A DNA stretch of 64,000 bases from Natronococcus sp. CG52 (GTDB taxonomy: Archaea; Halobacteriota; Halobacteria; Halobacteriales; Natrialbaceae): assembly GCF_023913515.1 (NCBI RefSeq), contig NZ_CP099391.1:3348001-3412000 (forward strand), given 5' to 3'. The translations under genes were made by a program, and so were the position numbers. The notes below the pieces were generated by a model. That model worked only from the letters and a program-made list of their open reading frames with translations, was not told where the DNA came from and did not search any database. Positions 1 to 64,000 of the stretch are shown here, piece by piece (within the stretch, counting starts at the first letter, position 1; every line of letters starts with the position of its first letter).

Positions 1-50
1 TGCTCGTGGAGCCGAACGAGGACGTGCCGCTCGGCGGAGTACTGTTCTGA
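1..50 (+). CDS. 3' end of an unidentified gene (partial)
   Basis: An open frame enters from the left edge at base 3 and stops at TGA 48-50. It encodes the tail [15 protein letters not shown]. Codon use is GC3-rich like the neighbouring genes, which supports a real coding end. Fifteen residues are too few to assign a family. The next gene starts about 80 bases downstream on the same strand. Confidence 0.45.
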
Positions 51-127
51 GCGGTAGCGGCGATCACGTGGGGTTGACGGCGATCGCTCGCATTACCAAT
101 ATACGTCCAGCCGGAGTCACGCCCACT

Positions 128-1549
128 ATGGACGGCCCATCGTCGTCGGCCGGGGGAACCAACGTCGAGGGAGAGGCGCCACAGATCGAACCGACGATCG
201 AAACCGACGACGCGACGATCACCGACGACGCCGAACTCGAGCGAACGCTCGGGCTCTCCGGCGGACTCGCTATCGGGATCGGGACGATGATCGGCGCCGG
301 CATCTTCGTCTTCCCGGGACTCGCGGCCGGGAGAGCGGGTCCCGCTGCGGCGGCGTCGTTCGCGATCGGCGCCGTCGTCGCGTTGCTGGTCGCGCTTCCC
401 GCCTCCGAACTCGCGACGGCGATGCCGAAGAGCGGCGGTGGCTACTACTTCATCTCGCGCGGGCTGGGCACGCTCGCCGGGGCCGTCGTCGGACTCTCGT
501 TGTGGTTCGGGCTGGTGTTCGCGACGGCCTTCTATCTCGTCGGATTCGGCTACTACGCCGTCGATACGCTCGCCGAACTCGGGCTCGCGGTCGGCGGGGG
601 GCTCGTCATCCCGCTGGCGCTGTTGTTCGGCGCGGGCTTTACCGTCCTGAACGTCACGGGGACGGAAAACGCGGCGAAGCTCCAGAACGGGATCGTCGCG
701 CTGTTGCTGTCGATTCTGGTGTGTTTCCTCGCGTACGGCGGCCTCGATGCGGCCGGACTGGTTGGCGAGCCGATGGCACCCGAGCAGTTCGCCCCGCTCG
801 GGACGATGCCGATCCTGACGACGGCGGCGCTCGTCTTCACCTCGTATCTCGGCTTCGCGCAGGTGGCGACCGTCGCCGGGGAGATGAAAGAACCCGGCCG
901 GAACCTGCCGCTGGCGATGGTCGGCTCGGTGCTCGTCGTCGGCGTCCTCTACGTGTTGACGATCTTCGTCGCGACGAGCGCGTTCGGGAGCGAGCAGCTC
1001 TCGCGGTTCGGCGAGACCGCGATGGTCGAGGTCGGCCGCCACTACCTCGGCGCCGTCGGCGCGTTCGCGATCGTCTTCGGCGGCCTGCTCGCGACGATGT
1101 CGAGCGCCAACGCGTCGGTTCTCAGCACGTCTCGGGCGATCTACGCCGTCTCGAAGGACGCCCTGTTACCGCGGCAGGCGAGCCGCATCAACCTCCGGTA
1201 CGGCACGCCACACGTCGCGCTGGGGATGGCCGGCGGGCCGATTCTCGTCCTGACCGCGACCGGCCGCGTGGAGCTCCTCGCCGAGGTCGCGTCGTTCCTG
1301 CACCTCATCATGTACGGACTGATCTGCGTGGCGCTGCTCGCACTGCGTCGAGACGAGCCGGAGTGGTACGACCCCGACTTCCGGGTGCCCGGCTACCCCG
1401 TCGTTCCGGTGCTCGGGGCGATCGCCAGCTTCGCGCTGATCGGGTTCATGCAGCTCGCGTCCCAGCTCGTCGGCGTCGGTATCATGATCGCGACCGCCGG
1501 GTGGTACGCCTACTACGCCCGGGACGTAACCCTGAAGGGGGCACTCTAA
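128..1549 (+). CDS. APC-family amino acid permease
   Basis: A predicted 473-residue transporter of the amino acid-polyamine-organocation superfamily that would import or exchange amino acids across the cytoplasmic membrane. After an acidic soluble N-terminus of about 45 residues comes the glycine-rich first helix [15 protein letters not shown], typical of APC carriers, followed by about 12 hydrophobic segments. I chose ATG 128 over the upstream GTG at 68 because the extra 20 residues are not hydrophobic and look non-conserved. The stop overlaps the start of the following UspA gene (TAATG), so the two are probably translated together. Many haloarchaeal permeases carry fused Usp domains, and here the domain is a separate gene. 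The substrate is not determined. Confidence 0.9.
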
Positions 1550-2316
1550 TGACACGCGTACTCGTTCCACTGGCGATCCTGGAGGGTGAATCGGTTTCGA
1601 CCGGATTGACGGCGCTGCTCGGGCCGATGGACGTCACCGTCCTCGGCTACCACGTCCTCCCCGAGCAGACGCCGCCGGATCAGGCACGGATGCAGTACGA
1701 GGACAGGGCGACAGCCGCCCTCACCGACCTCGCCACGGAGTTTCGGACGGCCGGCGAGGGCGCGGATCATCGCCTCGTGTTCACCCACGACCGGGAGCAA
1801 ACGGTCGATCGGGTCGCCGAAGAAACGGCGGCGGGCGCCTACGCCATCACGGGCGCGACCGGACCGGTCGATCGCCTCCTCGTGGCGCTGACGGGCGACG
1901 TCGCCGTCGAACGGATCTGCTCGTTCGTCACGGAGTTAGTCGGCGGCCGCGGTATCGGCGTCACGCTCTTTCTCGCCACCGACGACGAGGCCGGCGGCCG
2001 GGAACTGCTCGAGGCGGCCGGCGCGGCGCTCTCCGGACGCGGAATCGACGTTCGAACCGAACTCGCAGCTAACGAGCCCCCGTTCGAGGCGCTCATCGAG
2101 GCCGCGACCGACCACGACGCCATCGTTATGGGCGAACGGGCTCCGTCGCTTCGGTCGCTCGTCTTCGGCGAGGAGGCCGAGCGCGTCGCCGCCGGATCGG
2201 TCGGACCGGTACTCGTCGTCCGGAACGTCGAGGAAAGCGACGGCGCGGAAGCGAACGCCGATCGACTGCCGCCGTCCAACGCGACCGCCGATCGTCCCGC
2301 GACCGACGACTCGTGA
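1549..2316 (+). CDS. Universal stress protein (UspA-like), coupled to permease
   Basis: A soluble protein of 255 residues with two alpha/beta Usp-like halves. The first begins [20 protein letters not shown]. The second ends in a nucleotide-loop-like stretch around IVMGERAPSLRSLVFGEEAERV, followed by VGPVLVVRN. Its ATG overlaps the permease stop codon, so it probably acts with that carrier, for example as a nucleotide-sensing regulator; this is inferred from context. The C-terminal 25 residues are low-complexity and acidic. It is clearly paralogous to the divergent gene at 2433-3239, sharing the PEQTPPDQAR / PDQTPPDQAR segment. Confidence 0.85.
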   Translation: MTRVLVPLAILEGESVSTGLTALLGPMDVTVLGYHVLPEQTPPDQARMQYEDRATAALTDLATEFRTAGEGADHRLVFTHDREQTVDRVAEETAAGAYAITGATGPVDRLLVALTGDVAVERICSFVTELVGGRGIGVTLFLATDDEAGGRELLEAAGAALSGRGIDVRTELAANEPPFEALIEAATDHDAIVMGERAPSLRSLVFGEEAERVAAGSVGPVLVVRNVEESDGAEANADRLPPSNATADRPATDDS

Positions 2317-2432
2317 TCGGAACTCGCGTCCCTCGGTTCGATCGGACGTGAACTGAGCCGATCAGGCGCGCCTCTCGGACGGTAACCGTGCGGGCTCGTC
2401 TGACGCTGCCACGACCGACGACCGAGCGTCGG

Positions 2433-3239
2433 TTACGTGGTGTCGTCCCCGTCGACCGTGTCGCCGTCACCGGTTCCCTCGCTCTCGTCCTCGGCAGTTC
2501 CCGCTTCGTCCGCCTCGAGATACTCCCCGCGGATAACGAGGACCGGATCGACCGTGTCCCTGGCCAACGTCTTCGCCCGATCCCGGAAGATGAGTCGGCG
2601 GACCGACGGACGGCTCTCGCCGACGACGAGCAGGTCGTGATCGGTCGCGGCCTCGAGAATCTCCCGCGTCGGCGAGCCGTCGACGACGAGCGAGGTGTCG
2701 ATCCGATCGCGGTCGACGCCGACGTCGGCCAGCGCGGAGACGGCAGCGTCGAGGAGTTCGGACCCGCGTTCCCGCTCGTCCTCGTCGGGAACGACGTGGA
2801 AGAACGTCACCTCGAGATCGGTGTCGGTGAGCAGCGCGCCGAGCAGCCGGGCGATGTGATCGAGGTTGACGTCGCCGCGAATCGCGACGAGCACCGTCTC
2901 GAGAACGGGTGCGGGGTTGAGCAGTAAGACCGCGTCACACGACGCTTCGACCGCGACGCGTTCGAACGTCTTCAGCCGGTTGTGCGTGAAGACGAGCCGC
3001 GACGAGACGTCGAGACAGCCGGCGTCTTCGAACACGTCGTGGAGCTCCTCGAGTTCGGAACGAACACGCGCTCCGTACTGGTCGCGCGCCTGGTCCGGCG
3101 GCGTCTGGTCGGGGAGGACGCGGTAGCCGAGCAGAACGACCGGAACCGACGCGAACGCGTCGATAACCGTCTGTGGGACGCTCTCTCCGCCGAGGACGTC
3201 GACCGGAACGAGCACACGATGGTCGCGGGGAGCAGCCAT
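2433..3239 (-). CDS. Universal stress protein (UspA-like), tandem domain
   Basis: A 268-residue paralogue of the Usp protein at 1549-2316, read from the opposite strand. It starts MAAPRDHRVLVPVDVLGGES, a typical Usp beta-1 strand, and repeats the PDQTPPDQARDQY segment. The C-terminal half contains LLVVGESRPSVRRLIFRDRA and DPVLVIRG, the expected Usp phosphate-loop region. The last 30 residues are Asp/Glu/Gly/Thr-rich. It lies convergent to the permease/Usp pair and divergent from mutS. It has no adjacent carrier of its own, so it may serve the neighbouring permease or act independently. Confidence 0.85.
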   Translation of the reverse strand: MAAPRDHRVLVPVDVLGGESVPQTVIDAFASVPVVLLGYRVLPDQTPPDQARDQYGARVRSELEELHDVFEDAGCLDVSSRLVFTHNRLKTFERVAVEASCDAVLLLNPAPVLETVLVAIRGDVNLDHIARLLGALLTDTDLEVTFFHVVPDEDERERGSELLDAAVSALADVGVDRDRIDTSLVVDGSPTREILEAATDHDLLVVGESRPSVRRLIFRDRAKTLARDTVDPVLVIRGEYLEADEAGTAEDESEGTGDGDTVDGDDTT

Positions 3240-3389
3240 TGTGGGGGTGTGTCACGTACGACAGCGATCGTAATAGAACCCCTACTGGAGAACCCCGTCG
3301 CCGGAAGACAGTACGAATCGTTACCACGGGTCGATCACTTTCACCGCGGATCCCGCAGGGTTTTTGTCGTGGCCCGCCAGTCACCGCGT

Positions 3390-6083
3390 ATGACCGAGGC
3401 GACGGGCATCGTCGGAGAATTCTTCTCGCTCAAAGAGGACACCGACGCCGACCTGCTGGCGATGCAGTGTGGCGACTTCTACGAGTTCTTCGGCGAGGAC
3501 GCCGAGATGGTTAGCGAGGAACTCGATCTCAAGGTCTCCCAGAAGTCCTCGCACGGCTCGTCGTACCCGATGGCCGGCGTGCCGATCGACGATCTGACGC
3601 CCTACCTGAAGGCGCTGGTCGAGCGCGGCTACCGGGTCGCCGTCGCCGACCAGTACGAGACCGACTCCGGTCACGCACGCGAAATCGTCCGGGTCGTCAC
3701 CCCTGGAACCTTGCTCGAGACGAGCGACGCCGACGCGCAGTATCTGGCCGCGATCGTCGCCGACTCGAGGGGCAGTTCGACGGACGACCCCGCGTACGGT
3801 CTCGCCTTCGCCGACGTGACGACCGGCCGCTTCCTCGTCGCGACGGCCGAGGGCGTCGACGAGACGTTGACGGAACTGTACCGGTTCGACCCCGTCGAGG
3901 TGTTGCCGGGGCCGGAGGTTAGAACGGACGACGATCTGTTGAACCTGGTCCGCGAGCGCATCGACGCGACGCTCACGCTCCACGAGACGGAGGCGTTCGC
4001 CCCGAAACGAGCGAGCCACGTCGTTCGCGACCAGTTCGGCCGGGAAACCGTCGAGCGGCTGTCGGTCGACGAACCGGCGGTCGCGGCCGCCGGCGCCGTG
4101 CTGGACTACGTCGAGGAGACCGGCGCCGGCGTGCTGGCCTCGATGACGCGCATCCAGGCCCACCACGGCGACGACCACGTCACGCTCGACGCGACCACCC
4201 AGCGCAACCTCGAGTTGACCGAGACGATGCAGGGCGAGCGCGAGGGATCGCTGTTCGCGACGATCGACCACACCGCGACGAGCGCCGGCGGCCGCCTGCT
4301 GAAGGAGTGGCTCCAGCGCCCGCGTCGGTCGCTCGAGGCCCTCGAGCGCCGTCAGGAGAGCGTCGCGGCGCTGTCGACGGCGGCGCTCGCTCGCGACGAG
4401 ATCCAGGACGCTCTCGGCGACGCCTACGATCTGGCGCGACTGGCCTCGAAGGCGAGCCACGGCAGCGCCGACGCGCGGGATCTGCTCGCCGTCCAGCACA
4501 CGCTGGGCGTCCTCCCCGCGCTGGCCGACACCATCGCGTCGACGCCGGATCTGGCCGACTCGCCCCTCTCGGGGATCGTCGACCGCCCGGATCGGGAGGC
4601 CGCCGCCGAGTTGCGCGAGACGCTCGCGGAGGCCATCGCCGAGGAGCCGCCGTCGACGGTGACCCGGGGCGAACTCCTTCAGTACGGCTACGACGACGAA
4701 CTCGACGAAGTGATCGAGCGCCATGACGAGGTAAAGGAGTGGCTCGACACGCTCGCCGACCGGGAGAAGCGCCAGCACGGCCTCTCGCACGTGACCGTCG
4801 ACCGGAACAAGACCGACGGCTACTACGTACAGGTCGGCAAGTCCGCGGCGGACGGCGTCCCCGACCACTACGAGCAGATCAAGACGCTGAAGAACTCGAA
4901 GCGGTTCACGACCGACGAACTCGAGGAGAAAGAACGGGAGATCCTGCGCCTGGAGGAGCGACGCGGCGACCTCGAGTACGAACTGTTCGAGGAATTGCGC
5001 GAGAAGGTTGCGGCGCGGGCCGAACTCTTGCAGGACGTCGGCCGGGCGCTCGCGACCGTCGACGCGCTCGCGAGCCTGGCGACGCACGCGGCGGAGAACC
5101 GGTGGGTCGAGCCCGACCTGCAGCGGGGCGACCGACTCGATATCGACCAGGGTCGTCACCCGGTCGTCGAGCAGACGACGGAGTTCGTCCCCAACGACGT
5201 GCAGCTGGACGAGGATCGCGGTTTTCTCGTCGTCACCGGACCCAACATGTCCGGGAAGTCGACCTACATGCGCCAGGTCGCCGGGATCGTCCTGCTGGCC
5301 CAGATCGGGAGCTTCGTTCCAGCGAAGGAGGCCGAGATCGGGCTGGTCGACGGCATCTTTACGCGCGTCGGGGCGCTCGACGAACTCGCCCAGGGACGGT
5401 CGACGTTCATGGTCGAGATGAGCGAACTCTCGAACATCCTGCACACCGCGACCGAGGAGTCGCTCGTCATCCTGGACGAGGTCGGCCGCGGAACCGCGAC
5501 GTACGACGGCATCTCGATCGCCTGGGCCGCCACGGAGTACCTCCACAACGAGGTCAAGGCGAAGACGCTGTTCGCGACCCACTACCACGAGCTAACGGGT
5601 CTCGCCGACCGGCTCCCGCGCGTCGCCAACGTTCACGTCGCCGCGGACGAGCGAGACGGCGACGTCACCTTCCTCCGGACCGTTCGAGACGGCCCGACCG
5701 ACCGCAGCTACGGGATCCACGTCGCCGACCTCGCCGGCGTCCCCGACCCCGTCGTCGACCGATCGCGGGACGTCCTCGAGCGCCTGCGCGAGGAGAAGGC
5801 CATCGAGGCCAAGGGCGGCGGCTCGAGCGAGCCCGTACAAACCGTGTTCGACGTCTCGAGCGGGGGATTCCGCGGGCCGGCGAACGCGGACGGGGGTGAG
5901 CCGAGCGGCGCAAGGCGATCCTCGTCGGAGGTCTCCTCCGACGTAGGAGATCCGAACGAGTCGCTCGACCCCGAGGCGAAGCGGGTGCTCGAGGACCTCG
6001 AGGACGTCGACGTGAACGCGACGGCGCCGGTCGAGTTGATCTCGAAGGTCCAGGAGTGGCAGCGAACGCTCGAGGACAGGTAG
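3390..6083 (+). CDS. mutS: DNA mismatch repair protein MutS
   Basis: An 897-residue MutS that recognises mispairs and hands over to MutL. The N-terminal mismatch-binding domain carries the Phe-X-Glu motif (GDFYEFF, about residue 30), which marks a true MutS1-type protein. Connector, lever and clamp regions follow. The ATPase has Walker A GPNMSGKST (about residue 618), the Walker B region LVILDEVGRGTATYDG and the following ATHYHEL. Start ATG 3390 gives the canonical N-terminus MTEATGIVGEFF; upstream in-frame codons would add over 130 non-homologous residues. A T-rich TATA-like stretch lies about 25-30 bases upstream. The disordered C-terminal linker (about 820-870) holds a DNA palindrome, described separately. 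mutL follows 2.5 kb downstream on the same strand. Confidence 0.97.
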   Translation: MTEATGIVGEFFSLKEDTDADLLAMQCGDFYEFFGEDAEMVSEELDLKVSQKSSHGSSYPMAGVPIDDLTPYLKALVERGYRVAVADQYETDSGHAREIVRVVTPGTLLETSDADAQYLAAIVADSRGSSTDDPAYGLAFADVTTGRFLVATAEGVDETLTELYRFDPVEVLPGPEVRTDDDLLNLVRERIDATLTLHETEAFAPKRASHVVRDQFGRETVERLSVDEPAVAAAGAVLDYVEETGAGVLASMTRIQAHHGDDHVTLDATTQRNLELTETMQGEREGSLFATIDHTATSAGGRLLKEWLQRPRRSLEALERRQESVAALSTAALARDEIQDALGDAYDLARLASKASHGSADARDLLAVQHTLGVLPALADTIASTPDLADSPLSGIVDRPDREAAAELRETLAEAIAEEPPSTVTRGELLQYGYDDELDEVIERHDEVKEWLDTLADREKRQHGLSHVTVDRNKTDGYYVQVGKSAADGVPDHYEQIKTLKNSKRFTTDELEEKEREILRLEERRGDLEYELFEELREKVAARAELLQDVGRALATVDALASLATHAAENRWVEPDLQRGDRLDIDQGRHPVVEQTTEFVPNDVQLDEDRGFLVVTGPNMSGKSTYMRQVAGIVLLAQIGSFVPAKEAEIGLVDGIFTRVGALDELAQGRSTFMVEMSELSNILHTATEESLVILDEVGRGTATYDGISIAWAATEYLHNEVKAKTLFATHYHELTGLADRLPRVANVHVAADERDGDVTFLRTVRDGPTDRSYGIHVADLAGVPDPVVDRSRDVLERLREEKAIEAKGGGSSEPVQTVFDVSSGGFRGPANADGGEPSGARRSSSEVSSDVGDPNESLDPEAKRVLEDLEDVDVNATAPVELISKVQEWQRTLEDR
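5917..5952 (+). repeat. Palindrome inside the mutS C-terminal linker
   Basis: The arms CGTCGGAGG (5923-5931) and CCTCCGACG (5935-5943) form a perfect 9-base-pair stem around a 3-base loop. The outer flanks GATC and AGATC extend the symmetry imperfectly. It lies in frame within the low-complexity linker of MutS and encodes a Ser/Asp-rich piece (SSSEVSSDVGD). Confidence 0.6.
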
Positions 6084-6299
6084 CGGTTGCTGACGAGACG
6101 ATTCTGTCGGTCACGCTTGAAGGTGAACTGACAGCCGAAGGTCGTGATCGTGTCAGGTACGGATGGATTTGCAGCGTCGTCGAGCCCCGTATATTGCAGA
6201 TTTCGAGTCTGAAACGGGCATCCAGACCACTCACTGCGGCTCGCTTCTCGAACGCCCTCAACTGCAGCGTGGCCCACTCGTCGTGAGAGGATATCCGTC

Positions 6300-6494
6300 C
6301 TGAGCGATGGGGGCGACGATAGTGTTCCTGACTATCGGCGACCGGTCGGTGGGCCGCGAGGACGGTGGGTGAAGCCGCTCCTCGTCGCTACAGTAATCAA
6401 CGGCGGACTCGCGTTGACCGGCATCGGTGGAATCATTTCGTTTCTCGTTGGTGCCGTCGGTTTCGGCGCAGTCCTCCGGGACTATTTCGGCTGA
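6300..6494 (+). pseudogene. Remnant: C-terminal membrane segment of a lost gene
   Basis: Within the 532-base gap between mutS and the YihY gene, one frame reads as a plausible protein tail: an acidic stretch (SDGGDDSVPDYRRP) followed from about 6369 by two short hydrophobic helices rich in Gly, Val and Leu, ending GFGAVLRDYFG and TGA 6492-6494. No start or upstream domain is present and codon bias fades upstream of about 6290. I read it as the surviving end of a membrane-anchored protein whose 5' part was deleted. A 41-residue protein from GTG 6369 is the alternative. I see nothing in the remaining gap (6084-6299 and 6495-6615). Confidence 0.4.
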
Positions 6495-6615
6495 TCATTT
6501 TGTGTTGAGTATTCGACGCGCCGTTCGCAACGAGGTGGACACCACCGTTCGTGCGGCGAAACGAGGTCGCGGTGGCGGTCGACTACTGATTCACGACGGA
6601 GTCGCGATTTCGAAC

Positions 6616-7470
6616 TCACACGCGGACGGGTTCCGTCGAGTCAGTTTCATCGTCGGAGTCCGTTCCGTCGTCGGTTCCGAACTCCCCGCCGTCGGCGGCG
6701 TGGTAGCCCCCGAGCACGACGTTCACCGCCGCCCCGACGAGCAGGACGAGGGCGTTGCCGTAGAGCCAGACGAGCAGCAGGATGACCGCCCCGAGCGTCT
6801 CGTAGGTGCCGACGGTGTCGACGAATCCCACGTAGACGCCGAAGACGGCCTCGAGCAGGACCCACCCCGCGGCGGCGACGATCGTCCCCGGCAGGGCCTC
6901 GCGAACGGTCAGGCCGGGATCGGGAAAGACGTAGTACATCGGGAAGAAGGCGACGGTCAGCCCGGCGAACAGCGCGAACGGCGTCGCCGCCTCGACGATC
7001 GGTTGATCGACTGCGGCCAGTGTGGCCGCCACGAACCCCGCACCGACGGTCGCGATCAGGATCACGGCGAAGACGACGACCCCGTCGAGCACCTTCTCCT
7101 GGAACGAACTCTGCCCGCCTCCGTAGAGTTCGTCGAACGCCGTGTTGAGTCCGCGGAAGATCCGCAACATTCCCCACAGCAGCGAGGCGACGCCGATGAG
7201 CGACGCGCCGGCGCGGTCGGAGGCGTGGGTCAGCGCCTCGAACACCAGCCCCTCGCCGGCGGGGCTCAGGTGCTCCCGGGCCATCACCGTAATCTGCTCG
7301 GTCAGGTACTCGTTGCCGATCGCGCCCACGACGACGAACAGGAGCAACAGGAGCGGTAGGATCGAGAGGAACGCGGCGTGAGCGATACTCCCGGCCATGA
7401 ACGTCACGTTGTGCTCGCGGACGACGCTCACCACGTCGCGAGCGACGGACCCCGCCCGTCGCAGCTTCAT
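6616..7470 (-). CDS. YihY/UPF0761-family membrane protein
   Basis: A 284-residue integral membrane protein of the YihY family (once mislabelled RNase BN). About six hydrophobic helices are visible. Family hallmarks are FMAGSIAHAAFLSILPLLL near the N-terminus, LLWGMLRIFRGLNTAFDELYG in the middle, and PDPGLTVREALPGTIVAA towards the C-terminus. I set the start at ATG 7470 (MKLRRAGSVARDVV), because the upstream extension is Arg-rich and not family-like. The tail is acidic and disordered. Function in the family is unsettled. A longer paralogue lies at 41202-42509. Confidence 0.85.
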   Translation of the reverse strand: MKLRRAGSVARDVVSVVREHNVTFMAGSIAHAAFLSILPLLLLLFVVVGAIGNEYLTEQITVMAREHLSPAGEGLVFEALTHASDRAGASLIGVASLLWGMLRIFRGLNTAFDELYGGGQSSFQEKVLDGVVVFAVILIATVGAGFVAATLAAVDQPIVEAATPFALFAGLTVAFFPMYYVFPDPGLTVREALPGTIVAAAGWVLLEAVFGVYVGFVDTVGTYETLGAVILLLVWLYGNALVLLVGAAVNVVLGGYHAADGGEFGTDDGTDSDDETDSTEPVRV

Positions 7471-7683
7471 ACCCGAAGGACGACCGCGACGTCGAAAAAT
7501 ACCGGGCCGGCACACGCTCGAGGCGATCGCCTCGAGCGAGGAATCGTGACCGTGAGCACGGACTGCGACGGTACGAACACCTACCGTTCACTATTCGCCG
7601 CGCTATATCGAACGTAGTACACTGATCGAGGGAGTATCGCTTCCGTCGATAAAAATATGAGGGGTAGCAACCCAAATAGGACG

Positions 7684-8484
7684 ATGCACGAACCAGAGTT
7701 CGGGATTGCGGGGAAGACGGCTATCGTCACGGGCGCGAGCCAGGGAATCGGACGCGCTATCGCGGAGACGCTGGCGGCCGGCGGCGCCGACGTCGCAATC
7801 TGCTCGCGCTCGATGGACCGCATCGGTCCGGTCGCCGAGGGGATCGACGAGGCCGCAGACGTCGACGGCGAGGCGTTCGCCGCCGAGTGTAACGTCCGCG
7901 AGCGCGAGCAGGTCGAGGCGTTCGTCGAGAAGACGCTCAAGGAGTTCGGCGACGTCGACATCCTCGTGAACAACGCCGGCGGGGAGTTCGTCGCCGCCTT
8001 CGAGGACATCTCGCCGAACGGCTGGAACTCGATCGTCGACCTGAACCTCAACAGCACCGTCCACTGCGCGCAGGTCGTCGGCGAGGTCATGCGCGAGGGC
8101 GACGGCGGGGTCATCATCAACCTCTCGAGCGTGAACGGCCAGCACCCGGCGCCGAACGAGAGCCACTACGGCGCGGCGAAGGCCGCGATCATCCGGCTGA
8201 CCGAGACGCTCGCCGTCGAGTGGGCCGACGACGGGATCCGGGTCAACTGCGTCGCGCCCGGGCTCGTCCAGACCCCCGGCGTCGCGGACACGCTCGGCAT
8301 CCGGAGCGAGCAGATGCCGCCGCGCGAGAAGACCGACCGCCGCATCGGCCACGGCGAGGAGATCGCGGACGTCGTCCAGTTCCTCGTGAGTCCGGCCGCC
8401 TCGTTCGTGACCGGCGAGACGATCACCGCGAAGGGCGTTCCGCGACCCGGCAACTCCTTCGAGGTCGACCTCGGACTCGAGTAG
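7684..8484 (+). CDS. Short-chain dehydrogenase/reductase (SDR)
   Basis: A classical SDR oxidoreductase of 266 residues. It has the Rossmann motif TGASQGIG (about residues 16-23), the NNAG motif, a catalytic Ser in LSSVNGQHPAPNE and the Tyr-X-X-X-Lys pair as YGAAK, then the PG motif in CVAPGLVQTPG. These predict NAD(P)-dependent oxidation or reduction of a hydroxyl or carbonyl. The substrate cannot be told from sequence; sugar, 3-oxoacyl and polyol dehydrogenases share this pattern. ATG 7684 puts the Rossmann fold at the usual distance from the N-terminus. It lies 100 bases upstream of mutL on the same strand, and I see no functional link. Confidence 0.9.
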   Translation: MHEPEFGIAGKTAIVTGASQGIGRAIAETLAAGGADVAICSRSMDRIGPVAEGIDEAADVDGEAFAAECNVREREQVEAFVEKTLKEFGDVDILVNNAGGEFVAAFEDISPNGWNSIVDLNLNSTVHCAQVVGEVMREGDGGVIINLSSVNGQHPAPNESHYGAAKAAIIRLTETLAVEWADDGIRVNCVAPGLVQTPGVADTLGIRSEQMPPREKTDRRIGHGEEIADVVQFLVSPAASFVTGETITAKGVPRPGNSFEVDLGLE

Positions 8485-8585
8485 CCGACCGACGCGTAAG
8501 ACCTAACCAGCCGCTCTGAGTACGAGTTACCGATGACACGCGGGAACGGCCGGCCCCTCGAGTTCACCGACGTCACCACAGTACC

Positions 8586-10760
8586 ATGAGCGACGACACC
8601 CAACCGGACGGCACCGAGATTCGACAGCTCGACGAGGACACCGTCGCCCGGATCGCCGCCGGCGAGGTCGTCGAGCGGCCCGCGAGCGCGGTCAAAGAAC
8701 TGGTCGAGAACAGCCTCGACGCCGGCGCCTCGAGCGTCGACGTTACGATCGAATCCGGCGGCACGGAGCTGATTCGGGTCGCCGACGACGGCCACGGCAT
8801 GGCCGAGGCGGATCTCCGGGCGGCCGTCCGCCAGCACACGACGAGCAAGATCACCGGCCTCGAGGACCTCGAGTCCGGCGTCGCCACCCTCGGCTTCCGG
8901 GGCGAGGCGCTGCACACCATCGGCTCCGTCTCGAAGCTGAACATCCGGAGCCGCCCCCGGGACGCCGGCGGCGCCGGGACGGAACTCGTCTACGAGGGCG
9001 GCGACGTCGTTTCGGTCGAGCCGACGGGCTCTCCCGCAGGGACGACCGTCGAGGTCGCGGACCTCTTCTACAACACCCCCGCCCGCCGGAAGTTCCTCAA
9101 GACGACCGCGACCGAGTTCGCCCACGTCAACCGCGTCGTCACGCGCTACGCCCTCGCGAACCCCGACGTCGCGGTCTCGCTGACCCACGACGGCCGCGAG
9201 GTCTTCTCCACGACCGGGCAGGGCGACCTGCAGGCCGCCGTGCTCTCCGTCTACGGCCGCGAGGTCGCCGCCTCGATGATCCCGATCCAGGCCGACGGCG
9301 ACGAGCTTCCGGTCGGGCCGCTCGAGTCCGTCACCGGGCTAGTCTCCCACCCCGAGACGAACCGCTCGAGCCGGGAGTACCTCGCCACGTACGTCAACGG
9401 CCGCGCCGTCTCGGCGGACGCGGTCCGAGAGGGGATCATGGGCGCCTACGGCACCCAGCTCGGCGGCGACCGCTACCCGTTCGTCGTGCTCTTCCTCGAC
9501 GTGCCCGGCGACGCCGTCGACGTGAACGTCCACCCGCGAAAGCGAGAGGTCAGATTCGACGACGACGACGCGGTGCGCCGGCAGGTCGACGCCGCCGTCG
9601 AGGCCGCGCTGCTCGAGCACGGCCTGTTGCGCTCGCGGGCGCCCCGCGGCCGCTCGGCCCCCGACGAGGCGCGACTCGAGCCCGGTAGCGCCGACGGACC
9701 GGCAGACGAGTCGGCGGCCGAGGCCTCGAGCGAGACCGAGTCGAGGGATGGGCGAGCGCCGGACTCCGGTGCGGATCCGGATTCCGACCCCGGTACGATC
9801 GAATCCCCGTCGACCGACTCTGAGGCGCGAACGCAGCCGCCGGACGGCCCCCGAACGGGACGAGCCGAGGACGCTGATTCCGTCGCGGCCAACTCGGCGG
9901 ACTTCGGCGGCTCGGGCGACTCGGACGATTCGAGCCCGCCGAACGAGAGCGGGGCACTCTCGTCGGAACCGACCGACGACACGCAACCGCCGAACGCGGA
10001 CTCGGCGATCACCGGATCCGTCCGGGACCCCGATCCGAACGCGGACGAGAACCATAGCCAGGCCGGATCGGACTCGAGTCGGCGCTTCTCGGGACCGTCC
10101 GAACAGCGGACCCTCGCGGGGGAGGCCGCGAGCGGCGACCGATCCGACTTCGACTCGCTGCCGCCGCTGCAGGTGCTCGGCCAGTTCCGGGAGACCTATT
10201 TCGTCTGCGAGGCGCCCGACGGACTCGTGCTCGTCGACCAGCACGCCGCCGACGAGCGCGTCAACTACGAGCGCCTGCGGAACGCCTTCGCCGACGATCC
10301 GGCCGCCCAGGCGCTGGCCTCGCCGGTCGAACTCGAGCTAACCGCCGCGGAGGCCGAGGCGTTCGAGAGCTACCGCGAGGCGCTCGCTCGGCTGGGGTTC
10401 TACGCCGACCGGGTCGACGATCGGACCGTCGCGGTGACGACCGTCCCCGCGGTGCTCGAGGAGACGCTCGAGCCGGCCCGACTGCGGGACGTCCTCACCT
10501 CGTTCGTCGAGGGCGACCGCGAGGCCGGCGCCGAGACGATCGACGCGCTGGCCGACGAGTTCCTCGGCGATCTGGCCTGTTACCCCTCGATCACGGGGAA
10601 CACCTCGCTGACCGAGGGGTCAGTCGTCGATCTGCTCGCGGCACTGGACGACTGCGAGAACCCGTACTCCTGCCCGCACGGTCGACCGGTTATCGTCCAG
10701 CTCGACGAGACGGAGATCGAAGAGCGGTTCGAGCGCGACTATCCCGGTCACGGCGGCTAA
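8586..10760 (+). CDS. mutL: DNA mismatch repair protein MutL with endonuclease motif
   Basis: A MutL homologue of 724 residues. The GHKL ATPase half has IAAGEVVERPASAVKELVEN with NSLDAGA, the DDGHGM box, TSKI and GFRGEAL. Between about residues 340 and 515 lies a long acidic, Ser/Asp/Pro-rich linker. The C-terminal dimerisation domain carries DQHAADERVNYE, matching the DQHAX2EX4E endonuclease motif, plus a late CPHGRP. These support a nicking MutL like that of organisms lacking MutH. The C-terminus ends GHGG. It follows mutS and an SDR gene on the same strand, and probably nicks DNA after MutS recognition. Confidence 0.97.
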   Translation: MSDDTQPDGTEIRQLDEDTVARIAAGEVVERPASAVKELVENSLDAGASSVDVTIESGGTELIRVADDGHGMAEADLRAAVRQHTTSKITGLEDLESGVATLGFRGEALHTIGSVSKLNIRSRPRDAGGAGTELVYEGGDVVSVEPTGSPAGTTVEVADLFYNTPARRKFLKTTATEFAHVNRVVTRYALANPDVAVSLTHDGREVFSTTGQGDLQAAVLSVYGREVAASMIPIQADGDELPVGPLESVTGLVSHPETNRSSREYLATYVNGRAVSADAVREGIMGAYGTQLGGDRYPFVVLFLDVPGDAVDVNVHPRKREVRFDDDDAVRRQVDAAVEAALLEHGLLRSRAPRGRSAPDEARLEPGSADGPADESAAEASSETESRDGRAPDSGADPDSDPGTIESPSTDSEARTQPPDGPRTGRAEDADSVAANSADFGGSGDSDDSSPPNESGALSSEPTDDTQPPNADSAITGSVRDPDPNADENHSQAGSDSSRRFSGPSEQRTLAGEAASGDRSDFDSLPPLQVLGQFRETYFVCEAPDGLVLVDQHAADERVNYERLRNAFADDPAAQALASPVELELTAAEAEAFESYREALARLGFYADRVDDRTVAVTTVPAVLEETLEPARLRDVLTSFVEGDREAGAETIDALADEFLGDLACYPSITGNTSLTEGSVVDLLAALDDCENPYSCPHGRPVIVQLDETEIEERFERDYPGHGG

Positions 10761-10992
10761 CGGTAGAGGGGAGTGCACGCTGTTGCCAGAAACTCTCGCG
10801 GAACGCCCGTTTCACACCCTGGCGTACTCCTTCCCGTGGTGGTTCTCTTATCTGTTTGCGTTCGAACTGGGCCGTCCGTACAGTACGGCGTGAGACAGTC
10901 AGTAACCCGACTGGATCAGAGATCACAGTTTATCTCCGTTCCCGCAGCGGGTTTCTGAAGGGGCGCGCGAATCGCATCGATCATACGATCGG
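10761..10992. other. Intergenic region without a supported gene
   Basis: A 232-base gap between convergent mutL and the PAP2 gene, visibly less GC-rich than its flanks. Short open frames exist in both directions, including a 40-codon frame with aromatic residues (PWWFSYLFAFELG), but none has a start, haloarchaeal codon bias or a recognisable family. It may hold remnants of a lost gene. Confidence 0.4.
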
Positions 10993-12045
10993 TTATCGTT
11001 CCCTTTCTGTTCGAATCCGCTCACGAGCGCGGTTAGCGTACGCGCGTCCAACGGCGATTATGCGGCGCCACGTGTCCGGCTCGAGTAGGTGTCGAACGCC
11101 GAGTACAGCCATCTCGAGCCAGAATCCGAGAGCAATCCCGACCCGCTGCACGGTGATCGAGTAGCGTGCGACAGGAGCCGTAACCAAACCCGCCGTGACC
11201 AGTCCGATCAGTCCACCGGCAGCGTACGGCGAGAGCAGCGGGAAGAACTCGAGAGCGGCGGCTAACGGTGCTACAGCTAGTACCGTAGCGCTACCACGAC
11301 GAACGACCGGTCGAAGCACCTGAGACGGGCGACCGAGCGCGACTACCTGCCGACCGAGCATGATCAACTGCCACCCGGCGAACGAACCGAGCGCCGCGGA
11401 AAGAACGAGCACCGCGTCTCGATGGGCATCGCTCGCGAGTACGAAGAAGAGACCCAGCACGATAGCAAGCCCAAAGGTGACCGTCGGTCGATCGGCGGGG
11501 GCGCGTTTCACGAGGATCTTCGCTACCAGCAGTAAGGCGATACCGACCCCCACGCCGACGACGACGTCGATTAGATAGTGTACACCGAGTGCAACCCTCG
11601 AGAACGAGACTATCGCGATGAGTGCAGCCGCGCCGAGAAAGCGTCTCCGGCGGGAACTGTACGGAAGGACGTAAGCCAGACCGAAGTACACGATCGTCGT
11701 GTTGACCGCGTGGCCGCTCGGAAATCCGTATCCGGTTGCGAAGGCGGTGGCTTCGTACACCGGTTGAATAACCCACGGAAGGAGTTCGGGGTCCAGTAAC
11801 GCGTAGCCCGGCCGGGGGAAGCCGAAGATCTCTTTTAAACCCTTGTACAATCCCATTCCGGCTAACCACGCTCCTGCAACGACGGCGATATCGTCCTGCT
11901 TGGGCGTGTTGGACCAATAGAACACGAAGAGGAGCAGGGCCAGAAACCAGATGTCTCCCAGCTGGGTGAGCAGGGCGATGACAACGGCGAGCCATTCGGG
12001 GATGAGTTCCCGTATTGGTCCAAACGCGCCGACTCCGCGGGACAT
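10993..12045 (-). CDS. PAP2-superfamily phosphatase (membrane)
   Basis: A 350-residue integral membrane phosphatase of the PAP2 / acid phosphatase superfamily. The three active-site blocks are visible: KEIFGFPRP (K-X6-RP), the PSGHA motif in GFPSGHAVNTT, and SRVALGVHYLIDVVVG (SR-X5-H-X3-D). They predict hydrolysis of lipid phosphates or diphosphates such as polyprenyl or phosphatidic acid species at the membrane. Helices flank the active site, and a second hydrophobic half (about 195-310) extends it beyond the minimal family length. I set the start at ATG 12045, since the upstream in-frame extension is basic and non-hydrophobic. The substrate is unknown. Confidence 0.88.
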   Translation of the reverse strand: MSRGVGAFGPIRELIPEWLAVVIALLTQLGDIWFLALLLFVFYWSNTPKQDDIAVVAGAWLAGMGLYKGLKEIFGFPRPGYALLDPELLPWVIQPVYEATAFATGYGFPSGHAVNTTIVYFGLAYVLPYSSRRRRFLGAAALIAIVSFSRVALGVHYLIDVVVGVGVGIALLLVAKILVKRAPADRPTVTFGLAIVLGLFFVLASDAHRDAVLVLSAALGSFAGWQLIMLGRQVVALGRPSQVLRPVVRRGSATVLAVAPLAAALEFFPLLSPYAAGGLIGLVTAGLVTAPVARYSITVQRVGIALGFWLEMAVLGVRHLLEPDTWRRIIAVGRAYANRARERIRTERER

Positions 12046-12193
12046 ATCGGACCCTCTCGTCGCGAGCAAAAAGTGCCTCCGGTCTCGTGATCGGTTCCCC
12101 TCGCCACGTGACAGGGAGGGTGAGATTCGGACTCCATCCGTCCGAAGCGATCGTCGTACCAACGACTGGTGACGGGCGGCGAGAACCGCCGCG

Positions 12194-13516
12194 CTACTCG
12201 CCGCTCACGCCTTCGGCGCTCGAATCCGCGAGTTCGTTCCCGCAGACTCGCCGGTGACGATAGACCCAGATCGCGCAGGCGAAGGCGATCACGCCGGCGA
12301 CGGTGGCGATTCCGAACGCAACTCGATAGCCGGTTTCGCTGTAGACGCGGGCGCCCCCGACGTACTCGCCCGTCCAGTAGGCATCCAGGGCCCAGCCCAT
12401 CAGCGTCGGGAGCAGCGCCGCACCGAAGAACCCTGCACCGTTGATCGTCCCCGTCGAGATGCCGCTCGCACTGCTGGGGTGGCGTTCCTTGACGATCGGG
12501 TAACAGAGCAGGAATGCGCCGAGCAGGGCGCCGGTGAGGAAGAACGCGCTTCCGACGACGACGAGCGGCGGATCACCGGCGACGGCGAGGACGGCGAGAC
12601 AGACGACGTAACAGAAGCCGCCGGCGACCATCAGTTCGACGCGGCGGCCGAGTCGGTCGGAGAGCCACCCGATCGCCGGCGGACCGAGGATACCGCCGAC
12701 GCCGCCGATCAGGGTGAAGACCGAGGCGTAGGCCACCGAAACGCCGTAGGTCTGTCGGACGTAGGGAACCCCCCACAGCCCGAACAGCGTCAGGTTGAGG
12801 CCGCTGGCACAGAACAGCATGAGGCTCAGGACCCAGACCCAGCGGTCCCGAAGCACCGTCGAGAGGTGCGACTCGAGTTCGGCGTTCGTCAGGGTCGGCT
12901 GCGTCGGCACCCCCTCGAGGGGCTCGAGTCCCGCATCCGCGGGGGTGTTCCGAACGAGCGCGAAGACGAGGACGGCCGCGACGAGGCCGACGACGCCGAG
13001 CCAGCCGATCGCGGAACGCCAGCCGACCGCGTCGACGGCGACGGCCAGCGGCGTCGTCGAGAGGACGCCGCCGATTCCGGCGACGGCGAAGGTGGCGCCG
13101 CTCATGGTCGCGAACTCGTCGGCCCGGTACCAGTTGGCGCAGAACCGCAGGATGCAGACGAAGACGACGCTGCTTCCCAGGCCGACGAGTCCGCGCGCGA
13201 GAATCGCCACGAGGTAGCCGTCCGCGAGCGCGAACCAGATCGCGCCGACGCTCATCACCGCCGCGCCGGCCGCCGCCGTCAATCGCGGCCCGATCCGGTC
13301 GGCGAGGATCCCCGTCGGAATCTGCATGACGGCATAGACCCAGAAGAACACCGCGTGGAGGGTTCCCAGCTGGGCACCCGTCGTCCCGAAGGCGACCATC
13401 AGCTTCTCGGCGAGCACCGCGGAGGAGAGCCGGTGGACGTTGACGAGCAGGAAGACGATCCCCAGCGTCCCCCAGAGGAGCCATCGTCGCCGGAGCGGAT
13501 CGACCCGGAGTCGCAT
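12194..13516 (-). CDS. Major facilitator superfamily transporter
   Basis: A 440-residue MFS carrier with about 12 predicted helices in two halves separated by a hydrophilic loop (about 200-225). The loop-2 signature appears as GILADRIGPRL and its second-half counterpart as GWLSDRLGRRVEL. The N-terminus begins MRLRVDPLRRRWLLWG, with positive residues inside before helix 1. The start near 13516 is supported by that topology. Its substrate is not evident; the pattern fits the nitrate/sugar-phosphate/anion type of MFS proteins in general. It is transcribed away from rtcA, leaving a 125-base shared upstream region. Confidence 0.88.
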   Translation of the reverse strand: MRLRVDPLRRRWLLWGTLGIVFLLVNVHRLSSAVLAEKLMVAFGTTGAQLGTLHAVFFWVYAVMQIPTGILADRIGPRLTAAAGAAVMSVGAIWFALADGYLVAILARGLVGLGSSVVFVCILRFCANWYRADEFATMSGATFAVAGIGGVLSTTPLAVAVDAVGWRSAIGWLGVVGLVAAVLVFALVRNTPADAGLEPLEGVPTQPTLTNAELESHLSTVLRDRWVWVLSLMLFCASGLNLTLFGLWGVPYVRQTYGVSVAYASVFTLIGGVGGILGPPAIGWLSDRLGRRVELMVAGGFCYVVCLAVLAVAGDPPLVVVGSAFFLTGALLGAFLLCYPIVKERHPSSASGISTGTINGAGFFGAALLPTLMGWALDAYWTGEYVGGARVYSETGYRVAFGIATVAGVIAFACAIWVYRHRRVCGNELADSSAEGVSGE

Positions 13517-13641
13517 TCACTCGCAGTTTCCCGGTGACTCCCGAAAGTCTTCGCGAACCGGCAGGGGAGGGACGGGATCCGTCGGTCGGGCCGTGAGCGC
13601 GTTCGGCAACGGTACGTCGCTCGAGACCGAACCCCCCAGCT

Positions 13642-14754
13642 ATGCGCGAACTCGACGGCTCGAACGCGGGCGGCCAGTTCCTTCGCACCGCCCTCACGCT
13701 GTCCGTCCTCGAGAACCAGCCCGTGCGACTCGAGAACGTCCGCGGCGACCGACCGAACCCCGGGCTCGCCCATCAGCACCTGGCCGTCCTCGAGACGATG
13801 GCCGAACTCTGCGACGCGGAGGTATCGGGGACCGAACTCGGCGCGGAGACGATCGAGTTCGATCCGGGGCTCTCGGACGGCGGCGGGAGCGGAAACGGAG
13901 ACGGGAGCGATTTCGGTACGGCGCGCCTCGAGGGCGGCAGCTACGCCGTCGACATCGGCACCGCAGGGAGCGCGACCCTGCTGTTCGACGCGGTCCTCCC
14001 GCTCGCGACGGTGCTCGAGTCGCGGCTGTCGATCACGGTCACCGGCGGGACGGACGTCGAGTGGTCGCCGCCGCTCGATTACGCCGGACACGTGAAACTG
14101 CCCTTGCTGGGACGGTACGGACTCGTCGCCTCCTGCGAGGTCGACCGACGCGGGTTCTATCCGGACGGCGGCGGGCGGGTGACGCTCCGGCTCGCGCCGT
14201 CGACCCTCGAGCCCCTCGACCTCGCGGAGCGTGGCGACCTCGAGGGCGTCCGGCTCTACTCGACGGAGTCGGCGTCGCTCGCGGACCGGGGCGTGGCACA
14301 CCGGCAGCTGGAAGGGGCGCTCGAGCGACTCGATGTCGCTGGCCCGAATCGAAACGGTGGGGACGACCTCGAGGTACTCGAGCGCCAGGAGCGAACCGCG
14401 GCGAGCCCCTCGCCCGGCTCCGCGCTGGTGATCCGCGTCGATCACGGCACCGGAATCGCCGGCTTCGGCGCCCTCGGCGAACGCGGGAAGCCGGCCGAAC
14501 GAGTCGGCGAGGACGCCGCGGACGCCGCAAATCGGTTTCTCGAGGGATCGGCACCCGTCGACCCCCACATGGGCGATCAGCTCCTCGTCTCCCTCGCGCT
14601 CGCCGGCGGGCGCGTTCGACTCCCGGCCGTGACCGACCACGTCGAGGCGAGTCGCGAGTTGCTCGCGTCGTTCGGGATCGAGACCGTACTCGAGTACGAG
14701 CACGAGCGCGACGGCGAAGCGGTCGTCTCGCTCGAGTCGGCACCGCTGCTGTAG
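13642..14754 (+). CDS. rtcA: RNA 3'-terminal phosphate cyclase RtcA
   Basis: A 370-residue RtcA that converts RNA 3'-phosphates to 2',3'-cyclic phosphates using ATP through a covalent AMP-histidine intermediate. The N-terminal family motif is NAGGQFLRTALTLSVL, followed by RPNPGLAHQHL. The catalytic histidine is in DPHMGDQLL near residue 311, equivalent to the bacterial HLADQL histidine. Length is slightly above the usual 340, owing to a small Gly/Asn insertion (SDGGGSGNGDGSD) and another near 235. No RtcB lies nearby. It runs toward kdgK, about 60 bases upstream of that promoter. Confidence 0.95.
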   Translation: MRELDGSNAGGQFLRTALTLSVLENQPVRLENVRGDRPNPGLAHQHLAVLETMAELCDAEVSGTELGAETIEFDPGLSDGGGSGNGDGSDFGTARLEGGSYAVDIGTAGSATLLFDAVLPLATVLESRLSITVTGGTDVEWSPPLDYAGHVKLPLLGRYGLVASCEVDRRGFYPDGGGRVTLRLAPSTLEPLDLAERGDLEGVRLYSTESASLADRGVAHRQLEGALERLDVAGPNRNGGDDLEVLERQERTAASPSPGSALVIRVDHGTGIAGFGALGERGKPAERVGEDAADAANRFLEGSAPVDPHMGDQLLVSLALAGGRVRLPAVTDHVEASRELLASFGIETVLEYEHERDGEAVVSLESAPLL

Positions 14755-14782
14755 CCGCTCGCCGAACGCCACATCGCCACCA

Positions 14783-14788
14783 CTTATA
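14783..14788 (+). promoter_or_regulatory. TATA box of the kdgK region
   Basis: CTTATA 25 bases ahead of ATG 14813 matches a haloarchaeal TATA box placed for a leaderless transcript starting at or near that ATG. It is too far from the kdgK GTG at 14860 to give a leaderless kdgK message. Confidence 0.55.
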
Positions 14789-14812
14789 GCGCGCCCGTGC
14801 CATCCATCGGGT

Positions 14813-14863
14813 ATGACCGCGACACCGATCACCGTCGAAACGAGCCGGAGGGTCGAGCCGTGA
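14813..14863 (+). CDS. 16-codon leaderless minicistron overlapping kdgK
   Basis: ATG 14813 opens a 16-residue ORF (MTATPITVETSRRVEP) that stops at TGA 14861-14863. Its end overlaps the kdgK start as GTGA (GTG 14860, TGA 14861). Position relative to the TATA box fits leaderless translation from this ATG, followed by coupled re-initiation at kdgK. It could be a regulatory upstream ORF. It could also be the true 5' end of kdgK disrupted by a frameshift, or chance. There is no homology evidence. Confidence 0.4.
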   Translation: MTATPITVETSRRVEP

Positions 14864-15816
14864 GCGACGTCGTCACCTTCGGCGAGACGATGCTCCGCCT
14901 CTCGCCGCCCGACCACCGGCGCCTCGAGGACACCGACGAACTCGAACTCCGCGCCGCCGGAGCCGAGAGCAACGTCGCCATCGCGGCCCAGCGTCTGGGC
15001 TCGGCGGACTCGACCTGGACCTCGAAGCTGCCCGACTCGCCGCTCGGTCGGCGCGTCGTCGGCGAACTCAACAGGTACGGCATCGACACGGATATCGTCT
15101 GGAGCGACGAGGGGCGCCAGGGAACGTACTACCTCGAACACGGCGGCAAGCCGCGCGGCACGAACGTCATCTACGACCGGGACGACACCGCGATCTCGAC
15201 CGCCGAAGCCCAGGAGTTCGACGTCGACCTGATCCAGAACGCGGACGTCTTCTTCACGACCGGAATCACGCCCGCGCTCTCGCCGACGCTTCGAGAGACG
15301 ACGATGAACATGCTCAAGGCGGCCAGACAGGGCGGGACCACCACCGCGTTCGACTTCAACTACCGCCAGAAGCTCTGGTCGCCCGAGGAGGCAAAGCAGA
15401 CGCTGACGACGCTCTTCGCGGGTATCGACGTGCTCGTGATCGCCGCTCGAGACGCGCAGAACGTCCTCGGGATCGACGGCGACCCGCGACAGCTCGCACA
15501 CACCCTCGGCTCGCAGTTCGACTTCACCACCGTCGTCGTCACGCGCGGTTCGAAGGGGGCTCTCGCCTGGCACGACAACACGGTCTACGATCACGGCGCC
15601 TACGAAACGGAGACCGTCGACCCGATCGGGACGGGCGACGCGTTCACCGGCGCGTTCCTCGCTCGCCGACTCGACGGCGACGACGTGCCGACCGCACTCG
15701 AGTACGCCGCGGCGACGGCGGCGCTCAAGCGGACGATTCCCGGCGACGTCGCGCTCGTCACCAGAGAGGAGGTCGAGCAGGTCGTCTCGGAGGACGACGA
15801 AGAGATCTCGCGATAA
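14860..15816 (+). CDS. kdgK: 2-keto-3-deoxygluconate kinase (PfkB family)
   Basis: A ribokinase/PfkB-fold sugar kinase of 318 residues. It begins VSDVVTFGETMLRLSPPD, then has AAGAESNVAIAAQRLG (first PfkB signature region), GTYYLEHGG, and ends with the anion-hole and catalytic base motif DPIGTGDAFTGAFLARRL. This pattern is very close to the haloarchaeal KDG kinase of the semi-phosphorylative Entner-Doudoroff pathway, which phosphorylates KDG before KDPG aldolase cleavage. GTG 14860 is preferred because the upstream in-frame extension is basic and unlike the family. Translational coupling to the upstream minicistron is possible. No other pathway gene lies in the window. Confidence 0.88.
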   Translation: MSDVVTFGETMLRLSPPDHRRLEDTDELELRAAGAESNVAIAAQRLGSADSTWTSKLPDSPLGRRVVGELNRYGIDTDIVWSDEGRQGTYYLEHGGKPRGTNVIYDRDDTAISTAEAQEFDVDLIQNADVFFTTGITPALSPTLRETTMNMLKAARQGGTTTAFDFNYRQKLWSPEEAKQTLTTLFAGIDVLVIAARDAQNVLGIDGDPRQLAHTLGSQFDFTTVVVTRGSKGALAWHDNTVYDHGAYETETVDPIGTGDAFTGAFLARRLDGDDVPTALEYAAATAALKRTIPGDVALVTREEVEQVVSEDDEEISR

Positions 15817-15896
15817 TCGGCTTCCGGTGCGAACCCTGTCGACGAACGAATTTCGGATGCCGTAGGTGGCTCAGACAGTTGAATAATTTTACAAAT

Positions 15897-15937
15897 TTCG
15901 GTTGTTTGGTGTCAGAATGACGAACGTAACAACCGAA
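15897..15937. promoter_or_regulatory. Perfect 10-bp inverted repeat upstream of a surface-protein gene
   Basis: TTCGGTTGTT (15897-15906) and AACAACCGAA (15928-15937) are exact inverted copies separated by 21 bases in an AT-rich stretch. They lie 30 bases upstream of a TATA-like GTTTAA (15967-15972), itself about 30 bases before ATG 15999. The position suits an operator or activator site. A kdgK terminator is an alternative, although the stop is 80 bases away. Confidence 0.45.
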
Positions 15938-15998
15938 TAGACGATTTGACTGGTTTGTCAGAAGGAGTTTAAGGATGTGGTGAACGTCTCCGCGTGTA

Positions 15999-17159
15999 AT
16001 GAATCGCGTAACTGCCGTTGCACTCGCGTTCATCGTCACGACGGCGACCCTCTCGGTCGCCGCCGTCGGCGCCGGCGCGAGCGCAGCATCGTCCTCCCAG
16101 ACTGTCGACGCCCAGTCCGAATCTGACGCGTACGCGGGAACCTACGTGACGTTCGAGGCGTCCGGGAACGCACTCACCGACTACCGCGTCGACGGCGAAC
16201 CGGTTTTCGAGAACGTGAGCGTCGACGCACAGAGCGACCACCAGAGCGAGGTCGGCGCCGGCGCCGACGTCAGCCTCGCGGCCGTAACCAGCCTCTCGGG
16301 TACCGGCCTCCAGCTCGACGCACGGAGCGAGACCCGCGCCGAGGTCAGCACCGACGGCTCCGCGTCGATCAACGCTCACGACACCGAGCGCGGTATTCTG
16401 ACCGTCCACGCCGGCGAGGAGTCGCAGTACGTCGAACTCGAACTCGCGGGCGAGAGCAACGCCGAAGCCGACGGTGACGACCGCATCGTCGTCGAGAGCG
16501 ACGACCGGACCGGCGTGTTTGTCGTCGGCGGCGACGGTGACGTGACCGTCAACGACCAGGGCGACGTCACGGCCGAACTCGAGAGCGAGTCGACGCTCGT
16601 CTTCCGCTCGTACGGAGACGGCGAGCGCGACGACGACGCCCAGGCCCAGGAAGAGCTGATCGCCGACGGAACGGCGACCGCGGAAGTCTACGTCGACGAG
16701 CGCGACGGCGACCGCGTCGCGGACGTCGCGACCTACGGCCAGGATATCGCCGTCGAGACCCACGAGCAGAGCGAGGAGCGCCTCGAGATGACCGTCGAGC
16801 GGACCCGGAGCGAGGGAACCGTCGTCATCACGAGCGTCTCCGAAGGCGCCATCGAGGCCGCCGAAACCGCCGAAGACCTCGAGGTGACGATCGACGGCGA
16901 GGCCGCCGCGGAGGCGTCCTCCTTCGACGAACTCGAGGGCGGCATCGGCGAGGAGCCGCGGTACATGGTGAGCCAGTCCGGCGAGGCGTCGGCAGCCGCC
17001 GACGTGCTCGTCGCGGTGAATCACTTCTCCGAGCGCGAGGTCGCGATCCAGGACGACAGCTCGGCCGATGCAGGCGACGACGCGGACAGCGTCCCCGGAT
17101 TCGGTACTCTCGCGGCACTCGTCGCGGCGCTCGTCGCCGCCGCCAGCCGCGTCCGGTAA
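15999..17159 (+). CDS. Secreted surface protein with PGF-CTERM anchor
   Basis: A predicted exported protein of 386 residues with a Sec-type signal peptide (hydrophobic about residues 5-25, ending GAGASAASS). The C-terminus is a PGF-CTERM tripartite signal: an acidic linker, VPGFG, a hydrophobic helix and basic SRVR. This signal is the substrate of archaeosortase A, which removes it and lipid-anchors the protein. The body (about 35-350) is acidic, beta-rich and Ala/Glu/Asp/Val-dominated, with no family I recognise. A TATA-like element and inverted repeat precede it. It probably sits on the cell surface; its role is unknown. Confidence 0.85.
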   Translation: MNRVTAVALAFIVTTATLSVAAVGAGASAASSSQTVDAQSESDAYAGTYVTFEASGNALTDYRVDGEPVFENVSVDAQSDHQSEVGAGADVSLAAVTSLSGTGLQLDARSETRAEVSTDGSASINAHDTERGILTVHAGEESQYVELELAGESNAEADGDDRIVVESDDRTGVFVVGGDGDVTVNDQGDVTAELESESTLVFRSYGDGERDDDAQAQEELIADGTATAEVYVDERDGDRVADVATYGQDIAVETHEQSEERLEMTVERTRSEGTVVITSVSEGAIEAAETAEDLEVTIDGEAAAEASSFDELEGGIGEEPRYMVSQSGEASAAADVLVAVNHFSEREVAIQDDSSADAGDDADSVPGFGTLAALVAALVAAASRVR

Positions 17160-17238
17160 CGCTCCTCCGTCGTCTCTTGCCGTAGCCGACTGCCCCGGCC
17201 TGCAGAACGTCTTTTTGTCCCACCAGTCTATTCGAGGT

Positions 17239-18696
17239 ATGGTTCACGTCGCGATCGTCGGGGCGTACGGAAGCGCGGGGGTCGCCGCCGCCGACGGACT
17301 GCTCGATCGGGCCGGAGCGCTCCCCGAACTCGAACTGACGCTGATCGACGACGGCGATCCCGGCGGCGGGCTCTGCATTCTTCGGGGCTGTATGCCCTCG
17401 AAGGAGGTGCTCTCTGCCGGTAAGCACCGCTACCAGGCGCGCCACGACGAGCGACTCGAGGGCGTGCCCGAAGTCGATCCGGAGGCCGTCGTCGCCCGGA
17501 AGGACGAACACGTCTCGAGTTTCGCCGAACACCGGCGGGGACACGCCCACGACCTCGCGGAGCGCGAGAACGTCGAATTCGTCCACGACACCGCGCGGTT
17601 CGTCGACGACAGGGTGCTCGCCGTCGGTGATCGACGACTCGAACCCGACTACGTCGTCGTCGCGACCGGTTCGACGCTCGACGTGCCCGACCTGCCGGGT
17701 ATCGACGAGGTCCCGTTCACGGACAGCGCGGGCGTCCTCGACGCGACGACGTTTCCCGACTCGGGGATCGTCATGGGCTTCGGCTACATCGGCCTCGAAC
17801 TCGCGCCCTACCTGAGCGAGGTCGGCGGCGTCGACCTCGCCGTGATCGAGCACGACGACCACCCGCTCGACGAGATGGAGCCAGCCTACGGCGAGACGAT
17901 CCTCGACCTCTACCGCGACCACTTCGACATCGAAGTGCTGACGAACACCGACGAGCGACGCCTCGAGCGGACCGACGACGACGGCGTCCGGCTGTACGCC
18001 GAGCGCGAGGACGAAGAGCGGGTCCTCGAGGCCGACGAACTCTACTGCTTTACGGGCCGGCGACCGAACCTCGACGGGTTGGGACTCGAGGCGACGCGAC
18101 TCGAGCCCGGTGAGGGCTGGGTCGGGTCGACGATGCAGGCGGCCGACGACGAGCGGGTCTTCGTGGTGGGAGATGCGAACGGTCGCGAACCGATCCTCCA
18201 CGTCGCGAAGGAACAGGGCTTTGCGGCCGCCGAGAATATCGTCCGCCACGCTCGCGACGAGGAGTGCGAACCGTACGCCGCCGTCCCGCACCACGTCATC
18301 TTCTCCGGACTGGGGTCGTACCCGTTCGCTCGCCTCGGCCACACGCCGGCGACGGCCTCTGCCTCCGACATGGACGCCTTCGTGGTTACCCGCGAGGCCA
18401 GTTCCGACGGCGTGTTCGAGACGAAAAATCACCCCGAGGGTCGGGCGACGCTCGTCGTCGACGCCGACAACGGGACCGTGCTGGGCTACCAGGGACTTCA
18501 CCTGGACGCCGACGTGATGGCGAAAACGATGCAGACCGTAATCGAGATGAAACTCGACGTTCGGGAAGTTCCAAAGCGAGCGTACCACCCGACGACGCCG
18601 GAGATTCTCGACGGACTCCTCCGGGAGGCCTGCGAACGCCTCGCCGACGAGCAGGACTGCGTCGGCGACACGGATTCCCGAGATATGGCCCTGTAG
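17239..18696 (+). CDS. FAD-dependent pyridine nucleotide-disulfide oxidoreductase
   Basis: A 485-residue class I flavin disulfide reductase. The redox-active pair is CILRGC in GGGLCILRGCMPSKEVL, spaced as in dihydrolipoamide dehydrogenase and mercuric reductase. FAD binding uses the N-terminal VGAYGSAG and the late VVGDAN; the central NAD(P) site has MGFGYIGLELAPYL. The C-terminal dimerisation domain carries HPTTPE, which supplies the catalytic His-Glu pair. The first dinucleotide motif (GAYGSAG) is less canonical than GxGxxG. Start ATG 17239 immediately precedes the FAD beta-strand. The disulfide substrate is unknown; no lipoyl enzymes are adjacent. Confidence 0.9.
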   Translation: MVHVAIVGAYGSAGVAAADGLLDRAGALPELELTLIDDGDPGGGLCILRGCMPSKEVLSAGKHRYQARHDERLEGVPEVDPEAVVARKDEHVSSFAEHRRGHAHDLAERENVEFVHDTARFVDDRVLAVGDRRLEPDYVVVATGSTLDVPDLPGIDEVPFTDSAGVLDATTFPDSGIVMGFGYIGLELAPYLSEVGGVDLAVIEHDDHPLDEMEPAYGETILDLYRDHFDIEVLTNTDERRLERTDDDGVRLYAEREDEERVLEADELYCFTGRRPNLDGLGLEATRLEPGEGWVGSTMQAADDERVFVVGDANGREPILHVAKEQGFAAAENIVRHARDEECEPYAAVPHHVIFSGLGSYPFARLGHTPATASASDMDAFVVTREASSDGVFETKNHPEGRATLVVDADNGTVLGYQGLHLDADVMAKTMQTVIEMKLDVREVPKRAYHPTTPEILDGLLREACERLADEQDCVGDTDSRDMAL

Positions 18697-18723
18697 CGGC
18701 GTGCTATCTCGCACCCAGGAACC

Positions 18724-18731
18724 TTTATAAT
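18724..18731 (+). promoter_or_regulatory. TATA box of the hsp20 gene
   Basis: TTTATAAT lies 29 bases upstream of ATG 18760 in a locally AT-rich stretch, a strong archaeal TATA element at the spacing for a leaderless or near-leaderless transcript. Confidence 0.65.
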
Positions 18732-18759
18732 TAATCGTGTCCTATATATCTCGATCACC

Positions 18760-19230
18760 ATGAGATCCTTCGACGAAATGAACCGCATGTTCCGCGAGAT
18801 GGACCGCATGTTCGACCAGTTCCGATCCACGTGGACGGACGAATTCGCAGCACCCGGCTACGGATCCGTTCGACCGATGTTCGAGGGCGGCATCGACGTG
18901 AATCCCCTCGAGGCCGAGCCGACGGCGAACCTCGAGGACGAGGGCGACGCCTACGTCTTCGTCATGGACTTGCCCGGCTTCGAGAAGGAAGACGTCGACC
19001 TCACCTTCCGCGAGGGCGTGCTGTCGGTACGTGCCACCGCCGACGCCGAGGAGGGGTCGGACGCGTACCGATCCCTCCGCTCGCGCAGGGTCGCAAAGCA
19101 GGTCCCCATCCCGAAAGAGATCGTGGCGGACGAAATCACGGCGAGCTACCACAACGGCGTCCTCGAGGTCCGACTCCCGATCGTGGAGGACGAGCGCGAC
19201 GAGGACGGTCACCGGATCGACATCGAATAG
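18760..19230 (+). CDS. Small heat-shock protein, Hsp20/alpha-crystallin family
   Basis: A 156-residue ATP-independent holdase. The N-terminal arm is Met/Phe-rich (MNRMFREMDRMFDQF). The alpha-crystallin core begins about residue 48, with DAYVFVMDLPGFEKEDVDL and the diagnostic NGVLEVRLP near residue 133. The C-terminal tail ends DIE and provides an I-x-I-type segment (HRIDIE). The length is typical for the family. It has its own strong TATA box. The product should bind unfolding proteins in stress; the chaperonin that could refold them is encoded elsewhere in the window (34195-35859). Confidence 0.93.
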   Translation: MRSFDEMNRMFREMDRMFDQFRSTWTDEFAAPGYGSVRPMFEGGIDVNPLEAEPTANLEDEGDAYVFVMDLPGFEKEDVDLTFREGVLSVRATADAEEGSDAYRSLRSRRVAKQVPIPKEIVADEITASYHNGVLEVRLPIVEDERDEDGHRIDIE

Positions 19231-19283
19231 CACTCGAATTCGAGGCCCGCAACGACTTTTTGGAACCCCTGAGCAGCAGTAGT

Positions 19284-19811
19284 ATGAACGGGACCGTTCG
19301 ACTGGCGACACCGGACGCGGCACCGATCGTCCGAGAGGTCGCCCGCGAGAGCTGGCACGCCGCGTACAACGAGTTTCTGGGCGCCGAACGCGTCGCGAAC
19401 GCGATTTCGGACTGGTACGCGATCGACGGGCTCGAGGCGTCGATCACCGAGGCGGCCGACCGCGAGGACGCCACCTTCCTGCTGGCCGAACGGAGGGACG
19501 ACGCGAAACGAGAGAACGACGACGTCGTGGGATTCGTGCACGCCGGCGCAGATGCCGATGATCCCGACGTGGCGAACCTCATCCGACTGTACGTCCGGCC
19601 GACGGCGTGGGGCGACGGTGTCGGAACGGCGCTGCTCGAGCGCGTCGAATCCGACCTCCGGAACGCGTGTGATCGGCTCCGACTGGTCGTCCTCGCGGAC
19701 AACGAGATCGGCGTCTCCTTCTACGAGTCGTCGGGGTTCGAACGGGTCGAGAGTCGCGACTCCGATCTGGGAAACGGACTCGAGGAGTACGTCTACGAGA
19801 AATCGTTGTAG
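19284..19811 (+). CDS. GNAT-family N-acetyltransferase
   Basis: A 175-residue acetyl-CoA-dependent acetyltransferase of the GNAT fold. It starts MNGTVRLATPDAAPIVREVA, followed by SWHAAYNEFLG. The acetyl-CoA loop region is LYVRPTAWGDGVGTALLERVES (motif A), and the beta-5/beta-6 region is LVVLADNEIGVSFYESSGFERV. This looks like the RimI-like branch, but the acceptor (protein N-terminus, small molecule or antibiotic) cannot be determined. ATG 19284 is chosen because the longer frame upstream overlaps hsp20 and is not GNAT-like. Confidence 0.85.
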   Translation: MNGTVRLATPDAAPIVREVARESWHAAYNEFLGAERVANAISDWYAIDGLEASITEAADREDATFLLAERRDDAKRENDDVVGFVHAGADADDPDVANLIRLYVRPTAWGDGVGTALLERVESDLRNACDRLRLVVLADNEIGVSFYESSGFERVESRDSDLGNGLEEYVYEKSL

Positions 19812-19835
19812 CGGACGGGCGTCTGCGGGAACGGC

Positions 19836-21134
19836 TTAGATCGTGTTGTCCGCCTCTTCCTCGTCGACGACCTCGATACCGCGGTTGTTGACGGCCGCCG
19901 GATCGAGTCCGACCTCCTGGAGGAACTGCTTGTACTCCCGTTCGCACTGCTCCGCGTCCTTTTGCTTGTCGCTGGCCCGATCACAGAGTTCGACGAGGTT
20001 CTCCGGAACGTCGTTCTGGTAGACGATCCAGTGGTTGATCAGGTCCGAGAGCCGGCGAATCGGGCTGGTGAAGTGGCCGTAGATCTCGAAGTTCAGGGCG
20101 TGGTGACCGCCGAACGGGTCGTTCATGTACCTCGCGCGGGGCATCACCTTCATCACCGCCCACTGGATCTTGTCGAGCTGGCGACCGGGCGCCTGCTCGA
20201 GGGTAGCGTTGACGGCCTTGCGCGGATCTTCCCACTTGTCGCCGGGGATCGAGACGCCGTCCAGATCCTGGATCTCCCGGAGCGCCTTCGACCACTCGTC
20301 GGGGCTCGGCTGCGGGTGGACGCGGTACATCGCCTCGACGCCGCGATCCCACATCAGCGTGTGCGTGACGGCCTTGTTGGCCTTGAGCATGCACTCCTCG
20401 ATGATCGTGTGGGCGCGGTCGCGAGCCGGATTCAGCACCAGCGAGCCGTCCTCCTTGCGCTGCTCGTGCATCTGGTTGGCGAGTTCGTACACCAGCGCGT
20501 TCTCCTCGTGCAGCGGGGCGTCGGGGTCCTCGAGCCGGTTTTCGGCCTGGCTGTAGGTGAGTCGCTCGTCGGACTCGATGACCGACTTGTAGATCTCGAT
20601 GTTCTCGTAAGAGAGATTCTCCTTGTCGAGGTGCATCTCGACGGTGTGGGCGAGGCGGTCCTCGTTGGGGACGAGCGAGCAGACCGTCTCCGCCAGCACC
20701 GGCGGCAGCATGTGGATCGTGTAGCCCGGCAGGTAGACCGTGTTACTCCGCTGGACGGCCTCGTCCCACATCGCCGAATCGGGATGGACGTAGTGGGTGA
20801 CGTCGGCGATGTGAACCCAAAGTACGAACTCGTCCTCGCGCTCTTCGATCGAGATCGCGTCGTCGAAGTCCTGGGCGTCGATCGGGTCCGTCGTCCAGGT
20901 CGTCAGCTCTCGCAGATCCTTCCGCTCGTCGACCTCGTCGGCGATCTCCGCCTGGACGCCCTCCGTTCGTTCCTCGGCTTCCTCGAGGACGTCCTCCGGA
21001 AACTCGTCGCGAATTTCGAACTTCTCGAACAACTCCTCGCGCTTGTTCTCGAGGTGGCGTGCGAGGTCCTCGGAGATTTCGACTGGGCCCTGCCCTTCGG
21101 CCGTTCCGGCCTGGGCCTGTGCGTCGTCGCTCAT
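19836..21134 (-). CDS. RNB-domain exoribonuclease (RNase R/II-like)
   Basis: A 432-residue protein made almost entirely of the RNB nuclease domain. The start of the catalytic block is TTDPIDAQDFDDAISIE, containing the cluster of metal-binding Asp residues. YVHPDSAMWDEAV, RSNTVYLPG and the late YGHFTSPIRRLSDL follow in the usual order. Compared with bacterial RNase R it lacks long cold-shock and S1 domains, matching the short haloarchaeal form described as an RNase R-type exonuclease. It should degrade RNA 3' to 5'. The N-terminal 20 residues are Ala/Gln/Glu-rich. It is convergent with the acetyltransferase gene. Confidence 0.9.
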   Translation of the reverse strand: MSDDAQAQAGTAEGQGPVEISEDLARHLENKREELFEKFEIRDEFPEDVLEEAEERTEGVQAEIADEVDERKDLRELTTWTTDPIDAQDFDDAISIEEREDEFVLWVHIADVTHYVHPDSAMWDEAVQRSNTVYLPGYTIHMLPPVLAETVCSLVPNEDRLAHTVEMHLDKENLSYENIEIYKSVIESDERLTYSQAENRLEDPDAPLHEENALVYELANQMHEQRKEDGSLVLNPARDRAHTIIEECMLKANKAVTHTLMWDRGVEAMYRVHPQPSPDEWSKALREIQDLDGVSIPGDKWEDPRKAVNATLEQAPGRQLDKIQWAVMKVMPRARYMNDPFGGHHALNFEIYGHFTSPIRRLSDLINHWIVYQNDVPENLVELCDRASDKQKDAEQCEREYKQFLQEVGLDPAAVNNRGIEVVDEEEADNTI

Positions 21135-21195
21135 ACGGAGGGGTACGGACGTGAGGGTGAAAGTCGTGTCGGGATGGGATAGCGGCGGTCGGGAG

Positions 21196-21489
21196 TCAGG
21201 ATTCCTCCTCGAGCGGCCCGTAGCGCTCCTCGACGGTCGTCAGGTAGCCGCGGAGAAATGTCGCGTGGTCGGCGCTGCCAGCATCGAGGTCGACGAGCAG
21301 CGCCTCGAGGTCCCCTCGAGGATGGTGACAGAGTTCGTTGTAACAGGGTTTACAGAGGTACTCGAACGCCTTGTTCTCGCGATCCCAGCGGTCGCCGTAC
21401 TTGTCGTACTCGCGGGCCGTCGACCGGGGGACCTCGCCGCCGCAGGCGAGACAGATAACCGACGGATCTCGGTTCCGGGAAGGCCACAT
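21196..21489 (-). CDS. Small four-cysteine zinc-binding protein
   Basis: A 97-residue protein with two CxxC pairs, CLAC (13-16) and CKPC (46-49), which together should bind one zinc ion, followed by NELCHHPRGDLEALLVDLDAG. I chose the start MWPSRNRDPSV (ATG 21489) because it gives a compact zinc-finger N-terminus; a longer frame reaches 21528 but adds a hydrophobic, non-finger segment. It is the sort of small haloarchaeal zinc protein whose function is unknown. It lies downstream of, and in the same orientation as, no close gene, and is divergent from the PUA gene at 21613. Confidence 0.75.
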   Translation of the reverse strand: MWPSRNRDPSVICLACGGEVPRSTAREYDKYGDRWDRENKAFEYLCKPCYNELCHHPRGDLEALLVDLDAGSADHATFLRGYLTTVEERYGPLEEES

Positions 21490-21612
21490 AGTAGCGACGA
21501 AACCGTGCACATACTTAGCGATTGTCACACCCCTCGTCCGGACGGACTCTCAGCGCGCTCGGTCGGTCACGGGAACGTTCGTTTTATACCGTGACCGGCC
21601 GTTCGTCCGGGT

Positions 21613-22092
21613 ATGCAGGTCAAGTCTCGACACCACCTTCGGAGCGACGCCATCTCGGACATCGAGGAGATGCTGTCCGAGCAACTGGGCGTCTCGACGG
21701 AGGGCGATACCTACGAGCGCGTCGAGTTCGAGGAGACCGACTGGGAGGTCGTTCTGATCGACGGCGAACCGCGGATCGCGTTCTTCGACGACGAGCCGTT
21801 CCTGACCGTCCGGGGAGCGAACGCCTACGATCCCGAAAATCGGCTGGTCACCGTCGACGCCGGCGCCATCTCGTTCGTCAGCGACGGCGCCGACGTGATG
21901 CGCCCCGGCATCACCGAGGCCACCGACGACATCTCGCCCGGCGATCTGGTTCTAATCGCCGAGGAATCACACGGGAAGGTGCTCGCCGTCGGTCGCGCTC
22001 GCGTCGAGGGTTCGGAGATGGCCGGCGACGAGGGGAAGGTCGTCGACTCGCTGCACCACGTCGGCGACGAATTGTACGAGTTCGCCGGCTGA
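21613..22092 (+). CDS. PUA-domain RNA-binding protein
   Basis: A 159-residue protein with an N-terminal alpha/beta half (MQVKSRHHLRSDAISDIEEML) and a C-terminal PUA domain. The latter shows LVTVDAGAISFVSDGADVMRPGI (about 76-98) and GDLVLIAEESHGKVLAVGRA (about 108-127), characteristic of archaeal PUA proteins including the DUF1947 type. PUA domains bind structured RNA, usually tRNA or rRNA in modification or translation initiation. No enzymatic domain is attached. A TTTATA-like box lies about 25-30 bases upstream of ATG 21613. Confidence 0.9.
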   Translation: MQVKSRHHLRSDAISDIEEMLSEQLGVSTEGDTYERVEFEETDWEVVLIDGEPRIAFFDDEPFLTVRGANAYDPENRLVTVDAGAISFVSDGADVMRPGITEATDDISPGDLVLIAEESHGKVLAVGRARVEGSEMAGDEGKVVDSLHHVGDELYEFAG

Positions 22093-22143
22093 GGTTCATC
22101 AATCTCCGCTATCATTTTGGTCAATGAACTAATAGTATAGCAC

Positions 22144-22728
22144 GTGTTCCCCGAGACGATCGAAACGGAGTCTCTGGTCCTAAGTCAGTTGTCCGAGGCG
22201 CACGTCAACGTGTTCGAACTGTACGATCTCTTCGCAGCGGGACACGATAGTGTAGCGGACGTGTTCGAGTACGTCCCGCAGGAACCGTACGCGTCGGTCA
22301 AGGACGCTCGAGACCAGCTGGAGGAGGCAGCGGCGTCGTGGGACGACGGCGACGCCGCCCAGTACGCCGTCTACACGGCTGACGGCTCACTCGCAGGCTA
22401 CACGGGACTCTTCCTAGAGTGGGACCGCCGGACCGGACGGATCGGGTTCATCCTCGGGAAGTCTCACTGGGGGAACGGCTACGCGGGCGAGTGCGCAACG
22501 GCGTTGACCGACCTCGCGTTCGACCGGCTCGACCTCGACCTGGTGGCTATCGGCTACGAGGAGGGGAACGAGCGATCGGAACGGGCGATCGAGCGGTTCA
22601 TCGACGCCGTCGGCGGGCAGTACGACGGCGTCTTGCGAAACTGGACGCCGATCGGGACCGAGATAGCGGACCACCATCGCTACACCGTCACTCGGGAGCA
22701 GTACGAGCGCTCACTGGCGGAACGGTAG
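22144..22728 (+). CDS. GNAT acetyltransferase, RimJ/RimL type
   Basis: A 194-residue acetyltransferase starting at GTG 22144 (MFPETIETESLVLSQL). The RimJ/RimL-like motif block is GFILGKSHWGNGYAGECATALTDLAFDRL, with the acetyl-CoA loop GNGYAGE, followed by VAIGYEEGNERSERAIERF. RimJ/L proteins acetylate N-termini of ribosomal and other proteins; here the acceptor is unknown. The region before the gene is AT-rich with TAATAGTATA, a possible promoter just before the start. Base composition is ordinary. Confidence 0.85.
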   Translation: MFPETIETESLVLSQLSEAHVNVFELYDLFAAGHDSVADVFEYVPQEPYASVKDARDQLEEAAASWDDGDAAQYAVYTADGSLAGYTGLFLEWDRRTGRIGFILGKSHWGNGYAGECATALTDLAFDRLDLDLVAIGYEEGNERSERAIERFIDAVGGQYDGVLRNWTPIGTEIADHHRYTVTREQYERSLAER

Positions 22729-22778
22729 CGGAAGGGACGGGACCGCGCGCAGCAACCGCTCGGCGGTGAACACCCGGC

Positions 22779-23237
22779 TCAGTCTTCGATCCCGGCTGGT
22801 GCGGGATACGACTGGTCTCGCGCGGCGACCGTCTCCGCCGTGAACTCGATGAGACGGTACCGCTCGGCGTCGAGACCGACGAACATCTCGGGCCACTCGT
22901 CGCGGCGTTCGCCGAGGTACTTCTCCAGCAGTCGCTCGGCCCGTTCCTCGTCGTACGGCTCGAGCGACGCCGTTCCGCGCATTCCGACGTGTTCGACCCG
23001 TCCCGTCGTCGGCTCGAAGTCGAGGATCGCGAGCGCGGTTTCCGGATCCCGTTCGACCCGTTCGGGGTACGAGCGACCCCGAAGCTGGGCGATGATCCAG
23101 ACCGCGCCGTCCTCCCAGCGGAACCAGAGCGGCGACACTCGAGGACCCTTCGCCGACCGCTGTGCCAGAAAACAGAACAGCGGGCGAGCGAGAAAGGTCT
23201 CGAGGTCGACTGCGAGCGTGTTCTCGATCACTCTCAT
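22779..23237 (-). CDS. Pyridoxamine 5'-phosphate oxidase-fold protein
   Basis: A 152-residue split-barrel protein of the PPOX family, which uses FMN or F420. It starts MRVIENTLAVDLETFLARPL, followed by GPRVSPLWFRWEDGAVWIIA, the characteristic beta-strand pair of small PPOX-like proteins, and ALAILDFEPTTGRVEHVGMRG. PPOX-fold proteins with this short length are often F420- or FMN-dependent reductases rather than true PdxH. The catalytic role here is inferred from the fold only. It lies in opposite orientation to the preceding acetyltransferase and upstream of a pirin gene in the same direction. Confidence 0.8.
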   Translation of the reverse strand: MRVIENTLAVDLETFLARPLFCFLAQRSAKGPRVSPLWFRWEDGAVWIIAQLRGRSYPERVERDPETALAILDFEPTTGRVEHVGMRGTASLEPYDEERAERLLEKYLGERRDEWPEMFVGLDAERYRLIEFTAETVAARDQSYPAPAGIED

Positions 23238-23344
23238 GTACCCGAAAGAGAGCTGTCGATAGGTGATAACTATTCGTCCGTCCTTCCACTCCGTTACGCA
23301 GATCGGCGCACTGGACGGCAGTATTTTTCAGCTCCGAAAGGGAG

Positions 23345-24094
23345 TTAGAGTACGATAGGACCGCGCTGGGTGATCGGTTCCCCGAGAGGTCTGCCCGTGA
23401 TGACCGCGAAGGTGGCGTCGCTCGTCACCGCTACCGGAATCGTATCCGAGTCGACCGACTCCCGCTCTTGACCGTCTCGTGCCGCGAGCGCTCCTTGCTC
23501 GATCGTCCCGGACGGAATCGTGACTTCACCCTCGACCACGTAGAGTACCGCACTCCACCCGCCCTCGACGGCCCACTCGTAGGTCGTGCCCGCCTCGGCC
23601 TCGACGACCTCGTAGTGCACGTCGGTCCGGAGATCCAGCGGCGATCCCTCGCCCACGACGGTCGTCACCCGCATTCCGTCACGAGAGTCGACCGGTAACT
23701 GTTCTCTCTCGGCGTCGCGGTAGTCCGGACCCATCTCCTTGTCGTCGCGGGGGAGATTGATCCACAGCTGGAGGCCGCGTGCCGGCTCGTCGGTCCCCGG
23801 CAGCTCGGCGTGCCGGAGGCCGCTGGCCGTGCGCATCCGCATGGCACCGCCGGCCTTCGCCGTCTTCGAGATCCCGGTACTGTCCGTGTGCTCGAGCGCA
23901 CCCTCGAGCACGTAGGTGATGATCTCGAAACCGCGGTGTTCGTGCTCGGGGACGCCGCCCTCTCCGACGGAGAACTCGTCGAGGAGAACGAAGGGGTCGA
24001 AGTGGTCGCGCTTCGCGGCCGGGAACGCCCGGTTGACCCGGGCGCCGACGCCTTCCCTCCCCTGACGAGCGGAGTAGATCGTAAACGTGGACAC
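23345..24094 (-). CDS. Pirin-family cupin protein
   Basis: A 249-residue two-cupin protein. The metal-binding histidines sit in PEHEHRGFEIITYVLEG (about 48-64), with HTDSTG and RHAELPG further on, the usual arrangement of pirin. The second cupin (about 150-245) contains TYEWAVEGGWSAVLYVVEGE. Pirins bind one iron and have been linked to quercetin oxidation or transcription cofactor roles, but the role in archaea is unknown. The gene is followed by the PPOX-like gene, 107 bases away, and could share its transcript. Confidence 0.88.
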   Translation of the reverse strand: MSTFTIYSARQGREGVGARVNRAFPAAKRDHFDPFVLLDEFSVGEGGVPEHEHRGFEIITYVLEGALEHTDSTGISKTAKAGGAMRMRTASGLRHAELPGTDEPARGLQLWINLPRDDKEMGPDYRDAEREQLPVDSRDGMRVTTVVGEGSPLDLRTDVHYEVVEAEAGTTYEWAVEGGWSAVLYVVEGEVTIPSGTIEQGALAARDGQERESVDSDTIPVAVTSDATFAVITGRPLGEPITQRGPIVL

Positions 24095-24196
24095 GGCGGG
24101 GATACGACGGAGAGCGGAATAGGTGTTTGGCGACGACGGCGTCAGGACGGTGCCGATGGGTTCGTCGTGCCGCGTGCTGGTCCGGGACCGTCTCGA

Positions 24197-24955
24197 TCAC
24201 TCCGCGGCTTCGTCCAGCGAGTCCTCCTCGTAGGCGTCCGCGTACCGGGCCAGCGTATCCTCGTAGCCCTGGACCGCGAGGTCGTACGTCTCCTGCAGGT
24301 CGGCGATCGGCGTCGCCGTCGCGTCGACGCGCAGGTCGTTGTACGGCGGCGTCACGTCGTTCGTTTCGGTCGTTTCGACGACGACGGCCGCGCTCTGGAT
24401 CGGCAGCTCCTCGCGCTTGTCGCCGCCCTCGCGGTGGCCCGCGGCCAGCGCCTCGATCAGCCGCTTCGCGAGCGGGTCAGCCCCGTTTTCGTCCCGCGGA
24501 CTCCCGCTCGTGTCGTCGGTCGTCCCGCGGACGGCGTTCGCCTCGTAGGTCGACGCAGTTTCCTCGAGTACCGACTCGCCCGTCAGCAGGTTGCCCGCGA
24601 CCGTGTAGTGGTCGCCCTCGCGGTGGCCGTACCAGCCACGGCACTCCTCGCCGGAGAAGGTGAACGTCGCGTCGGCGTCGACGCCGTGGAGTTGACGCTG
24701 GGGCGCGTCGCCGTCGGCGTTGAGCAGGGCCTCGAGGGCGTCGTCGACCGCCAGTCCGTCGTCGACGTACTCGATTCCGCGCCGACCGAGATCGACGTTG
24801 ACCAGGCTCTGGGTCGCGACGGCGCCGTTCTCGCTGGCGAACGGACAGAGCGTTCCGACGCCCGGCAGCCGCGTCGTGACGGCGACGCCGAAGCGGTCGT
24901 GGGTCTCGCCGTCCGTCGTCTCGTACGTTTCGTGAACGCAGATGCTGAACGTCAT
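24197..24955 (-). CDS. DUF1028-family protein (Ntn-hydrolase-like)
   Basis: A 252-residue member of the DUF1028 family, beginning MTFSICVHE with the conserved strand after the start. It contains FGVAVTTRLPGVGTLCPFA and ATQSLVNVDLGRRGIEYV, the family's core pattern, with an NLLTGESVLE segment after the usual GN. The fold resembles N-terminal nucleophile hydrolases and members are putative heteromeric amidases or proteases. ATG 24955 is preferred over an upstream start at 24967, since MTFSI is the family's usual beginning. An acidic insertion occurs around residues 150-165. Confidence 0.85.
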   Translation of the reverse strand: MTFSICVHETYETTDGETHDRFGVAVTTRLPGVGTLCPFASENGAVATQSLVNVDLGRRGIEYVDDGLAVDDALEALLNADGDAPQRQLHGVDADATFTFSGEECRGWYGHREGDHYTVAGNLLTGESVLEETASTYEANAVRGTTDDTSGSPRDENGADPLAKRLIEALAAGHREGGDKREELPIQSAAVVVETTETNDVTPPYNDLRVDATATPIADLQETYDLAVQGYEDTLARYADAYEEDSLDEAAE

Positions 24956-25003
24956 ACGTGAGGGCACAGACTAAGCCGGCAAAAAACGGTGCCTCTCGGC
25001 AGA

Positions 25004-26515
25004 TCAGTACACGCGAGTGTCGCTCGTCTCGTTGCCCCCTTCGTCGACGACGGTGAGACGAATCTCCTCGGGTTCGTCGTCCGAGCGGAGGTCGTGCTCG
25101 CCCGACGCGCTCGACCCGCCGACGCTCGAGGTTTCGCTGTCGACGACGGCCCCATCGGCGGCGACCAGTTCGCTCGTCACCGACTCGAGAGCGCCGTCGT
25201 CGTCGGAGACCGCCCAGTCGACGTCCGCGCGGTACCATCGGCCGCCGGTCCTGGTGGAGACCGTGAACTCGTCGATGTCGGGATCCGACTCCGGATCGGA
25301 CCCGTCGTCATCGTCGCCGCCGTTGCTCTCGAGGCCGAGCGCCTCGGCGACGTTCAATCGACCTGCGCCCTGCTCTTCGTCGGCGAGCCCGACGTCGTCC
25401 GCGGTGTCTTTCAGTTGCGCCCGGACATCATCGGAAGCAGTGCCTGCGGCGATGAGCGTCGCGGCCGCGCCGGCGACGTGCGGCGACGACATCGAGGTGC
25501 CGGAGAACTCGTCGTAGTCGTCCCGGGGGATGCTCGAGAGCACGTCGACGCCGGGTGCCGCGAGGTCGACCTCGGGCCCGGTCGAGGAGAAGTCCGCCAG
25601 TTCGTCGTTCTCGTCGGTCGCCGACACGGCGATGACCTCGTCGTAGGCGGCCGGGTAGCCGACGCAGTCGGTACAGGGGCCGTCGTTGCCGGCGGCGGCG
25701 ACGATGACGACGCCGCGCTGGTCGGCATACTGGACCGCGTCCCGGACGACGTCGGAGTCGGTGTCCGAGCCGAGACTCATGTTCTGGACGTCGTGGCCCT
25801 GGTCGGCGGACCACTGGATCCCCGCCGCGATGTCGTCGAACGTCCCCCCACCGTCGCACTGCAGGACCTTTACCGCGTGCAGCGTCGCGTCGGGTGCGAC
25901 GCCCAAGACGCCGACGCCGTTGTTCGCTGCACCGGCGGTCCCGGCGACGTGAGTGCCGTGGTCGTTGTCGTCGTCCCACTCCTCGAGACACTCGTCGATG
26001 TCGTTTCCGCCGCCGAACGGGCCCCCGCCGCAGTCCGTCGTACATGCAGCATCCGCCGCCGCGTACCCGTCGCCGAGGTTCTCCTCGAGGGTCTCGTTCT
26101 GGGCGTCGATCCCCGTGTCGATGATCGCGACGCTGACGCCGTCGCCCGTCTCACCCTCGTCGATGGCGACGTCGGCCTCGACTTTCCCGATACCGTAGGG
26201 CGTTTCCTGCTGGAGCGCCCACATCAGTCCGTTTCGTTCGACGTACCGGACGTTCGGGTTGTTCCGGAGGTTCGCGACGGCAGCGTCCGAGAATCGACCG
26301 GCGACCGCTCGTCCGATCTCGCCGAAGTCCAGTTCGCGACGAACCGATTCGGCGGCCCGGTGGGCCTGCTCGAGACCGCGGTCGGGATCGACACCGACGA
26401 CGTACTCGGCTTCGTCAGTCTCTCTCGCCGATGTCTGTCCGGCCAGCGCCGTTCCGGCGACGCCGGCACCGACGCCCTGTAGAATCGTTCGACGTGAAAC
26501 GGTATCCTTTGGCAT
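25004..26515 (-). CDS. Tat-exported subtilisin-like serine protease (halolysin-type)
   Basis: A 503-residue secreted S8 protease. The N-terminus has a twin-arginine signal (SRRTILQGVGAGVAGTALAG). A propeptide (about 38-98) follows and includes YVVGVDPDRG. The catalytic triad is Asp in IIDTGID (133), His in DHGTHVAG (186) and Ser in GTSMSSPHVAG. A PKD/Ig-like C-terminal domain follows a Gly/Asp-rich linker (about residues 400-420). Cysteine pairs (CTTDCG, CTDC) suggest disulfides typical of halolysins. Unlike some halolysins, the C-terminal domain ends without a membrane anchor. It would fold in the cytoplasm and act outside the cell on proteins in brine. Confidence 0.95.
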   Translation of the reverse strand: MPKDTVSRRTILQGVGAGVAGTALAGQTSARETDEAEYVVGVDPDRGLEQAHRAAESVRRELDFGEIGRAVAGRFSDAAVANLRNNPNVRYVERNGLMWALQQETPYGIGKVEADVAIDEGETGDGVSVAIIDTGIDAQNETLEENLGDGYAAADAACTTDCGGGPFGGGNDIDECLEEWDDDNDHGTHVAGTAGAANNGVGVLGVAPDATLHAVKVLQCDGGGTFDDIAAGIQWSADQGHDVQNMSLGSDTDSDVVRDAVQYADQRGVVIVAAAGNDGPCTDCVGYPAAYDEVIAVSATDENDELADFSSTGPEVDLAAPGVDVLSSIPRDDYDEFSGTSMSSPHVAGAAATLIAAGTASDDVRAQLKDTADDVGLADEEQGAGRLNVAEALGLESNGGDDDDGSDPESDPDIDEFTVSTRTGGRWYRADVDWAVSDDDGALESVTSELVAADGAVVDSETSSVGGSSASGEHDLRSDDEPEEIRLTVVDEGGNETSDTRVY

Positions 26516-26704
26516 GATTTTTCAAACCACGAAATAAAGCAGAATTCGTTACTATAAATATTTCCTGTGTGTTCTCTGTAATAGAATGATCAACGGAATG
26601 GGGAGAATAGCGTACAGGCCCCGCTCGGGCGCTGTCGTCCGGTACCGTATCCGAGGTTCTGTCTGACGTAAGAACTATACTGGCGGCCGCGGAGGATAAC
26701 GCCA

Positions 26705-27067
26705 ATGGGATTTATGGATAAGATCGTCGGCGGCGGGCAGTCCCGCTCCGTCGACGACTACGTCGAACTGGATCTCGACGACGTATCGACGGAGTCGGCC
26801 GAGGCGGCGATGCAGGTACACATCGCCGAGATCAGCGGTCAGGCCGATGCCGTCGACATCAAGGACGCCGTCTACGACGGCGACATCGTGATCGCGGATA
26901 TTACCCGACTGCGCACCAACGACAACACCGTCGAACACATCGTCGACGAACTTCGTCAGGTCGCCCACGAGGTCGACGGCGACATCGTTCGGAAGGGCGA
27001 CGATCAGATCATCGTTACCCCGACGGCGATCCACATCAGCCGCGAAAAGTTAGGCCAGACGCCCTGA
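26705..27067 (+). CDS. sepF: Cell division protein SepF
   Basis: A 120-residue archaeal SepF that links FtsZ to the membrane. The N-terminus MGFMDKIVGGG forms the amphipathic membrane-targeting helix, and a Ser/Asp-rich linker follows. The core (about 40-115) has VDIKDAVYDGDIVIADITRL and ends DQIIVTPTAIHISREKLG. GGAGG lies 9 bases before ATG 26705, and a TATA-like ACTATAC is about 25 bases upstream, so either a Shine-Dalgarno or near-leaderless start is possible. The subtilase gene lies divergent. No ftsZ is nearby. Confidence 0.92.
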   Translation: MGFMDKIVGGGQSRSVDDYVELDLDDVSTESAEAAMQVHIAEISGQADAVDIKDAVYDGDIVIADITRLRTNDNTVEHIVDELRQVAHEVDGDIVRKGDDQIIVTPTAIHISREKLGQTP

Positions 27068-27150
27068 GACGCGGTCTCGTTCGCAGAGCGTCGGTTCCGT
27101 CGTTTGCACCGGAACTTCTCCCGCCGGTCGCGAGATACTCCTCGCGAAAC

Positions 27151-27244
27151 CTACAGTAGCCACTGAAAGTCGGTGCACACCCGATCGCACAGTCGTCGTG
27201 CGGTCGGTGTGTAACCCGTTTCAGTTGTTACTATGTTACTATAG
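27151..27244 (+). repeat. MITE-like element, copy 1
   Basis: A 94-base element whose ends CTACAGTA and the inverse of TACTATAG form 8-base terminal inverted repeats with one mismatch. A central stem CCGATCGCAC / GTGCGGTCGG flanks a short loop. A second copy in the opposite orientation lies at 59532-59617, and the 76-base core is about 85% identical by eye. This copy sits in the gap (27068-27369) between sepF and the citrate synthase promoter. It ends in a short tandem duplication of TTACTAT. No protein is encoded, so mobility would depend on an enzyme from elsewhere. Confidence 0.7.
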
Positions 27245-27333
27245 CAGACACGCGACCGGACGAATCCACCGCCGTCCGAAAGCAGGCGGTCGAGTCGACT
27301 TCGTCGCCGTGTCAGCCGCCACAGCGGGCAAAC

Positions 27334-27345
27334 GATAATACTTTT
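27334..27345 (+). promoter_or_regulatory. Promoter of citrate synthase gene
   Basis: The AT-rich stretch GATAATACTTTT is centred about 30 bases ahead of ATG 27370, a good archaeal TATA position for a leaderless or near-leaderless transcript. It begins about 90 bases after the MITE-like element. Confidence 0.5.
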
Positions 27346-27369
27346 CCATTACGGTGTGAAACTCCGACT

Positions 27370-28518
27370 ATGGCTGACGATCTCAATAAAGGGCTGGAAG
27401 GAGTTCTGGTCGCGGAGTCGGAACTCAGCTCGATCGACGGTGATGCCGGGCAACTGATCTACCGGGGGTATCCGATCGAAGATCTCGCTCGTGGCGCGAG
27501 CTACGAAGAGGTCGTCTATCTCCTCTGGCACGGCCACCTTCCGAACGAGGACGAACTCGACGCCTTCACGGAGTCGCTCACCGAGGAGCGAACGGTCGAC
27601 GAAGACGTCCTCGAGATGGTGGAACGGCTCGCCGACGCCGACGAACGCCCGATGGCCGCGCTGCGGACCGCAGCCTCGATGCTTTCGGCGTACGAGCCCG
27701 AAGACGACGCCGATCCGGAGGACCTCGACGCCACGCTCCGTCAGGGCCGGCGGATCACCGCCAAGATCCCGACTATCCTCGCAGCGTTCGAACGCTACCG
27801 GCTCGGAGAGGAGCCCGTCGATCCCCACCCCGAACTCGGGCTGGCGGCGAACTTCCTCTACATGCTGACCGGCGAAGAACCGGACGATCTCGCGGCCGAG
27901 ACGTTCGACCAGGCGCTCATCCTCCACGCCGACCACGGGCTGAACGCCTCGACGTTCACCTCGATGGTGATCGGCTCGACGATGGCCGACATCTACAGCG
28001 CCGTCACCGGCGGCATCAGCGCCCTCTCCGGGCCGCTTCACGGCGGCGCGAACCAGGACGTCATGGAGGTCCTGATGGAAATCGACGAGAGCGATCTCGA
28101 CCACCGCGAATGGGTCGAGCAGGCGAACGAGGAGGGACGGCGCATCCCCGGCTTCGGCCACCGCGTCTACAACGTCAAGGACCCACGTGCGAAGATTCTC
28201 GAGGAACGCAGCAAGGAACTCGCCGAGGACGGCGAGAACAAGTGGTACAACTACACCACCACCATCGAACAGTACCTCTCCGAGGAGCAGGGCCTCGCCG
28301 AGAAGGGGATCGCCCCGAACGTCGACTTCTACTCCGGTTCGGTCTACTACCAGCTCGGCATCCCGATCGACATGTACACCCCGATCTTCGCGATGAGCCG
28401 CACCGGCGGCTGGATCGCACACGTCCTCGAGTACCAGGACGACAACCGGCTCATCCGCCCGCTCTCGCGGTACACCGGGCCTGAGGACCAGGAGTTCGTC
28501 CCGCTCGAGGAGCGGTAA
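27370..28518 (+). CDS. gltA: Citrate synthase
   Basis: A 382-residue citrate synthase that condenses oxaloacetate and acetyl-CoA in the TCA cycle. The active-site residues are visible: His in GPLHGGANQDV (about 221), His in GFGHRVYNVKDPRA (about 261) and Asp in PNVDFYSG (about 315). The start MADDLNKGLEGVLVAESELS is the typical archaeal N-terminus with the small GVLVAES motif. Length matches the archaeal/Gram-positive form without a regulatory N-terminal domain. It is monocistronic, with a TATA element about 30 bases upstream. Citrate and 2-methylcitrate synthases are close; the pattern favours citrate synthase but does not exclude dual use. Confidence 0.93.
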   Translation: MADDLNKGLEGVLVAESELSSIDGDAGQLIYRGYPIEDLARGASYEEVVYLLWHGHLPNEDELDAFTESLTEERTVDEDVLEMVERLADADERPMAALRTAASMLSAYEPEDDADPEDLDATLRQGRRITAKIPTILAAFERYRLGEEPVDPHPELGLAANFLYMLTGEEPDDLAAETFDQALILHADHGLNASTFTSMVIGSTMADIYSAVTGGISALSGPLHGGANQDVMEVLMEIDESDLDHREWVEQANEEGRRIPGFGHRVYNVKDPRAKILEERSKELAEDGENKWYNYTTTIEQYLSEEQGLAEKGIAPNVDFYSGSVYYQLGIPIDMYTPIFAMSRTGGWIAHVLEYQDDNRLIRPLSRYTGPEDQEFVPLEER

Positions 28519-28615
28519 TCGACGACCGTTCGCGGGAACGAGTCGACTTCGATTTCGAACGGTACCGAGACCGTCGACGGAAGAGTCCGCGAAACGGTAT
28601 TCCGATCCTCGAATC

Positions 28616-28969
28616 TCAGACCCGGTGCAGTTCCCGGACCAGCAGCGAGATGCCGATCAGCGAGCCGAGCAACACGAGGAGATTGAACGCCGCGTGCATC
28701 AGCGGCTGGTACCGGGGCTCGACCCAGAGGTCGATGACGTCGGTCGTGCTACCGTAGAACTGGACGAGCGCGAAGAGCGCGAGCACCGAACAGAGTCCCA
28801 GCGCGGCCCAGCCGAGATACCGCCAGATCTCGGCGGTCGACGGGTCGTCGAGGACGTTCGTTCCCGAACTCGAGCTATCGTCGCTGCGTCCGGCATCCCT
28901 GCCGGTGTTCTGTCGAGTCGACTGTTCAGTCTCCGCATCGTTCTTTGTCCGTGGTGTCGTCTCAGTCAT
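28616..28969 (-). CDS. Small two-helix membrane protein
   Basis: A 117-residue protein with an acidic, disordered N-terminus (about 1-45) and two hydrophobic helices (about 52-70 and 90-113), the second including LLVLLGSLIGISLLVREL. No family I recognise. Its ATG lies inside the 3' end of the upstream PGF-CTERM gene (8-base overlap), so it is probably translated by coupling with that gene. Confidence 0.7.
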   Translation of the reverse strand: MTETTPRTKNDAETEQSTRQNTGRDAGRSDDSSSSGTNVLDDPSTAEIWRYLGWAALGLCSVLALFALVQFYGSTTDVIDLWVEPRYQPLMHAAFNLLVLLGSLIGISLLVRELHRV

Positions 28970-30038
28970 GTGTCTGCCTCCGTATCAGCGCGATCGTCGC
29001 AAGCAGTGCAACCGCGCCGGCGACGAGAGTGAACCCCGGCGTGGCGTCGTCCTCCGTTGCGGACGCATCCGCGTCGTCCGGATCCCGGTCCTCGGCTACG
29101 CCGTTGCTCGACGTCTCCTCCGTCTCGAAGCCGTCCTCGCTCTCGTCGAAGTCGCTCGTGTCGAGTCCGTTCCCGTCGGTCGACTCGTTAGTCGCGTCCG
29201 GCCGAAGGTCGGCGCCCGCCCGATCCGTGGCGACGATCGTTCCGTCGAGCCAGAGGATCGCGTCGAGGTAGTACGCGTACTCCTGGGCGACCTCGAGATC
29301 GGCGGTCGGCGTCACCGTCTCGCCGGGTTCGACGGCGTCCAGTTCGACGGTCGCGGAGTCCGCGACGATGTTCGAGTCCGCCTGTCTGGCTTTCACTTCG
29401 AGTTCGAGGTCGCCGGTCGTTTCGTCGCCCGTATTGGTGAGGAAACTGGAGACCTCGAGTGCGATCTCGTCGTCCGTGGTCGACTCGACGGAGTACTCGA
29501 TCGCGGGGACGTCGGCCAACGCGCCGCCGTGGTCGCCGCCGAAGCGGTGGAACTCGAGAGTCGTGTCGGCATAGGCGGGCGTCAGCGTGTCGACGCCGGC
29601 GATGGTGTGGGTCATCGACTCGGTTCGGACACCGTCGACGTAGATGAACGTCTCGAGTTCGTGCGTCCCGTCCCGGGGAACGTCGACAGCCTCCGAGACG
29701 ACGATCTCGGACTCGTCGTCGAGCGTCCCGACGTCGGATTCGACGGTGTGCTCGACGAGATTGGTGTCCGTATTCGTCGCTCGGTGGACGACGGTCACGT
29801 TCTCGACGGCGTCACCGCGGTGCTCGAGGTGCGTATCTACCTCGAGGGAGGCCGTCTCGCCGCCGACATCGCCGGCGGCGATCGTCACCTCCAGCAGCGA
29901 CGCGTCGCCGGAACGATCGACCGAGGCGTCCGTCTCGGTGTCGCCCGGATCGGAGACTGCACCGGAGAGGGCAAGGGTCGTGAGCGAGGCGACTACGACC
30001 ACAACCGCGGCAATCGTCAGGACCAATTCGCGTCTCAT
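28962..30038 (-). CDS. Secreted protein with C-terminal PGF-type anchor
   Basis: A 358-residue envelope protein with an N-terminal hydrophobic signal (ELVLTIAAVVVVVASLTTLAL) and beta-rich modules between about 45 and 270 (repeated NTGDETTGDLELEV-type strands). The C-terminus is an acidic linker, TPGF and a hydrophobic helix followed by IRRQTHD. TPGF in place of the usual D/EPGF makes it a PGF-CTERM-like anchor. The modules resemble two copies of an Ig-like domain found in several haloarchaeal surface proteins. Its 3' end overlaps the small membrane gene that follows. Partner and ligand are unknown. Confidence 0.75.
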   Translation of the reverse strand: MRRELVLTIAAVVVVVASLTTLALSGAVSDPGDTETDASVDRSGDASLLEVTIAAGDVGGETASLEVDTHLEHRGDAVENVTVVHRATNTDTNLVEHTVESDVGTLDDESEIVVSEAVDVPRDGTHELETFIYVDGVRTESMTHTIAGVDTLTPAYADTTLEFHRFGGDHGGALADVPAIEYSVESTTDDEIALEVSSFLTNTGDETTGDLELEVKARQADSNIVADSATVELDAVEPGETVTPTADLEVAQEYAYYLDAILWLDGTIVATDRAGADLRPDATNESTDGNGLDTSDFDESEDGFETEETSSNGVAEDRDPDDADASATEDDATPGFTLVAGAVALLATIALIRRQTHD

Positions 30039-30139
30039 GACGATGAATTTTCAGTAGTTTTATAAGTGCTTTGTGTAATTCGAGGGACAAAACTCAGCCA
30101 AGGAGTAAACGCAAGCGGCTGGACGATAAATCACCGAGC

Positions 30140-30562
30140 GTGTACGTCTTCGTCTACGGAACGCTGACCGATCCGGATCGGGTCGAAACCGTCCTCGAGC
30201 GCGTCCCCGGCGCACGGTACGAACTCGAGTCCGGCGCGACCCTCGAGGGACTCCGCCGAGTCGAGGGCGAGTATCCGACGCTGGCCCCCGGCGGCCGCGT
30301 CGAGGGACGCCTGCTCGCGGTCGACGAGCGCGGACTCGAGGCTCTCGACCGGTACGAAGGCGTCGACCGCGGACTGTACGTCCGGATCACGGTTCCGCAC
30401 GCCGACGGGAAGGGCGACGGCGACGACGTCTGGATCTACGTCGGCGGTCCCGACCGACTCGGGGTTACGGAGCGCGTCGACTGGCCCGAGGGACGGTCGC
30501 TGACAGAGCGCGTCCGGACGTACGTCTCGCGCCACGACGTCGTGGTACGATGTGACGAATGA
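30140..30562 (+). CDS. Gamma-glutamylcyclotransferase-family protein
   Basis: A 140-residue protein of the GGCT-like (AIG2/YtfP) fold. It starts VYVFVYGTLTDPDRVETVL, the family's beta-1 with YGTL substrate-loop motif. The likely catalytic acid is the Glu in ALDRYEGVDRGLYVR (about residue 73). These small enzymes act on gamma-glutamyl amines or glutathione-like thiols; haloarchaea use gamma-glutamylcysteine, so a role in its turnover is plausible but unproven. GTG 30140 is chosen because it begins directly at the beta-1 strand; the longer frame to 30071 adds a basic tail. Confidence 0.82.
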   Translation: MYVFVYGTLTDPDRVETVLERVPGARYELESGATLEGLRRVEGEYPTLAPGGRVEGRLLAVDERGLEALDRYEGVDRGLYVRITVPHADGKGDGDDVWIYVGGPDRLGVTERVDWPEGRSLTERVRTYVSRHDVVVRCDE

Positions 30563-30640
30563 CGGTCGTCTGTCTCACGTCTGACGCCAGGATTTCCCCG
30601 CCGCAGTCTTGCGGTTTCACTTTCGGTCCGGGTACATGGG

Positions 30641-30785
30641 TTTTATATTCCCTGCGTACGCGACTACAGTCGCACGTCACACGCCGTGCAATACCCTGTA
30701 TTCCCTGTCGTGTTGCCGCTACGGCAGCACAGTTCTATCGGGCGTGCAATGGTGGGGGCCCGATTCCGGACCCCATTCCCGATAG
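30641..30785 (+). promoter_or_regulatory. TATA box plus double-hairpin leader upstream of ilvA
   Basis: A TTTTATAT box (30641-30648) points to a start near 30670, leaving about 150 non-coding bases before ilvA. Hairpin 1 is GTGTTGCCG (30710-30718) with CGGCAGCAC (30722-30730). Hairpin 2 pairs CTATCGGG (30735-30742) with CCCGATAG (30778-30785), extended inside by AATG..GGG with CCCCATT. CGTGCAAT occurs twice (30685, 30743). A closer TATA-like CTTACAATA (30792-30800) could instead give a leaderless ilvA message, in which case this block could be a small RNA gene. A transcript map would settle it. Confidence 0.5.
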
Positions 30786-30820
30786 TAAATCCTTACAATA
30801 AGCACCGAGTAGTCTCCGGT

Positions 30821-32032
30821 ATGCTTCACCTCCCGGATATTCTCGACGCTCGCGCCCGCGTCCGCGAAACGTCGCGGCATACACCGCTCGAGTACTCACA
30901 TACCTACTCGTCGATGACCGGCGCCGACGTCCGCCTGAAACTGGAGAACGTCCAGCGGACGGGATCGTTCAAGATCCGCGGCGCGACGAACCGGATCGCG
31001 ACGCTCTCGGCCGACGAGAAGGAAGCCGGCGTCGTCACGGCGAGCGCGGGCAACCACGCCCAGGGCGTCGCGCTCGCGGCGACGCGTTCGGGCGTCGACT
31101 CGACGATCGTCATGCCCGAACACGCCCCGATTTCGAAGGTGAAGGCGACCAGAAACTACGGCGCGGAGGTTCTCCTCGAGGGCACGGACTACAACGAGGC
31201 CGCCGAGCGCGCCCACGAGATCGAACGCGAGGAGAACCGGACCTACCTCCACGCGTTCGACGATCCGGACGTGATGGCCGGCCAGGGGACGATCGGCCTC
31301 GAGATCCTCGAGGACGAGCCCGGCGTCGACACCGTCGTCGTCCCGATCGGCGGCGGCGGGCTCATCAGCGGGGTTGCGACGGCGATCAAGGAACGGAACC
31401 CCGATGCGCGCGTGATCGGCGTCCAGGCGGACGGTGCCTCGAGCGCCGCCCCGTCGCTCGACAAGGGCGAACGCGTCGCGATCGACGGCGTCGATACCAT
31501 CGCGGACGGGATCGCGACCCGCAGTCTCGGCGAGGGAACCTTCCCGATCATTCGGGAGTACGTCGACGAGGTCGTCACCGTCTCCGACCCGGAGATCGCG
31601 GTCGCGACCATCTACCTGCTCGAGCGCTCGAAGACCGTCGTCGAGGGCGCGGGCGCCGTCTCGCTCGCCGCGCTTCTGTTCGAGAAGTTCGACTACGCCG
31701 AGGACGAGACGATCGTCCCTATTCTCAGCGGCGGCAACGTCGACCTCAACACGCTCACCAACGTTATCGTCCGCGGTCTCGTCGAGACCGGCCGCTATCT
31801 CAAGATCAGGACGGTGTTGAAGGATCAGCCGGGTTCCCTCGAGTCGCTGCTCGCGATCCTCACGGCCTATCAGGCGAACATCTACGCGATCCACCACGAC
31901 CGCACGTCTCGAGACGTCGAGATGAACGACACCGAGGTCGAGATCGAACTCGAGATGCGCGGCCAGGAGCACGTCGACGAGTTCCTCGCGGCGCTCCGGG
32001 ACGAGGGGTACGACGTCGACGTGCTCGCGTAG
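30821..32032 (+). CDS. ilvA: Threonine dehydratase (ammonia-lyase)
   Basis: A 403-residue PLP-dependent enzyme that deaminates threonine to 2-oxobutanoate. The PLP lysine is in RTGSFKIRGA (about residue 55). The cofactor phosphate loop is IGGGGLISG, and SAGNHAQGVA holds the substrate-binding Ser/Asn. A C-terminal ACT-like regulatory domain of about 75 residues begins at RTVLKDQPGSLESLLAIL, so allosteric control by an amino acid is likely. Start ATG 30821 gives MLHLPDILDARARV, typical for the family. RidA follows 72 bases downstream and removes the reactive enamine this enzyme releases, a functionally matched pair. Confidence 0.93.
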   Translation: MLHLPDILDARARVRETSRHTPLEYSHTYSSMTGADVRLKLENVQRTGSFKIRGATNRIATLSADEKEAGVVTASAGNHAQGVALAATRSGVDSTIVMPEHAPISKVKATRNYGAEVLLEGTDYNEAAERAHEIEREENRTYLHAFDDPDVMAGQGTIGLEILEDEPGVDTVVVPIGGGGLISGVATAIKERNPDARVIGVQADGASSAAPSLDKGERVAIDGVDTIADGIATRSLGEGTFPIIREYVDEVVTVSDPEIAVATIYLLERSKTVVEGAGAVSLAALLFEKFDYAEDETIVPILSGGNVDLNTLTNVIVRGLVETGRYLKIRTVLKDQPGSLESLLAILTAYQANIYAIHHDRTSRDVEMNDTEVEIELEMRGQEHVDEFLAALRDEGYDVDVLA

Positions 32033-32104
32033 GGATCGTCGACTCGCTCGGACGATCAGTTCGACAACAGTACCGTTAAGTTGCGCTGTACGGACGGTTC
32101 GAGC

Positions 32105-32485
32105 ATGAAACGGATCATCAGCACGGACGAGGCACCCGCGGCCGTCGGCGCCTACAGCCAGGCGGCGACCGACGACTCGCTGCTGTTCACCGCCGGACAG
32201 ATTCCGCTCACCACCGACGACGAACTGCTCGACGACGAACCGATCGAGCGCCAGACCGAACAGGCGCTCGACAACCTCGTCGCCGTCCTCGAGGAGGGAG
32301 GCGCCGGCGTCGACGATATCCTCAAGGTAACCATCTTCCTCGACGACATCGACGACTTCGACGCGATGAACGAGACCTACGCCGGCTACTTCGACGACGA
32401 ACCGCCGGCCCGGAGCGCCGTCGAGGTCGCCGCACTCCCCAAGGGCGTCGGCGTCGAGATCGAAGCCATCGCCTCGCTCGAGTGA
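32105..32485 (+). CDS. ridA: RidA family enamine/imine deaminase
   Basis: A 126-residue RidA (YjgF/YER057c/UK114) protein that hydrolyses 2-aminoacrylate and related imines. Family signatures are VGAYSQAAT, FTAGQIPL (about 30-37) and the substrate-binding Arg in PARSAVEVAALPKGVGVEIEAIA (about 102-124). The intact Arg argues for deaminase activity rather than the inactive Rid branch. It directly follows ilvA, whose product it should detoxify. Its stop codon (TGA 32483-32485) is overlapped by an alternative GTG start of the next gene. Confidence 0.93.
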   Translation: MKRIISTDEAPAAVGAYSQAATDDSLLFTAGQIPLTTDDELLDDEPIERQTEQALDNLVAVLEEGGAGVDDILKVTIFLDDIDDFDAMNETYAGYFDDEPPARSAVEVAALPKGVGVEIEAIASLE

Positions 32486-32493
32486 CGACGCGG

Positions 32494-32742
32494 ATGACCG
32501 GGAGCGGCACCGAGGCGGACTCCGCGCTTTCGCCGCGAGCGAAGTCGTCCCTGCTGTGGGGCGCCGTCGGCGTCCTCTCGTTTCTGGTGCTCGTCCAGGG
32601 ATACGCCCTGCTCGTCGAACCGCTCGTGACGATCACGCAGGGAGTGGCGATCGCGCTTTTCGTCGGCGTCGCTGCCGCCGGCGGAGCCTATCTGCTCGAG
32701 CGTCGAGTCGCCGCGTGGTCGGCGCGACGGGCGTCGGAGTGA
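32494..32742 (+). CDS. Small two-helix membrane protein after ridA
   Basis: An 82-residue protein with two hydrophobic helices (about 18-37 and 45-68), ending ARRASE with basic residues at the cytoplasmic side. I take ATG 32494; an alternative GTG at 32482 overlaps the ridA stop and would give 86 residues and tighter coupling. Similar short proteins are widespread and uncharacterised in haloarchaea. It is probably the third gene of an ilvA-ridA transcript. Confidence 0.6.
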   Translation: MTGSGTEADSALSPRAKSSLLWGAVGVLSFLVLVQGYALLVEPLVTITQGVAIALFVGVAAAGGAYLLERRVAAWSARRASE

Positions 32743-32789
32743 CCGCGTCTCGTAACAGTTAAACGACGGACGTGGTTAGGATAGGCTGA

Positions 32790-32870
32790 GCCAGGATGGC
32801 CGAACGGTAAGGCGCACGCCTGGAAAGCGTGTTCCCTTTGGGATTCTGGGTTCAAATCCCAGTCCTGGCG
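32790..32870 (+). tRNA. tRNA-Ser(GGA)
   Basis: The cloverleaf can be drawn by eye: acceptor GCCAGGA (32790-32796) with TCCTGGC (32863-32869). The anticodon stem is CACGC with GCGTG around loop CTGGAAA, giving anticodon GGA at 32822-32824, so it reads UCC and UCU serine codons. The long variable arm (about 32832-32845) is typical of serine tRNA. The T arm is CTGGG TTCAAAT CCCAG. A T-run follows directly, which fits an archaeal terminator. CCA is not encoded. Confidence 0.93.
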
Positions 32871-32907
32871 TTTTCTGGATTTATTTATCGACGAGCCACG
32901 CCACGGC

Positions 32908-33033
32908 CTACTGTTCGATCTCGACCGGCCGATCGCAGGCGATCCAGCGGTCGGGGTCCTCACACTCGCGGACTTCGAAGAAACCGTCTTCGCTGAACGA
33001 CGCCTCGTAGGTCGGATCCTGGTTTGAACTCAT
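32908..33033 (-). CDS. 41-residue acidic protein
   Basis: A small ORF, MSSNQDPTYEASFSEDGFFE..., ending in DRPVEIEQ. It has a strong acidic bias and the pattern ECEDPDRWIACD, which resembles small haloarchaeal proteins of unknown function. Codon use matches chromosomal genes. Start ATG 33033 lies 260 bases from the divergent SRAP remnant and the stop is just downstream of the tRNA on the other strand. Cysteines at two positions could bind metal, but a full zinc site is not evident. Confidence 0.6.
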   Translation of the reverse strand: MSSNQDPTYEASFSEDGFFEVRECEDPDRWIACDRPVEIEQ

Positions 33034-33294
33034 AGGCGAGGCGAGTACGGCACCCCCAATCAGTACGAGCGACTTACTGGCGCCAACGGGCGGTAAACGG
33101 CCACCTACATCCCCGTTTCGTCCCGTGAAACGGGCTGCACTCGCTCGAGCCGCGGATCGTCGCTCGAGCGTGCCACGGCCGGAACATTGTCGGCCCGAGA
33201 CGGCGCCAACGACCGGTTACCAGGAGAGACATTAACTACCGCATCAACCTTCGGAAACGAGATAGCCTTCGGTATGGACGACGTACTGCGGCGT

Positions 33295-33993
33295 GTGTGC
33301 GGCCGATACACACTCTTCGTCGAGCAGGACGACCTCGAGGAGCGCTTCGACGCCCGGTTTCGAGGTTCGTTCTCGCCGCAATACAACGCCGCGCCGAGAC
33401 AGCAGTTGCCGGTGATCACAAACGACGAACCCGAGACGATCCGGCGCCTCGAGTGGGGACTGGTGTCGCCGTGGGCCGACGACGACAGCGGCGGGATTTG
33501 ATTAACGCGCGTGCGAAGTCCGTCGACGGGAAGCCGAGTTTTCGGGCGGCCTACGAGCGTCGAAGGTGTCTGGTGCCGGCCGACGGCTTCTACGGGTGGG
33601 TCGAGACCGAGACGGGGAAACAGCCCTATCGGGTCGCCTTCGAGGACGACCGCCCGTTCGCGATGGCGGGACTGTGGGGAGCGATGGGGGCCGGAGACGA
33701 CTCAAACGGGCCTCGACGCGTTCGGAGGTGGGGCCGAGGCGGACGGTAACGACGACCTGCTCGGGACGTTTACCGTCGTCACCACCGAGCCGAACGACCT
33801 GGTCGCGGAGCTACACTACCGGATAGCCGCGATCCTCGAGCCAGGCCGCGAACGGGAATGGTTGACGGTCGACGACCCGCGGGACTGCCTCGAGCCGTAT
33901 CCGGCCGACGAACTGCGAGCCTATCCGGTCTCGACGGCGGTCAACGATCCCGCGACCGACGAGCCGTCGCTGGTCGAACCGCTCGAGTCGTGA
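33295..33993 (+). pseudogene. SRAP-family (HMCES/YedK-like) gene, frameshifted
   Basis: Homologous to SRAP proteins, which crosslink to abasic sites in single-stranded DNA through Cys2. GTG 33295 is the right start because it yields M-C-GRYTLF with the catalytic Cys at position 2. The frame then breaks at 33493-33495 (GGG where GGGG restores the family's INAR block) and shifts back at 33676-33679 (GGGG where GGG gives LWERWGPETT). The conserved active-site Glu of GFYEW is Gly (TACGGG at 33591-33596). The His region is LHYRIAAILEP rather than HxRMPxIL. Two indels plus a lost catalytic residue favour a decayed gene; the indels alone could be consensus errors. Confidence 0.8.
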
Positions 33994-34156
33994 TCGGCGG
34001 ACTTCGTCCACTTAAATACACTCGATGGCCGCACCGGCTGTTCCGCGAAACCCATGATATGGTGTGTCATAATAGTACGGCTATCATCGCGCACTACTGC
34101 GGTTTCGAACACGGGATCTCGTTAACCGGGGTCCCTCGGAGATAAGCAATAGCGGC

Positions 34157-34167
34157 ACCTTTATGTA
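34157..34167 (+). promoter_or_regulatory. TATA region of the thermosome gene
   Basis: ACCTTTATGTA is centred about 32 bases before ATG 34195 and predicts a start near 34187. Upstream at 34100-34112, GGTTTCGAACACG includes a CGAA sequence of the kind reported as important upstream of haloarchaeal chaperonin promoters; that link is from memory and not verified here. Confidence 0.5.
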
Positions 34168-34194
34168 GAAGGGCAATCAATGATTCGAGCGACT

Positions 34195-35859
34195 ATGAGC
34201 CAGCGAATGCAGCAGGGTCAGCCGATGATCGTGATGAGCGAAGATTCCCAGCGCGTCAAGGACCAGGACGCGCAGGATTACAACATTCGCGCCGCTCGAG
34301 CGGTCGCGGAGGCCGTTCGCTCCACACTCGGTCCGAAGGGAATGGACAAGATGCTCGTCGACTCGATGGGATCGGTAACGATCACCAACGACGGCGTCAC
34401 CATCCTCCAGGAGATGGACATCGACAACCCGACGGCCGAGATGATCATCGAGGTAGCCGAGACCCAGGAAGACGAGGCCGGAGACGGCACCACGACGGCC
34501 GTCGCGATCGCCGGTGAGCTCCTCAAGAACGCCGAGGACCTCCTCGAGCAGGACATCCACCCGACGGCGATCATCAAGGGCTTCCACCTCGCCAGCGAGC
34601 AGGCTCGCGAGGAGATCGACGACATCGCCCAGGACGTCGACACCGACGACGAAGACCTCCTGCGCTCGGTCGCCGAAACCTCGATGACCGGCAAGGGAAC
34701 CGAGGTCAACAAGGAGCACCTCGCCCAGCTCATCATCGACGCCATCAGCCAGGTCACCGTCGAGAACGAGGACGGCGACAACGTCGTCGACCTCGAGTTC
34801 CTCAACATCGAGACCCAGACCGGCCGCAGCGCCGGCGAGTCCGACCTCCTCGAGGGCGGCATCGTGGACAAGGACCCCGTCCACGACAACATGCCGAGCG
34901 AGGCCGAGGACGCCGACATTCTGCTGCTGAACTCCCCGATCGAGGTCGAGGAAACCGACGTCGACACCGAGGTCTCCGTCACGGACCCCGACCAGCTCCA
35001 GAAGTTCCTCGACCGCGAGGAGAAGCAGCTCCGCCAGAAGGTCGACAAGATCGTCGACCTCGACGCCGACGTCGTCTTCTGCCAGAAGGGCATCGACGAC
35101 CTCGCACAGCACTACCTCGCCAAGGAGGGTATCCTCGCCGTCCGTCGCGCCAAGAAGTCCGACCTCGAGTTCCTCAAGGAAGTCGTCGGCGCGAACATCG
35201 TCTCCGACCTCGAGAACGCGACGACCGACGACCTCGGTCACGGTGACATCACCCGCGACGAGGAGGACGAGCTGTTCTACGTCGAGGGCGACAACGCTCA
35301 CGGCGTCACCCTCCTGCTGCGCGGCTCGACCGATCACGTCGTCGACGAACTCGAGCGCGGCGTCAACGACGCGCTCGACGTCGTCGCCCAGACCGTCTCC
35401 GACGGCCGCGTTCTGGCCGGCGGCGGTGCGATCGAGGTCGAACTCGCCTCGCGCCTGCGCGACTACGCCGACTCCGTCTCCGGTCGCGAGCAGCTGGCCG
35501 TCGAGGCCTTCGCGGACTCGCTCGAGCTCGTCCCGCGCGTGCTCGCCGGAAACGCCGGACTCGACTCCATCGACACGCTCGTCGACCTGCGTGCGGCCCA
35601 CGACGACGGCGACATGACGGCCGGCCTGAACGTCCTCTCGGGCGACGTCGAGGACACCTTCGAGGCCGGCGTCGTCGAGCCGGCTCACGCCAAAGAGCAG
35701 GCCGTGACCTCCGCCTCCGAGGCCGCGAACCTCGTGCTCAAGATCGACGACATCATCTCCGCCGGCGACCTGTCGACCGACAAGGGCGGCGACGAGGAAG
35801 GCGCCCCCGGCGGCGGCATGGGCGGCGGCATGGGCGGCGGCATGGGCGGCATGATGTAA
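34195..35859 (+). CDS. Thermosome subunit (group II chaperonin)
   Basis: A 554-residue Hsp60-fold chaperonin that refolds proteins inside a double ring with a built-in lid. The ATPase motifs are LGPKGMDKMLVD (about 45), the GDGTTTAV box (about 92) and VLAGGGAIEVELA near the C-terminal equatorial part. The tail is a Gly/Met repeat ending MGGMM, characteristic of group II chaperonins. I chose ATG 34195, MSQRMQQGQPMIVMSE, because it fits the TATA spacing; ATG 34180 is an alternative. Long acidic stretches in the apical part fit haloadaptation. Heat-induced expression is likely, by analogy with haloarchaeal cct genes. Confidence 0.97.
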   Translation: MSQRMQQGQPMIVMSEDSQRVKDQDAQDYNIRAARAVAEAVRSTLGPKGMDKMLVDSMGSVTITNDGVTILQEMDIDNPTAEMIIEVAETQEDEAGDGTTTAVAIAGELLKNAEDLLEQDIHPTAIIKGFHLASEQAREEIDDIAQDVDTDDEDLLRSVAETSMTGKGTEVNKEHLAQLIIDAISQVTVENEDGDNVVDLEFLNIETQTGRSAGESDLLEGGIVDKDPVHDNMPSEAEDADILLLNSPIEVEETDVDTEVSVTDPDQLQKFLDREEKQLRQKVDKIVDLDADVVFCQKGIDDLAQHYLAKEGILAVRRAKKSDLEFLKEVVGANIVSDLENATTDDLGHGDITRDEEDELFYVEGDNAHGVTLLLRGSTDHVVDELERGVNDALDVVAQTVSDGRVLAGGGAIEVELASRLRDYADSVSGREQLAVEAFADSLELVPRVLAGNAGLDSIDTLVDLRAAHDDGDMTAGLNVLSGDVEDTFEAGVVEPAHAKEQAVTSASEAANLVLKIDDIISAGDLSTDKGGDEEGAPGGGMGGGMGGGMGGMM

Positions 35860-35906
35860 GCGTGGTCTGAACGAGCGAAGACCTCGATATTCGAGCGGAG
35901 AACGGA

Positions 35907-35931
35907 GTGAGCCGCGAGAAGCGCGGTTCAC
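35907..35931 (+). terminator. Hairpin downstream of the thermosome gene
   Basis: GTGAGCCGCG pairs with CGCGGTTCAC around AGAAG, a 10-base-pair stem with one G-T wobble, starting 48 bases after the thermosome stop. No T-run follows, so it may be an RNA 3'-end structure or a processing signal rather than an intrinsic terminator. Confidence 0.4.
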
Positions 35932-36064
35932 AGCTATCCGCTACCGCCTCTCGATACGCGTACAGATCTCGATCGATCGCAATTTCCCGTACTTTTTGCA
36001 CCGCGGCGTCTCGAGCCCGTAGCGATAGCCAAAGGCTTTGCACCAACACGTGGCAGTCGTCCGC

Positions 36065-36556
36065 ATGGCATCGCCGTTCGTCCTGCTGAAGACCGCCGTC
36101 TTCTCGGTACTCGTTCCGGGAACCGTCGTCGGGCTCGTCCCGCAGTTACTGGCCCGACGCGATCGGCTCGCGCTCCCAATCCCGCCTCGAGTCGCTCGAG
36201 TCACGGGCAGCGCGTCGCTTCTCGCGGGCGTCCTGCTGTACCTCCACACCGCCTGGCGGTTCTCGGACGAAGGCGGCGGGACGCCGTCGCCGTCCGACGA
36301 ACCACCGGAACTCGTGACCGGTGGCGTCTACGGCTACGTGCGAAATCCGATGTACCTCGCGGTGCTGTGCTGTATCGGCGGACAGGCGCTGCTCTACAGG
36401 TCGGTACTCGTTTGCTGGTGGGCAGTGGGCTGCTGGCTCGGCTTCCACAACCGGATCCTCGAGTACGAGGAGCCACACCTGGCGGCGAAACACGGCGCGG
36501 AGTACGAGCAGTATCGGGAGCGCGCCCCTCGATGGCTTCCGCGACTCCGTTCGTGA
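36065..36556 (+). CDS. Isoprenylcysteine methyltransferase-like membrane protein
   Basis: A 163-residue protein with about four helices and the motif GGVYGYVRNPMYLAVL (about 92-107), the characteristic block of isoprenylcysteine carboxyl methyltransferases and related PEMT/NnrU-like enzymes. A C-terminal EYEEPHLAAKHGAEYEQY follows, with the Glu/His residues typical of the SAM-binding end. These enzymes methylate lipidic or membrane-bound substrates. The substrate here is unknown and archaea lack typical prenyl-cysteine proteins. Start ATG 36065 begins at the first helix. Confidence 0.78.
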   Translation: MASPFVLLKTAVFSVLVPGTVVGLVPQLLARRDRLALPIPPRVARVTGSASLLAGVLLYLHTAWRFSDEGGGTPSPSDEPPELVTGGVYGYVRNPMYLAVLCCIGGQALLYRSVLVCWWAVGCWLGFHNRILEYEEPHLAAKHGAEYEQYRERAPRWLPRLRS

Positions 36557-36607
36557 TGCGCTGCCGGCAGGCCGACGAACTATCCTCGTCGACTCCGTCT
36601 ATCCGGT

Positions 36608-36748
36608 ATGGCATACCAAACGACTATCGGCTGGTCGCTGTTCTCCTCGGGAATCGTCACGCTCTTCCTCAAGGTTCTGCCCGGCGATTCACTCTGGTGG
36701 GGTCTGTTGCTGCTCGCGTTCGGTGCACTCGTACTGTATATTCGGTGA
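36608..36748 (+). CDS. 46-residue small membrane protein
   Basis: ATG 36608 to TGA 36748 encodes MAYQTTIGWSLFSSGIVTLF... ending LVLYIR, with two short hydrophobic helices flanking a GDS turn. The codon bias is chromosomal, and the length and topology fit small haloarchaeal membrane proteins. It lies 51 bases after the ICMT-like gene on the same strand and may share its transcript. Function is unknown. Confidence 0.55.
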   Translation: MAYQTTIGWSLFSSGIVTLFLKVLPGDSLWWGLLLLAFGALVLYIR

Positions 36749-36838
36749 TCTTCGCCGGCAGCGCGGACGGTTTGCGGGTGGTGACACGGTGACTCGAACC
36801 GTTGCACGTTTACGATTCGAAACAGTACCGACTCGTCA

Positions 36839-38767
36839 GTGAGTTCCCACGACGACGAGACGCCGTTCGACGCCTACCGCGAGGAGGTTGACCGTCCGCT
36901 CTCGCGACTCTTCCGCGAGTACGCGCCCGGGCGACTGGGCTGGTTCTCGGGGGGAATGGTCGCTAACTTCGTCGCACGGATGGCGAGTCTCGTCCCGCCG
37001 CTCGTTCTCGGGGTCGCTATCGACGCGATCTTTCTCGACGAGGGGCCGTTCGAACTGCCGCTGGTTCCCGACGCCTGGCTGCCGACCGAACAGCTGGAGC
37101 AGTTCTGGTTCACGATCGCGGCGATCGCCGGGGCGTTCGTCACCGTCGCCGTCTTCACCTGGATCTACGGCGTCACCGCCAACCTGTTCGCTCACGGCGT
37201 GATGCACGCCGTCCGGGTCGACTGCTTCAGGAAGATGCAACGACTCGACGCGGCCTTCTTCGACGAGAAACAGACCGGCGAGGTCATGGCCGTCCTGAAC
37301 AACGACACCCAGAACCTCGAGATGTTTCTCGACAACGCGCTGATGAACTCGGCGCGGCTGCTGGTGATGGTCGGCGGGATCGCCGCCGTCCTCTTCTACC
37401 TGAACTGGCAACTGGCGTTCGTCACGCTGTTCGCGGTGCCGGCGATGGTCGCCTTTACGATCTGGTTCATGCGCATCGTCGAACCCCGGTACGTTCGCCA
37501 GCGATCGGCCGTCGGCCGGCTGAACACCCGCCTCGAGAACGCCATCGCGGGGATGGGCCTGACGAAAACGACCTCGAGCGAGAGCTACGAGGTCGGTCGC
37601 GTCCGTGACTCCTCCCGAAACCTGTTCGATCGGACGATGGACGTGCTGAAGCTGAGCTACGTCTACCGGCCTGGGATGGAACTGCTCGCTGGGCTGGCGT
37701 TCGCCGCGACCTTCCTCGTCGGCGGACTGTGGCTCACGACGGATACCGCACCCGGCCCCCTGACCGGGACGCTCTCGGTCGGCGACTTCGTCGTCTTCCT
37801 CTTTCTGACCCAGCGGATCGTCGACCCGCTCGCCGAGGTGTCGAATATCGTCGACCAGTACGAGAACGCCAAGGCCTCGAGCGAACGAGTGTTCGGACTG
37901 ATGGACATTCCCGTCCGCGTCGACGACCCCGACGAACCCGCCGATATCGAACCCGTCGAGGGGCGCGTCGCCTACGAGGACGTCCGCTTCAGCTACGCGG
38001 AGAGCGAGCGCACTGACGAGGGGGCGGCGTCGAACGCCGAGTTCGAGGAGACCGTCCTCGAGAACATCTCCTTCGAGGCCGAACCGGGAGAGACCGTCGC
38101 GTTCGTCGGTCCGACGGGAGCGGGGAAGTCGACGCTGCTGAAACTCCTGCTCCGGCTCTACGACGTTCGGGAGGGAGCGGTGCGGATCGACGGCCACGAC
38201 GTTCGCGACGCGGCGCTCGCGGATCTGCGTTCGGCCGTCGGCTACGTCAGCCAGGATACCTTCCTCTTCGACGGAACTATCGCCGAAAACGTCCGATACG
38301 GGCATTTCGACGCGTCCGACGAAGCCGTCCGCGAGGCTGCAGCGACTGCGCAGGCGCACGACTTCATCAGTGAACTTCCGGAGGGGTACGAAACGCGCGT
38401 CGGCGAACGCGGGATCAAGCTTTCCGGCGGCCAGCGCCAGCGGATCGCGCTCGCCCGGGCCGTCCTGGCCGACCCCGAGGTCCTCATCCTCGACGAGGCG
38501 ACGAGCGCCGTCGACACGAAGACCGAACTCCAGATCCAGCAGTCGATCGATCGACTAACGGAGGACCGCACGACCCTCGCCATCGCCCACCGCCTCTCGA
38601 CGGTTAAGGACGCCGACCAGATACTCGTTCTCGAGGACGGTCGAATCGTCGAACGAGGAACGCACGAGGAACTGCTCGGGTCGGACGGGACGTACGCGCG
38701 TCTGTGGGCGGCACAGGCGGGCGACCGCGAGACGGCGGCCGAGGCGCTGATCGATACGGACGACTAG
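36839..38767 (+). CDS. ABC exporter, fused membrane and ATPase (type IV)
   Basis: A 642-residue half-transporter. The N-terminal membrane domain (about 30-330) has six helices. The nucleotide-binding domain (about 385-620) has Walker A GPTGAGKST, Q-loop YVSQDTFLFDG, signature LSGGQRQR, Walker B VLILDEATSA and the H-loop IAHRLST. This is the common MsbA/MDR layout, which works as a homodimer or heterodimer with a partner elsewhere. The GTG start (36839) gives MSSHDDETPFD before the first helix. The exported substrate is unknown. An acidic insert near 395-405 (SERTDEGAASNAE) separates strands in the NBD. Confidence 0.93.
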   Translation: MSSHDDETPFDAYREEVDRPLSRLFREYAPGRLGWFSGGMVANFVARMASLVPPLVLGVAIDAIFLDEGPFELPLVPDAWLPTEQLEQFWFTIAAIAGAFVTVAVFTWIYGVTANLFAHGVMHAVRVDCFRKMQRLDAAFFDEKQTGEVMAVLNNDTQNLEMFLDNALMNSARLLVMVGGIAAVLFYLNWQLAFVTLFAVPAMVAFTIWFMRIVEPRYVRQRSAVGRLNTRLENAIAGMGLTKTTSSESYEVGRVRDSSRNLFDRTMDVLKLSYVYRPGMELLAGLAFAATFLVGGLWLTTDTAPGPLTGTLSVGDFVVFLFLTQRIVDPLAEVSNIVDQYENAKASSERVFGLMDIPVRVDDPDEPADIEPVEGRVAYEDVRFSYAESERTDEGAASNAEFEETVLENISFEAEPGETVAFVGPTGAGKSTLLKLLLRLYDVREGAVRIDGHDVRDAALADLRSAVGYVSQDTFLFDGTIAENVRYGHFDASDEAVREAAATAQAHDFISELPEGYETRVGERGIKLSGGQRQRIALARAVLADPEVLILDEATSAVDTKTELQIQQSIDRLTEDRTTLAIAHRLSTVKDADQILVLEDGRIVERGTHEELLGSDGTYARLWAAQAGDRETAAEALIDTDD

Positions 38768-38803
38768 CGGTGCAGAAGGAGGGAAAACCGACTCTCAATC
38801 CGT

Positions 38804-39265
38804 TTACTCTTCTTTGATCTCGAGTTCGAACTGCTCGTTCTCGGAGACCGCGTTGAGGACGACGCTCGTGTTGGAGGCTTTGATGTCTGGATCGGTCAAC
38901 AGCTGTTTGATCTGATCGTTCATTCCGTCCGTATCCTGGAACTTTCCGATGGCGATAACGTCGTAATCACCGGTAACTTCGTAGACGCTGGTCATCTGGC
39001 GGTGCTCCCGGAGGGTGTCCGTGATATCGGGGAGGGCGTTCCCCTCGACCTGAAGCTGGATAACGGCGGTGACGTCGTAGCCCACCGCGTCGTAATCGAC
39101 GCGCGGCGTGTAGCCCTCGATCACGCCGCCTTCCTCGAGATCCGAGAGGTGATTCGAGACGGTCGTAACGGAAACGTCGAGTTTCTCCGCGAGGCTCCGC
39201 AGGCTCGCGCGACCATCGCCCAGAAGTGCATTCACTAGCTTTGCGTCGAGATTTTCGTACGTCAT
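38804..39265 (-). CDS. lrp: Lrp/AsnC family transcriptional regulator
   Basis: A 153-residue feast/famine regulator. The N-terminal winged helix (about 1-55) includes [27 protein letters not shown], and the C-terminal RAM domain (about 65-140) carries [18 protein letters not shown] domains bind amino acids and drive octamer or dimer assembly. It is divergent from glnA with a 126-base shared upstream region, the arrangement of the haloarchaeal regulator reported to control glutamine synthetase. Regulation of glnA in response to nitrogen status is therefore likely but inferred. The start could be GTG 39268. Confidence 0.9.
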
Positions 39266-39391
39266 CACATTATTCCTCTCACCCCTCCCTTTAGAAGTTT
39301 ACGAATATCCAATTACATGCCGGAGAGGGAAGATTTGCTCGGAACAGCAGGGTTTTAGTGGCGAAGATACTTGAAGAGGACGACGAGAAAG

Positions 39392-40747
39392 ATGACAAGC
39401 GGAAACATCTCCGCCACGGAACAGGCGGTGTTGGACGAGATCGAGGAGCAGGATATCGACTTTCTTCGCTTACAGTTTACGGACATTCTCGGAACTGTAA
39501 AAAACGTTTCTGTGCCGGCACGACAGGCCGAGAAAGCGTTCACTGAAGGAATCTACTTCGACGGATCGTCGATCGAAGGGTTCGTGCGTATTCAGGAGTC
39601 GGACATGCGTCTCAAGCCCGATCCCGAGACGTTCGCCGTCCTTCCCTGGAGAAAGCGAGAGGGGGGCGCTTCTGCTCGCCTTATCTGCGACGTGATCAAC
39701 ACCTCGACGGGCGAGCCGTTCGAGGGCGACCCGCGCTACGTGCTGAAACAGGCCTTAGAGCGCGCCAAGGAGATGGGCTACACGGTCAACGCCGCGCCCG
39801 AACCCGAGTTCTTCCTGTTCGAGGAGGACGAGGACGGGCACGCGACGACCGAGACCAACGACCACGGCGGCTACTTCGACCTCGCGCCCAAGGACCTCGC
39901 GAGCGACGTTCGCCGCGACATCATCTACGGCCTCGAGAACATGGGCTTCGAGGTCGAGGCGAGCCACCACGAGGTCGCCGAGGGTCAACACGAGATCAAC
40001 TTCGAGTACGACGACGCCCTGACGACCGCCGACAACGTCGGCACCTTCCGCACCGTCGTCCGAGCGATCGCCGCCCAGCACGACTACCACGCGACGTTCA
40101 TGCCCAAACCCATCCCGGAGGTCAACGGCTCGGGCATGCACACCCACCTCTCGCTGTTCACCGAGGACGGCGAGAACGCCTTCCACGACGACGACGACGA
40201 GTTCGACCTGAGCGAGGAAGCCCACGCCTTCACCGCCGGCATCCTCGAGCACGCCCCGGCGATCACCGCCATCGCCAACCCCACGGTCAACAGCTACAAG
40301 CGCCTCGTCCCCGGCTACGAGGCGCCCGTCTACGTCGCCTGGTCCGACCGCAACCGCTCGTCGTTGATCCGCAAACCCGCCGCCCGCGTTCCCGCAGCCT
40401 CGCGGGTCGAACTGCGCTCGCCTGACCCCTCCTGTAACCCGTACCTCGCGATCGCCGCGATGATTCACGCGGGTCTCGAGGGGATCGAGCGGGATCTCGA
40501 CTGTCCGGATCCCGTCCGGGAGAACATCTACGAGTTCGATCAGCAGAAACGCGAGGAGTACGGCATCGAGACGCTCCCCTCGAACCTCGGCGAGGCCGTC
40601 GACGCCCTCGAGGAGGACGAGGTTATCTACGACGCGCTCGGCGAACACATCGGCGAGAAGTTCGTCGAGGCCAAGCGTCAGGAGTTCGAGGAGTACCTGA
40701 TCGACGTCTCCCAGTGGGAACTCGACCGCTACCTCGAGACGTTCTAA
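39392..40747 (+). CDS. glnA: Glutamine synthetase (type I)
   Basis: A 451-residue glutamine synthetase, condensing glutamate and ammonia with ATP. It shows [16 protein letters not shown] near residue 55, PEPEFFLF (metal-binding Glu pair), the GQHEINF block, [12 protein letters not shown] with the active-site His, and [20 protein letters not shown] in the catalytic part. ATG 39392 gives [11 protein letters not shown]; a TTG-initiated upstream extension is unlikely. TATA-like GGTTTTAG is about 36 bases upstream. The divergent lrp neighbour suggests nitrogen-responsive control. It is a GlnA of the alpha/archaeal type without clear adenylylation features. Confidence 0.95.
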
Positions 40748-40792
40748 CCGACGACACTACCGCTGCGCATTTTTTCGGTCCGTTACGAGTCG

Positions 40793-41174
40793 TTAGCCCG
40801 TCGCTTCGGTCCGCGTCACGAGCGTCGACAGAGCCGAGAGGAACTTCGGGAGACCGACGACGGTCGGCAGCGCGTCGGGTTCGATCACGGCCCTCCCCCC
40901 GGGAGATCTGGAACGGTTCCTCGAGTTCGACCACGACGGCGTAGCCGCCCGTGACGATTCCGAGCCACGGCACGAACCGGTGACGGTCCCGGAACCGGTA
41001 GCCGAGGACGACCGCCTGCGCGACGAACCGGACACTGCCGAGGTGAGAGCGGAGTGCAAACTCAGCGCCATCCACTCGGGGGAACTGTCTCTGATTGCTT
41101 CGGCGTAGGCCGATTCGAACCGCCTCACGGTAGTAGTCAACGTGCTGGACATTATGATCGGGGCAGAGAAGCAC
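40793..41174 (-). pseudogene. Frameshifted gene of unknown family
   Basis: Two frames each carry part of a plausible protein. One reads SVRFVAQAVVLGYRFRDRHR and then VPWLGIVTGGYAVVVELEEPF. The other resumes with AVIEPDALPTVVGLPKFLSA and ends TEATG, stop 40793-40795. Both are high-GC3. They join in frame if the six C bases at 40895-40900 become five. The N-terminal part is ambiguous: two frames compete upstream of about 41060, so a second indel is possible. No family recognised. The indel is a homopolymer change and might be an error. Confidence 0.55.
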
Positions 41175-41201
41175 GTCGTTCGTTTCAGGCCGGGAGCAGC
41201 G

Positions 41202-42509
41202 TCAGGACCGCCACTCGCCGACGCGGTCGCGAAGCTGTCCGGGAACCCCGAACAGCGAGAGACCGGCGCCGAACAGTACCATCAACACGTACACGCCGAG
41301 CGTGGACGTCCAGACGACGAACATCGCCAGAATCGCCCAGCCGCCAGCGAGGAAGTAAAACGCCGCGATTGACATAGCCGTCCCGTACAGCAAGACGAGG
41401 TACGGTCCCCAGTCGCGGGCGTGGCTCCGTCGAACCCGGCTGCGAACGTACCGCTTGAGTTCGCTCTCGAGGGATTCTTTCCTGACCGTGCGGCGTTCGA
41501 CCCCCTCCTCGAACTCGTCGACGCGGTCGCGCAGCCGTTCGAGTTCCTCGCGGAGCGCGGCCGGATCGTCCGAACGGTCCCGCGTTCGGGCGCTCGAGCG
41601 CGTTCCCGTTCGCTCCGCGTCGCCCGAACCCGGGCGATCCTGCGTGGTCCCCTCGTCGGCACCCGTAGCGTCGTCAGTCATCGCTTCTGTGGAAAACTGT
41701 CGAGGGCGGGGACTTTGTAGCTGCCGATCCGCTTCACGGTCGGCAATCGCTGCGTTGAGGATCGCACCGAAGATGAGGATGATCGAGCCGACGTACAGCC
41801 AGACGAGTACGAGGAAGACGGCCCCGAGTGCGCCGTAGAACGCGTACTCGCCGGCGACTCCGGCGTACAGTGAGAAGGTTCGGCTGAGCACGAACCAGCC
41901 GAACGCGGCGACGAGCGTCCCGGGGAGGGCCTCTCGGGGTCCGACGTTGGCGTCCGGGAAGATCACGTAGAGCGGCCAGAATGCGACGATCAGCCCCAGC
42001 AGCACGAACATCGGCCCGATGAACGCGAGTCCGTCGAACGGAACGAGCGCGAACGCGAGGTCGAGGATGCCGACCAGTCCGAGTCCGATCGTGATCGCGA
42101 CGGCGGCGACCATCGCGTCCCAGAGCGTCTCGACCAGCGATTTCGACGCTGCGGTGCCGTACACCGAGGAGAAGGCGCGATCGAGACCGCGAAGAATCCG
42201 ACTCGAGCCCCAGAGGAGGCCGAGTGCACCGACGACCGTCGCTCCCTGGCGGCCGGACTCGTCGACGAGCGTCTCGGCGAGAACTTGCTGGGCCGACGGC
42301 GTCAGGATGTCGTCGGCCGCGGTCGTGACCCGGGCCGCGAGTGTCTCGCCGCCGATCGACGCAGCGACCGCCAACGAGAGCAACATCAGCGGGACGAGCG
42401 AGATGAATCCGTAGAAGGCGACGCCAGCCGCGAGGAGCGTTAGCTGTTCGGTCCGGGCGAGTCGCAGGACGTACCTCGTGAACTCGAGTCCTCGTCTGTG
42501 ATCGACCAC
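41202..42509 (-). CDS. YihY/UPF0761-family membrane protein, extended
   Basis: A 435-residue protein whose first 260 residues form a YihY domain, paralogous to the 284-residue gene at 6616-7470: LTLLAAGVAFYGFISLVPLMLL, LLWGSSRILRGLDRAFSSVYG and the PREALPGTLVAAFGW block. The C-terminal extension begins with an acidic, disordered linker (about 275-320), continues with a coiled-coil-like stretch (ALREELERLRDRVDEFEEGV) and ends in two further hydrophobic helices (about 368-388 and 395-420). Function is unknown. It is convergent with a frameshifted gene and precedes trm1 in the same orientation. Confidence 0.85.
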   Translation of the reverse strand: MVDHRRGLEFTRYVLRLARTEQLTLLAAGVAFYGFISLVPLMLLSLAVAASIGGETLAARVTTAADDILTPSAQQVLAETLVDESGRQGATVVGALGLLWGSSRILRGLDRAFSSVYGTAASKSLVETLWDAMVAAVAITIGLGLVGILDLAFALVPFDGLAFIGPMFVLLGLIVAFWPLYVIFPDANVGPREALPGTLVAAFGWFVLSRTFSLYAGVAGEYAFYGALGAVFLVLVWLYVGSIILIFGAILNAAIADREADRQLQSPRPRQFSTEAMTDDATGADEGTTQDRPGSGDAERTGTRSSARTRDRSDDPAALREELERLRDRVDEFEEGVERRTVRKESLESELKRYVRSRVRRSHARDWGPYLVLLYGTAMSIAAFYFLAGGWAILAMFVVWTSTLGVYVLMVLFGAGLSLFGVPGQLRDRVGEWRS

Positions 42510-42563
42510 GCGTCGATCATCGTGACGGCGAAAGATATGCCGTCGTGTGGCATAGGCCGGCAG

Positions 42564-42583
42564 TATAGTAACAACCGAAACCG
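42564..42583 (+). repeat. Possible end fragment of the MITE-like element
   Basis: TATAGTAACAACCGAAACCG matches the end of the element (TATAGTAACAACGGAAACGG at 59533, and the inverse end of the 27151 copy) at 18 of 20 bases. The rest of the element is absent. It lies in the intergenic gap between the YihY gene and trm1. At this length chance is not excluded. Confidence 0.35.
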
Positions 42584-42594
42584 AAGCAAGTCGA

Positions 42595-43710
42595 TCAGAC
42601 GAGCGAGTCCGCGGTGGCCTCGCGAATCTCCTCGACGGAGGCGTTCGTCTTGAACGTCGTCCCGCCGTAGTGGGCTCTCGAGCCCTCGTAGCCCGCCTCT
42701 CGAAGGTCCGCGAGAAAGTCGGCCATCGCGTTCGCGGGCAGTCCCCAGTTCCGACAGAGCTTGTGTTGGTCGTAGTGGGTCGGCTCGTCGAGTTCGGCCT
42801 CGAGCGTCTCGCAGAGCTCTCGTGCCTTCTCGGCGGTCCCGAACGACGCCGGAACCGTTTCGCGAACGGTGGCGACGAACTCGCGATCGCGAATCGAGCC
42901 GAGCCAGACCGGCCCGGCCGCGAGGATCCGCGTTCCCCCGCAGTTCGGACAGGTCTCGATCGGGTCGGCGATCAACCCCGGATCCGCCTCGCGGTGGAGG
43001 CAGTCCTCGCAGTGATAGAGATGCCCGAGTTCGTCGATCGCGGCGTCGGCTGCGGTGGGCTTGTGCTCGAGTTCGAGGTAGGTCCGGACGTAGTGGCTGG
43101 TCGCGTGGGTCAGTAGCGGTTCGACACCGACGTCGAAGCGGGCGGCGCTGCGAGCCAGTGCGGAGAGCAGGATTCTGACGCCCATCTCGGTGTGGTAGTC
43201 GGTGTTTCGCGGGACCGCGGAGTAGGAGCGGACGCCGCTGTTGAAGTGTGCCCCGCACAGCGGCGCCGTGTCGGTCGCGGTCACGCAGACCAGATCCCGG
43301 CAGTTCGCGAACGCGGCGTCGGCGAAGGGCATCGGCGTCCCGTAGGGGTCGAGATCGATAACGTCGAACACCTCCTCGTGCATGAGGGCGGTGACGTCGC
43401 GGCGTTCGACGGTCGCCTCGCAGTCGTTTCGCTCGAGGTTCTCCCGGGCGAGCGAGACGGCCTCCTCGTCGACGTCACAGCAGGTGACGTTCCAGTCGTC
43501 GGCAGCGGCCCGGACGCCGCGGACGCCGCTCGCCGTCATCGCGTCGAGGTACGACTCCGCTCGCGGCTCGCGCTCGCGGAAGGCCCGCAGCGTCGCGATC
43601 GTCAGATCCCGGTTCAGTTCCTGTCGCGGATTGTAGAACACCGACTCCTCGACGCCCTCGGTCTGTTCGCCGGGGACCTCGAGTTCGATCCCGCCCTCAG
43701 TGACGCGCAT
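42595..43710 (-). CDS. trm1: tRNA (guanine26-N2)-dimethyltransferase
   Basis: A 371-residue Trm1 that dimethylates G26 of tRNA using S-adenosylmethionine. It starts [14 protein letters not shown], with [18 protein letters not shown]. The SAM-binding region has [19 protein letters not shown], and the catalytic block is [19 protein letters not shown] with Asp-Pro-Tyr. A C-terminal zinc-ribbon-like part has CEDC and CPNCGG. These match the archaeal family. Start ATG 43710 is the natural N-terminus; the longer upstream frame runs antisense to the lipoprotein gene and is not coding. Confidence 0.95.
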
Positions 43711-43899
43711 ACGATCTCTCGTCGGTGGAGGTCGAAAAACGACGTGATTCCCGCTTCGGTCAGAGCCGGTAGTACGTGTGAGCCACCTCCACGGGAAATA
43801 ACGCCACGCACGGTATTTATCGACGTCCGTCAATTGATACCAACGACCAATTGATAGGAAATCTGAAAGTTTATCAGGGACTACTGTTTCAGAGGGACC

Positions 43900-44439
43900 A
43901 TGGAACGAAACGTGCTCTCCCGCAGGCAGTTCGGTACGACCATCGCCGCCCTGACGACAGTTGGACTGGCAGGGTGTTCGGACGACGAGACGGCGGCCGA
44001 CGACGATGACGACGGGTTCGCTCTGGACAACCCCGGCGATCTCACGATCTACTTCGAGAACGAGGACGGCGAAGCCGTCTCCACGGGTCTCGACGTCACG
44101 ATCGAAAACGAAGAGGAGGACTTTACCTCCAACCACGGCGACGACGTCAACGACGGCGAACTGTCGGGTGTCAGCCTCATCTACGAGGGCGAGTACACGG
44201 TGACCGCCGAGAGCACCGACGACGAGTTCGACACCGTCGAAGAGACCGTCACGCTGGAGGAAGACGAGGACGAAGAGCTGACGCTCGTCCTCGAGGGCGC
44301 GACCCCCGACTCCGAAATCGACGACGAAGGCGACGCCGAGGACGAGGAGGAAGACAACACTGAGGACGAAGAGGAAGGCGACACCGAGGACGAGGAGGAA
44401 GGCGACGGCGAAGAAGACGACGAAGACGACGAGGAGTAA
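43900..44439 (+). CDS. Tat-type lipoprotein with acidic repeat tail
   Basis: A 179-residue exported lipoprotein. The N-terminus has the twin-arginine [14 protein letters not shown] followed by the lipobox LAGC (Cys at about residue 26), so the mature protein should be membrane-anchored outside. A beta-rich domain (about 45-130) resembles a carboxypeptidase-regulatory-like or PEGA fold. The last 40 residues are a DEEE/GD repeat, an extreme low-complexity acidic tail. A TATA-like region is not obvious. Ligand is unknown. Confidence 0.82.
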
Positions 44440-44622
44440 CGACCGCGACCGCACGAGCCGACCGATCTCTTCCTACCCGTTTCCGTCCCTCGGCGCCTAC
44501 TGAAACCGCTCCCGTCGTTCGCACGACCGAATGCGAGAACGGGGAACGGCGTCCCGATCGGGACGGTGATCCGCTCGCAGAACAACCAAACCGATTTTAC
44601 GGTCCGTCACCGAGTTTCTGGC

Positions 44623-44979
44623 GTGTCGGAAGCGAATCCCGTCGAGCGCTGGCAGGCCCGACTCGAGGAGACCGGCGAGCTGACGCCGGAAATCGTCGAG
44701 CAGATTTCGAACCTGCACGGCGATCGCGGGGTTCGCGCCATCGAAGCGGTTAGCGAGAACCGGGTGAAGAGCTACCGCGATTTCACGATCGTCGTCGGTT
44801 ACGACGACGAGTACATCGTCGAGGACGGCGGCTGTACCTGCAAGGACAGCGAGTACAATCTCGACGACGAGGATCCCACCGAACTCTGCTGGCACGTCCT
44901 CGCGGTAGCGATCGCCCGCCGCGTCGGACACGTCGACTACCACGACATGTGGTACTCCGAGGTTCGCGAGTTTCTCTAG
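44623..44979 (+). CDS. SWIM zinc-finger protein
   Basis: A 118-residue protein with a SWIM domain. The signature CxCx(n)CxH is fully present: Cys71-Thr-Cys73 and Cys89-Trp-His91 in LCWHVLAVAIARR. SWIM fingers bind DNA or protein partners. The N-terminal 60 residues are charged and helical. GTG 44623 is chosen because it follows an A/T-rich stretch (GATTTTACGG, about 28 bases upstream) and the ATG-like alternative upstream reads into non-conserved residues. A hairpin-forming repeat begins 5 bases after the stop codon. Confidence 0.8.
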   Translation: MSEANPVERWQARLEETGELTPEIVEQISNLHGDRGVRAIEAVSENRVKSYRDFTIVVGYDDEYIVEDGGCTCKDSEYNLDDEDPTELCWHVLAVAIARRVGHVDYHDMWYSEVREFL

Positions 44980-44983
44980 GACC

Positions 44984-45108
44984 GAAGTTTTTTGCACGAG
45001 GGGTCGCCGCAGTCGACCCGAGTGCAAAAAACTTCGATGAAAAAGGCCGCTCGCTCCCTGCGGTCGCTCGCGGGTGCAACGCTCGTAACTCGACCGCAGC
45101 GGTACCTG
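44984..45108 (+). repeat. Hairpin repeat family, copy 1
   Basis: GAAGTTTTTTGCAC (44984-44997) is exactly inverted as GTGCAAAAAACTTC (45022-45035), with an inner stem GGGTCG / CGACCC. A block GATGAAAAAGGCCGC follows, then an irregular palindrome-rich part ending GGTACCTG. A second copy with the same order of parts is at 61449-61593. It sits right after the SWIM stop codon, so it may end that transcript. No ORF is present. Confidence 0.65.
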
Positions 45109-45155
45109 CTTCGCTTATACGCTTTTCACGCTTCTAACCAATTGACGAAACTGTG

Positions 45156-45989
45156 CTAGTCGGCCGCGGCGACCGGTTCGTCCTCCCGCAGTAGCCGGAT
45201 CGTGTCCCGAACCGTCTCGGCGTCGTCCGGATACGTTCCGTAGACGATCTCGTCCGCGTACGGCTCGACCTGCCGCGTGACGCCGGCGAGGCGGTCGGCG
45301 TCGATCTCGGTCGCCGACAGCTGGATCGCGAACGACGCCTCGAGGTCCTCGAGTTCGCGGGCGAAGCCGCGGGCGAGCGACTCGACCCAGTAGGTCGTCT
45401 CGTAGCCGGGACAACAGAGAGGGACGAGAAAGCCGTCGACGTGAGTTGCGAGCGCGTGCGGATCGAGCCCGGCGCGCTCCCGGAGGTTGCCCGGATAGGG
45501 GTCCGGATACAGCGTCGCGATCAGGTCATCCTCGACTCGAGTCGCCGCCTCGGCGACGAACCCGGTGATGACGTCGGTGCGCCACGCGTCGCGGTCCTCG
45601 AACTCGCTCGCGTCGAATCGGCGCTCGCAGCGGTCGCAGTGACAGAACGAGTCTCCCGGGAAACCGAGCGTGGTGAGTCGCACGTCGCCGACCGCACCGG
45701 CTCGTTCGATCCGCTCGAGCACGCCGGCGCGGTAGTCGGGATCGGTCGGGCAGACCGTTCCCCAGTGGTGGCCCTCCGCGTCGGGCGTCGCGCGCGTCCC
45801 GTCGGCGTCGACGGCCGCCCGGTCCGGTTCGTCGCGAACCGTCCCCGTATCGCCCCAGCAGGCGACGGAGTTGATCGCCCCCTCGAGCGGCGCCCGGCTC
45901 CGGCCGTCCACGTACTCGGTGAAGTAGTACGCGACGTCGCCGATGCCCGCTCGAGCGAGGTCGTGATCGTCGGTGAGAACGCCGTACAT
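45156..45989 (-). CDS. Conserved haloarchaeal protein, sugar-hydrolase-like motif
   Basis: A 277-residue soluble protein starting MYGVLTDDHDLARAGIGDVAYYFTEYV. Segments resemble strands of a TIM barrel, and the cluster SFCHCDRCERRF (about residue 115) looks like the Cys-rich loop seen in some glycoside-hydrolase-like TIM barrels. I do not recognise a specific family and the catalytic residues are not identifiable with confidence. It is separated by 56 bases from hisH, in the same direction. Confidence 0.6.
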   Translation of the reverse strand: MYGVLTDDHDLARAGIGDVAYYFTEYVDGRSRAPLEGAINSVACWGDTGTVRDEPDRAAVDADGTRATPDAEGHHWGTVCPTDPDYRAGVLERIERAGAVGDVRLTTLGFPGDSFCHCDRCERRFDASEFEDRDAWRTDVITGFVAEAATRVEDDLIATLYPDPYPGNLRERAGLDPHALATHVDGFLVPLCCPGYETTYWVESLARGFARELEDLEASFAIQLSATEIDADRLAGVTRQVEPYADEIVYGTYPDDAETVRDTIRLLREDEPVAAAD

Positions 45990-46045
45990 GGCTGTCGGTC
46001 CTCGGTGAACGTCCTTAAAATGATATCACGGGGCTGTGTCCGGCG

Positions 46046-46708
46046 TTACTCCTGACTGCAGATCTCAACGAAGTTCCGCAGAATCCGCAGTCCCGTCTCG
46101 CCGCTCTTCTCGGGGTGGAACTGCGTGCCGAAGACGTTGCCGGCCTCGTTGGCGACGATCGAGGGGAATACGCGCTCGTAGTCGGTCGTCGCGACCGCTG
46201 TGACCTCGTCGTCCGGCACGGCGTAGTAGGAGTGGACGAAGTAGGCGTACTGCCCATCGACACCCTCTACGAGCGGGTGGTCGCGCTCGACGTTCAGTTC
46301 GTTCCAGCCCATGTGGGGGACCTTCTGGCCCTCGGCGAACCGGACGTTCGTCCCGGGGATCAGATCGAGTCCCTGTACCGCGGATTCACCTTCGTTCTCG
46401 CCCTCCTCGCTGGTCGTGAGCAGCATCTGCATTCCGAGACAGATCCCGAACAGCGGGGTGCCGCTCTCGGCGACCTCGAGGAGGTCCTCCCGGAGCGGAT
46501 CGGCGTTCTCGACGCCCTCGCGGAACGCGCCGACGCCCGGCAGGACGACCCCGTCGGCGTCGGCGAAGGCGTCCGGATCGTCGGTGATCTCCACGTCGGC
46601 GCCGGCTCGCTCGAGGCCGCGGGTGACGCTTCGGAGGTTCCCCAGGCCGTAGTCGACGACCACGACGGAGGCGAGCGACTGCTGCTGATCGGACGTAACG
46701 GTGCTCAT
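46046..46708 (-). CDS. hisH: Imidazole glycerol phosphate synthase subunit HisH
   Basis: A class I glutamine amidotransferase of 220 residues that supplies ammonia to HisF in histidine synthesis. The catalytic Cys is in LFGICLGMQMLL (about residue 94), and the His-Glu pair in GTQFHPEKSGETGL (about 198). It begins with an alpha/beta strand VVVDYGLGNLRSV, the family's N-terminal motif. Other his genes are not in this window. Length is standard. It has no evident operon partner other than the conserved gene downstream. Confidence 0.95.
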   Translation of the reverse strand: MSTVTSDQQQSLASVVVVDYGLGNLRSVTRGLERAGADVEITDDPDAFADADGVVLPGVGAFREGVENADPLREDLLEVAESGTPLFGICLGMQMLLTTSEEGENEGESAVQGLDLIPGTNVRFAEGQKVPHMGWNELNVERDHPLVEGVDGQYAYFVHSYYAVPDDEVTAVATTDYERVFPSIVANEAGNVFGTQFHPEKSGETGLRILRNFVEICSQE

Positions 46709-46859
46709 ACCCGCTCTCGGGACGGCGGAAAGAAGTGTATTGCCATTGCCGCAGATAGCGTTGCGCGCAGCGCAACGGTGAAATCGAGGAGGCGAGGCCC
46801 GTGAGAGGGGACGGTCCCGGTAGCGCAGGTATTACGTGATCGAACCCGTAGCTCCCGAT

Positions 46860-47216
46860 ATGGTCGACGACGATCCGGAGGCGGTGGTACGGGACTACTA
46901 CGAGGCGGTCGACGACGAACGCTACGACGACCTCGTCGAACTGTTCACCGAGGACGTTCGGTACGAACGCCCGGGCCAGGGCGCGATCACGGGCCGGGAG
47001 GAGCTTCGAGAGTTCTACCTCGAGGGTCGGCCGCTCGAGGACGGCGCGCACGAGGTCCACGACGTCGTCGTCGACGGGAACACCGTCGCGGTGCGGGGCT
47101 CCTTTTCGGGTCGGCAGGGTGGCGACACCGTCGAGTTCGAGTTCGCCGATTTCCACGAGTTCGAAAACGGCGCGATCGCGCGGCGCTACACGTTCACGGA
47201 TCGGGACGAAGTATAA
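46860..47216 (+). CDS. NTF2-like (SnoaL-type) protein
   Basis: A 118-residue NTF2-fold protein, starting MVDDDPEAVVRDYYEAVDDERYDD with the typical first helix, and with VRGSFSGRQGGDTVEFEFADFHEF in the core sheet. The fold covers ketosteroid isomerase-like, dehydratase-like and non-catalytic proteins, so function is unassigned. A paralogue of similar length is at 56563-56886; the two share the EFADF block. Start ATG 46860 is preferred over GTG 46836. Confidence 0.78.
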   Translation: MVDDDPEAVVRDYYEAVDDERYDDLVELFTEDVRYERPGQGAITGREELREFYLEGRPLEDGAHEVHDVVVDGNTVAVRGSFSGRQGGDTVEFEFADFHEFENGAIARRYTFTDRDEV

Positions 47217-47599
47217 CGATATCAGATAGTAGTACGGTTCGTTTATTCAAAAACGCCCGTAAAACGTCTATTACGCACAGGCCCTACAGGTAGCCCGTTT
47301 TTAAATTGTGTCTCGGGGGCGTGAACTCCACATTTGAATACTACGACTAGCGACCAGACCGAATTCCAGTGGTGTGACCGTTTCGAACGAAAACCGCTTA
47401 CAGACGATATCGAAGTGCAACGGACGTTGTTCGCAATACGAAGGCGAGTCTCCTTACATGTACGACCGAAATAGGTCGGACGGGACGTTCGGATCCGTAC
47501 GTAACGAATCGTCCGATTTAGAGTCAACTGTAGTTCTGAACGAAGAAACCGGATCGTCGACCACCGGTAGGGAACTGACGGTTGGGACGAAAAAGGGAG
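47217..47599. other. 383-base gap without a recognisable gene
   Basis: The region is AT-richer than its flanks. Open frames in several phases exist but none has haloarchaeal GC3 bias, a credible start or a family pattern. I see no tRNA or clear hairpin. It might hold a regulatory region for the uracil-DNA glycosylase gene in the other direction, or remnants of a lost gene. Confidence 0.4.
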
Positions 47600-48196
47600 T
47601 TAGAAGCCGTCGAGTCGCGTCTGTCCGCCCTCGCTGCCGTCGACGTCGGCGAGCTCTGCGGCCCGCTGGATGGCGTTCTGGAACGTTTCCTCCTGACTAC
47701 GGTCATACAGCGTCGCCGCGGGGTGAACGCAGATCAGCAGTCGGCGCGGCGTATCGTCGATCCGGATGTCTTCGACGGAGCCGGCTTCCTTCGTCACAGC
47801 CACATCGCGATCGAGCAGGTGTTCGGTCGGGACCTTGCCGAGCGTAACGATCACGTCCGGGTCGAGCAGGTCGATTTCGCGCACGAGATAGCCGCGGCAG
47901 TTCTCGAGTTCCTCTTTCGTCGGGTCGCGGTTCTCTGGCGGACGACAGCGCACGCAGTTGGTGATGCGGACGGTGTCCCGATCCAGGCCGACGGTCCGGA
48001 GCTGTTCGTCGAGCACGGAGCCGCTTCGGCCGACGAACGGTTCGCCCTGACTGTCCTCCTGAGCGCCGGGTCCTTCGCCGACGAACACCACGTCGGCGTC
48101 CTCGGGACCGGTGCCGTTGACGATCTGGCTGCGCGACTCGACGAGCGCCGGACAGCGCGTACAGTCGGTGACACAGAGGTCCTCCATCTCTCCCAT
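47600..48196 (-). CDS. Type 4 uracil-DNA glycosylase (iron-sulfur)
   Basis: A 198-residue enzyme that removes uracil from DNA. The motif GEGPGAQEDSQGEPFVGRSG is the family's catalytic pocket (GEAPG form), and HPAATLYD is the second active-site motif. Cysteines at positions 12, 15, 81 or 84 and 100 match a 4Fe-4S site, as in type 4 (family 4) UDGs. NCVRCRPPENRDPT is characteristic of archaeal and thermophilic members. It lies convergent with the 47217-47599 gap and upstream of DUF99. In an organism with GC-rich DNA and hot salty habitats, repair of cytosine deamination is a clear role. Confidence 0.93.
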   Translation of the reverse strand: MGEMEDLCVTDCTRCPALVESRSQIVNGTGPEDADVVFVGEGPGAQEDSQGEPFVGRSGSVLDEQLRTVGLDRDTVRITNCVRCRPPENRDPTKEELENCRGYLVREIDLLDPDVIVTLGKVPTEHLLDRDVAVTKEAGSVEDIRIDDTPRRLLICVHPAATLYDRSQEETFQNAIQRAAELADVDGSEGGQTRLDGF

Positions 48197-48256
48197 GGCG
48201 GTTGCTCGGGCGGCTTCCTACTACGGCTTTCCGGTCACGACTTCCGGTGGCGCCGA

Positions 48257-48841
48257 TCACTCGAGCGAACTCGCGTACGAGTCCGCCGCTCGAGCCGCCT
48301 GCCGGGCGACCCGAATCGGTTCCGGACGGCCTCCTTCGGGGGTAAACGCCCGGACGACCGCGTCCGCGTCGTCGGGCTCGAGTCCGGTGCTCCGGACGTA
48401 GACGGTTTCGCCGTTGACCGACAGCGCTCGGCGCTCCGGCAGCGCGCGATACGTCTCGAGGCGCTGCTCGAGTTCCGCACCAGAAAAAGCGTCTTCGAGG
48501 CCGGCCTCGAGACCGGTGCTCGCTTCGAAGGTGACGGCGATCACCGGCCGCTCCGCGGCGTCGTGGATCGTCGATAGATCCAGAACGTTGTACCACGCCG
48601 GGGCGACGGCGCCGAGCAGGACGTACTGAACGTCGGGTCGCCCGAGTTCGCCGACGAGTCGGCGGACGGCCGTCGTCGCGTCGGTGCCGCCGACGGTACA
48701 CCGTTGGTACTCGAGGCCGTCAAATACGCGGTCGGCCCGGACGACGGCTCCGGCGACCGTACTTCGACACTCCTCGCGAGTACGGCCGGGTTCGTCGCGG
48801 TACGACTCGGCAACGCCCAGCGCCCGCGCCCCAGGCTTCAT
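48257..48841 (-). CDS. DUF99-family protein (UPF0215)
   Basis: A 194-residue protein, starting MKPGARALGVAESYRD, the DUF99 N-terminal motif. It has VFDGLEYQRCTVGGTDAT and YNVLDLSTIHDAAERPVIAV, matching the family. The fold is related to EndoV-like nucleases but function is not established. It is adjacent to and in the same orientation as the UDG gene, and follows the DUF5786 gene with no gap, so the three may be cotranscribed. Confidence 0.88.
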   Translation of the reverse strand: MKPGARALGVAESYRDEPGRTREECRSTVAGAVVRADRVFDGLEYQRCTVGGTDATTAVRRLVGELGRPDVQYVLLGAVAPAWYNVLDLSTIHDAAERPVIAVTFEASTGLEAGLEDAFSGAELEQRLETYRALPERRALSVNGETVYVRSTGLEPDDADAVVRAFTPEGGRPEPIRVARQAARAADSYASSLE

Positions 48842-49015
48842 TCAGGAATCGTCCTTGATCTCCTCCAGACGATCGAGTAGTTCGTCGCTCGAGGCGCCGT
48901 TTTCGAACTCGAACGATCCTTTGTGGCTGTTCTCTGACGACTGAACGGCGTCATCGTCGTCAAAATCAGCGTCGACCTCTTGCTGCTCGGATTCGTCGTA
49001 GCTCCCGAATCCCAT
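48842..49015 (-). CDS. DUF5786-like small acidic protein
   Basis: A 57-residue protein MGFGSYDESEQQEVDADFDD... ending DELLDRLEEIKDDS. It is the small, strongly acidic haloarchaeal protein type named DUF5786 from memory of its start and C-terminal helix. The stop codon immediately precedes the DUF99 start, so translational coupling is likely. No function is known. Confidence 0.75.
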   Translation of the reverse strand: MGFGSYDESEQQEVDADFDDDDAVQSSENSHKGSFEFENGASSDELLDRLEEIKDDS

Positions 49016-49141
49016 ACGGTGTTCTATTGGGGATTGGGACTGAAAAATTCCGCGGTAAGATGTGAACCGGTTGAAACGAGGGCTGCGGAGGCGCCGCGTT
49101 CGGACGCCATCGTTTTGCCACCGGCTCACGACGGTCCCCGT

Positions 49142-49753
49142 ATGGAGGTCCATCACGTCACCGAAGACGCGGAGACGTTCACGTGCAACGCCTACCTGAC
49201 GACCGACGGTCGGACGACGCTCGTCGACGCCGGCGGCTGGGACGGCGTCGTCGGCGAGATCCGCGAGCACACCGACGAACTCGACGCCGTCGTGATGACC
49301 CACCAGCACGGCGATCACGTCGCCCAGCTCGAGGCCGTTTGCGACGCCTTCGATCCCGACGTGTACGCCTACGACGACCACCCGACGCGAACCCACGAAC
49401 TCGAGGAGGGTGATACCGTCCAAATCGGGGACGAGGAGTTCGACGTGGTCTACACGCCGGGTCACGCCGACGACCACGTCTCGTTCGTCTCCGAGACGAC
49501 GCTGTTCTCGGGCGACGTGGTCGTCCACGACGACGGCGCCTTCGACTACGGAAGCTTCGGCCGCACCGACATGGCCGGCCAGTCGCGAGAACGGCTCATC
49601 GAGAGCATCGAGGAGTTGCTCGAGCGGCTGCCCGACGGCGTCGAACACATGTACGCGGGTCACGGCGACGTCTTCCACGGCGACGTGCGGGACGTCGTGG
49701 AGACGGCGCTCGAGCGGGCGGAGAAGCGGGAGCCGAAGTATCCCGACGAGTAA
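49142..49753 (+). CDS. Metallo-beta-lactamase-fold hydrolase
   Basis: A 203-residue MBL-fold enzyme. The metal-binding set includes THQHGDH (about 58), the GHADDHV segment (about 117), the Asp in LFSGDVVVHD and the late GHGD. This is the glyoxalase II-like arrangement with two metal ions. ATG 49142 gives MEVHHVTEDAETFTCNAYL. Substrate is undetermined; thioesters are a common class. It is divergent from the DUF5786 gene with a 126-base gap. Confidence 0.87.
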   Translation: MEVHHVTEDAETFTCNAYLTTDGRTTLVDAGGWDGVVGEIREHTDELDAVVMTHQHGDHVAQLEAVCDAFDPDVYAYDDHPTRTHELEEGDTVQIGDEEFDVVYTPGHADDHVSFVSETTLFSGDVVVHDDGAFDYGSFGRTDMAGQSRERLIESIEELLERLPDGVEHMYAGHGDVFHGDVRDVVETALERAEKREPKYPDE

Positions 49754-49867
49754 CAGCAGAGAGGAGCACAGTTTCGGTATTCAGAAAGACTCGTGAAAAT
49801 TCGTTCCGTGCAGGTCAAGCAGGTAACGAAGTGATAATCGAATTCACTGGTCACCGTCAGAAGTGGC

Positions 49868-49896
49868 CTGCTGAATACAGAGCGCGAATGCGGCAC
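49868..49896 (-). repeat. Inverted repeat, left boundary of an accessory segment
   Basis: The 29 bases at 49868-49896, read on the minus strand, match 52168-52196 at 25 of 29 positions. Core shared block: ATTCGCGCT(C/G)TGTATTCAGCA. The two copies are inverted relative to each other and 2.3 kb apart. Confidence 0.6.
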
Positions 49897-49926
49897 GAAC
49901 CAGCGGTCAACTCAAACGATGGGACC

Positions 49927-51060
49927 TTACTCGGCCGGTTCGTCGACCCGGTCAATTCGTCGCCGCCTTTCCGGATGCGGCCACTCGAAGACGAGCGCAC
50001 CGCCGACGAGGCCGGCACCGGTCGTAAAGCCGGGAACGTCGGCGGTATCGGTTCGTCTTCGGCGCCCGTCTCGTTTCCGTCATCTCCATCGCCGTCGTCT
50101 CCCTTCCCCGCTTCGATATTGTCAGGTTTCCGATGGGGCGCTGTCATCACTCGTCGGTCGGATCGTCGTCTGGACAGCCGGACTCGTCTTCGTCGTCGCC
50201 GGCGTCTACGTCTTCATCGCCCTGCTGGTCGTCGTCTTGGTCCGATTTCTCGTCTTCGTCTTCTGGCTCATCGTCCCTTTCGTCCGCATCGTCGAAACGA
50301 CGCATCGCGACGAGTTCCTCGCCCGTGTCGATGTAGAGTGTGTCCTCGTCGACGGCAGTGACAGCGGGCCGGTCATAGGCAGTGATGTCGGGGAGGTAGT
50401 CGTCGAACTCGAGGACCCACCGCTCCGAGCCGTCCGTATCGATACGGACGCTGTCCGTCCCAGCCCACACCGCATACTCGTTCCCAGTTGCGTCACCGGT
50501 TTCGACATCGAACCTGACACCGTTCAACGAGATGTTGTCATCCGCATACACGTACTGTCCAGTTGCAACGATTGGTTCGGTGATGACGTTGTCCTCGTCG
50601 TCGTGGGGAGAGAACCCGATCCCCCACCGTTCGTCACCAGTCGTGGCGTCGACCGCACCGAACGCCCGTCCGGAATCCTGTTCGTCGTACGTTGGACCGG
50701 CGAGCGCGGCGTAGACGGTGCCGTTCGCGACGGCGACCGTCTCCGGTCGGAACGAAGCTGGCTCTGGATCGCCGGCTTCGGAACGAATCGGACGCGCGTC
50801 GATCATCTCTTTTTCCCACCGGACCGAACCGTCGTCGGCATCGAACGCGTAGAGGATTTCATCGACGACGAGGTAGACGGTGTCGAAGGCGACCGTCGGA
50901 TCCGGAATCGACTCGTCGATCTCGAACTCCCGCTCCCACGCGAGTGAGCCGTCCGCGGTATCGAGCGCCGTAAGGTGGTTCTCGCCCGTGACGAAGAGCG
51001 TTCCGTCGGACACAGCCGGAGCAGAATAGAGCACATCTATGCATCTTCCGTTGACAATCA
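49927..51060 (-). pseudogene. Broken beta-propeller (PQQ-like repeat) surface protein
   Basis: The frame between 50147 and about 51060 encodes propeller repeats (LYSAPAVSDGTLFVTGENHLT, then LAWEREFEI, VYLVVDEILYAFDADDGSV, TGDERWG), as in PQQ-type enzymes. It lacks an N-terminal signal or first repeat, so the 5' end is missing. At the C-terminus the frame stops early (DDPTDE). Two other frames downstream then continue a plausible tail: an acidic DDGDGDDGNETG stretch and VPGFTTGAGLVGGALVFEW, a PGF-CTERM anchor, ending at 49927-49929. Several non-homopolymer indels are needed, so this is decay rather than an error. Confidence 0.7.
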
Positions 51061-51197
51061 TGACCGTGCTCACTGCTGTGGAATTCAGTTCGCCGCTCGA
51101 CGCGCACACCAGCGAGAAGCGTGCGTTTCGGGCATCGGATGGCTCGCCTCGATTGCCAGGTATCACTATCGGAAGTGCTCCGGAGAGGCAGGGCTGT

Positions 51198-51953
51198 CTA
51201 GCAGTCCTCGTCTTCGCGGACGACCCGAACGCGACCGGTTATGGAATCCTCGCCGATGGTGGCGGTCCACTCGTGCTCGCCCGGGTCGAGCCGAAAGCTC
51301 GTGTACGTCTGTTTGTACTCGCGAGGCTCGAATTCGAGCGACTGCTGGTTCACCACGTCGCCGACCTCAAAGGTTAACTCACCCTCGACGGGCTCGTCTC
51401 GGTAGTTCATTACGTCTATGTTGAACATAAACGACGCCGTGTCCCGAGTGTCGTGCATTTCTTTGACGATCACGTTCTCCTCCGCATCTACCGGGGTGTG
51501 AATGGAGATATGGTAGCCGTCGTCCCTGTCTTCGTAGCCCTCGTCGGCTTCGACGACGAACGTACCAGTTTCGCTCTCCTCGCTGGCGGTAACGGTCCAG
51601 TCGTGTTCGCCGGGACCCAGGCTGCGCGGGTGGAAGTACCCGATTTGCTCGTCCTCGCTCTCGCCGGGGCCGACCTCGAGCGTATCGACCTCTTCGTCGA
51701 TGTGTGCGATTTCGAGCGTGATCGGGACCGAGGCGGTTTCGTCGCCGTAATTCCTCACACAGACGTCGAAGACCGTCCACCCCCTCTCGTCGACGTGTCC
51801 CACGTCGTCCGCCGTTACTTCGAGTCCGAGGCTGTTCTCGTCCGTACCTTCACCCGTGCCTTCCGCCCCTCCCGCCGTATTCGAGACGAGGAAGCTTCCA
51901 GTCAGGAAGGTTGCGCTACCCGCTATGACCGATCGACGGTTTCGATCCAGCAT
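51198..51953 (-). CDS. Secreted protein with two Ig-like domains
   Basis: A 251-residue exported protein. The N-terminus has a twin-arginine-like signal (NRRSVIAGSATFLTGSFLV) followed by an acidic spacer. Two beta domains follow with similar layout (about 40-150 and 155-245): ADDVGHVDERGWTVFDVCVRNYG and KEMHDTRDTASFMFNIDVMNYR, each ending in a LxPGEHxWTA block. The repeats suggest internal duplication. It stops with EDEDC and has no anchor. A TATA region (GTATTATATCG read on this strand) lies just upstream. Role is unknown; it sits in the accessory segment bounded by inverted repeats. Confidence 0.75.
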   Translation of the reverse strand: MLDRNRRSVIAGSATFLTGSFLVSNTAGGAEGTGEGTDENSLGLEVTADDVGHVDERGWTVFDVCVRNYGDETASVPITLEIAHIDEEVDTLEVGPGESEDEQIGYFHPRSLGPGEHDWTVTASEESETGTFVVEADEGYEDRDDGYHISIHTPVDAEENVIVKEMHDTRDTASFMFNIDVMNYRDEPVEGELTFEVGDVVNQQSLEFEPREYKQTYTSFRLDPGEHEWTATIGEDSITGRVRVVREDEDC

Positions 51954-52167
51954 ACGTCGATCGTCTGCCGGTCGATATAATACTATCAACTAATTAGAAC
52001 GGTTGAGGTGTCAGGTACTAAATGATAGATGGGGTACAGTTGCGTTATCTGCAACCAATTACTGGAGCGAGTCGTAGAGATACTTCCGTCCGCCGAACCC
52101 GGCTCTGATCGTCGCGAATCGAAATTGGGGCCGAGATTACTACCTTTCGTCAATCGACCTGTGGAGA

Positions 52168-52196
52168 GTGCTGGATTCGCGCTGTGTATTCAGCAC
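52168..52196 (+). repeat. Inverted repeat, right boundary of an accessory segment
   Basis: GTGCTGGATTCGCGCTGTGTATTCAGCAC contains short self-complementarity (GTGCTG with CAGCAC) and is inverted relative to 49868-49896. The 311-base gap around it (51954-52264) holds no gene I can support; the promoter of the secreted-protein gene lies at its left end. Confidence 0.6.
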
Positions 52197-52264
52197 GACT
52201 CTACGTAACGAATCGATTCGCCCGGGTCAGAGGAAAACGGCTAACCAACTACTGGGAAGCGAAC

Positions 52265-52681
52265 TCACTCCTTCGGGCCGACGACCTCGATTTTGATCCC
52301 CTCGGGGTCCTCGCAGTAGAGGGCGTAGTAGCCGCCGGCGAACGGGTGTCGGTCCTCGTACAGCAGGCTCGCGTCCTCGCGATCGCGGAGCTGCCGCGCG
52401 AGGTCGTCGACCTGCTCGCGAGAAGCGGCGTGGAACGCGACGTGGTTCAGTCCGGCGGCCCGGCGGTCGAACGGGTGGTCGGAATCGACGGCCTGCACGA
52501 GCACGACGTAGGTCGGGCCGTTGATCCAGGAGCAGCCGTCGTCCCACTCGTTTTTCCGCTCGTAGCCGAGTTCGCCGAGCAGCCAGTCCCAGAGCGGAAG
52601 CGAAACCTCAAGGTCGGACGCGTACAGTTCGAGGTGATGGAGACTGCCGGCGTGGTCGGGGTCCGCGTGATCGTGATCCAT
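52265..52681 (-). CDS. VOC-superfamily (glyoxalase-like) protein
   Basis: A 138-residue protein of the vicinal oxygen chelate fold, with SLHHLELYASDLEVSLPLWDW at the start and GGYYALYCEDPEGIKIEVVGP at the end. The metal ligands are likely His in LHHLEL and Glu in KIEVVGP, with AGLNHVAFHA between. The family includes glyoxalases, dioxygenases and resistance proteins; the ligand set fits but does not fix the activity. Start ATG 52681 (MDHDHADPDH) is chosen because the upstream extension reads as non-VOC sequence. Confidence 0.85.
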   Translation of the reverse strand: MDHDHADPDHAGSLHHLELYASDLEVSLPLWDWLLGELGYERKNEWDDGCSWINGPTYVVLVQAVDSDHPFDRRAAGLNHVAFHAASREQVDDLARQLRDREDASLLYEDRHPFAGGYYALYCEDPEGIKIEVVGPKE

Positions 52682-52840
52682 AGAACGAAAGTACAGACGC
52701 GGTACTAATAGGTGGTCGCCGGGAGGTCCGCTCGAGAATCGTCCGGTCAGCAACGAGTCCGCAGTAGCGAGACCCGCCGGTAGTAGTCGTGGTCGCTCGA
52801 GACAGATGCGGGGCCGATGTCGACCCGGTTCGCGCCGAAA

Positions 52841-52990
52841 TCAGGCTGCGCGCGGTTCCTTCGCCTTGGGACGAAGGTTCTTGTAGCCGCACTTGCGGCA
52901 GCGGTTGGCTTCCGGCGAGTTTCGCGCGTTGCAGCGCATGCAGATCATCTTCTCGAGCGTTCGTTTTTCGGCGGCGTCGAAGCTTGGCAT
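52841..52990 (-). CDS. rpl40e: Ribosomal protein L40e
   Basis: A 49-residue zinc-ribbon protein, [20 protein letters not shown]... with Cys17, Cys20, Cys31 and Cys34 as the metal site. It is far too short for most automated ORF screens but the pattern is unmistakable for archaeal L40e, a large-subunit protein. The TATA-like GTTATATGCA (about 53013-53019 on the other strand) lies about 25 bases ahead of ATG 52990, so the message is nearly leaderless. It runs ahead of the VOC gene in the same orientation, 160 bases away. Confidence 0.93.
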
Positions 52991-53123
52991 GTCGCTTCGT
53001 TGGCCCGTAGTGCATATAACCGCTGTGGTCCCGATGCCGATCAGTCAGCCGACAGGTTCCGCTGGCGGAGAGAGACCGGCGTCCGGAGAAGGAACCGGGT
53101 GCGACCCGCTGACGGGCGTTCGC

Positions 53124-53627
53124 TCACTCCTCGTCGGCCAGGTAGTCCTCCTGGACGGCGACGACCTCGCTCGAGTCCGCACACTCGCTGTACCGGCGCA
53201 GCGGCTCCTCGTTGAGCGTCAGGAACGTCTCCCCCCAGCGGAACGGCTCGAGGAGGTCCTCGGCGGCCTCCCTGTCGCCGAAGATACGGAGCGCGGCCGC
53301 GAGCGCCTCGGCGGTCGTCAGCCGAAAGGGCCGGCCGTAGTTGACCGGGTTCGCGGCGACGAGGAAGGGGAGCGCCCGGTGCACGCCGTTCATTCGGAAC
53401 GAGGCCTCCTCGGCGGACTCCCACGAGCAATCCAGCGCGACCAGCGTGCTGAGCGAGTCGTCGGCGTCGGCCGGCGAGAGCGCCTGCTCGGCGTGGGGGT
53501 TGAGGACGACCCCGTAGGGCACCTGCCTCATGTTGCGATAGAGCGTCGCCTTATCGAACTTCTCGAGTCGGCGCGCGGTGCACTTGTCGGGGTCGTCGTC
53601 GCCCTCGTAGTAGACGTGGCACTCCAC
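53124..53627 (-). CDS. tsr3: 16S/18S rRNA aminocarboxypropyltransferase Tsr3 (DUF367)
   Basis: A 167-residue enzyme that transfers the 3-amino-3-carboxypropyl group of S-adenosylmethionine to a hypermodified nucleotide of small-subunit rRNA. DUF367 landmarks are [44 protein letters not shown] and [26 protein letters not shown]. The GTG start (53627) begins with ECHVYYEGD; an ATG is absent at the expected position. It lies near L40e, another ribosome-related gene, on the same strand. Confidence 0.9.
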
Positions 53628-53722
53628 AGCCAGCCTACGGCCGGGCGCGAAAAAAGGCAGTCGATACGACGCCCCGCGTCCGTTCGGAACGAGTGGACGT
53701 CGACGGCCGTACGGCCGACTCG

Positions 53723-54500
53723 TTATCCCAGCGACGGTCCGGGAGGCGTTCCGACGTGGGATTTGATACCGTACTCGAGCACGCCGGCAGCCAGTGCGAT
53801 GACGAGGGGAACGAACCAGAAAACCGCGTAGACGATCATCGGCGACGGCGAGGCACCGACGTGGATGGCGTCCCGGACGTAGTGCCACGTCCGGTACGTG
53901 GCGAGCGCGAACCCGCCGCGACGACGAGCGCCGGCGAGACCAGCCGCCAGCGGACGAACAACAGCGCCGGAATCGCACCGAGGAGCACGACGCCGAGAAG
54001 CGTGAGTCCCAGCACGACGTACTCGGAGGGGAGCGCTCCGCCGAACTCGCCGAGTGCGGGAACCGGCTCTCCGAGAGAGACGGCGACGGCCGCGAGCGCG
54101 AGCAGGTGTCCGCTACCGACCGCACCGCTCGCGAGCGCTTCCATCCTCGAGACGGCGGGTAGCCGGTCGGCGTTCAAAACCGCGTACTCGATCGCGACCG
54201 CGACGAGTCCGCCGACGCAGACGAACGTGACGGCAGCGGCGAGCCCCTCGAACGAGCGGAACGACGGCCCGAGTCCGAATTCTCCGAGCCAGGGACGAGC
54301 GCCAGCGCCAGCAGCGAGGCGCCGACGGCGATCCGGACGCCGTCGCGCACCGCCAGGCTGGTGGCGACGCCGAGCGCGGCGAGCGAGCCAAAGAAGACCA
54401 ACGCGTCTACCGTCGTAACGTCGATCCGGTAGCCGAGAGCGACGACGTAGCCCGTCACGACGGCCGGGAGCGCGACGAAGCCGATAGATCGGACGTTCAT
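53723..54500 (-). pseudogene. Multi-spanning membrane protein, two frameshifts
   Basis: The reading frame from ATG 54500 (MNVRSIGFVALPAVVTGYVV) runs into a shift at 54292-54294. There, GTCCCTGG on the coding strand needs one more C to continue WLGEFGLGPSFRSFEGL in the next frame. It shifts again at 53912-53914, where one more G restores [20 protein letters not shown], ending at TAA 53723-53725. Combined it would be a membrane protein of about 260 residues with seven or so helices, of no family I recognise. Both indels are one-base losses in G/C runs of four, so a consensus error must be considered before calling it a dead gene. Confidence 0.7.
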
Positions 54501-54557
54501 ACGGGCAGGTTTGACGATCCCGGTGAAAAGTATTCCCTCCGTGTCACGAGCGCGCGA

Positions 54558-56414
54558 TCAGCTCTCGTGGATCGCTTCACCCCGGTTCAGCCGCGAGGCG
54601 ATCGTGAACGTCTGTTCGGCCTCGCGTCTGGTCGGGAAGTGGGCGGCCATGTACCGCGCCGTCGCGATCAGGGGCACGCGCCGACGGCGTTCGCGGTCGA
54701 TCGACGAGTCGTCCCCGCGGGCGCTCGTCGACTCGGCGGCCAGATCGAACTGCCGGAACGCGGCCTCGAGGTTCTGGAGCGTGTGGAACCCGGCGTCTTC
54801 CCGCAGGAGCGCGTGGCCGAGCGTCCGCTTCAGGTCGGCGGGGTCGCCGCCGCAGTCGAAGAACTCGGCGACGAGTCGCCCCGCCTCGTTCACCTCGCCC
54901 TCGGCGTCGAACGTCTCGAGGAGGGCCTCGAGAATCGCGTCGAGCTCGCGGCCCGTCTCGTTCGCGCCCGCTTCCGGGATCGGTGCCGGCGGCGTGTTGA
55001 GGAACCGGTCGAGGTAGACGCTGATCGCGGCGTCGAAGACGCCCCGGTAGAGTTCGATCGCGTCCGTCCGACGCGTCGCCTGGTGGACCGCGTTGGCGTA
55101 CGTGAACGTGTGGTGGACCGTGTTCCAGTCGGAGAACTCGTTGGCGGTGCCGAACTGGGCGACGCGCGTGGCGGCGGCGTGGACGACCTCGGCGGCGAGC
55201 GTTTCGGTCGTCGCACCCGCCGAGATCGCGTCCGCAAGCGCGTCGACGATAGCCTCCGGATCGTCCGAGAGCAACGTATCCTGGAAGTCAGTGGGTGGCG
55301 CCCAGGATGTTCCCGCACCCTCACCGGCGAGTTCCTCGAGTCCGCTCGTCTCGGTGACCTCGCCGCCGTAGACGCCCTCGAGCAGCGCGACGAGGTCGAC
55401 CGGCTGCCGCCACGAGGATCGTTCGTCGCTGCGACTCGCGGTGACGAGTGGATCGACCAGACTCGCGAGCACACCGGCAGAGCGCGGCTCTGCCGACCCT
55501 CCGCTCGCGCCGCTCGCGGAGACGTCTCCCGACTGCCCCCGGTCGACGTGATCGAGGCTCTCGAAGGCCGTGTTCGCGAAGTCGAGGACGTGACCGGTCG
55601 AGAGGTAGGGGTGGTCGGTCGCGGCGGCGAACACCAGTTCGGCGACCTCGGCTTCCGACCGGCCGGCGGCGACGGCGGTCCGGAGACAGCGCTCCGCGCC
55701 GTCGGCGTCGCGCACCTCGACGCAGTCGCGGAACCAGCGCTTGAGACGGTCGAGTTCGACCTCGCGCGTCGAAAACGACGGCTGGTCGAAGTTCGGCGGT
55801 TCGTCCGCACAGTCGCTCGCCACGTGTCGAACGCCGGTGTACAGCGCCCGCTTCCGGTCTTCGGGCTCGAGGTCGTCGATCACGTTCGCCACGCAACCGA
55901 GGATCGTCAACCCCGGCCCCCAACCACCCTGGCGGTAGCGGGTGCCGAACTCGAGGGTCGTCGCCATCGGCTCCCGGTAGTCGACGCCGGCGTCCAGCAG
56001 CCCGGTCGTCGACTTCGCGACGACGAGTCGGAGGTTCTCCTCGAGACCGGTCTCGAGGCGATTCGCCCAGTGAGCCGCCGGCGGCAGGTCGCGCTCGGGG
56101 TTCGGGTTCACGTAGACCGTTCCGCCGCTGATCTCGACGGGGTACGTCTGCACGTCGTCGGCCCACGGATCGAACGTGTCGCCGCAGGCGAGTTCGAACC
56201 GCGCGTGGTGCCAGTGACAGGTCAGGATGCCGTCCTCGACGCTCCCCTCGGAGAGGGGAAACCCCATGTGGGGACAGCGATTGTCGACGACCCGAACCTC
56301 ACCCTCGTGGTAGAACGCCGCGAGCGGCGTCCCGTCGACGCTCACCTGTGCGCGCTCTCGCTCTCGTAGCTCCTCGAGCGGGAGGAGCTCTCGAAATCCG
56401 TCGGACGTTGCCAT
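54558..56414 (-). CDS. Rieske-domain protein fused to a helical domain
   Basis: A 618-residue protein. Residues 1-110 form a Rieske 2Fe-2S ferredoxin domain: Cys47-Pro-His49 and Cys66-His-Trp-His69. The remaining 500 residues are alpha-helical and contain an internal duplication. Residues 238-284 (AERCLRTAVAAGRSEAEVAELVFAA, with HVLDFANTAF) align with 386-445 (VDALADAISAGATTETLAAEVVHAA, with HTFTYANAVHQ). Histidines 268, 275 and 434, 435, 444 recur in equivalent positions. No oxygenase catalytic domain is visible. It may be an electron-transfer protein or use the histidines to bind metal or heme. The start ATG 56414 gives MATSDGFREL. Confidence 0.8.
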   Translation of the reverse strand: MATSDGFRELLPLEELRERERAQVSVDGTPLAAFYHEGEVRVVDNRCPHMGFPLSEGSVEDGILTCHWHHARFELACGDTFDPWADDVQTYPVEISGGTVYVNPNPERDLPPAAHWANRLETGLEENLRLVVAKSTTGLLDAGVDYREPMATTLEFGTRYRQGGWGPGLTILGCVANVIDDLEPEDRKRALYTGVRHVASDCADEPPNFDQPSFSTREVELDRLKRWFRDCVEVRDADGAERCLRTAVAAGRSEAEVAELVFAAATDHPYLSTGHVLDFANTAFESLDHVDRGQSGDVSASGASGGSAEPRSAGVLASLVDPLVTASRSDERSSWRQPVDLVALLEGVYGGEVTETSGLEELAGEGAGTSWAPPTDFQDTLLSDDPEAIVDALADAISAGATTETLAAEVVHAAATRVAQFGTANEFSDWNTVHHTFTYANAVHQATRRTDAIELYRGVFDAAISVYLDRFLNTPPAPIPEAGANETGRELDAILEALLETFDAEGEVNEAGRLVAEFFDCGGDPADLKRTLGHALLREDAGFHTLQNLEAAFRQFDLAAESTSARGDDSSIDRERRRRVPLIATARYMAAHFPTRREAEQTFTIASRLNRGEAIHES

Positions 56415-56562
56415 ACGAGTGTGATCGACAGGCGCGGTTGTAAGGGTTCGCTGAACGCAGTTTCTGTAACGGTTCCGAGAAGAACGGCGATCGTCCTCGA
56501 GGACGGTGAGCGAAATCTCCGAGGATGACGCCGCTTTTGGCGCTCGCGCCGGTACGGTGGAC

Positions 56563-56886
56563 ATGGAGACCGTCGCCCTGATCGAACGGTACTACGAGGC
56601 CCTCGACGAACACGAGTACGGCGTCCTCGGGGAGATTCTCGCTCCCGACTTCGTCCAGCAACGATCCGATCGGCGGTTCGAGAGCCGGGAGGCGTTCGTC
56701 CGGTTCATGCGCGACGATCGGCCGAATCCGGACACTCGACACGAACTCGAGGACGTGATCGACGACGGCGACCGCGTCGCGGTTCGCGGCCGCGTGGTCG
56801 ACGAGGGGACGACGCTGTTCGAGTTCGCCGATTTCTTCGAACTCGCGGACGGCCGGATCGACCGGCTCGAGACCTACTCGCGCTGA
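56563..56886 (+). CDS. NTF2-like (SnoaL-type) protein
   Basis: A 107-residue NTF2-fold protein, METVALIERYYEALDEHEYG... with the acidic core EFADFFELADGRIDRLETYSR. It is paralogous to 46860-47216, but shares only the general fold elements plus the EFADF block. ATG 56563 is preferred because it opens directly at the first helix; GTG 56506 would add 19 residues. Activity is unassigned. It is divergent from the Rieske gene, with a 148-base gap between the two starts. Confidence 0.7.
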   Translation: METVALIERYYEALDEHEYGVLGEILAPDFVQQRSDRRFESREAFVRFMRDDRPNPDTRHELEDVIDDGDRVAVRGRVVDEGTTLFEFADFFELADGRIDRLETYSR

Positions 56887-56996
56887 GGCGGCGGATCCGC
56901 GCTCCCTTGTGCGGATCGGCGACGAGGACGGGACTTCGGAGTCGTCAATCTTGATCTTCACCGACGCTTTTTCGTCGTCGCGTGGAGGTGATAGAC

Positions 56997-58019
56997 ATGA
57001 GTGCCGAGACCATCGACGAGGAGGTGAGCCAGAGCGACTTGGTTCACGAGCGACTCCGGGAGTCACCCGCCAAGCGGTGGGTGCTCCTCGACGGGAACCG
57101 ATACGTACTGACCGTGCTGTTCGCCGCCGGCGTCTTCCTCACCTGCGCGAGCATCGGCTTCGCGGGCTACATCCCGGTCACCGATCCGGGAACCGCCACG
57201 ACGCTCGTCGCGGCGATCGTCGGCGGCACGCTCCCGTTCATCACGATCGTGCTCGCGATCAACCAGCTCATTCTCTCGCAGGAACTCGGCTGGCCGGGCG
57301 ACCTCGAGGACCGGTTCGAAGCGATGGCGTCGTTTCGACGAGACGTCGAGACCCTGACCGAGGTGTCCGTCAGCCCGGCCGCGCCGGCCGATTTCCTGCA
57401 GCTCGTCGTCCGAACCGTCGTCGAGCGCGCCGAAACTCTTCGGCCGGTCGCCGAAGCCGTCGACGATCCGGCCCTCGCCGGTCGGCTCGAGGACTTCGTC
57501 GATGCGGTCGCCGACGAAGGGGAGATCGTCGCAGGGTCGCTCGAGAACGCGGACTTCGGGACCTTCGACGCGCTGTCGGCAGTGCTCGGACACTTCAACG
57601 GGGCGCACCTCTACGTGGCTCGCATCATCAGGACCCACTACGCCGACGACCTGCCGGAGGAGACTCTGGAGACGCTCGACGCTCTCATCGAACTGCTCGG
57701 CCACCTCGCCATCGCACGACAGACGTTCAAGACGCTGTACATGCAGTACGAACTCGCCCACCTCTCGAAGCTCCTGCTCTACCTCGGCTTTCCCACGCTG
57801 CTCGGCGGCGGAATATTCATGATGGTGTACGGTTCGATTATCGAATCGATCACCGATCCGGCGATACTCGTACTGGTCGTGAGCGCCGTCGTGACGCTCG
57901 TTTTCCTCCCGTTTATCGTGTTGCTTGTCTACACGTTCCGCATCGCCTCGATCGCGAGTCGCACAGCCGACTTCGGTCCGTTCGTTCCGCGGATCGACTT
58001 CGAGGATTTCGACGACTAA
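56997..58019 (+). CDS. Four-helix membrane protein of unknown family
   Basis: A 340-residue protein with two N-terminal helices (about 38-90) containing FAAGVFLTCASIGFAGYIPV and VAAIVGGTLPFITIVLAINQL, a long soluble region (about 95-255) and two C-terminal helices (about 255-310), ending ITDPAILVLVV and LPFIVLLVYTF. The topology looks like a channel or receptor-type membrane protein, but I recognise no family. Start ATG 56997 begins MSAETIDEE. Confidence 0.65.
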   Translation: MSAETIDEEVSQSDLVHERLRESPAKRWVLLDGNRYVLTVLFAAGVFLTCASIGFAGYIPVTDPGTATTLVAAIVGGTLPFITIVLAINQLILSQELGWPGDLEDRFEAMASFRRDVETLTEVSVSPAAPADFLQLVVRTVVERAETLRPVAEAVDDPALAGRLEDFVDAVADEGEIVAGSLENADFGTFDALSAVLGHFNGAHLYVARIIRTHYADDLPEETLETLDALIELLGHLAIARQTFKTLYMQYELAHLSKLLLYLGFPTLLGGGIFMMVYGSIIESITDPAILVLVVSAVVTLVFLPFIVLLVYTFRIASIASRTADFGPFVPRIDFEDFDD

Positions 58020-58081
58020 GCCAAACGCGCGATCGATCGGCAACGGTCGCCTTCGATGTGGTCCGCGCGCTCGGACCTCCC

Positions 58082-59272
58082 TCAAGCCGAGCAGTTGTTC
58101 GGACCCAGTTCGAGTTCGACCCGATCCTCGGGGGGCAATTCGAGTGCACCCCGGTTGCGGTCGATGATCTCCTCGTAGTTCGAGGGTTTCTCGCCGGCGT
58201 CAGCCATCCGGTCGACGAACGCGTCCTCGTCGAGATCGAGCACGTCGATCCCCGTGCGAGCGTTGCGGATCGTCGTCATAATGGGTTCGCCGGGCGCGCC
58301 GTGGGCGAACTCCCCCTCGGCGGTGACGGTGACGTGCCCTGGCAGGACGACGACGCTCTCGGGTTCGGCCAGGATGGTCCGGTGGAGCGTCTCGTAGAGC
58401 ATGCGCGCCCCTTTCTCGCCCTCTCTCGCGGTTTCACCGCTCGAATTTTCCGAGGCGCGTTGCGCCTCGCCGTCCTCACTGAACTCGAGTTCCGTCCGTC
58501 CGGTCGAATCGATATGCAGCGTGTCGGCGGTCAACAACGCCCGCTCGTCCACGAGGAGGTTGATCATCTCGCTGGTGTGGCCCGGCGCGGCGACGGCCTT
58601 GAGTTCGCGCTCGCCGACCTCGAGCACCTCGTTGCGCTCGAGTCCGGTGTACTCGAACTCGACGTCGCGTTCCTCGGCGCGCTCGCTGAGATAGTAGGGG
58701 ACGTCGATATCGTCGGCGAGCTGACGGCCGCCGGAGACGTGGTCGGCGTGGACGTGCGTGTCGACGACGCCGACGATCGAGAGGCCGGCCTCCTCGGCGG
58801 CGATCGCGAACTCGTCGGTGTCTGCGGTCGGATCGACGACGACCGCCTCGCCGGTCGACCCGCAGCCGACGACGTAGCTCAGACAGCCCTTCGCGCGGCG
58901 CTGGACCTGAACGATCCGGGCGTTACCGCCGACGTCGATTTCGGCGTGATCGTAGACGCCGCTCCACCCCTTCATCCCGCCGTCGACGGTCTGGACGTCG
59001 TACGCGTCGGTAACCGACTCGAGTCGGGTTGCCAGGTTCCCGGAGGAGATCCCCTTCGCACAGATGGTGATCACCCGTTCGGTGTCGCCCAGCAGTTCCT
59101 CGAGTTCCTCGAGGCGGCCGTCGAGTTCCTCATCGGGCCCGAACGGGAAGTGAAGCGCCCCGGAGACGTGCCAGGACTCGTAGCTGTCCTCGGGTCGCGT
59201 GTCGACGAGCGCGAACTCCTCGTCGTCGTCCTGTAGCTCCGCGAGTCGGTCCGCAGAGAGCGTCGTGACCAT
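58082..59272 (-). CDS. Rhodanese fused to metallo-beta-lactamase (persulfide dioxygenase-like)
   Basis: A 396-residue enzyme. The N-terminal rhodanese domain (about 1-105) has the active-site Cys71 in TICAKGISSG. A linker with the metal-binding MBL domain follows: THVHADHVSG, GHTSEMINLL (His of the second shell), LLTADTLHID, and LPGHVTVTAEG near the C-terminus. The combination is that of persulfide dioxygenases (ETHE1-like) linked to a sulfurtransferase, used in sulfide or thiol detoxification. The rhodanese domain here precedes the MBL domain. The C-terminal tail is acidic. It runs opposite to the unknown membrane gene and is divergent from the interrupted small membrane gene. Confidence 0.85.
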   Translation of the reverse strand: MVTTLSADRLAELQDDDEEFALVDTRPEDSYESWHVSGALHFPFGPDEELDGRLEELEELLGDTERVITICAKGISSGNLATRLESVTDAYDVQTVDGGMKGWSGVYDHAEIDVGGNARIVQVQRRAKGCLSYVVGCGSTGEAVVVDPTADTDEFAIAAEEAGLSIVGVVDTHVHADHVSGGRQLADDIDVPYYLSERAEERDVEFEYTGLERNEVLEVGERELKAVAAPGHTSEMINLLVDERALLTADTLHIDSTGRTELEFSEDGEAQRASENSSGETAREGEKGARMLYETLHRTILAEPESVVVLPGHVTVTAEGEFAHGAPGEPIMTTIRNARTGIDVLDLDEDAFVDRMADAGEKPSNYEEIIDRNRGALELPPEDRVELELGPNNCSA

Positions 59273-59403
59273 ACTCCCGCTACGCGGTCGGGCCACGTAA
59301 ACGTCGCCGCCACACGTGCCGCGTCACTCGGTAAACGGCGTCCCCGAGCGCTGGCGTCAGTCGCGCTCGGGTATAACCGCTACGGTACCGCCCTCCAAAC
59401 GGG

Positions 59404-59758
59404 ATGACGAATATGTCACCACTGCGCGGTCTGCTCGGAAGCGTGATCGGAATCGTCGTCATCGGCCTCGTCGCGACCGCCGTCTTCGCGGTCGCGATCG
59501 TCGTCGTTTCGACCGGTGCCGGCCTCGCCGGCTATAGTAACAACGGAAACGGTTTACGCACCGATCGCACAGCCATCGTGCGATCGGGTGTGTACTGACT
59601 TTCAGTGGCACCTGTACGATCCGAGCGCCGACTTCGTCGCCCTCTCGGCGACGCTCGCGGTCGTCGCGGTCGTTCTCACGAGTGGCTTCACGCCGCGGCC
59701 GTCGAGTCGGGAATCCGACGACAACACCGACGAGTTCGACTATCGAACGTTCAGCTGA
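59404..59758 (+). pseudogene. Small two-helix membrane gene interrupted by a MITE-like element
   Basis: The ATG 59404 frame begins MTNMSPLRGLLGSVIGIVVI with the first helix of a two-helix protein, and runs to about GAGLAG at 59530. The element occupies 59532-59617. A second frame immediately after reads DPSADFVALSATLAVVAVVL, the second helix, ending FDYRTFS at 59758. Joined, it would be about 91 residues; the frames differ by element-generated phase change. The left half fuses to element-derived residues before a stop at 59598. It is a clear insertion into a coding region. Confidence 0.75.
59532..59617 (-). repeat. MITE-like element, copy 2
   Basis: In reverse orientation relative to the 27151 copy. 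The central stem is perfect: CCGATCGCAC with GTGCGATCGG around AGCCATC. The left end reads CTATAGTAAC, and the right end (about 59601-59617) is TTCAGTGGCACCTGTAC. The core matches 27159-27234 closely, differing mainly in the loop and a few stem positions. Target-site duplication is not clear. It interrupts a small membrane-protein gene. Confidence 0.75.
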
Positions 59759-59841
59759 CGACGGTACGCGGCCGATCCCGGTCGATCGGTGAGCGGTTCC
59801 GCGAACGGGTGATTTAACTCCGAATCCGAGAAAATAGACGT

Positions 59842-61371
59842 ATGACACTTTCAGCGTCGGCCTCCGCCGCCGTCGCGGTCCTTCGGCGTCGGCCGGGTGA
59901 TCTCCTCCCGTTCTACCTGCTCGGCGCGGCAGTACCGGCTATCGTTCGCGTCATCCCGTTTCTCGGTCTCTTCCTCGGCTACCTCTATTTCGAGTTGACC
60001 GGACGGCTCGAACTGCTCCGGACCGAGTTCGAGGCGGGAACGCTCGAACCGCCCGATCCCGAGGCCGAACCCGAAGCGTTCGACGCGTGGGCGGAGGGAC
60101 TCGTTCCGCTGGCCGAGCAGTTGGTGACGCTCGAGCTCGGCCTGCTCGTAGCGGTGACGGTCGCCGCGACAATCGTGGCCGGTATCGTGCTCCTGGGAGC
60201 GGTTTCCTCGGCACAGCTTGCGGCCTGTTACGGACGGCTCCGCGACGACCGCGGACTCGTCGTCGGGCTCGCGGGCGCCCGGCGCTTCTGGCTGCGGTTC
60301 GTCGGACTCTACGTCCTCGAGTTCGTCCTCTGGATGCTCGTCTTCCTGCTGGTCGCGATCGGTGCCCTCCTGTTCGGTGCGCTGCTCGGCGCCGTCGCCG
60401 GGACGGGATTCGCGACGATCCTCGTCGGTCTGCCGGCGGTACTCCTCGCGGGGCTTCTGATCGTGGTGATCCGTGCGGTGTTCGCGTTCGCGCCGGTCGC
60501 GATCGTCGTCGACGACGCGAGCGTCTTCGGCTCGCTCTCTCGAGCCGCCAGCTTCGTCCGCCGACAGCCGGTCGGCGCGGCGTTCTACTACGTCATCGCC
60601 GTCGGCAGCCTGGTCGCGCTGTCGGTCGTCACCGGCGTTCTGGCGATGATCGACGTCGTCTCCGTCGGCACGCTGCTCACGACGCTCGTCCTGTTTCCGT
60701 TCCTCGACCTGTTGAAGACGGCGTTATACGGCGACTCGAAAGATCGGCTCTCGCCGCCGTCGATACCGGACCGATCGCTCCGCGGTCAGTTCACCGGCGG
60801 CCTGCGCCGGGGATGGCGAGAGATGGTGTCGTTCGTCCGGACGACGCCGCTGTTGCACGCCTTCGTCGTCGTCACGGCCGTCGTCTCGTTCTGGGCGGGC
60901 TGGGTGGTCGCCGAGCCGCTGGCCGGCACCGTCGAAACGTCCATTGCAGCCCGACTCGAGGGTCACGTCCCGCCGGCGGCCGCCCTCGAGTTCTTCGGTA
61001 ACAACTGGATGGTCGCGTACACGACGGCCTACGCCGGACTCGTGCTCGCCGTCCCCGCGTTCGTCTCGCTCGCGTTCAACGGCTTCGTGATGGGGATCTA
61101 CGCCCGGCTCGAGGTCGAACTCGTCGAACTCGCCGCCTTCATCGTCCCGCACGGGATCCTCGAGATCCCCGCGATCTTCGTCGCCGGCGCGCTCGGCCTC
61201 TGGCTGGGGCTCGTCGCCTGGCGGACCGTCCGCGGCCGTGCGACGCCCCGGGACGTCGTCGACGCGCTCGAGCGAGCGTTCTGGGTCGTCGTCGGCCTGG
61301 GCATCCTGCTCGCCGTCGCGGCGTTCATCGAGGGGTTCGTCAGCCCGTACTACTACGACCTCTTCCTCTGA
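59842..61371 (+). CDS. SpoIIM/DUF95-type membrane protein with extra N-terminal domain
   Basis: A 509-residue integral membrane protein. The C-terminal half (about 330-505) matches the SpoIIM/DUF95 family, with FNGFVMGIYARLEVELVELAAFIVPHGILEIPAIFVAG as the diagnostic block, including PHGILEI. The N-terminal half (about 1-290) has six further helices, with VVDDASVFGSLSRAASFVRR, and looks like a separate helical domain found in haloarchaeal membrane proteins (DUF7847-like). SpoIIM proteins act in membrane remodelling in sporulating bacteria; the archaeal role is unknown. TATA region is not obvious. The convergent MFS gene lies beyond the hairpin repeat. Confidence 0.85.
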   Translation: MTLSASASAAVAVLRRRPGDLLPFYLLGAAVPAIVRVIPFLGLFLGYLYFELTGRLELLRTEFEAGTLEPPDPEAEPEAFDAWAEGLVPLAEQLVTLELGLLVAVTVAATIVAGIVLLGAVSSAQLAACYGRLRDDRGLVVGLAGARRFWLRFVGLYVLEFVLWMLVFLLVAIGALLFGALLGAVAGTGFATILVGLPAVLLAGLLIVVIRAVFAFAPVAIVVDDASVFGSLSRAASFVRRQPVGAAFYYVIAVGSLVALSVVTGVLAMIDVVSVGTLLTTLVLFPFLDLLKTALYGDSKDRLSPPSIPDRSLRGQFTGGLRRGWREMVSFVRTTPLLHAFVVVTAVVSFWAGWVVAEPLAGTVETSIAARLEGHVPPAAALEFFGNNWMVAYTTAYAGLVLAVPAFVSLAFNGFVMGIYARLEVELVELAAFIVPHGILEIPAIFVAGALGLWLGLVAWRTVRGRATPRDVVDALERAFWVVVGLGILLAVAAFIEGFVSPYYYDLFL

Positions 61372-61448
61372 GAAGAGGGTAGCACGGGTTCGATACTCGC
61401 TCTCGAGACTGACTGAGTGGAGCTATTCGTTCTCAGCACGTGCACAAC

Positions 61449-61593
61449 GAACTTTTTGCGCCTCGGGTTCGCTCGCTGTGCTCGCTCACCCTCGGCGCAA
61501 AAACTTCGATGAAAAAGGCCGCCTGCGCGGACTTCGTCCGCTTCGGCGGTGGACTGCTCGCAAAGCGAGCAGATGCTGACCGCGCGGTACCTG
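61449..61593 (+). repeat. Hairpin repeat family, copy 2
   Basis: GAACTTTTTGCGCC (61449-61462) is inverted with one mismatch as GGCGCAAAAACTTC (61494-61507), with an internal GCTCGC / GCGAGC-like stem. The next bases GATGAAAAAGGCCGC match copy 1 exactly, and the block ends GGTACCTG (61586-61593). It lies between the SpoIIM-type gene and a convergent MFS gene, so could terminate either or both. Confidence 0.65.
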
Positions 61594-61671
61594 TATCGCC
61601 TGTACGGAACAGCTGTTCTACGAGTGGTTTAACTGAAAATCACACTCCCGACTACTGCCACGCGAATCCGA

Positions 61672-63054
61672 TCAGGCGTAGGCCTCGAACTCCTCGCCGA
61701 ACAGCAGGAAGTAGGCCGTGCCGACGATCCCGACGACGGTCGCGATGGTAAAGGCGAGCGTCGGCGAGCCGGCGAACAGCTCCGCGCCGGTCAGCGGGTT
61801 CGAGAATCCGCCCCAGATGAGCCCACCGAGTGCCGCACTCGGGATGACGATCAGGTTCCGAAGCAGGTAGTACGTCCCCGTAACGCGGCCGCCGGCTCCC
61901 ATCTCGGCGGGCCCGACGATCAGCGCCTTGTGGGCCGGCAACCCGGCGAAGCGGAGTCCGGAGAAGGCAAAGAGCAGGGCGAGCACGGCGGCGTTTTCCG
62001 GCGGGGCGTTGATCAAAAGGATCGGAAAGATCGCGTACACCGCGAAGCCGAGCGCGACGACGGGCTTCAGGCCGATTCGCTCGGCCACCTTCGCCGCGGG
62101 GACCATGATCAGCAACGCGACGAGCATCTCGAGGCCGAGCAGGATGCCGAAGTACGACTGCGGGGTGAGCTCGAGCGCCCCGACGGCGGGCAGCGAGAGG
62201 CTGAATCCGACCTCGAGAAAGCGAGTGACGACGATGACGAAGAAGACGTAGACCATGCCGTTGGCGAACCGGACGAGGGTGTCGCCGATCAGCAGCGGTC
62301 GAAGCTCGTCGGGCATCGCCCGGAGATCCGCGAGGAGCTGCGAGAGGCCCTCGAACTCCTTGCCGAAGCTGTCCTCGTCGGTCTCGTAGAGGACGTGCTG
62401 AACGATCGTTCCGAGGACCCCGAAGACGACGGCGACAACCAGGATCAGCTGGAAGGCGAAGACGACGTCGCTGTCGGCCGACCCGAACGGGAAGAACAGG
62501 GCGGCGGCGAGCAGCGGCCCGACGAGGAAGGCCGTCCGGCGGAACGTCTCTGTGCTCGCGAAGCCGGCGGCCAGCTGTGAGGGCGGCACCGCCTGCTTGA
62601 CGATGGCGAAGGAAGCCCCGAGCCCGAAGGACTTCCAGCCCTGCGCGAAGACGAGGCCGACGAAGATCGCGAGGATTCCGAGTGAGGTCGGCCCGACCGT
62701 CACGTCCGCGAGTACGGGTGCGGCGAGCCAGATTCCGAAGCCGAGCGTCGAACACAGCCCGAAGGCGGTCAGCGCGTACCGCGATCCGATCCGGTCCGAG
62801 ATCGCTCCGCCGGGATAGGGGTAGACGGCGCTAATGATGTTCCCGAAGGTCCCGAACAGCCCGATGACGAGCGCCGTCGCGCCCAGCGCCGACATGTACT
62901 CGGCCATGTATCGGTTCGTCATCTGGAAACCGAGACTGAACGCGAACATTGCCGCAGAGAGCACGATCACGTCGCGCTCGAGCGCGAAGAACTGCCGGAA
63001 AGCGTCGAGCGGATCCGCTTCCTCCTCCGCCGGGGAGTCCCGTTGGAGACTCAT
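61672..63054 (-). CDS. Major facilitator superfamily transporter
   Basis: A 460-residue MFS carrier with about 12 helices. It starts MSLQRDSPAEEEADPLDAFR. MFS signature-like pieces are GGAISDRIGSRYALTAFG and KVAERIGLKPVVALGF in the second half. The charged loop in the middle (about 225-255) includes YETDEDSFGKEFEGLSQLL. Substrate cannot be told from sequence. I took ATG 63054, since the upstream extension is basic and not membrane-like. It is divergent from the aspartoacylase-family gene. Confidence 0.87.
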   Translation of the reverse strand: MSLQRDSPAEEEADPLDAFRQFFALERDVIVLSAAMFAFSLGFQMTNRYMAEYMSALGATALVIGLFGTFGNIISAVYPYPGGAISDRIGSRYALTAFGLCSTLGFGIWLAAPVLADVTVGPTSLGILAIFVGLVFAQGWKSFGLGASFAIVKQAVPPSQLAAGFASTETFRRTAFLVGPLLAAALFFPFGSADSDVVFAFQLILVVAVVFGVLGTIVQHVLYETDEDSFGKEFEGLSQLLADLRAMPDELRPLLIGDTLVRFANGMVYVFFVIVVTRFLEVGFSLSLPAVGALELTPQSYFGILLGLEMLVALLIMVPAAKVAERIGLKPVVALGFAVYAIFPILLINAPPENAAVLALLFAFSGLRFAGLPAHKALIVGPAEMGAGGRVTGTYYLLRNLIVIPSAALGGLIWGGFSNPLTGAELFAGSPTLAFTIATVVGIVGTAYFLLFGEEFEAYA

Positions 63055-63164
63055 GAGGAGAAGTGTCGGCTCGAGTGGTTTGCCTTTTCCTCTCGGCCGA
63101 TCGTTCCGGGTCGGATCGGGGCCTAACCGAATCAATAAAGGCCAACGGGTTCAACCGCAGTGAC

Positions 63165-64000
63165 ATGGCAACGACGCTCGGAACGGCGAGCGCGGACCCC
63201 GGTGAGATCGACACGGGTCGTCTCGACGTCGGCGAGACTCGAGACGGCACTCCGTTCGGTCTCCCCGTCGCCGTGATCAACGGGGCAGGGACGGGGAAGA
63301 CTCTCTATCTGCAGGCGGCGAGCGACGGCGACGAACTCAACGGCGTCGGCGTCATTCAGCGCGTCGTCCCGAAACTGGATCCGACCGAACTCAGCGGGAC
63401 GATCCTGATCGCCGGCATCGTCAACTACCACGCGTTCCAGATCGCCGAACACCGCAACCCGATCGACGACACGAAGATGAATCGCGCCTACCCGGGTAAC
63501 GAGACCGGGACCTCGAGCGAGCGGATCGCCGCCGCCACCTTCGAGGCGGCCACGCGGGCGGACGTGATTCTCGACCTCCACCAGGGCTCGACCAGTCGGA
63601 TGATCGACGAAGTTCGCGTTCGGTGTGGCTCGCGCCACCGCCTCCACGACGAGTGCCTCGAACTCGCGAAGGTGTTCGGCTGCGGCTACGTGCTCGACCA
63701 GAAGGGACCCGACGGCCAACTCGCCCGCGCGGCGCCCGACGAGGGAATTCCCACGGTCGATCCCGAACTCGGCGGCTGCGTCGGCTGGGACGAGTCGAGC
63801 ATCCGGAAGGGCGTCGACGGGGTCTTCAACGTGCTCCGGTACTACGGCTTCCTCGACGACGAGGACGTCACTCCGGACACTCAGACCCGCGCGAAGGGGT
63901 TCGAACAGTTCGGGGCACCCGCCGGCGGCCTCGTCCGCTTCGAGGCCGACCTCGGTGACCGCGTCCGTCACGGCGAGACGCTGTTTACCGTGACGACGCC
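63165..64000 (+). CDS. Succinylglutamate desuccinylase/aspartoacylase-family protein (partial)
   Basis: A zinc carboxypeptidase-like deacylase, running off the window at residue 278. It starts MATTLGTASADPGEIDTGRL. The first metal-ligand block is ASDGDELNGVGVIQRVVPKL: the family's usual HGDE histidine is Asp here, while Glu is retained. The second site is ILDLHQGSTSRM, with the His. Later VDPELGGCVGWDESSIRKGV and a C-terminal HGE-type region begin. The substituted first ligand means that the enzyme may bind metal differently or act on an unusual substrate. ATG 63165 is 110 bases from the divergent MFS start. Confidence 0.85.
   Translation, partial: MATTLGTASADPGEIDTGRLDVGETRDGTPFGLPVAVINGAGTGKTLYLQAASDGDELNGVGVIQRVVPKLDPTELSGTILIAGIVNYHAFQIAEHRNPIDDTKMNRAYPGNETGTSSERIAAATFEAATRADVILDLHQGSTSRMIDEVRVRCGSRHRLHDECLELAKVFGCGYVLDQKGPDGQLARAAPDEGIPTVDPELGGCVGWDESSIRKGVDGVFNVLRYYGFLDDEDVTPDTQTRAKGFEQFGAPAGGLVRFEADLGDRVRHGETLFTVTT

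Follow-up and report, generated by a model that had tools for sequence, protein, structure and literature searches.

A short open reading frame (ORF) upstream of kdgK in Natronococcus sp. CG52, predicted to be leaderless and ending in the start codon of kdgK, very probably serves as an entry point for ribosomes at the mRNA 5' end, from which they pass to kdgK by termination-reinitiation. This minicistron lies in a window of 64,000 nucleotides (the whole stretch of DNA analyzed, in which position 1 is the first letter). It spans positions 14813-14863 of the + strand, comprises 16 codons (MTATPITVETSRRVEP*) and stops at the TGA of 14861-14863, which forms with the GTG start codon of kdgK a GTGA stop/start overlap at 14860-14863 of the + strand. 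kdgK itself (14860-15816, + strand) codes for a 2-dehydro-3-deoxygluconokinase/-galactonokinase of 318 amino acids, as judged by a PfkB Pfam match and by a score of 536.8 bits (cutoff 440) against NF041332 (haloarchaeal KDG/KDGal kinase). An SD-like GGAGG is located within the minicistron, 8 nucleotides 5' of the kdgK GTG (14847-14851, + strand). The locus thus has a stop/start overlap of 4 nucleotides, where haloarchaeal termination-reinitiation pairs have 1 or 4, and, like such pairs, an SD motif inside the upstream ORF. It also has the form of the coupled small ORFs of the mycobacterial kind, which have 5-50 codons and share an RTGA with the start of the next gene; an RTGA overlap is present in most of the orthologs as well.

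The promoter appears to be placed for the minicistron, rather than for the gene that follows. A promoter matrix trained on 800 kb of the Natronococcus genome, with an A-rich BRE and a TTWT near position -29, the pattern of leaderless genes, scored 4.7 at ATG 14813 and -12 at kdgK GTG 14860, which agrees with the claim of an earlier note on this DNA that the promoter serves the ATG and not the GTG. The same note put the TATA box at 14783; the element is TTATA at 14784-14788 (+ strand), and its assignment to the kdgK transcript draws on the sequence, the promoter matrix and a spacing common to the coupled orthologs. Its first base is at -29 from ATG 14813, the same spacing as that of leaderless genes in this genome. 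The kdgK frame is open upstream as far as a GTG at 14797 (14797-14859), and automatic start calling could wrongly give a KdgK of 339 residues. An N-terminal extension of KdgK from this in-frame GTG was rejected, because it is upstream of the predicted transcription start site and absent from the orthologs.

In the mechanism proposed here, transcription would start at ATG 14813 or no more than one or two bases away from it, which would make the mRNA leaderless for the 16-codon minicistron. Ribosomes would load on the 5'-terminal AUG, synthesize a throw-away peptide and terminate at UGA 14861-14863. The GGAGG at 14847-14851 would then help to reposition the ribosome, which would re-initiate at the overlapping GUG 14860 and yield KdgK. 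The object of selection would be the delivery of ribosomes, not the peptide. We infer exactly where transcription starts, that the minicistron is translated and that KdgK synthesis depends on it, the last by analogy with overlapping gene pairs of Haloferax volcanii, where nine of nine tested pairs were strictly coupled, including pairs with 4-nucleotide overlaps and an SD motif (PMC6728339).

In H. volcanii, SD motifs are enriched before the distal genes of operons, and at the 5'-UTR tested they do not drive de novo initiation (PMC3986360). The latter result counts against the alternative that ribosomes load directly at the SD motif and GUG 14860, with the upstream ORF (uORF) translated in parallel to little effect and its overlap tolerated. 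We regard this alternative as unlikely, even though GGAGG is well spaced before GUG 14860 and one adjacent gene pair of S. solfataricus is uncoupled (PMC6728339). Haloarchaea can, moreover, translate leadered mRNAs without an SD motif and from GUG (PMC3986360), so some independent initiation at 14860 may occur.

The 16-codon ORF and its GTGA overlap with kdgK, as described in the earlier note, were confirmed by the sequence and have counterparts throughout the family of the window (Natrialbaceae). Among kdgK orthologs read from 124 genomes, 124 had the coupled arrangement, i.e., an upstream ATG (uATG) at promoter distance and an ORF ending in the kdgK start. The promoter score of the uORF had a median of 5.1 in coupled loci and was above 0 in 99% of them, and that of kdgK's own start had a median of -8.2 and was never above 0. 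The distance from the uATG to kdgK varied from 32 to 83 nucleotides in the family, and the uORFs of coupled loci had 9 to 27 codons; for example, locus L123 has its uATG at -83, in phase 2, with 27 codons. Most of these distances were 2 mod 3, which corresponds to a 4-nucleotide overlap (GTGA or ATGA). A few clades were 1 mod 3, with a stop at +5 (GTGAGTGA, GTGCGTGA) and hence an overlap of 8 nucleotides; within the family, the uORF invariably reaches 4 or 8 nucleotides into kdgK. Among all coupled kdgK loci, one relative had a 1-nucleotide overlap (TGATG). The earlier note had asked whether the length of the ORF and its GTGA overlap are conserved. The ORF varies in length, but its frame, its distance from the promoter and its overlap with kdgK persist throughout the family.

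Over 130 coupled loci with 1843 codons, the uORF frame contained no internal stop, and the other two frames contained 17 and 29. On a FastTree tree of 184 KdgK sequences, the uATG-to-kdgK distance underwent a minimum of 31 changes in the family, and its phase only 4. Retention of phase in at least 27 of 31 changes has a probability of about 9e-10 if the phases are free (1/3), and of 2e-5 if half of all indels are multiples of three (1/2), the changes being taken as independent in both calculations. Furthermore, a stop at +5 occurred in all 9 phase-1 (shifted) loci, which represent about five lineages, versus 8 of the 130 phase-2 loci; in phase-2 loci that lack this stop, the +5 frame runs for a median of 479 nucleotides into kdgK. 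The lack of in-frame stops, the retained phase and the +5 stops therefore argue that selection keeps an ORF ending at the kdgK start. This family-wide conservation of frame, spacing and overlap supports the idea that the upstream minicistron is leaderless and so arranged that re-initiation at kdgK is coupled to it.

Direct loading at GUG 14860 leaves unexplained both the retention of frame and stop through at least 31 length changes and the rescuing stops of the frame-slipped lineages. The same observations bear on chance. When a haloarchaeal gene starts with GTGAGC (Met-Ser), one in three random ORFs from upstream will stop there, and the overlap could be coincidental; xTGAGC starts are common, and in a census of 800 kb of the genome ATGs with poor promoter scores also yielded some 4-nucleotide overlaps. 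Nonetheless, the frame has been retained through changes in length, both in the entire family and in several others, in-frame stops are absent, and every frame-slipped lineage has the +5 stop. Coincidence is hardly credible in the face of these comparative data, which already refute it for the kdgK overlap.

The alternative to a minicistron is also found among haloarchaea. In Haloferax, Haloarcula, Halosimplex, Halorussus, Haladaptatus, Halobacterium and Halalkalicoccus, a TATA-like element mostly lies about 27-31 nucleotides before kdgK's own ATG, and from this spacing kdgK of these genera looks itself leaderless. Some second kdgK copies of Haloferax are apparently coupled to an upstream gene, as judged by eye, and the paralogous second copies within the family (55-61% identity) mostly have a plain leaderless arrangement, with the TATA box about 29 nucleotides 5' of their own ATG. 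Minicistrons are likewise present in Halostella, Salinarchaeum, Halorubrum and several metagenomic lineages, and by parsimony at least five changes between the coupled and uncoupled states are required.

The two states differ in their start codons and SD motifs. GTG was the start codon in 107 of 139 coupled kdgK loci versus 1 of 45 uncoupled ones (P = 1.5e-20, ignoring relatedness). This near-complete confinement of GTG to coupled genes fits the failure of GUG in leaderless initiation, for which it was reported to be non-functional in haloarchaea (PMC3986360). Exact SD runs of at least 5 nucleotides were present in 56% of coupled versus 2% of uncoupled loci, and runs of at least 4 nucleotides in 75% versus 22%. 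An exact run of 4 nucleotides is missing from about a quarter of the coupled orthologs, which counts against hand-over by termination-reinitiation as the explanation.

The peptide shows none of the conservation that marks its reading frame. No shared minicistron peptide sequence was found among the coupled orthologs. In the largest group of equal length, codon positions 1, 2 and 3 had flat substitution rates of 0.36, 0.24 and 0.32, and in the next group the rates were 0.38, 0.40 and 0.32; selection on the peptide was rejected on these flat rates. The C-terminal residues of the minicistron are what they are because of the SD-like GGAGGG. By these comparisons, selection does not act on the peptide as a product. 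The linkage is thus conserved and the peptide is not, as in coupled small ORFs of the mycobacterial kind. It is accordingly very improbable that a functional small protein is made from the minicistron, or that the ORF extends KdgK by programmed frameshifting. Although a conserved ORF in a conserved place might suggest either, the uORFs share no peptide, range from 9 to 27 codons, have a flat substitution pattern and occur in two different phases relative to kdgK.

A regulatory leader peptide (an attenuator or a ribosome-stalling sensor), which would tune kdgK to the supply of sugar or amino acids, is slightly more conceivable, but still improbable. The uORF does head a catabolic gene, and attenuating leaderless small ORFs were proposed in mycobacteria (PMC4633059). 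However, neither a conserved peptide nor a run of sensor codons emerged from the uORF comparison, in which peptide and codons were unconserved and codon-position rates flat. RNA folding was no better than that of shuffled sequences (z between -0.8 and +1.3), and an Rfam search gave no match at the minicistron region, so that neither alternative RNA structures nor a terminator were detected by folding or Rfam. For want of an Rfam match and of structure beyond that of shuffles, the reading as a regulatory RNA was rejected, and the checks of peptide, folding and Rfam revealed no evidence of sugar-responsive regulation or attenuation. The same device is, in addition, found at the unrelated DUF7529 gene. 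The earlier note had suggested that an upstream minicistron would be an unusual control device for a sugar kinase. Neither part of that view was supported: the arrangement is a rule of the family that recurs at DUF7529 (and in part at DUF5305 and mutL), and signs of control are missing from peptide, folding and Rfam alike. Because it is family-wide, recurs at unrelated genes and shows no signs of regulation, the minicistron seems to be a means of loading ribosomes and not a switch.

Of 30 family orthologs of the DUF7529 gene (PF24373), 28 have an ORF of 9-20 codons with a leaderless promoter that is coupled to the gene start. The overlap is 4 nucleotides in 26 of these 28, 8 in one and 1 in another, and SD runs of 4 or 5 nucleotides are present in 27. 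In Natronococcus sp. CG52, this minicistron has ten codons, is predicted to be leaderless (L242:8053-8082, - strand; G000:C1 288082) and is as clear a case as that of kdgK. A DUF5305 gene is coupled to a 31-codon ORF, likewise predicted to be leaderless (L265:8636-8728, - strand; G000:C1 3596728). In DUF5305 orthologs with a strong promoter, the ORF mostly ends 4, 8 or 11 nucleotides past the gene start, and many orthologs have no such ORF. Within the window, an 18-codon ORF (8533-8589) with a weak leaderless promoter score of 1.9 precedes mutL (8586-10757) with a 4-nucleotide overlap; some mutL orthologs of the family have a similar coupled ORF and others do not. Given these mixed results, the DUF5305 and mutL cases are only suggestive.

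The census, which combined crude gene prediction with a promoter scan over the 800 kb, brought up a few cases besides kdgK. It found 4-nucleotide overlaps at 7 of 151 promoter-like ATGs versus 44 of 3673 others (P = 0.003), a modest enrichment. Two of its hits, 303044 and 3419916, were set aside by eye, as the promoter was apparently nearer the gene itself. By this rough count, the device is rare per genome. Since DUF7529, and partly DUF5305 and mutL, show the same arrangement, the minicistron is a recurrent device. That 5'-terminal ribosome-loading minicistrons, independent of their peptides, are a general device of haloarchaeal translation initiation, repeatedly gained and lost, seems rather probable, and is put forward with less confidence than the mechanism at kdgK.

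The closest known relatives are the leaderless small ORFs of mycobacteria, which are linked to the next gene by RTGA, with the linkage conserved and the peptide not, as supported by start-site and ribosome data (Shell et al. 2015, PMC4633059). As at kdgK, a leaderless transcript (predicted in the present case) opens with a short ORF, an RTGA overlap joins it to the gene, the peptide is unconserved, and ribosome delivery was proposed (PMC4633059); the idea of ribosome delivery is also stated in a review (PMC12548453). The mycobacterial case differs in that it is bacterial, its start sites and footprints were measured, and its example compares two species (PMC4633059). The kdgK locus belongs to an archaeon, and its predicted minicistron is conserved across a family through length changes and rescuing stops, in a host group where SD motifs reportedly do not drive de novo initiation. 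The kdgK minicistron would thus work in the same way in another domain of life, and the evolutionary evidence for it goes much deeper.

Other systems share individual features. Overlapping pairs of H. volcanii (Huber et al. 2019, PMC6728339) have the 4-nucleotide overlap and an SD motif inside the upstream ORF, but their upstream partner is a full protein gene, whereas that of kdgK is an ORF of 9-27 codons without signs of a protein function. Short ORFs upstream of haloarchaeal genes were also reported in the small-ORF section of a survey of long 5'-UTRs in H. volcanii (15-31 codons; Babski et al. 2016, PMC4983044). According to that section, the survey covered only 5'-UTRs of 150-250 nucleotides, so that 5'-terminal ORFs of the kdgK type fall outside its range, and the section gives neither an overlap rule nor conservation for the small ORFs. 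ORFs at 5'-terminal uAUGs in E. coli (Beck et al. 2016, PMC4965119) are similar in having an AUG at the mRNA 5' end and a main gene with its own SD motif. According to the abstract of that study, which does not mention conservation, these mRNAs also function as SD-leadered messages, and the effects on the gene vary. In synthetic bicistronic design (BCD) leaders, a short first cistron feeds the target gene through coupling (for example PMC5995908); these leaders are engineered, and the kdgK minicistron would be a natural, leaderless version. A description of such minicistrons in archaea was not found in the literature searched, which did not extend to the ribosome-profiling studies on H. volcanii from 2020 and 2023.

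If correctly read, kdgK offers natural replicates of an ORF whose start, frame and stop are under selection while its peptide is not, and nearly amounts to direct evolutionary proof that archaeal ribosomes are delivered by termination-reinitiation. On this reading, some apparently leadered haloarchaeal genes should prove to be second cistrons, automatic start calling could err in the vicinity of minicistron-coupled genes, and mycobacteria, another group rich in leaderless mRNAs, would have arrived at the same solution. The minicistron might also be of use as a compact expression leader in halophile engineering.

The upstream neighbor of kdgK is rtcA (13642-14754, + strand), which codes for RNA 3'-terminal phosphate cyclase (NF003246, 403.8 bits) and lies within 1.5 kb of kdgK in 49 of 52 loci checked. 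The other three loci still have the minicistron, which argues against its dependence on this neighbor. Further downstream, positions 15999-17159 of the window code for a predicted secreted protein that matches no entry in NCBIfam or Pfam. It has a signal-like stretch at its N terminus and a C-terminal tail (VPGFG, a hydrophobic segment, then R), which we take to resemble that of archaeal PGF-CTERM surface proteins.
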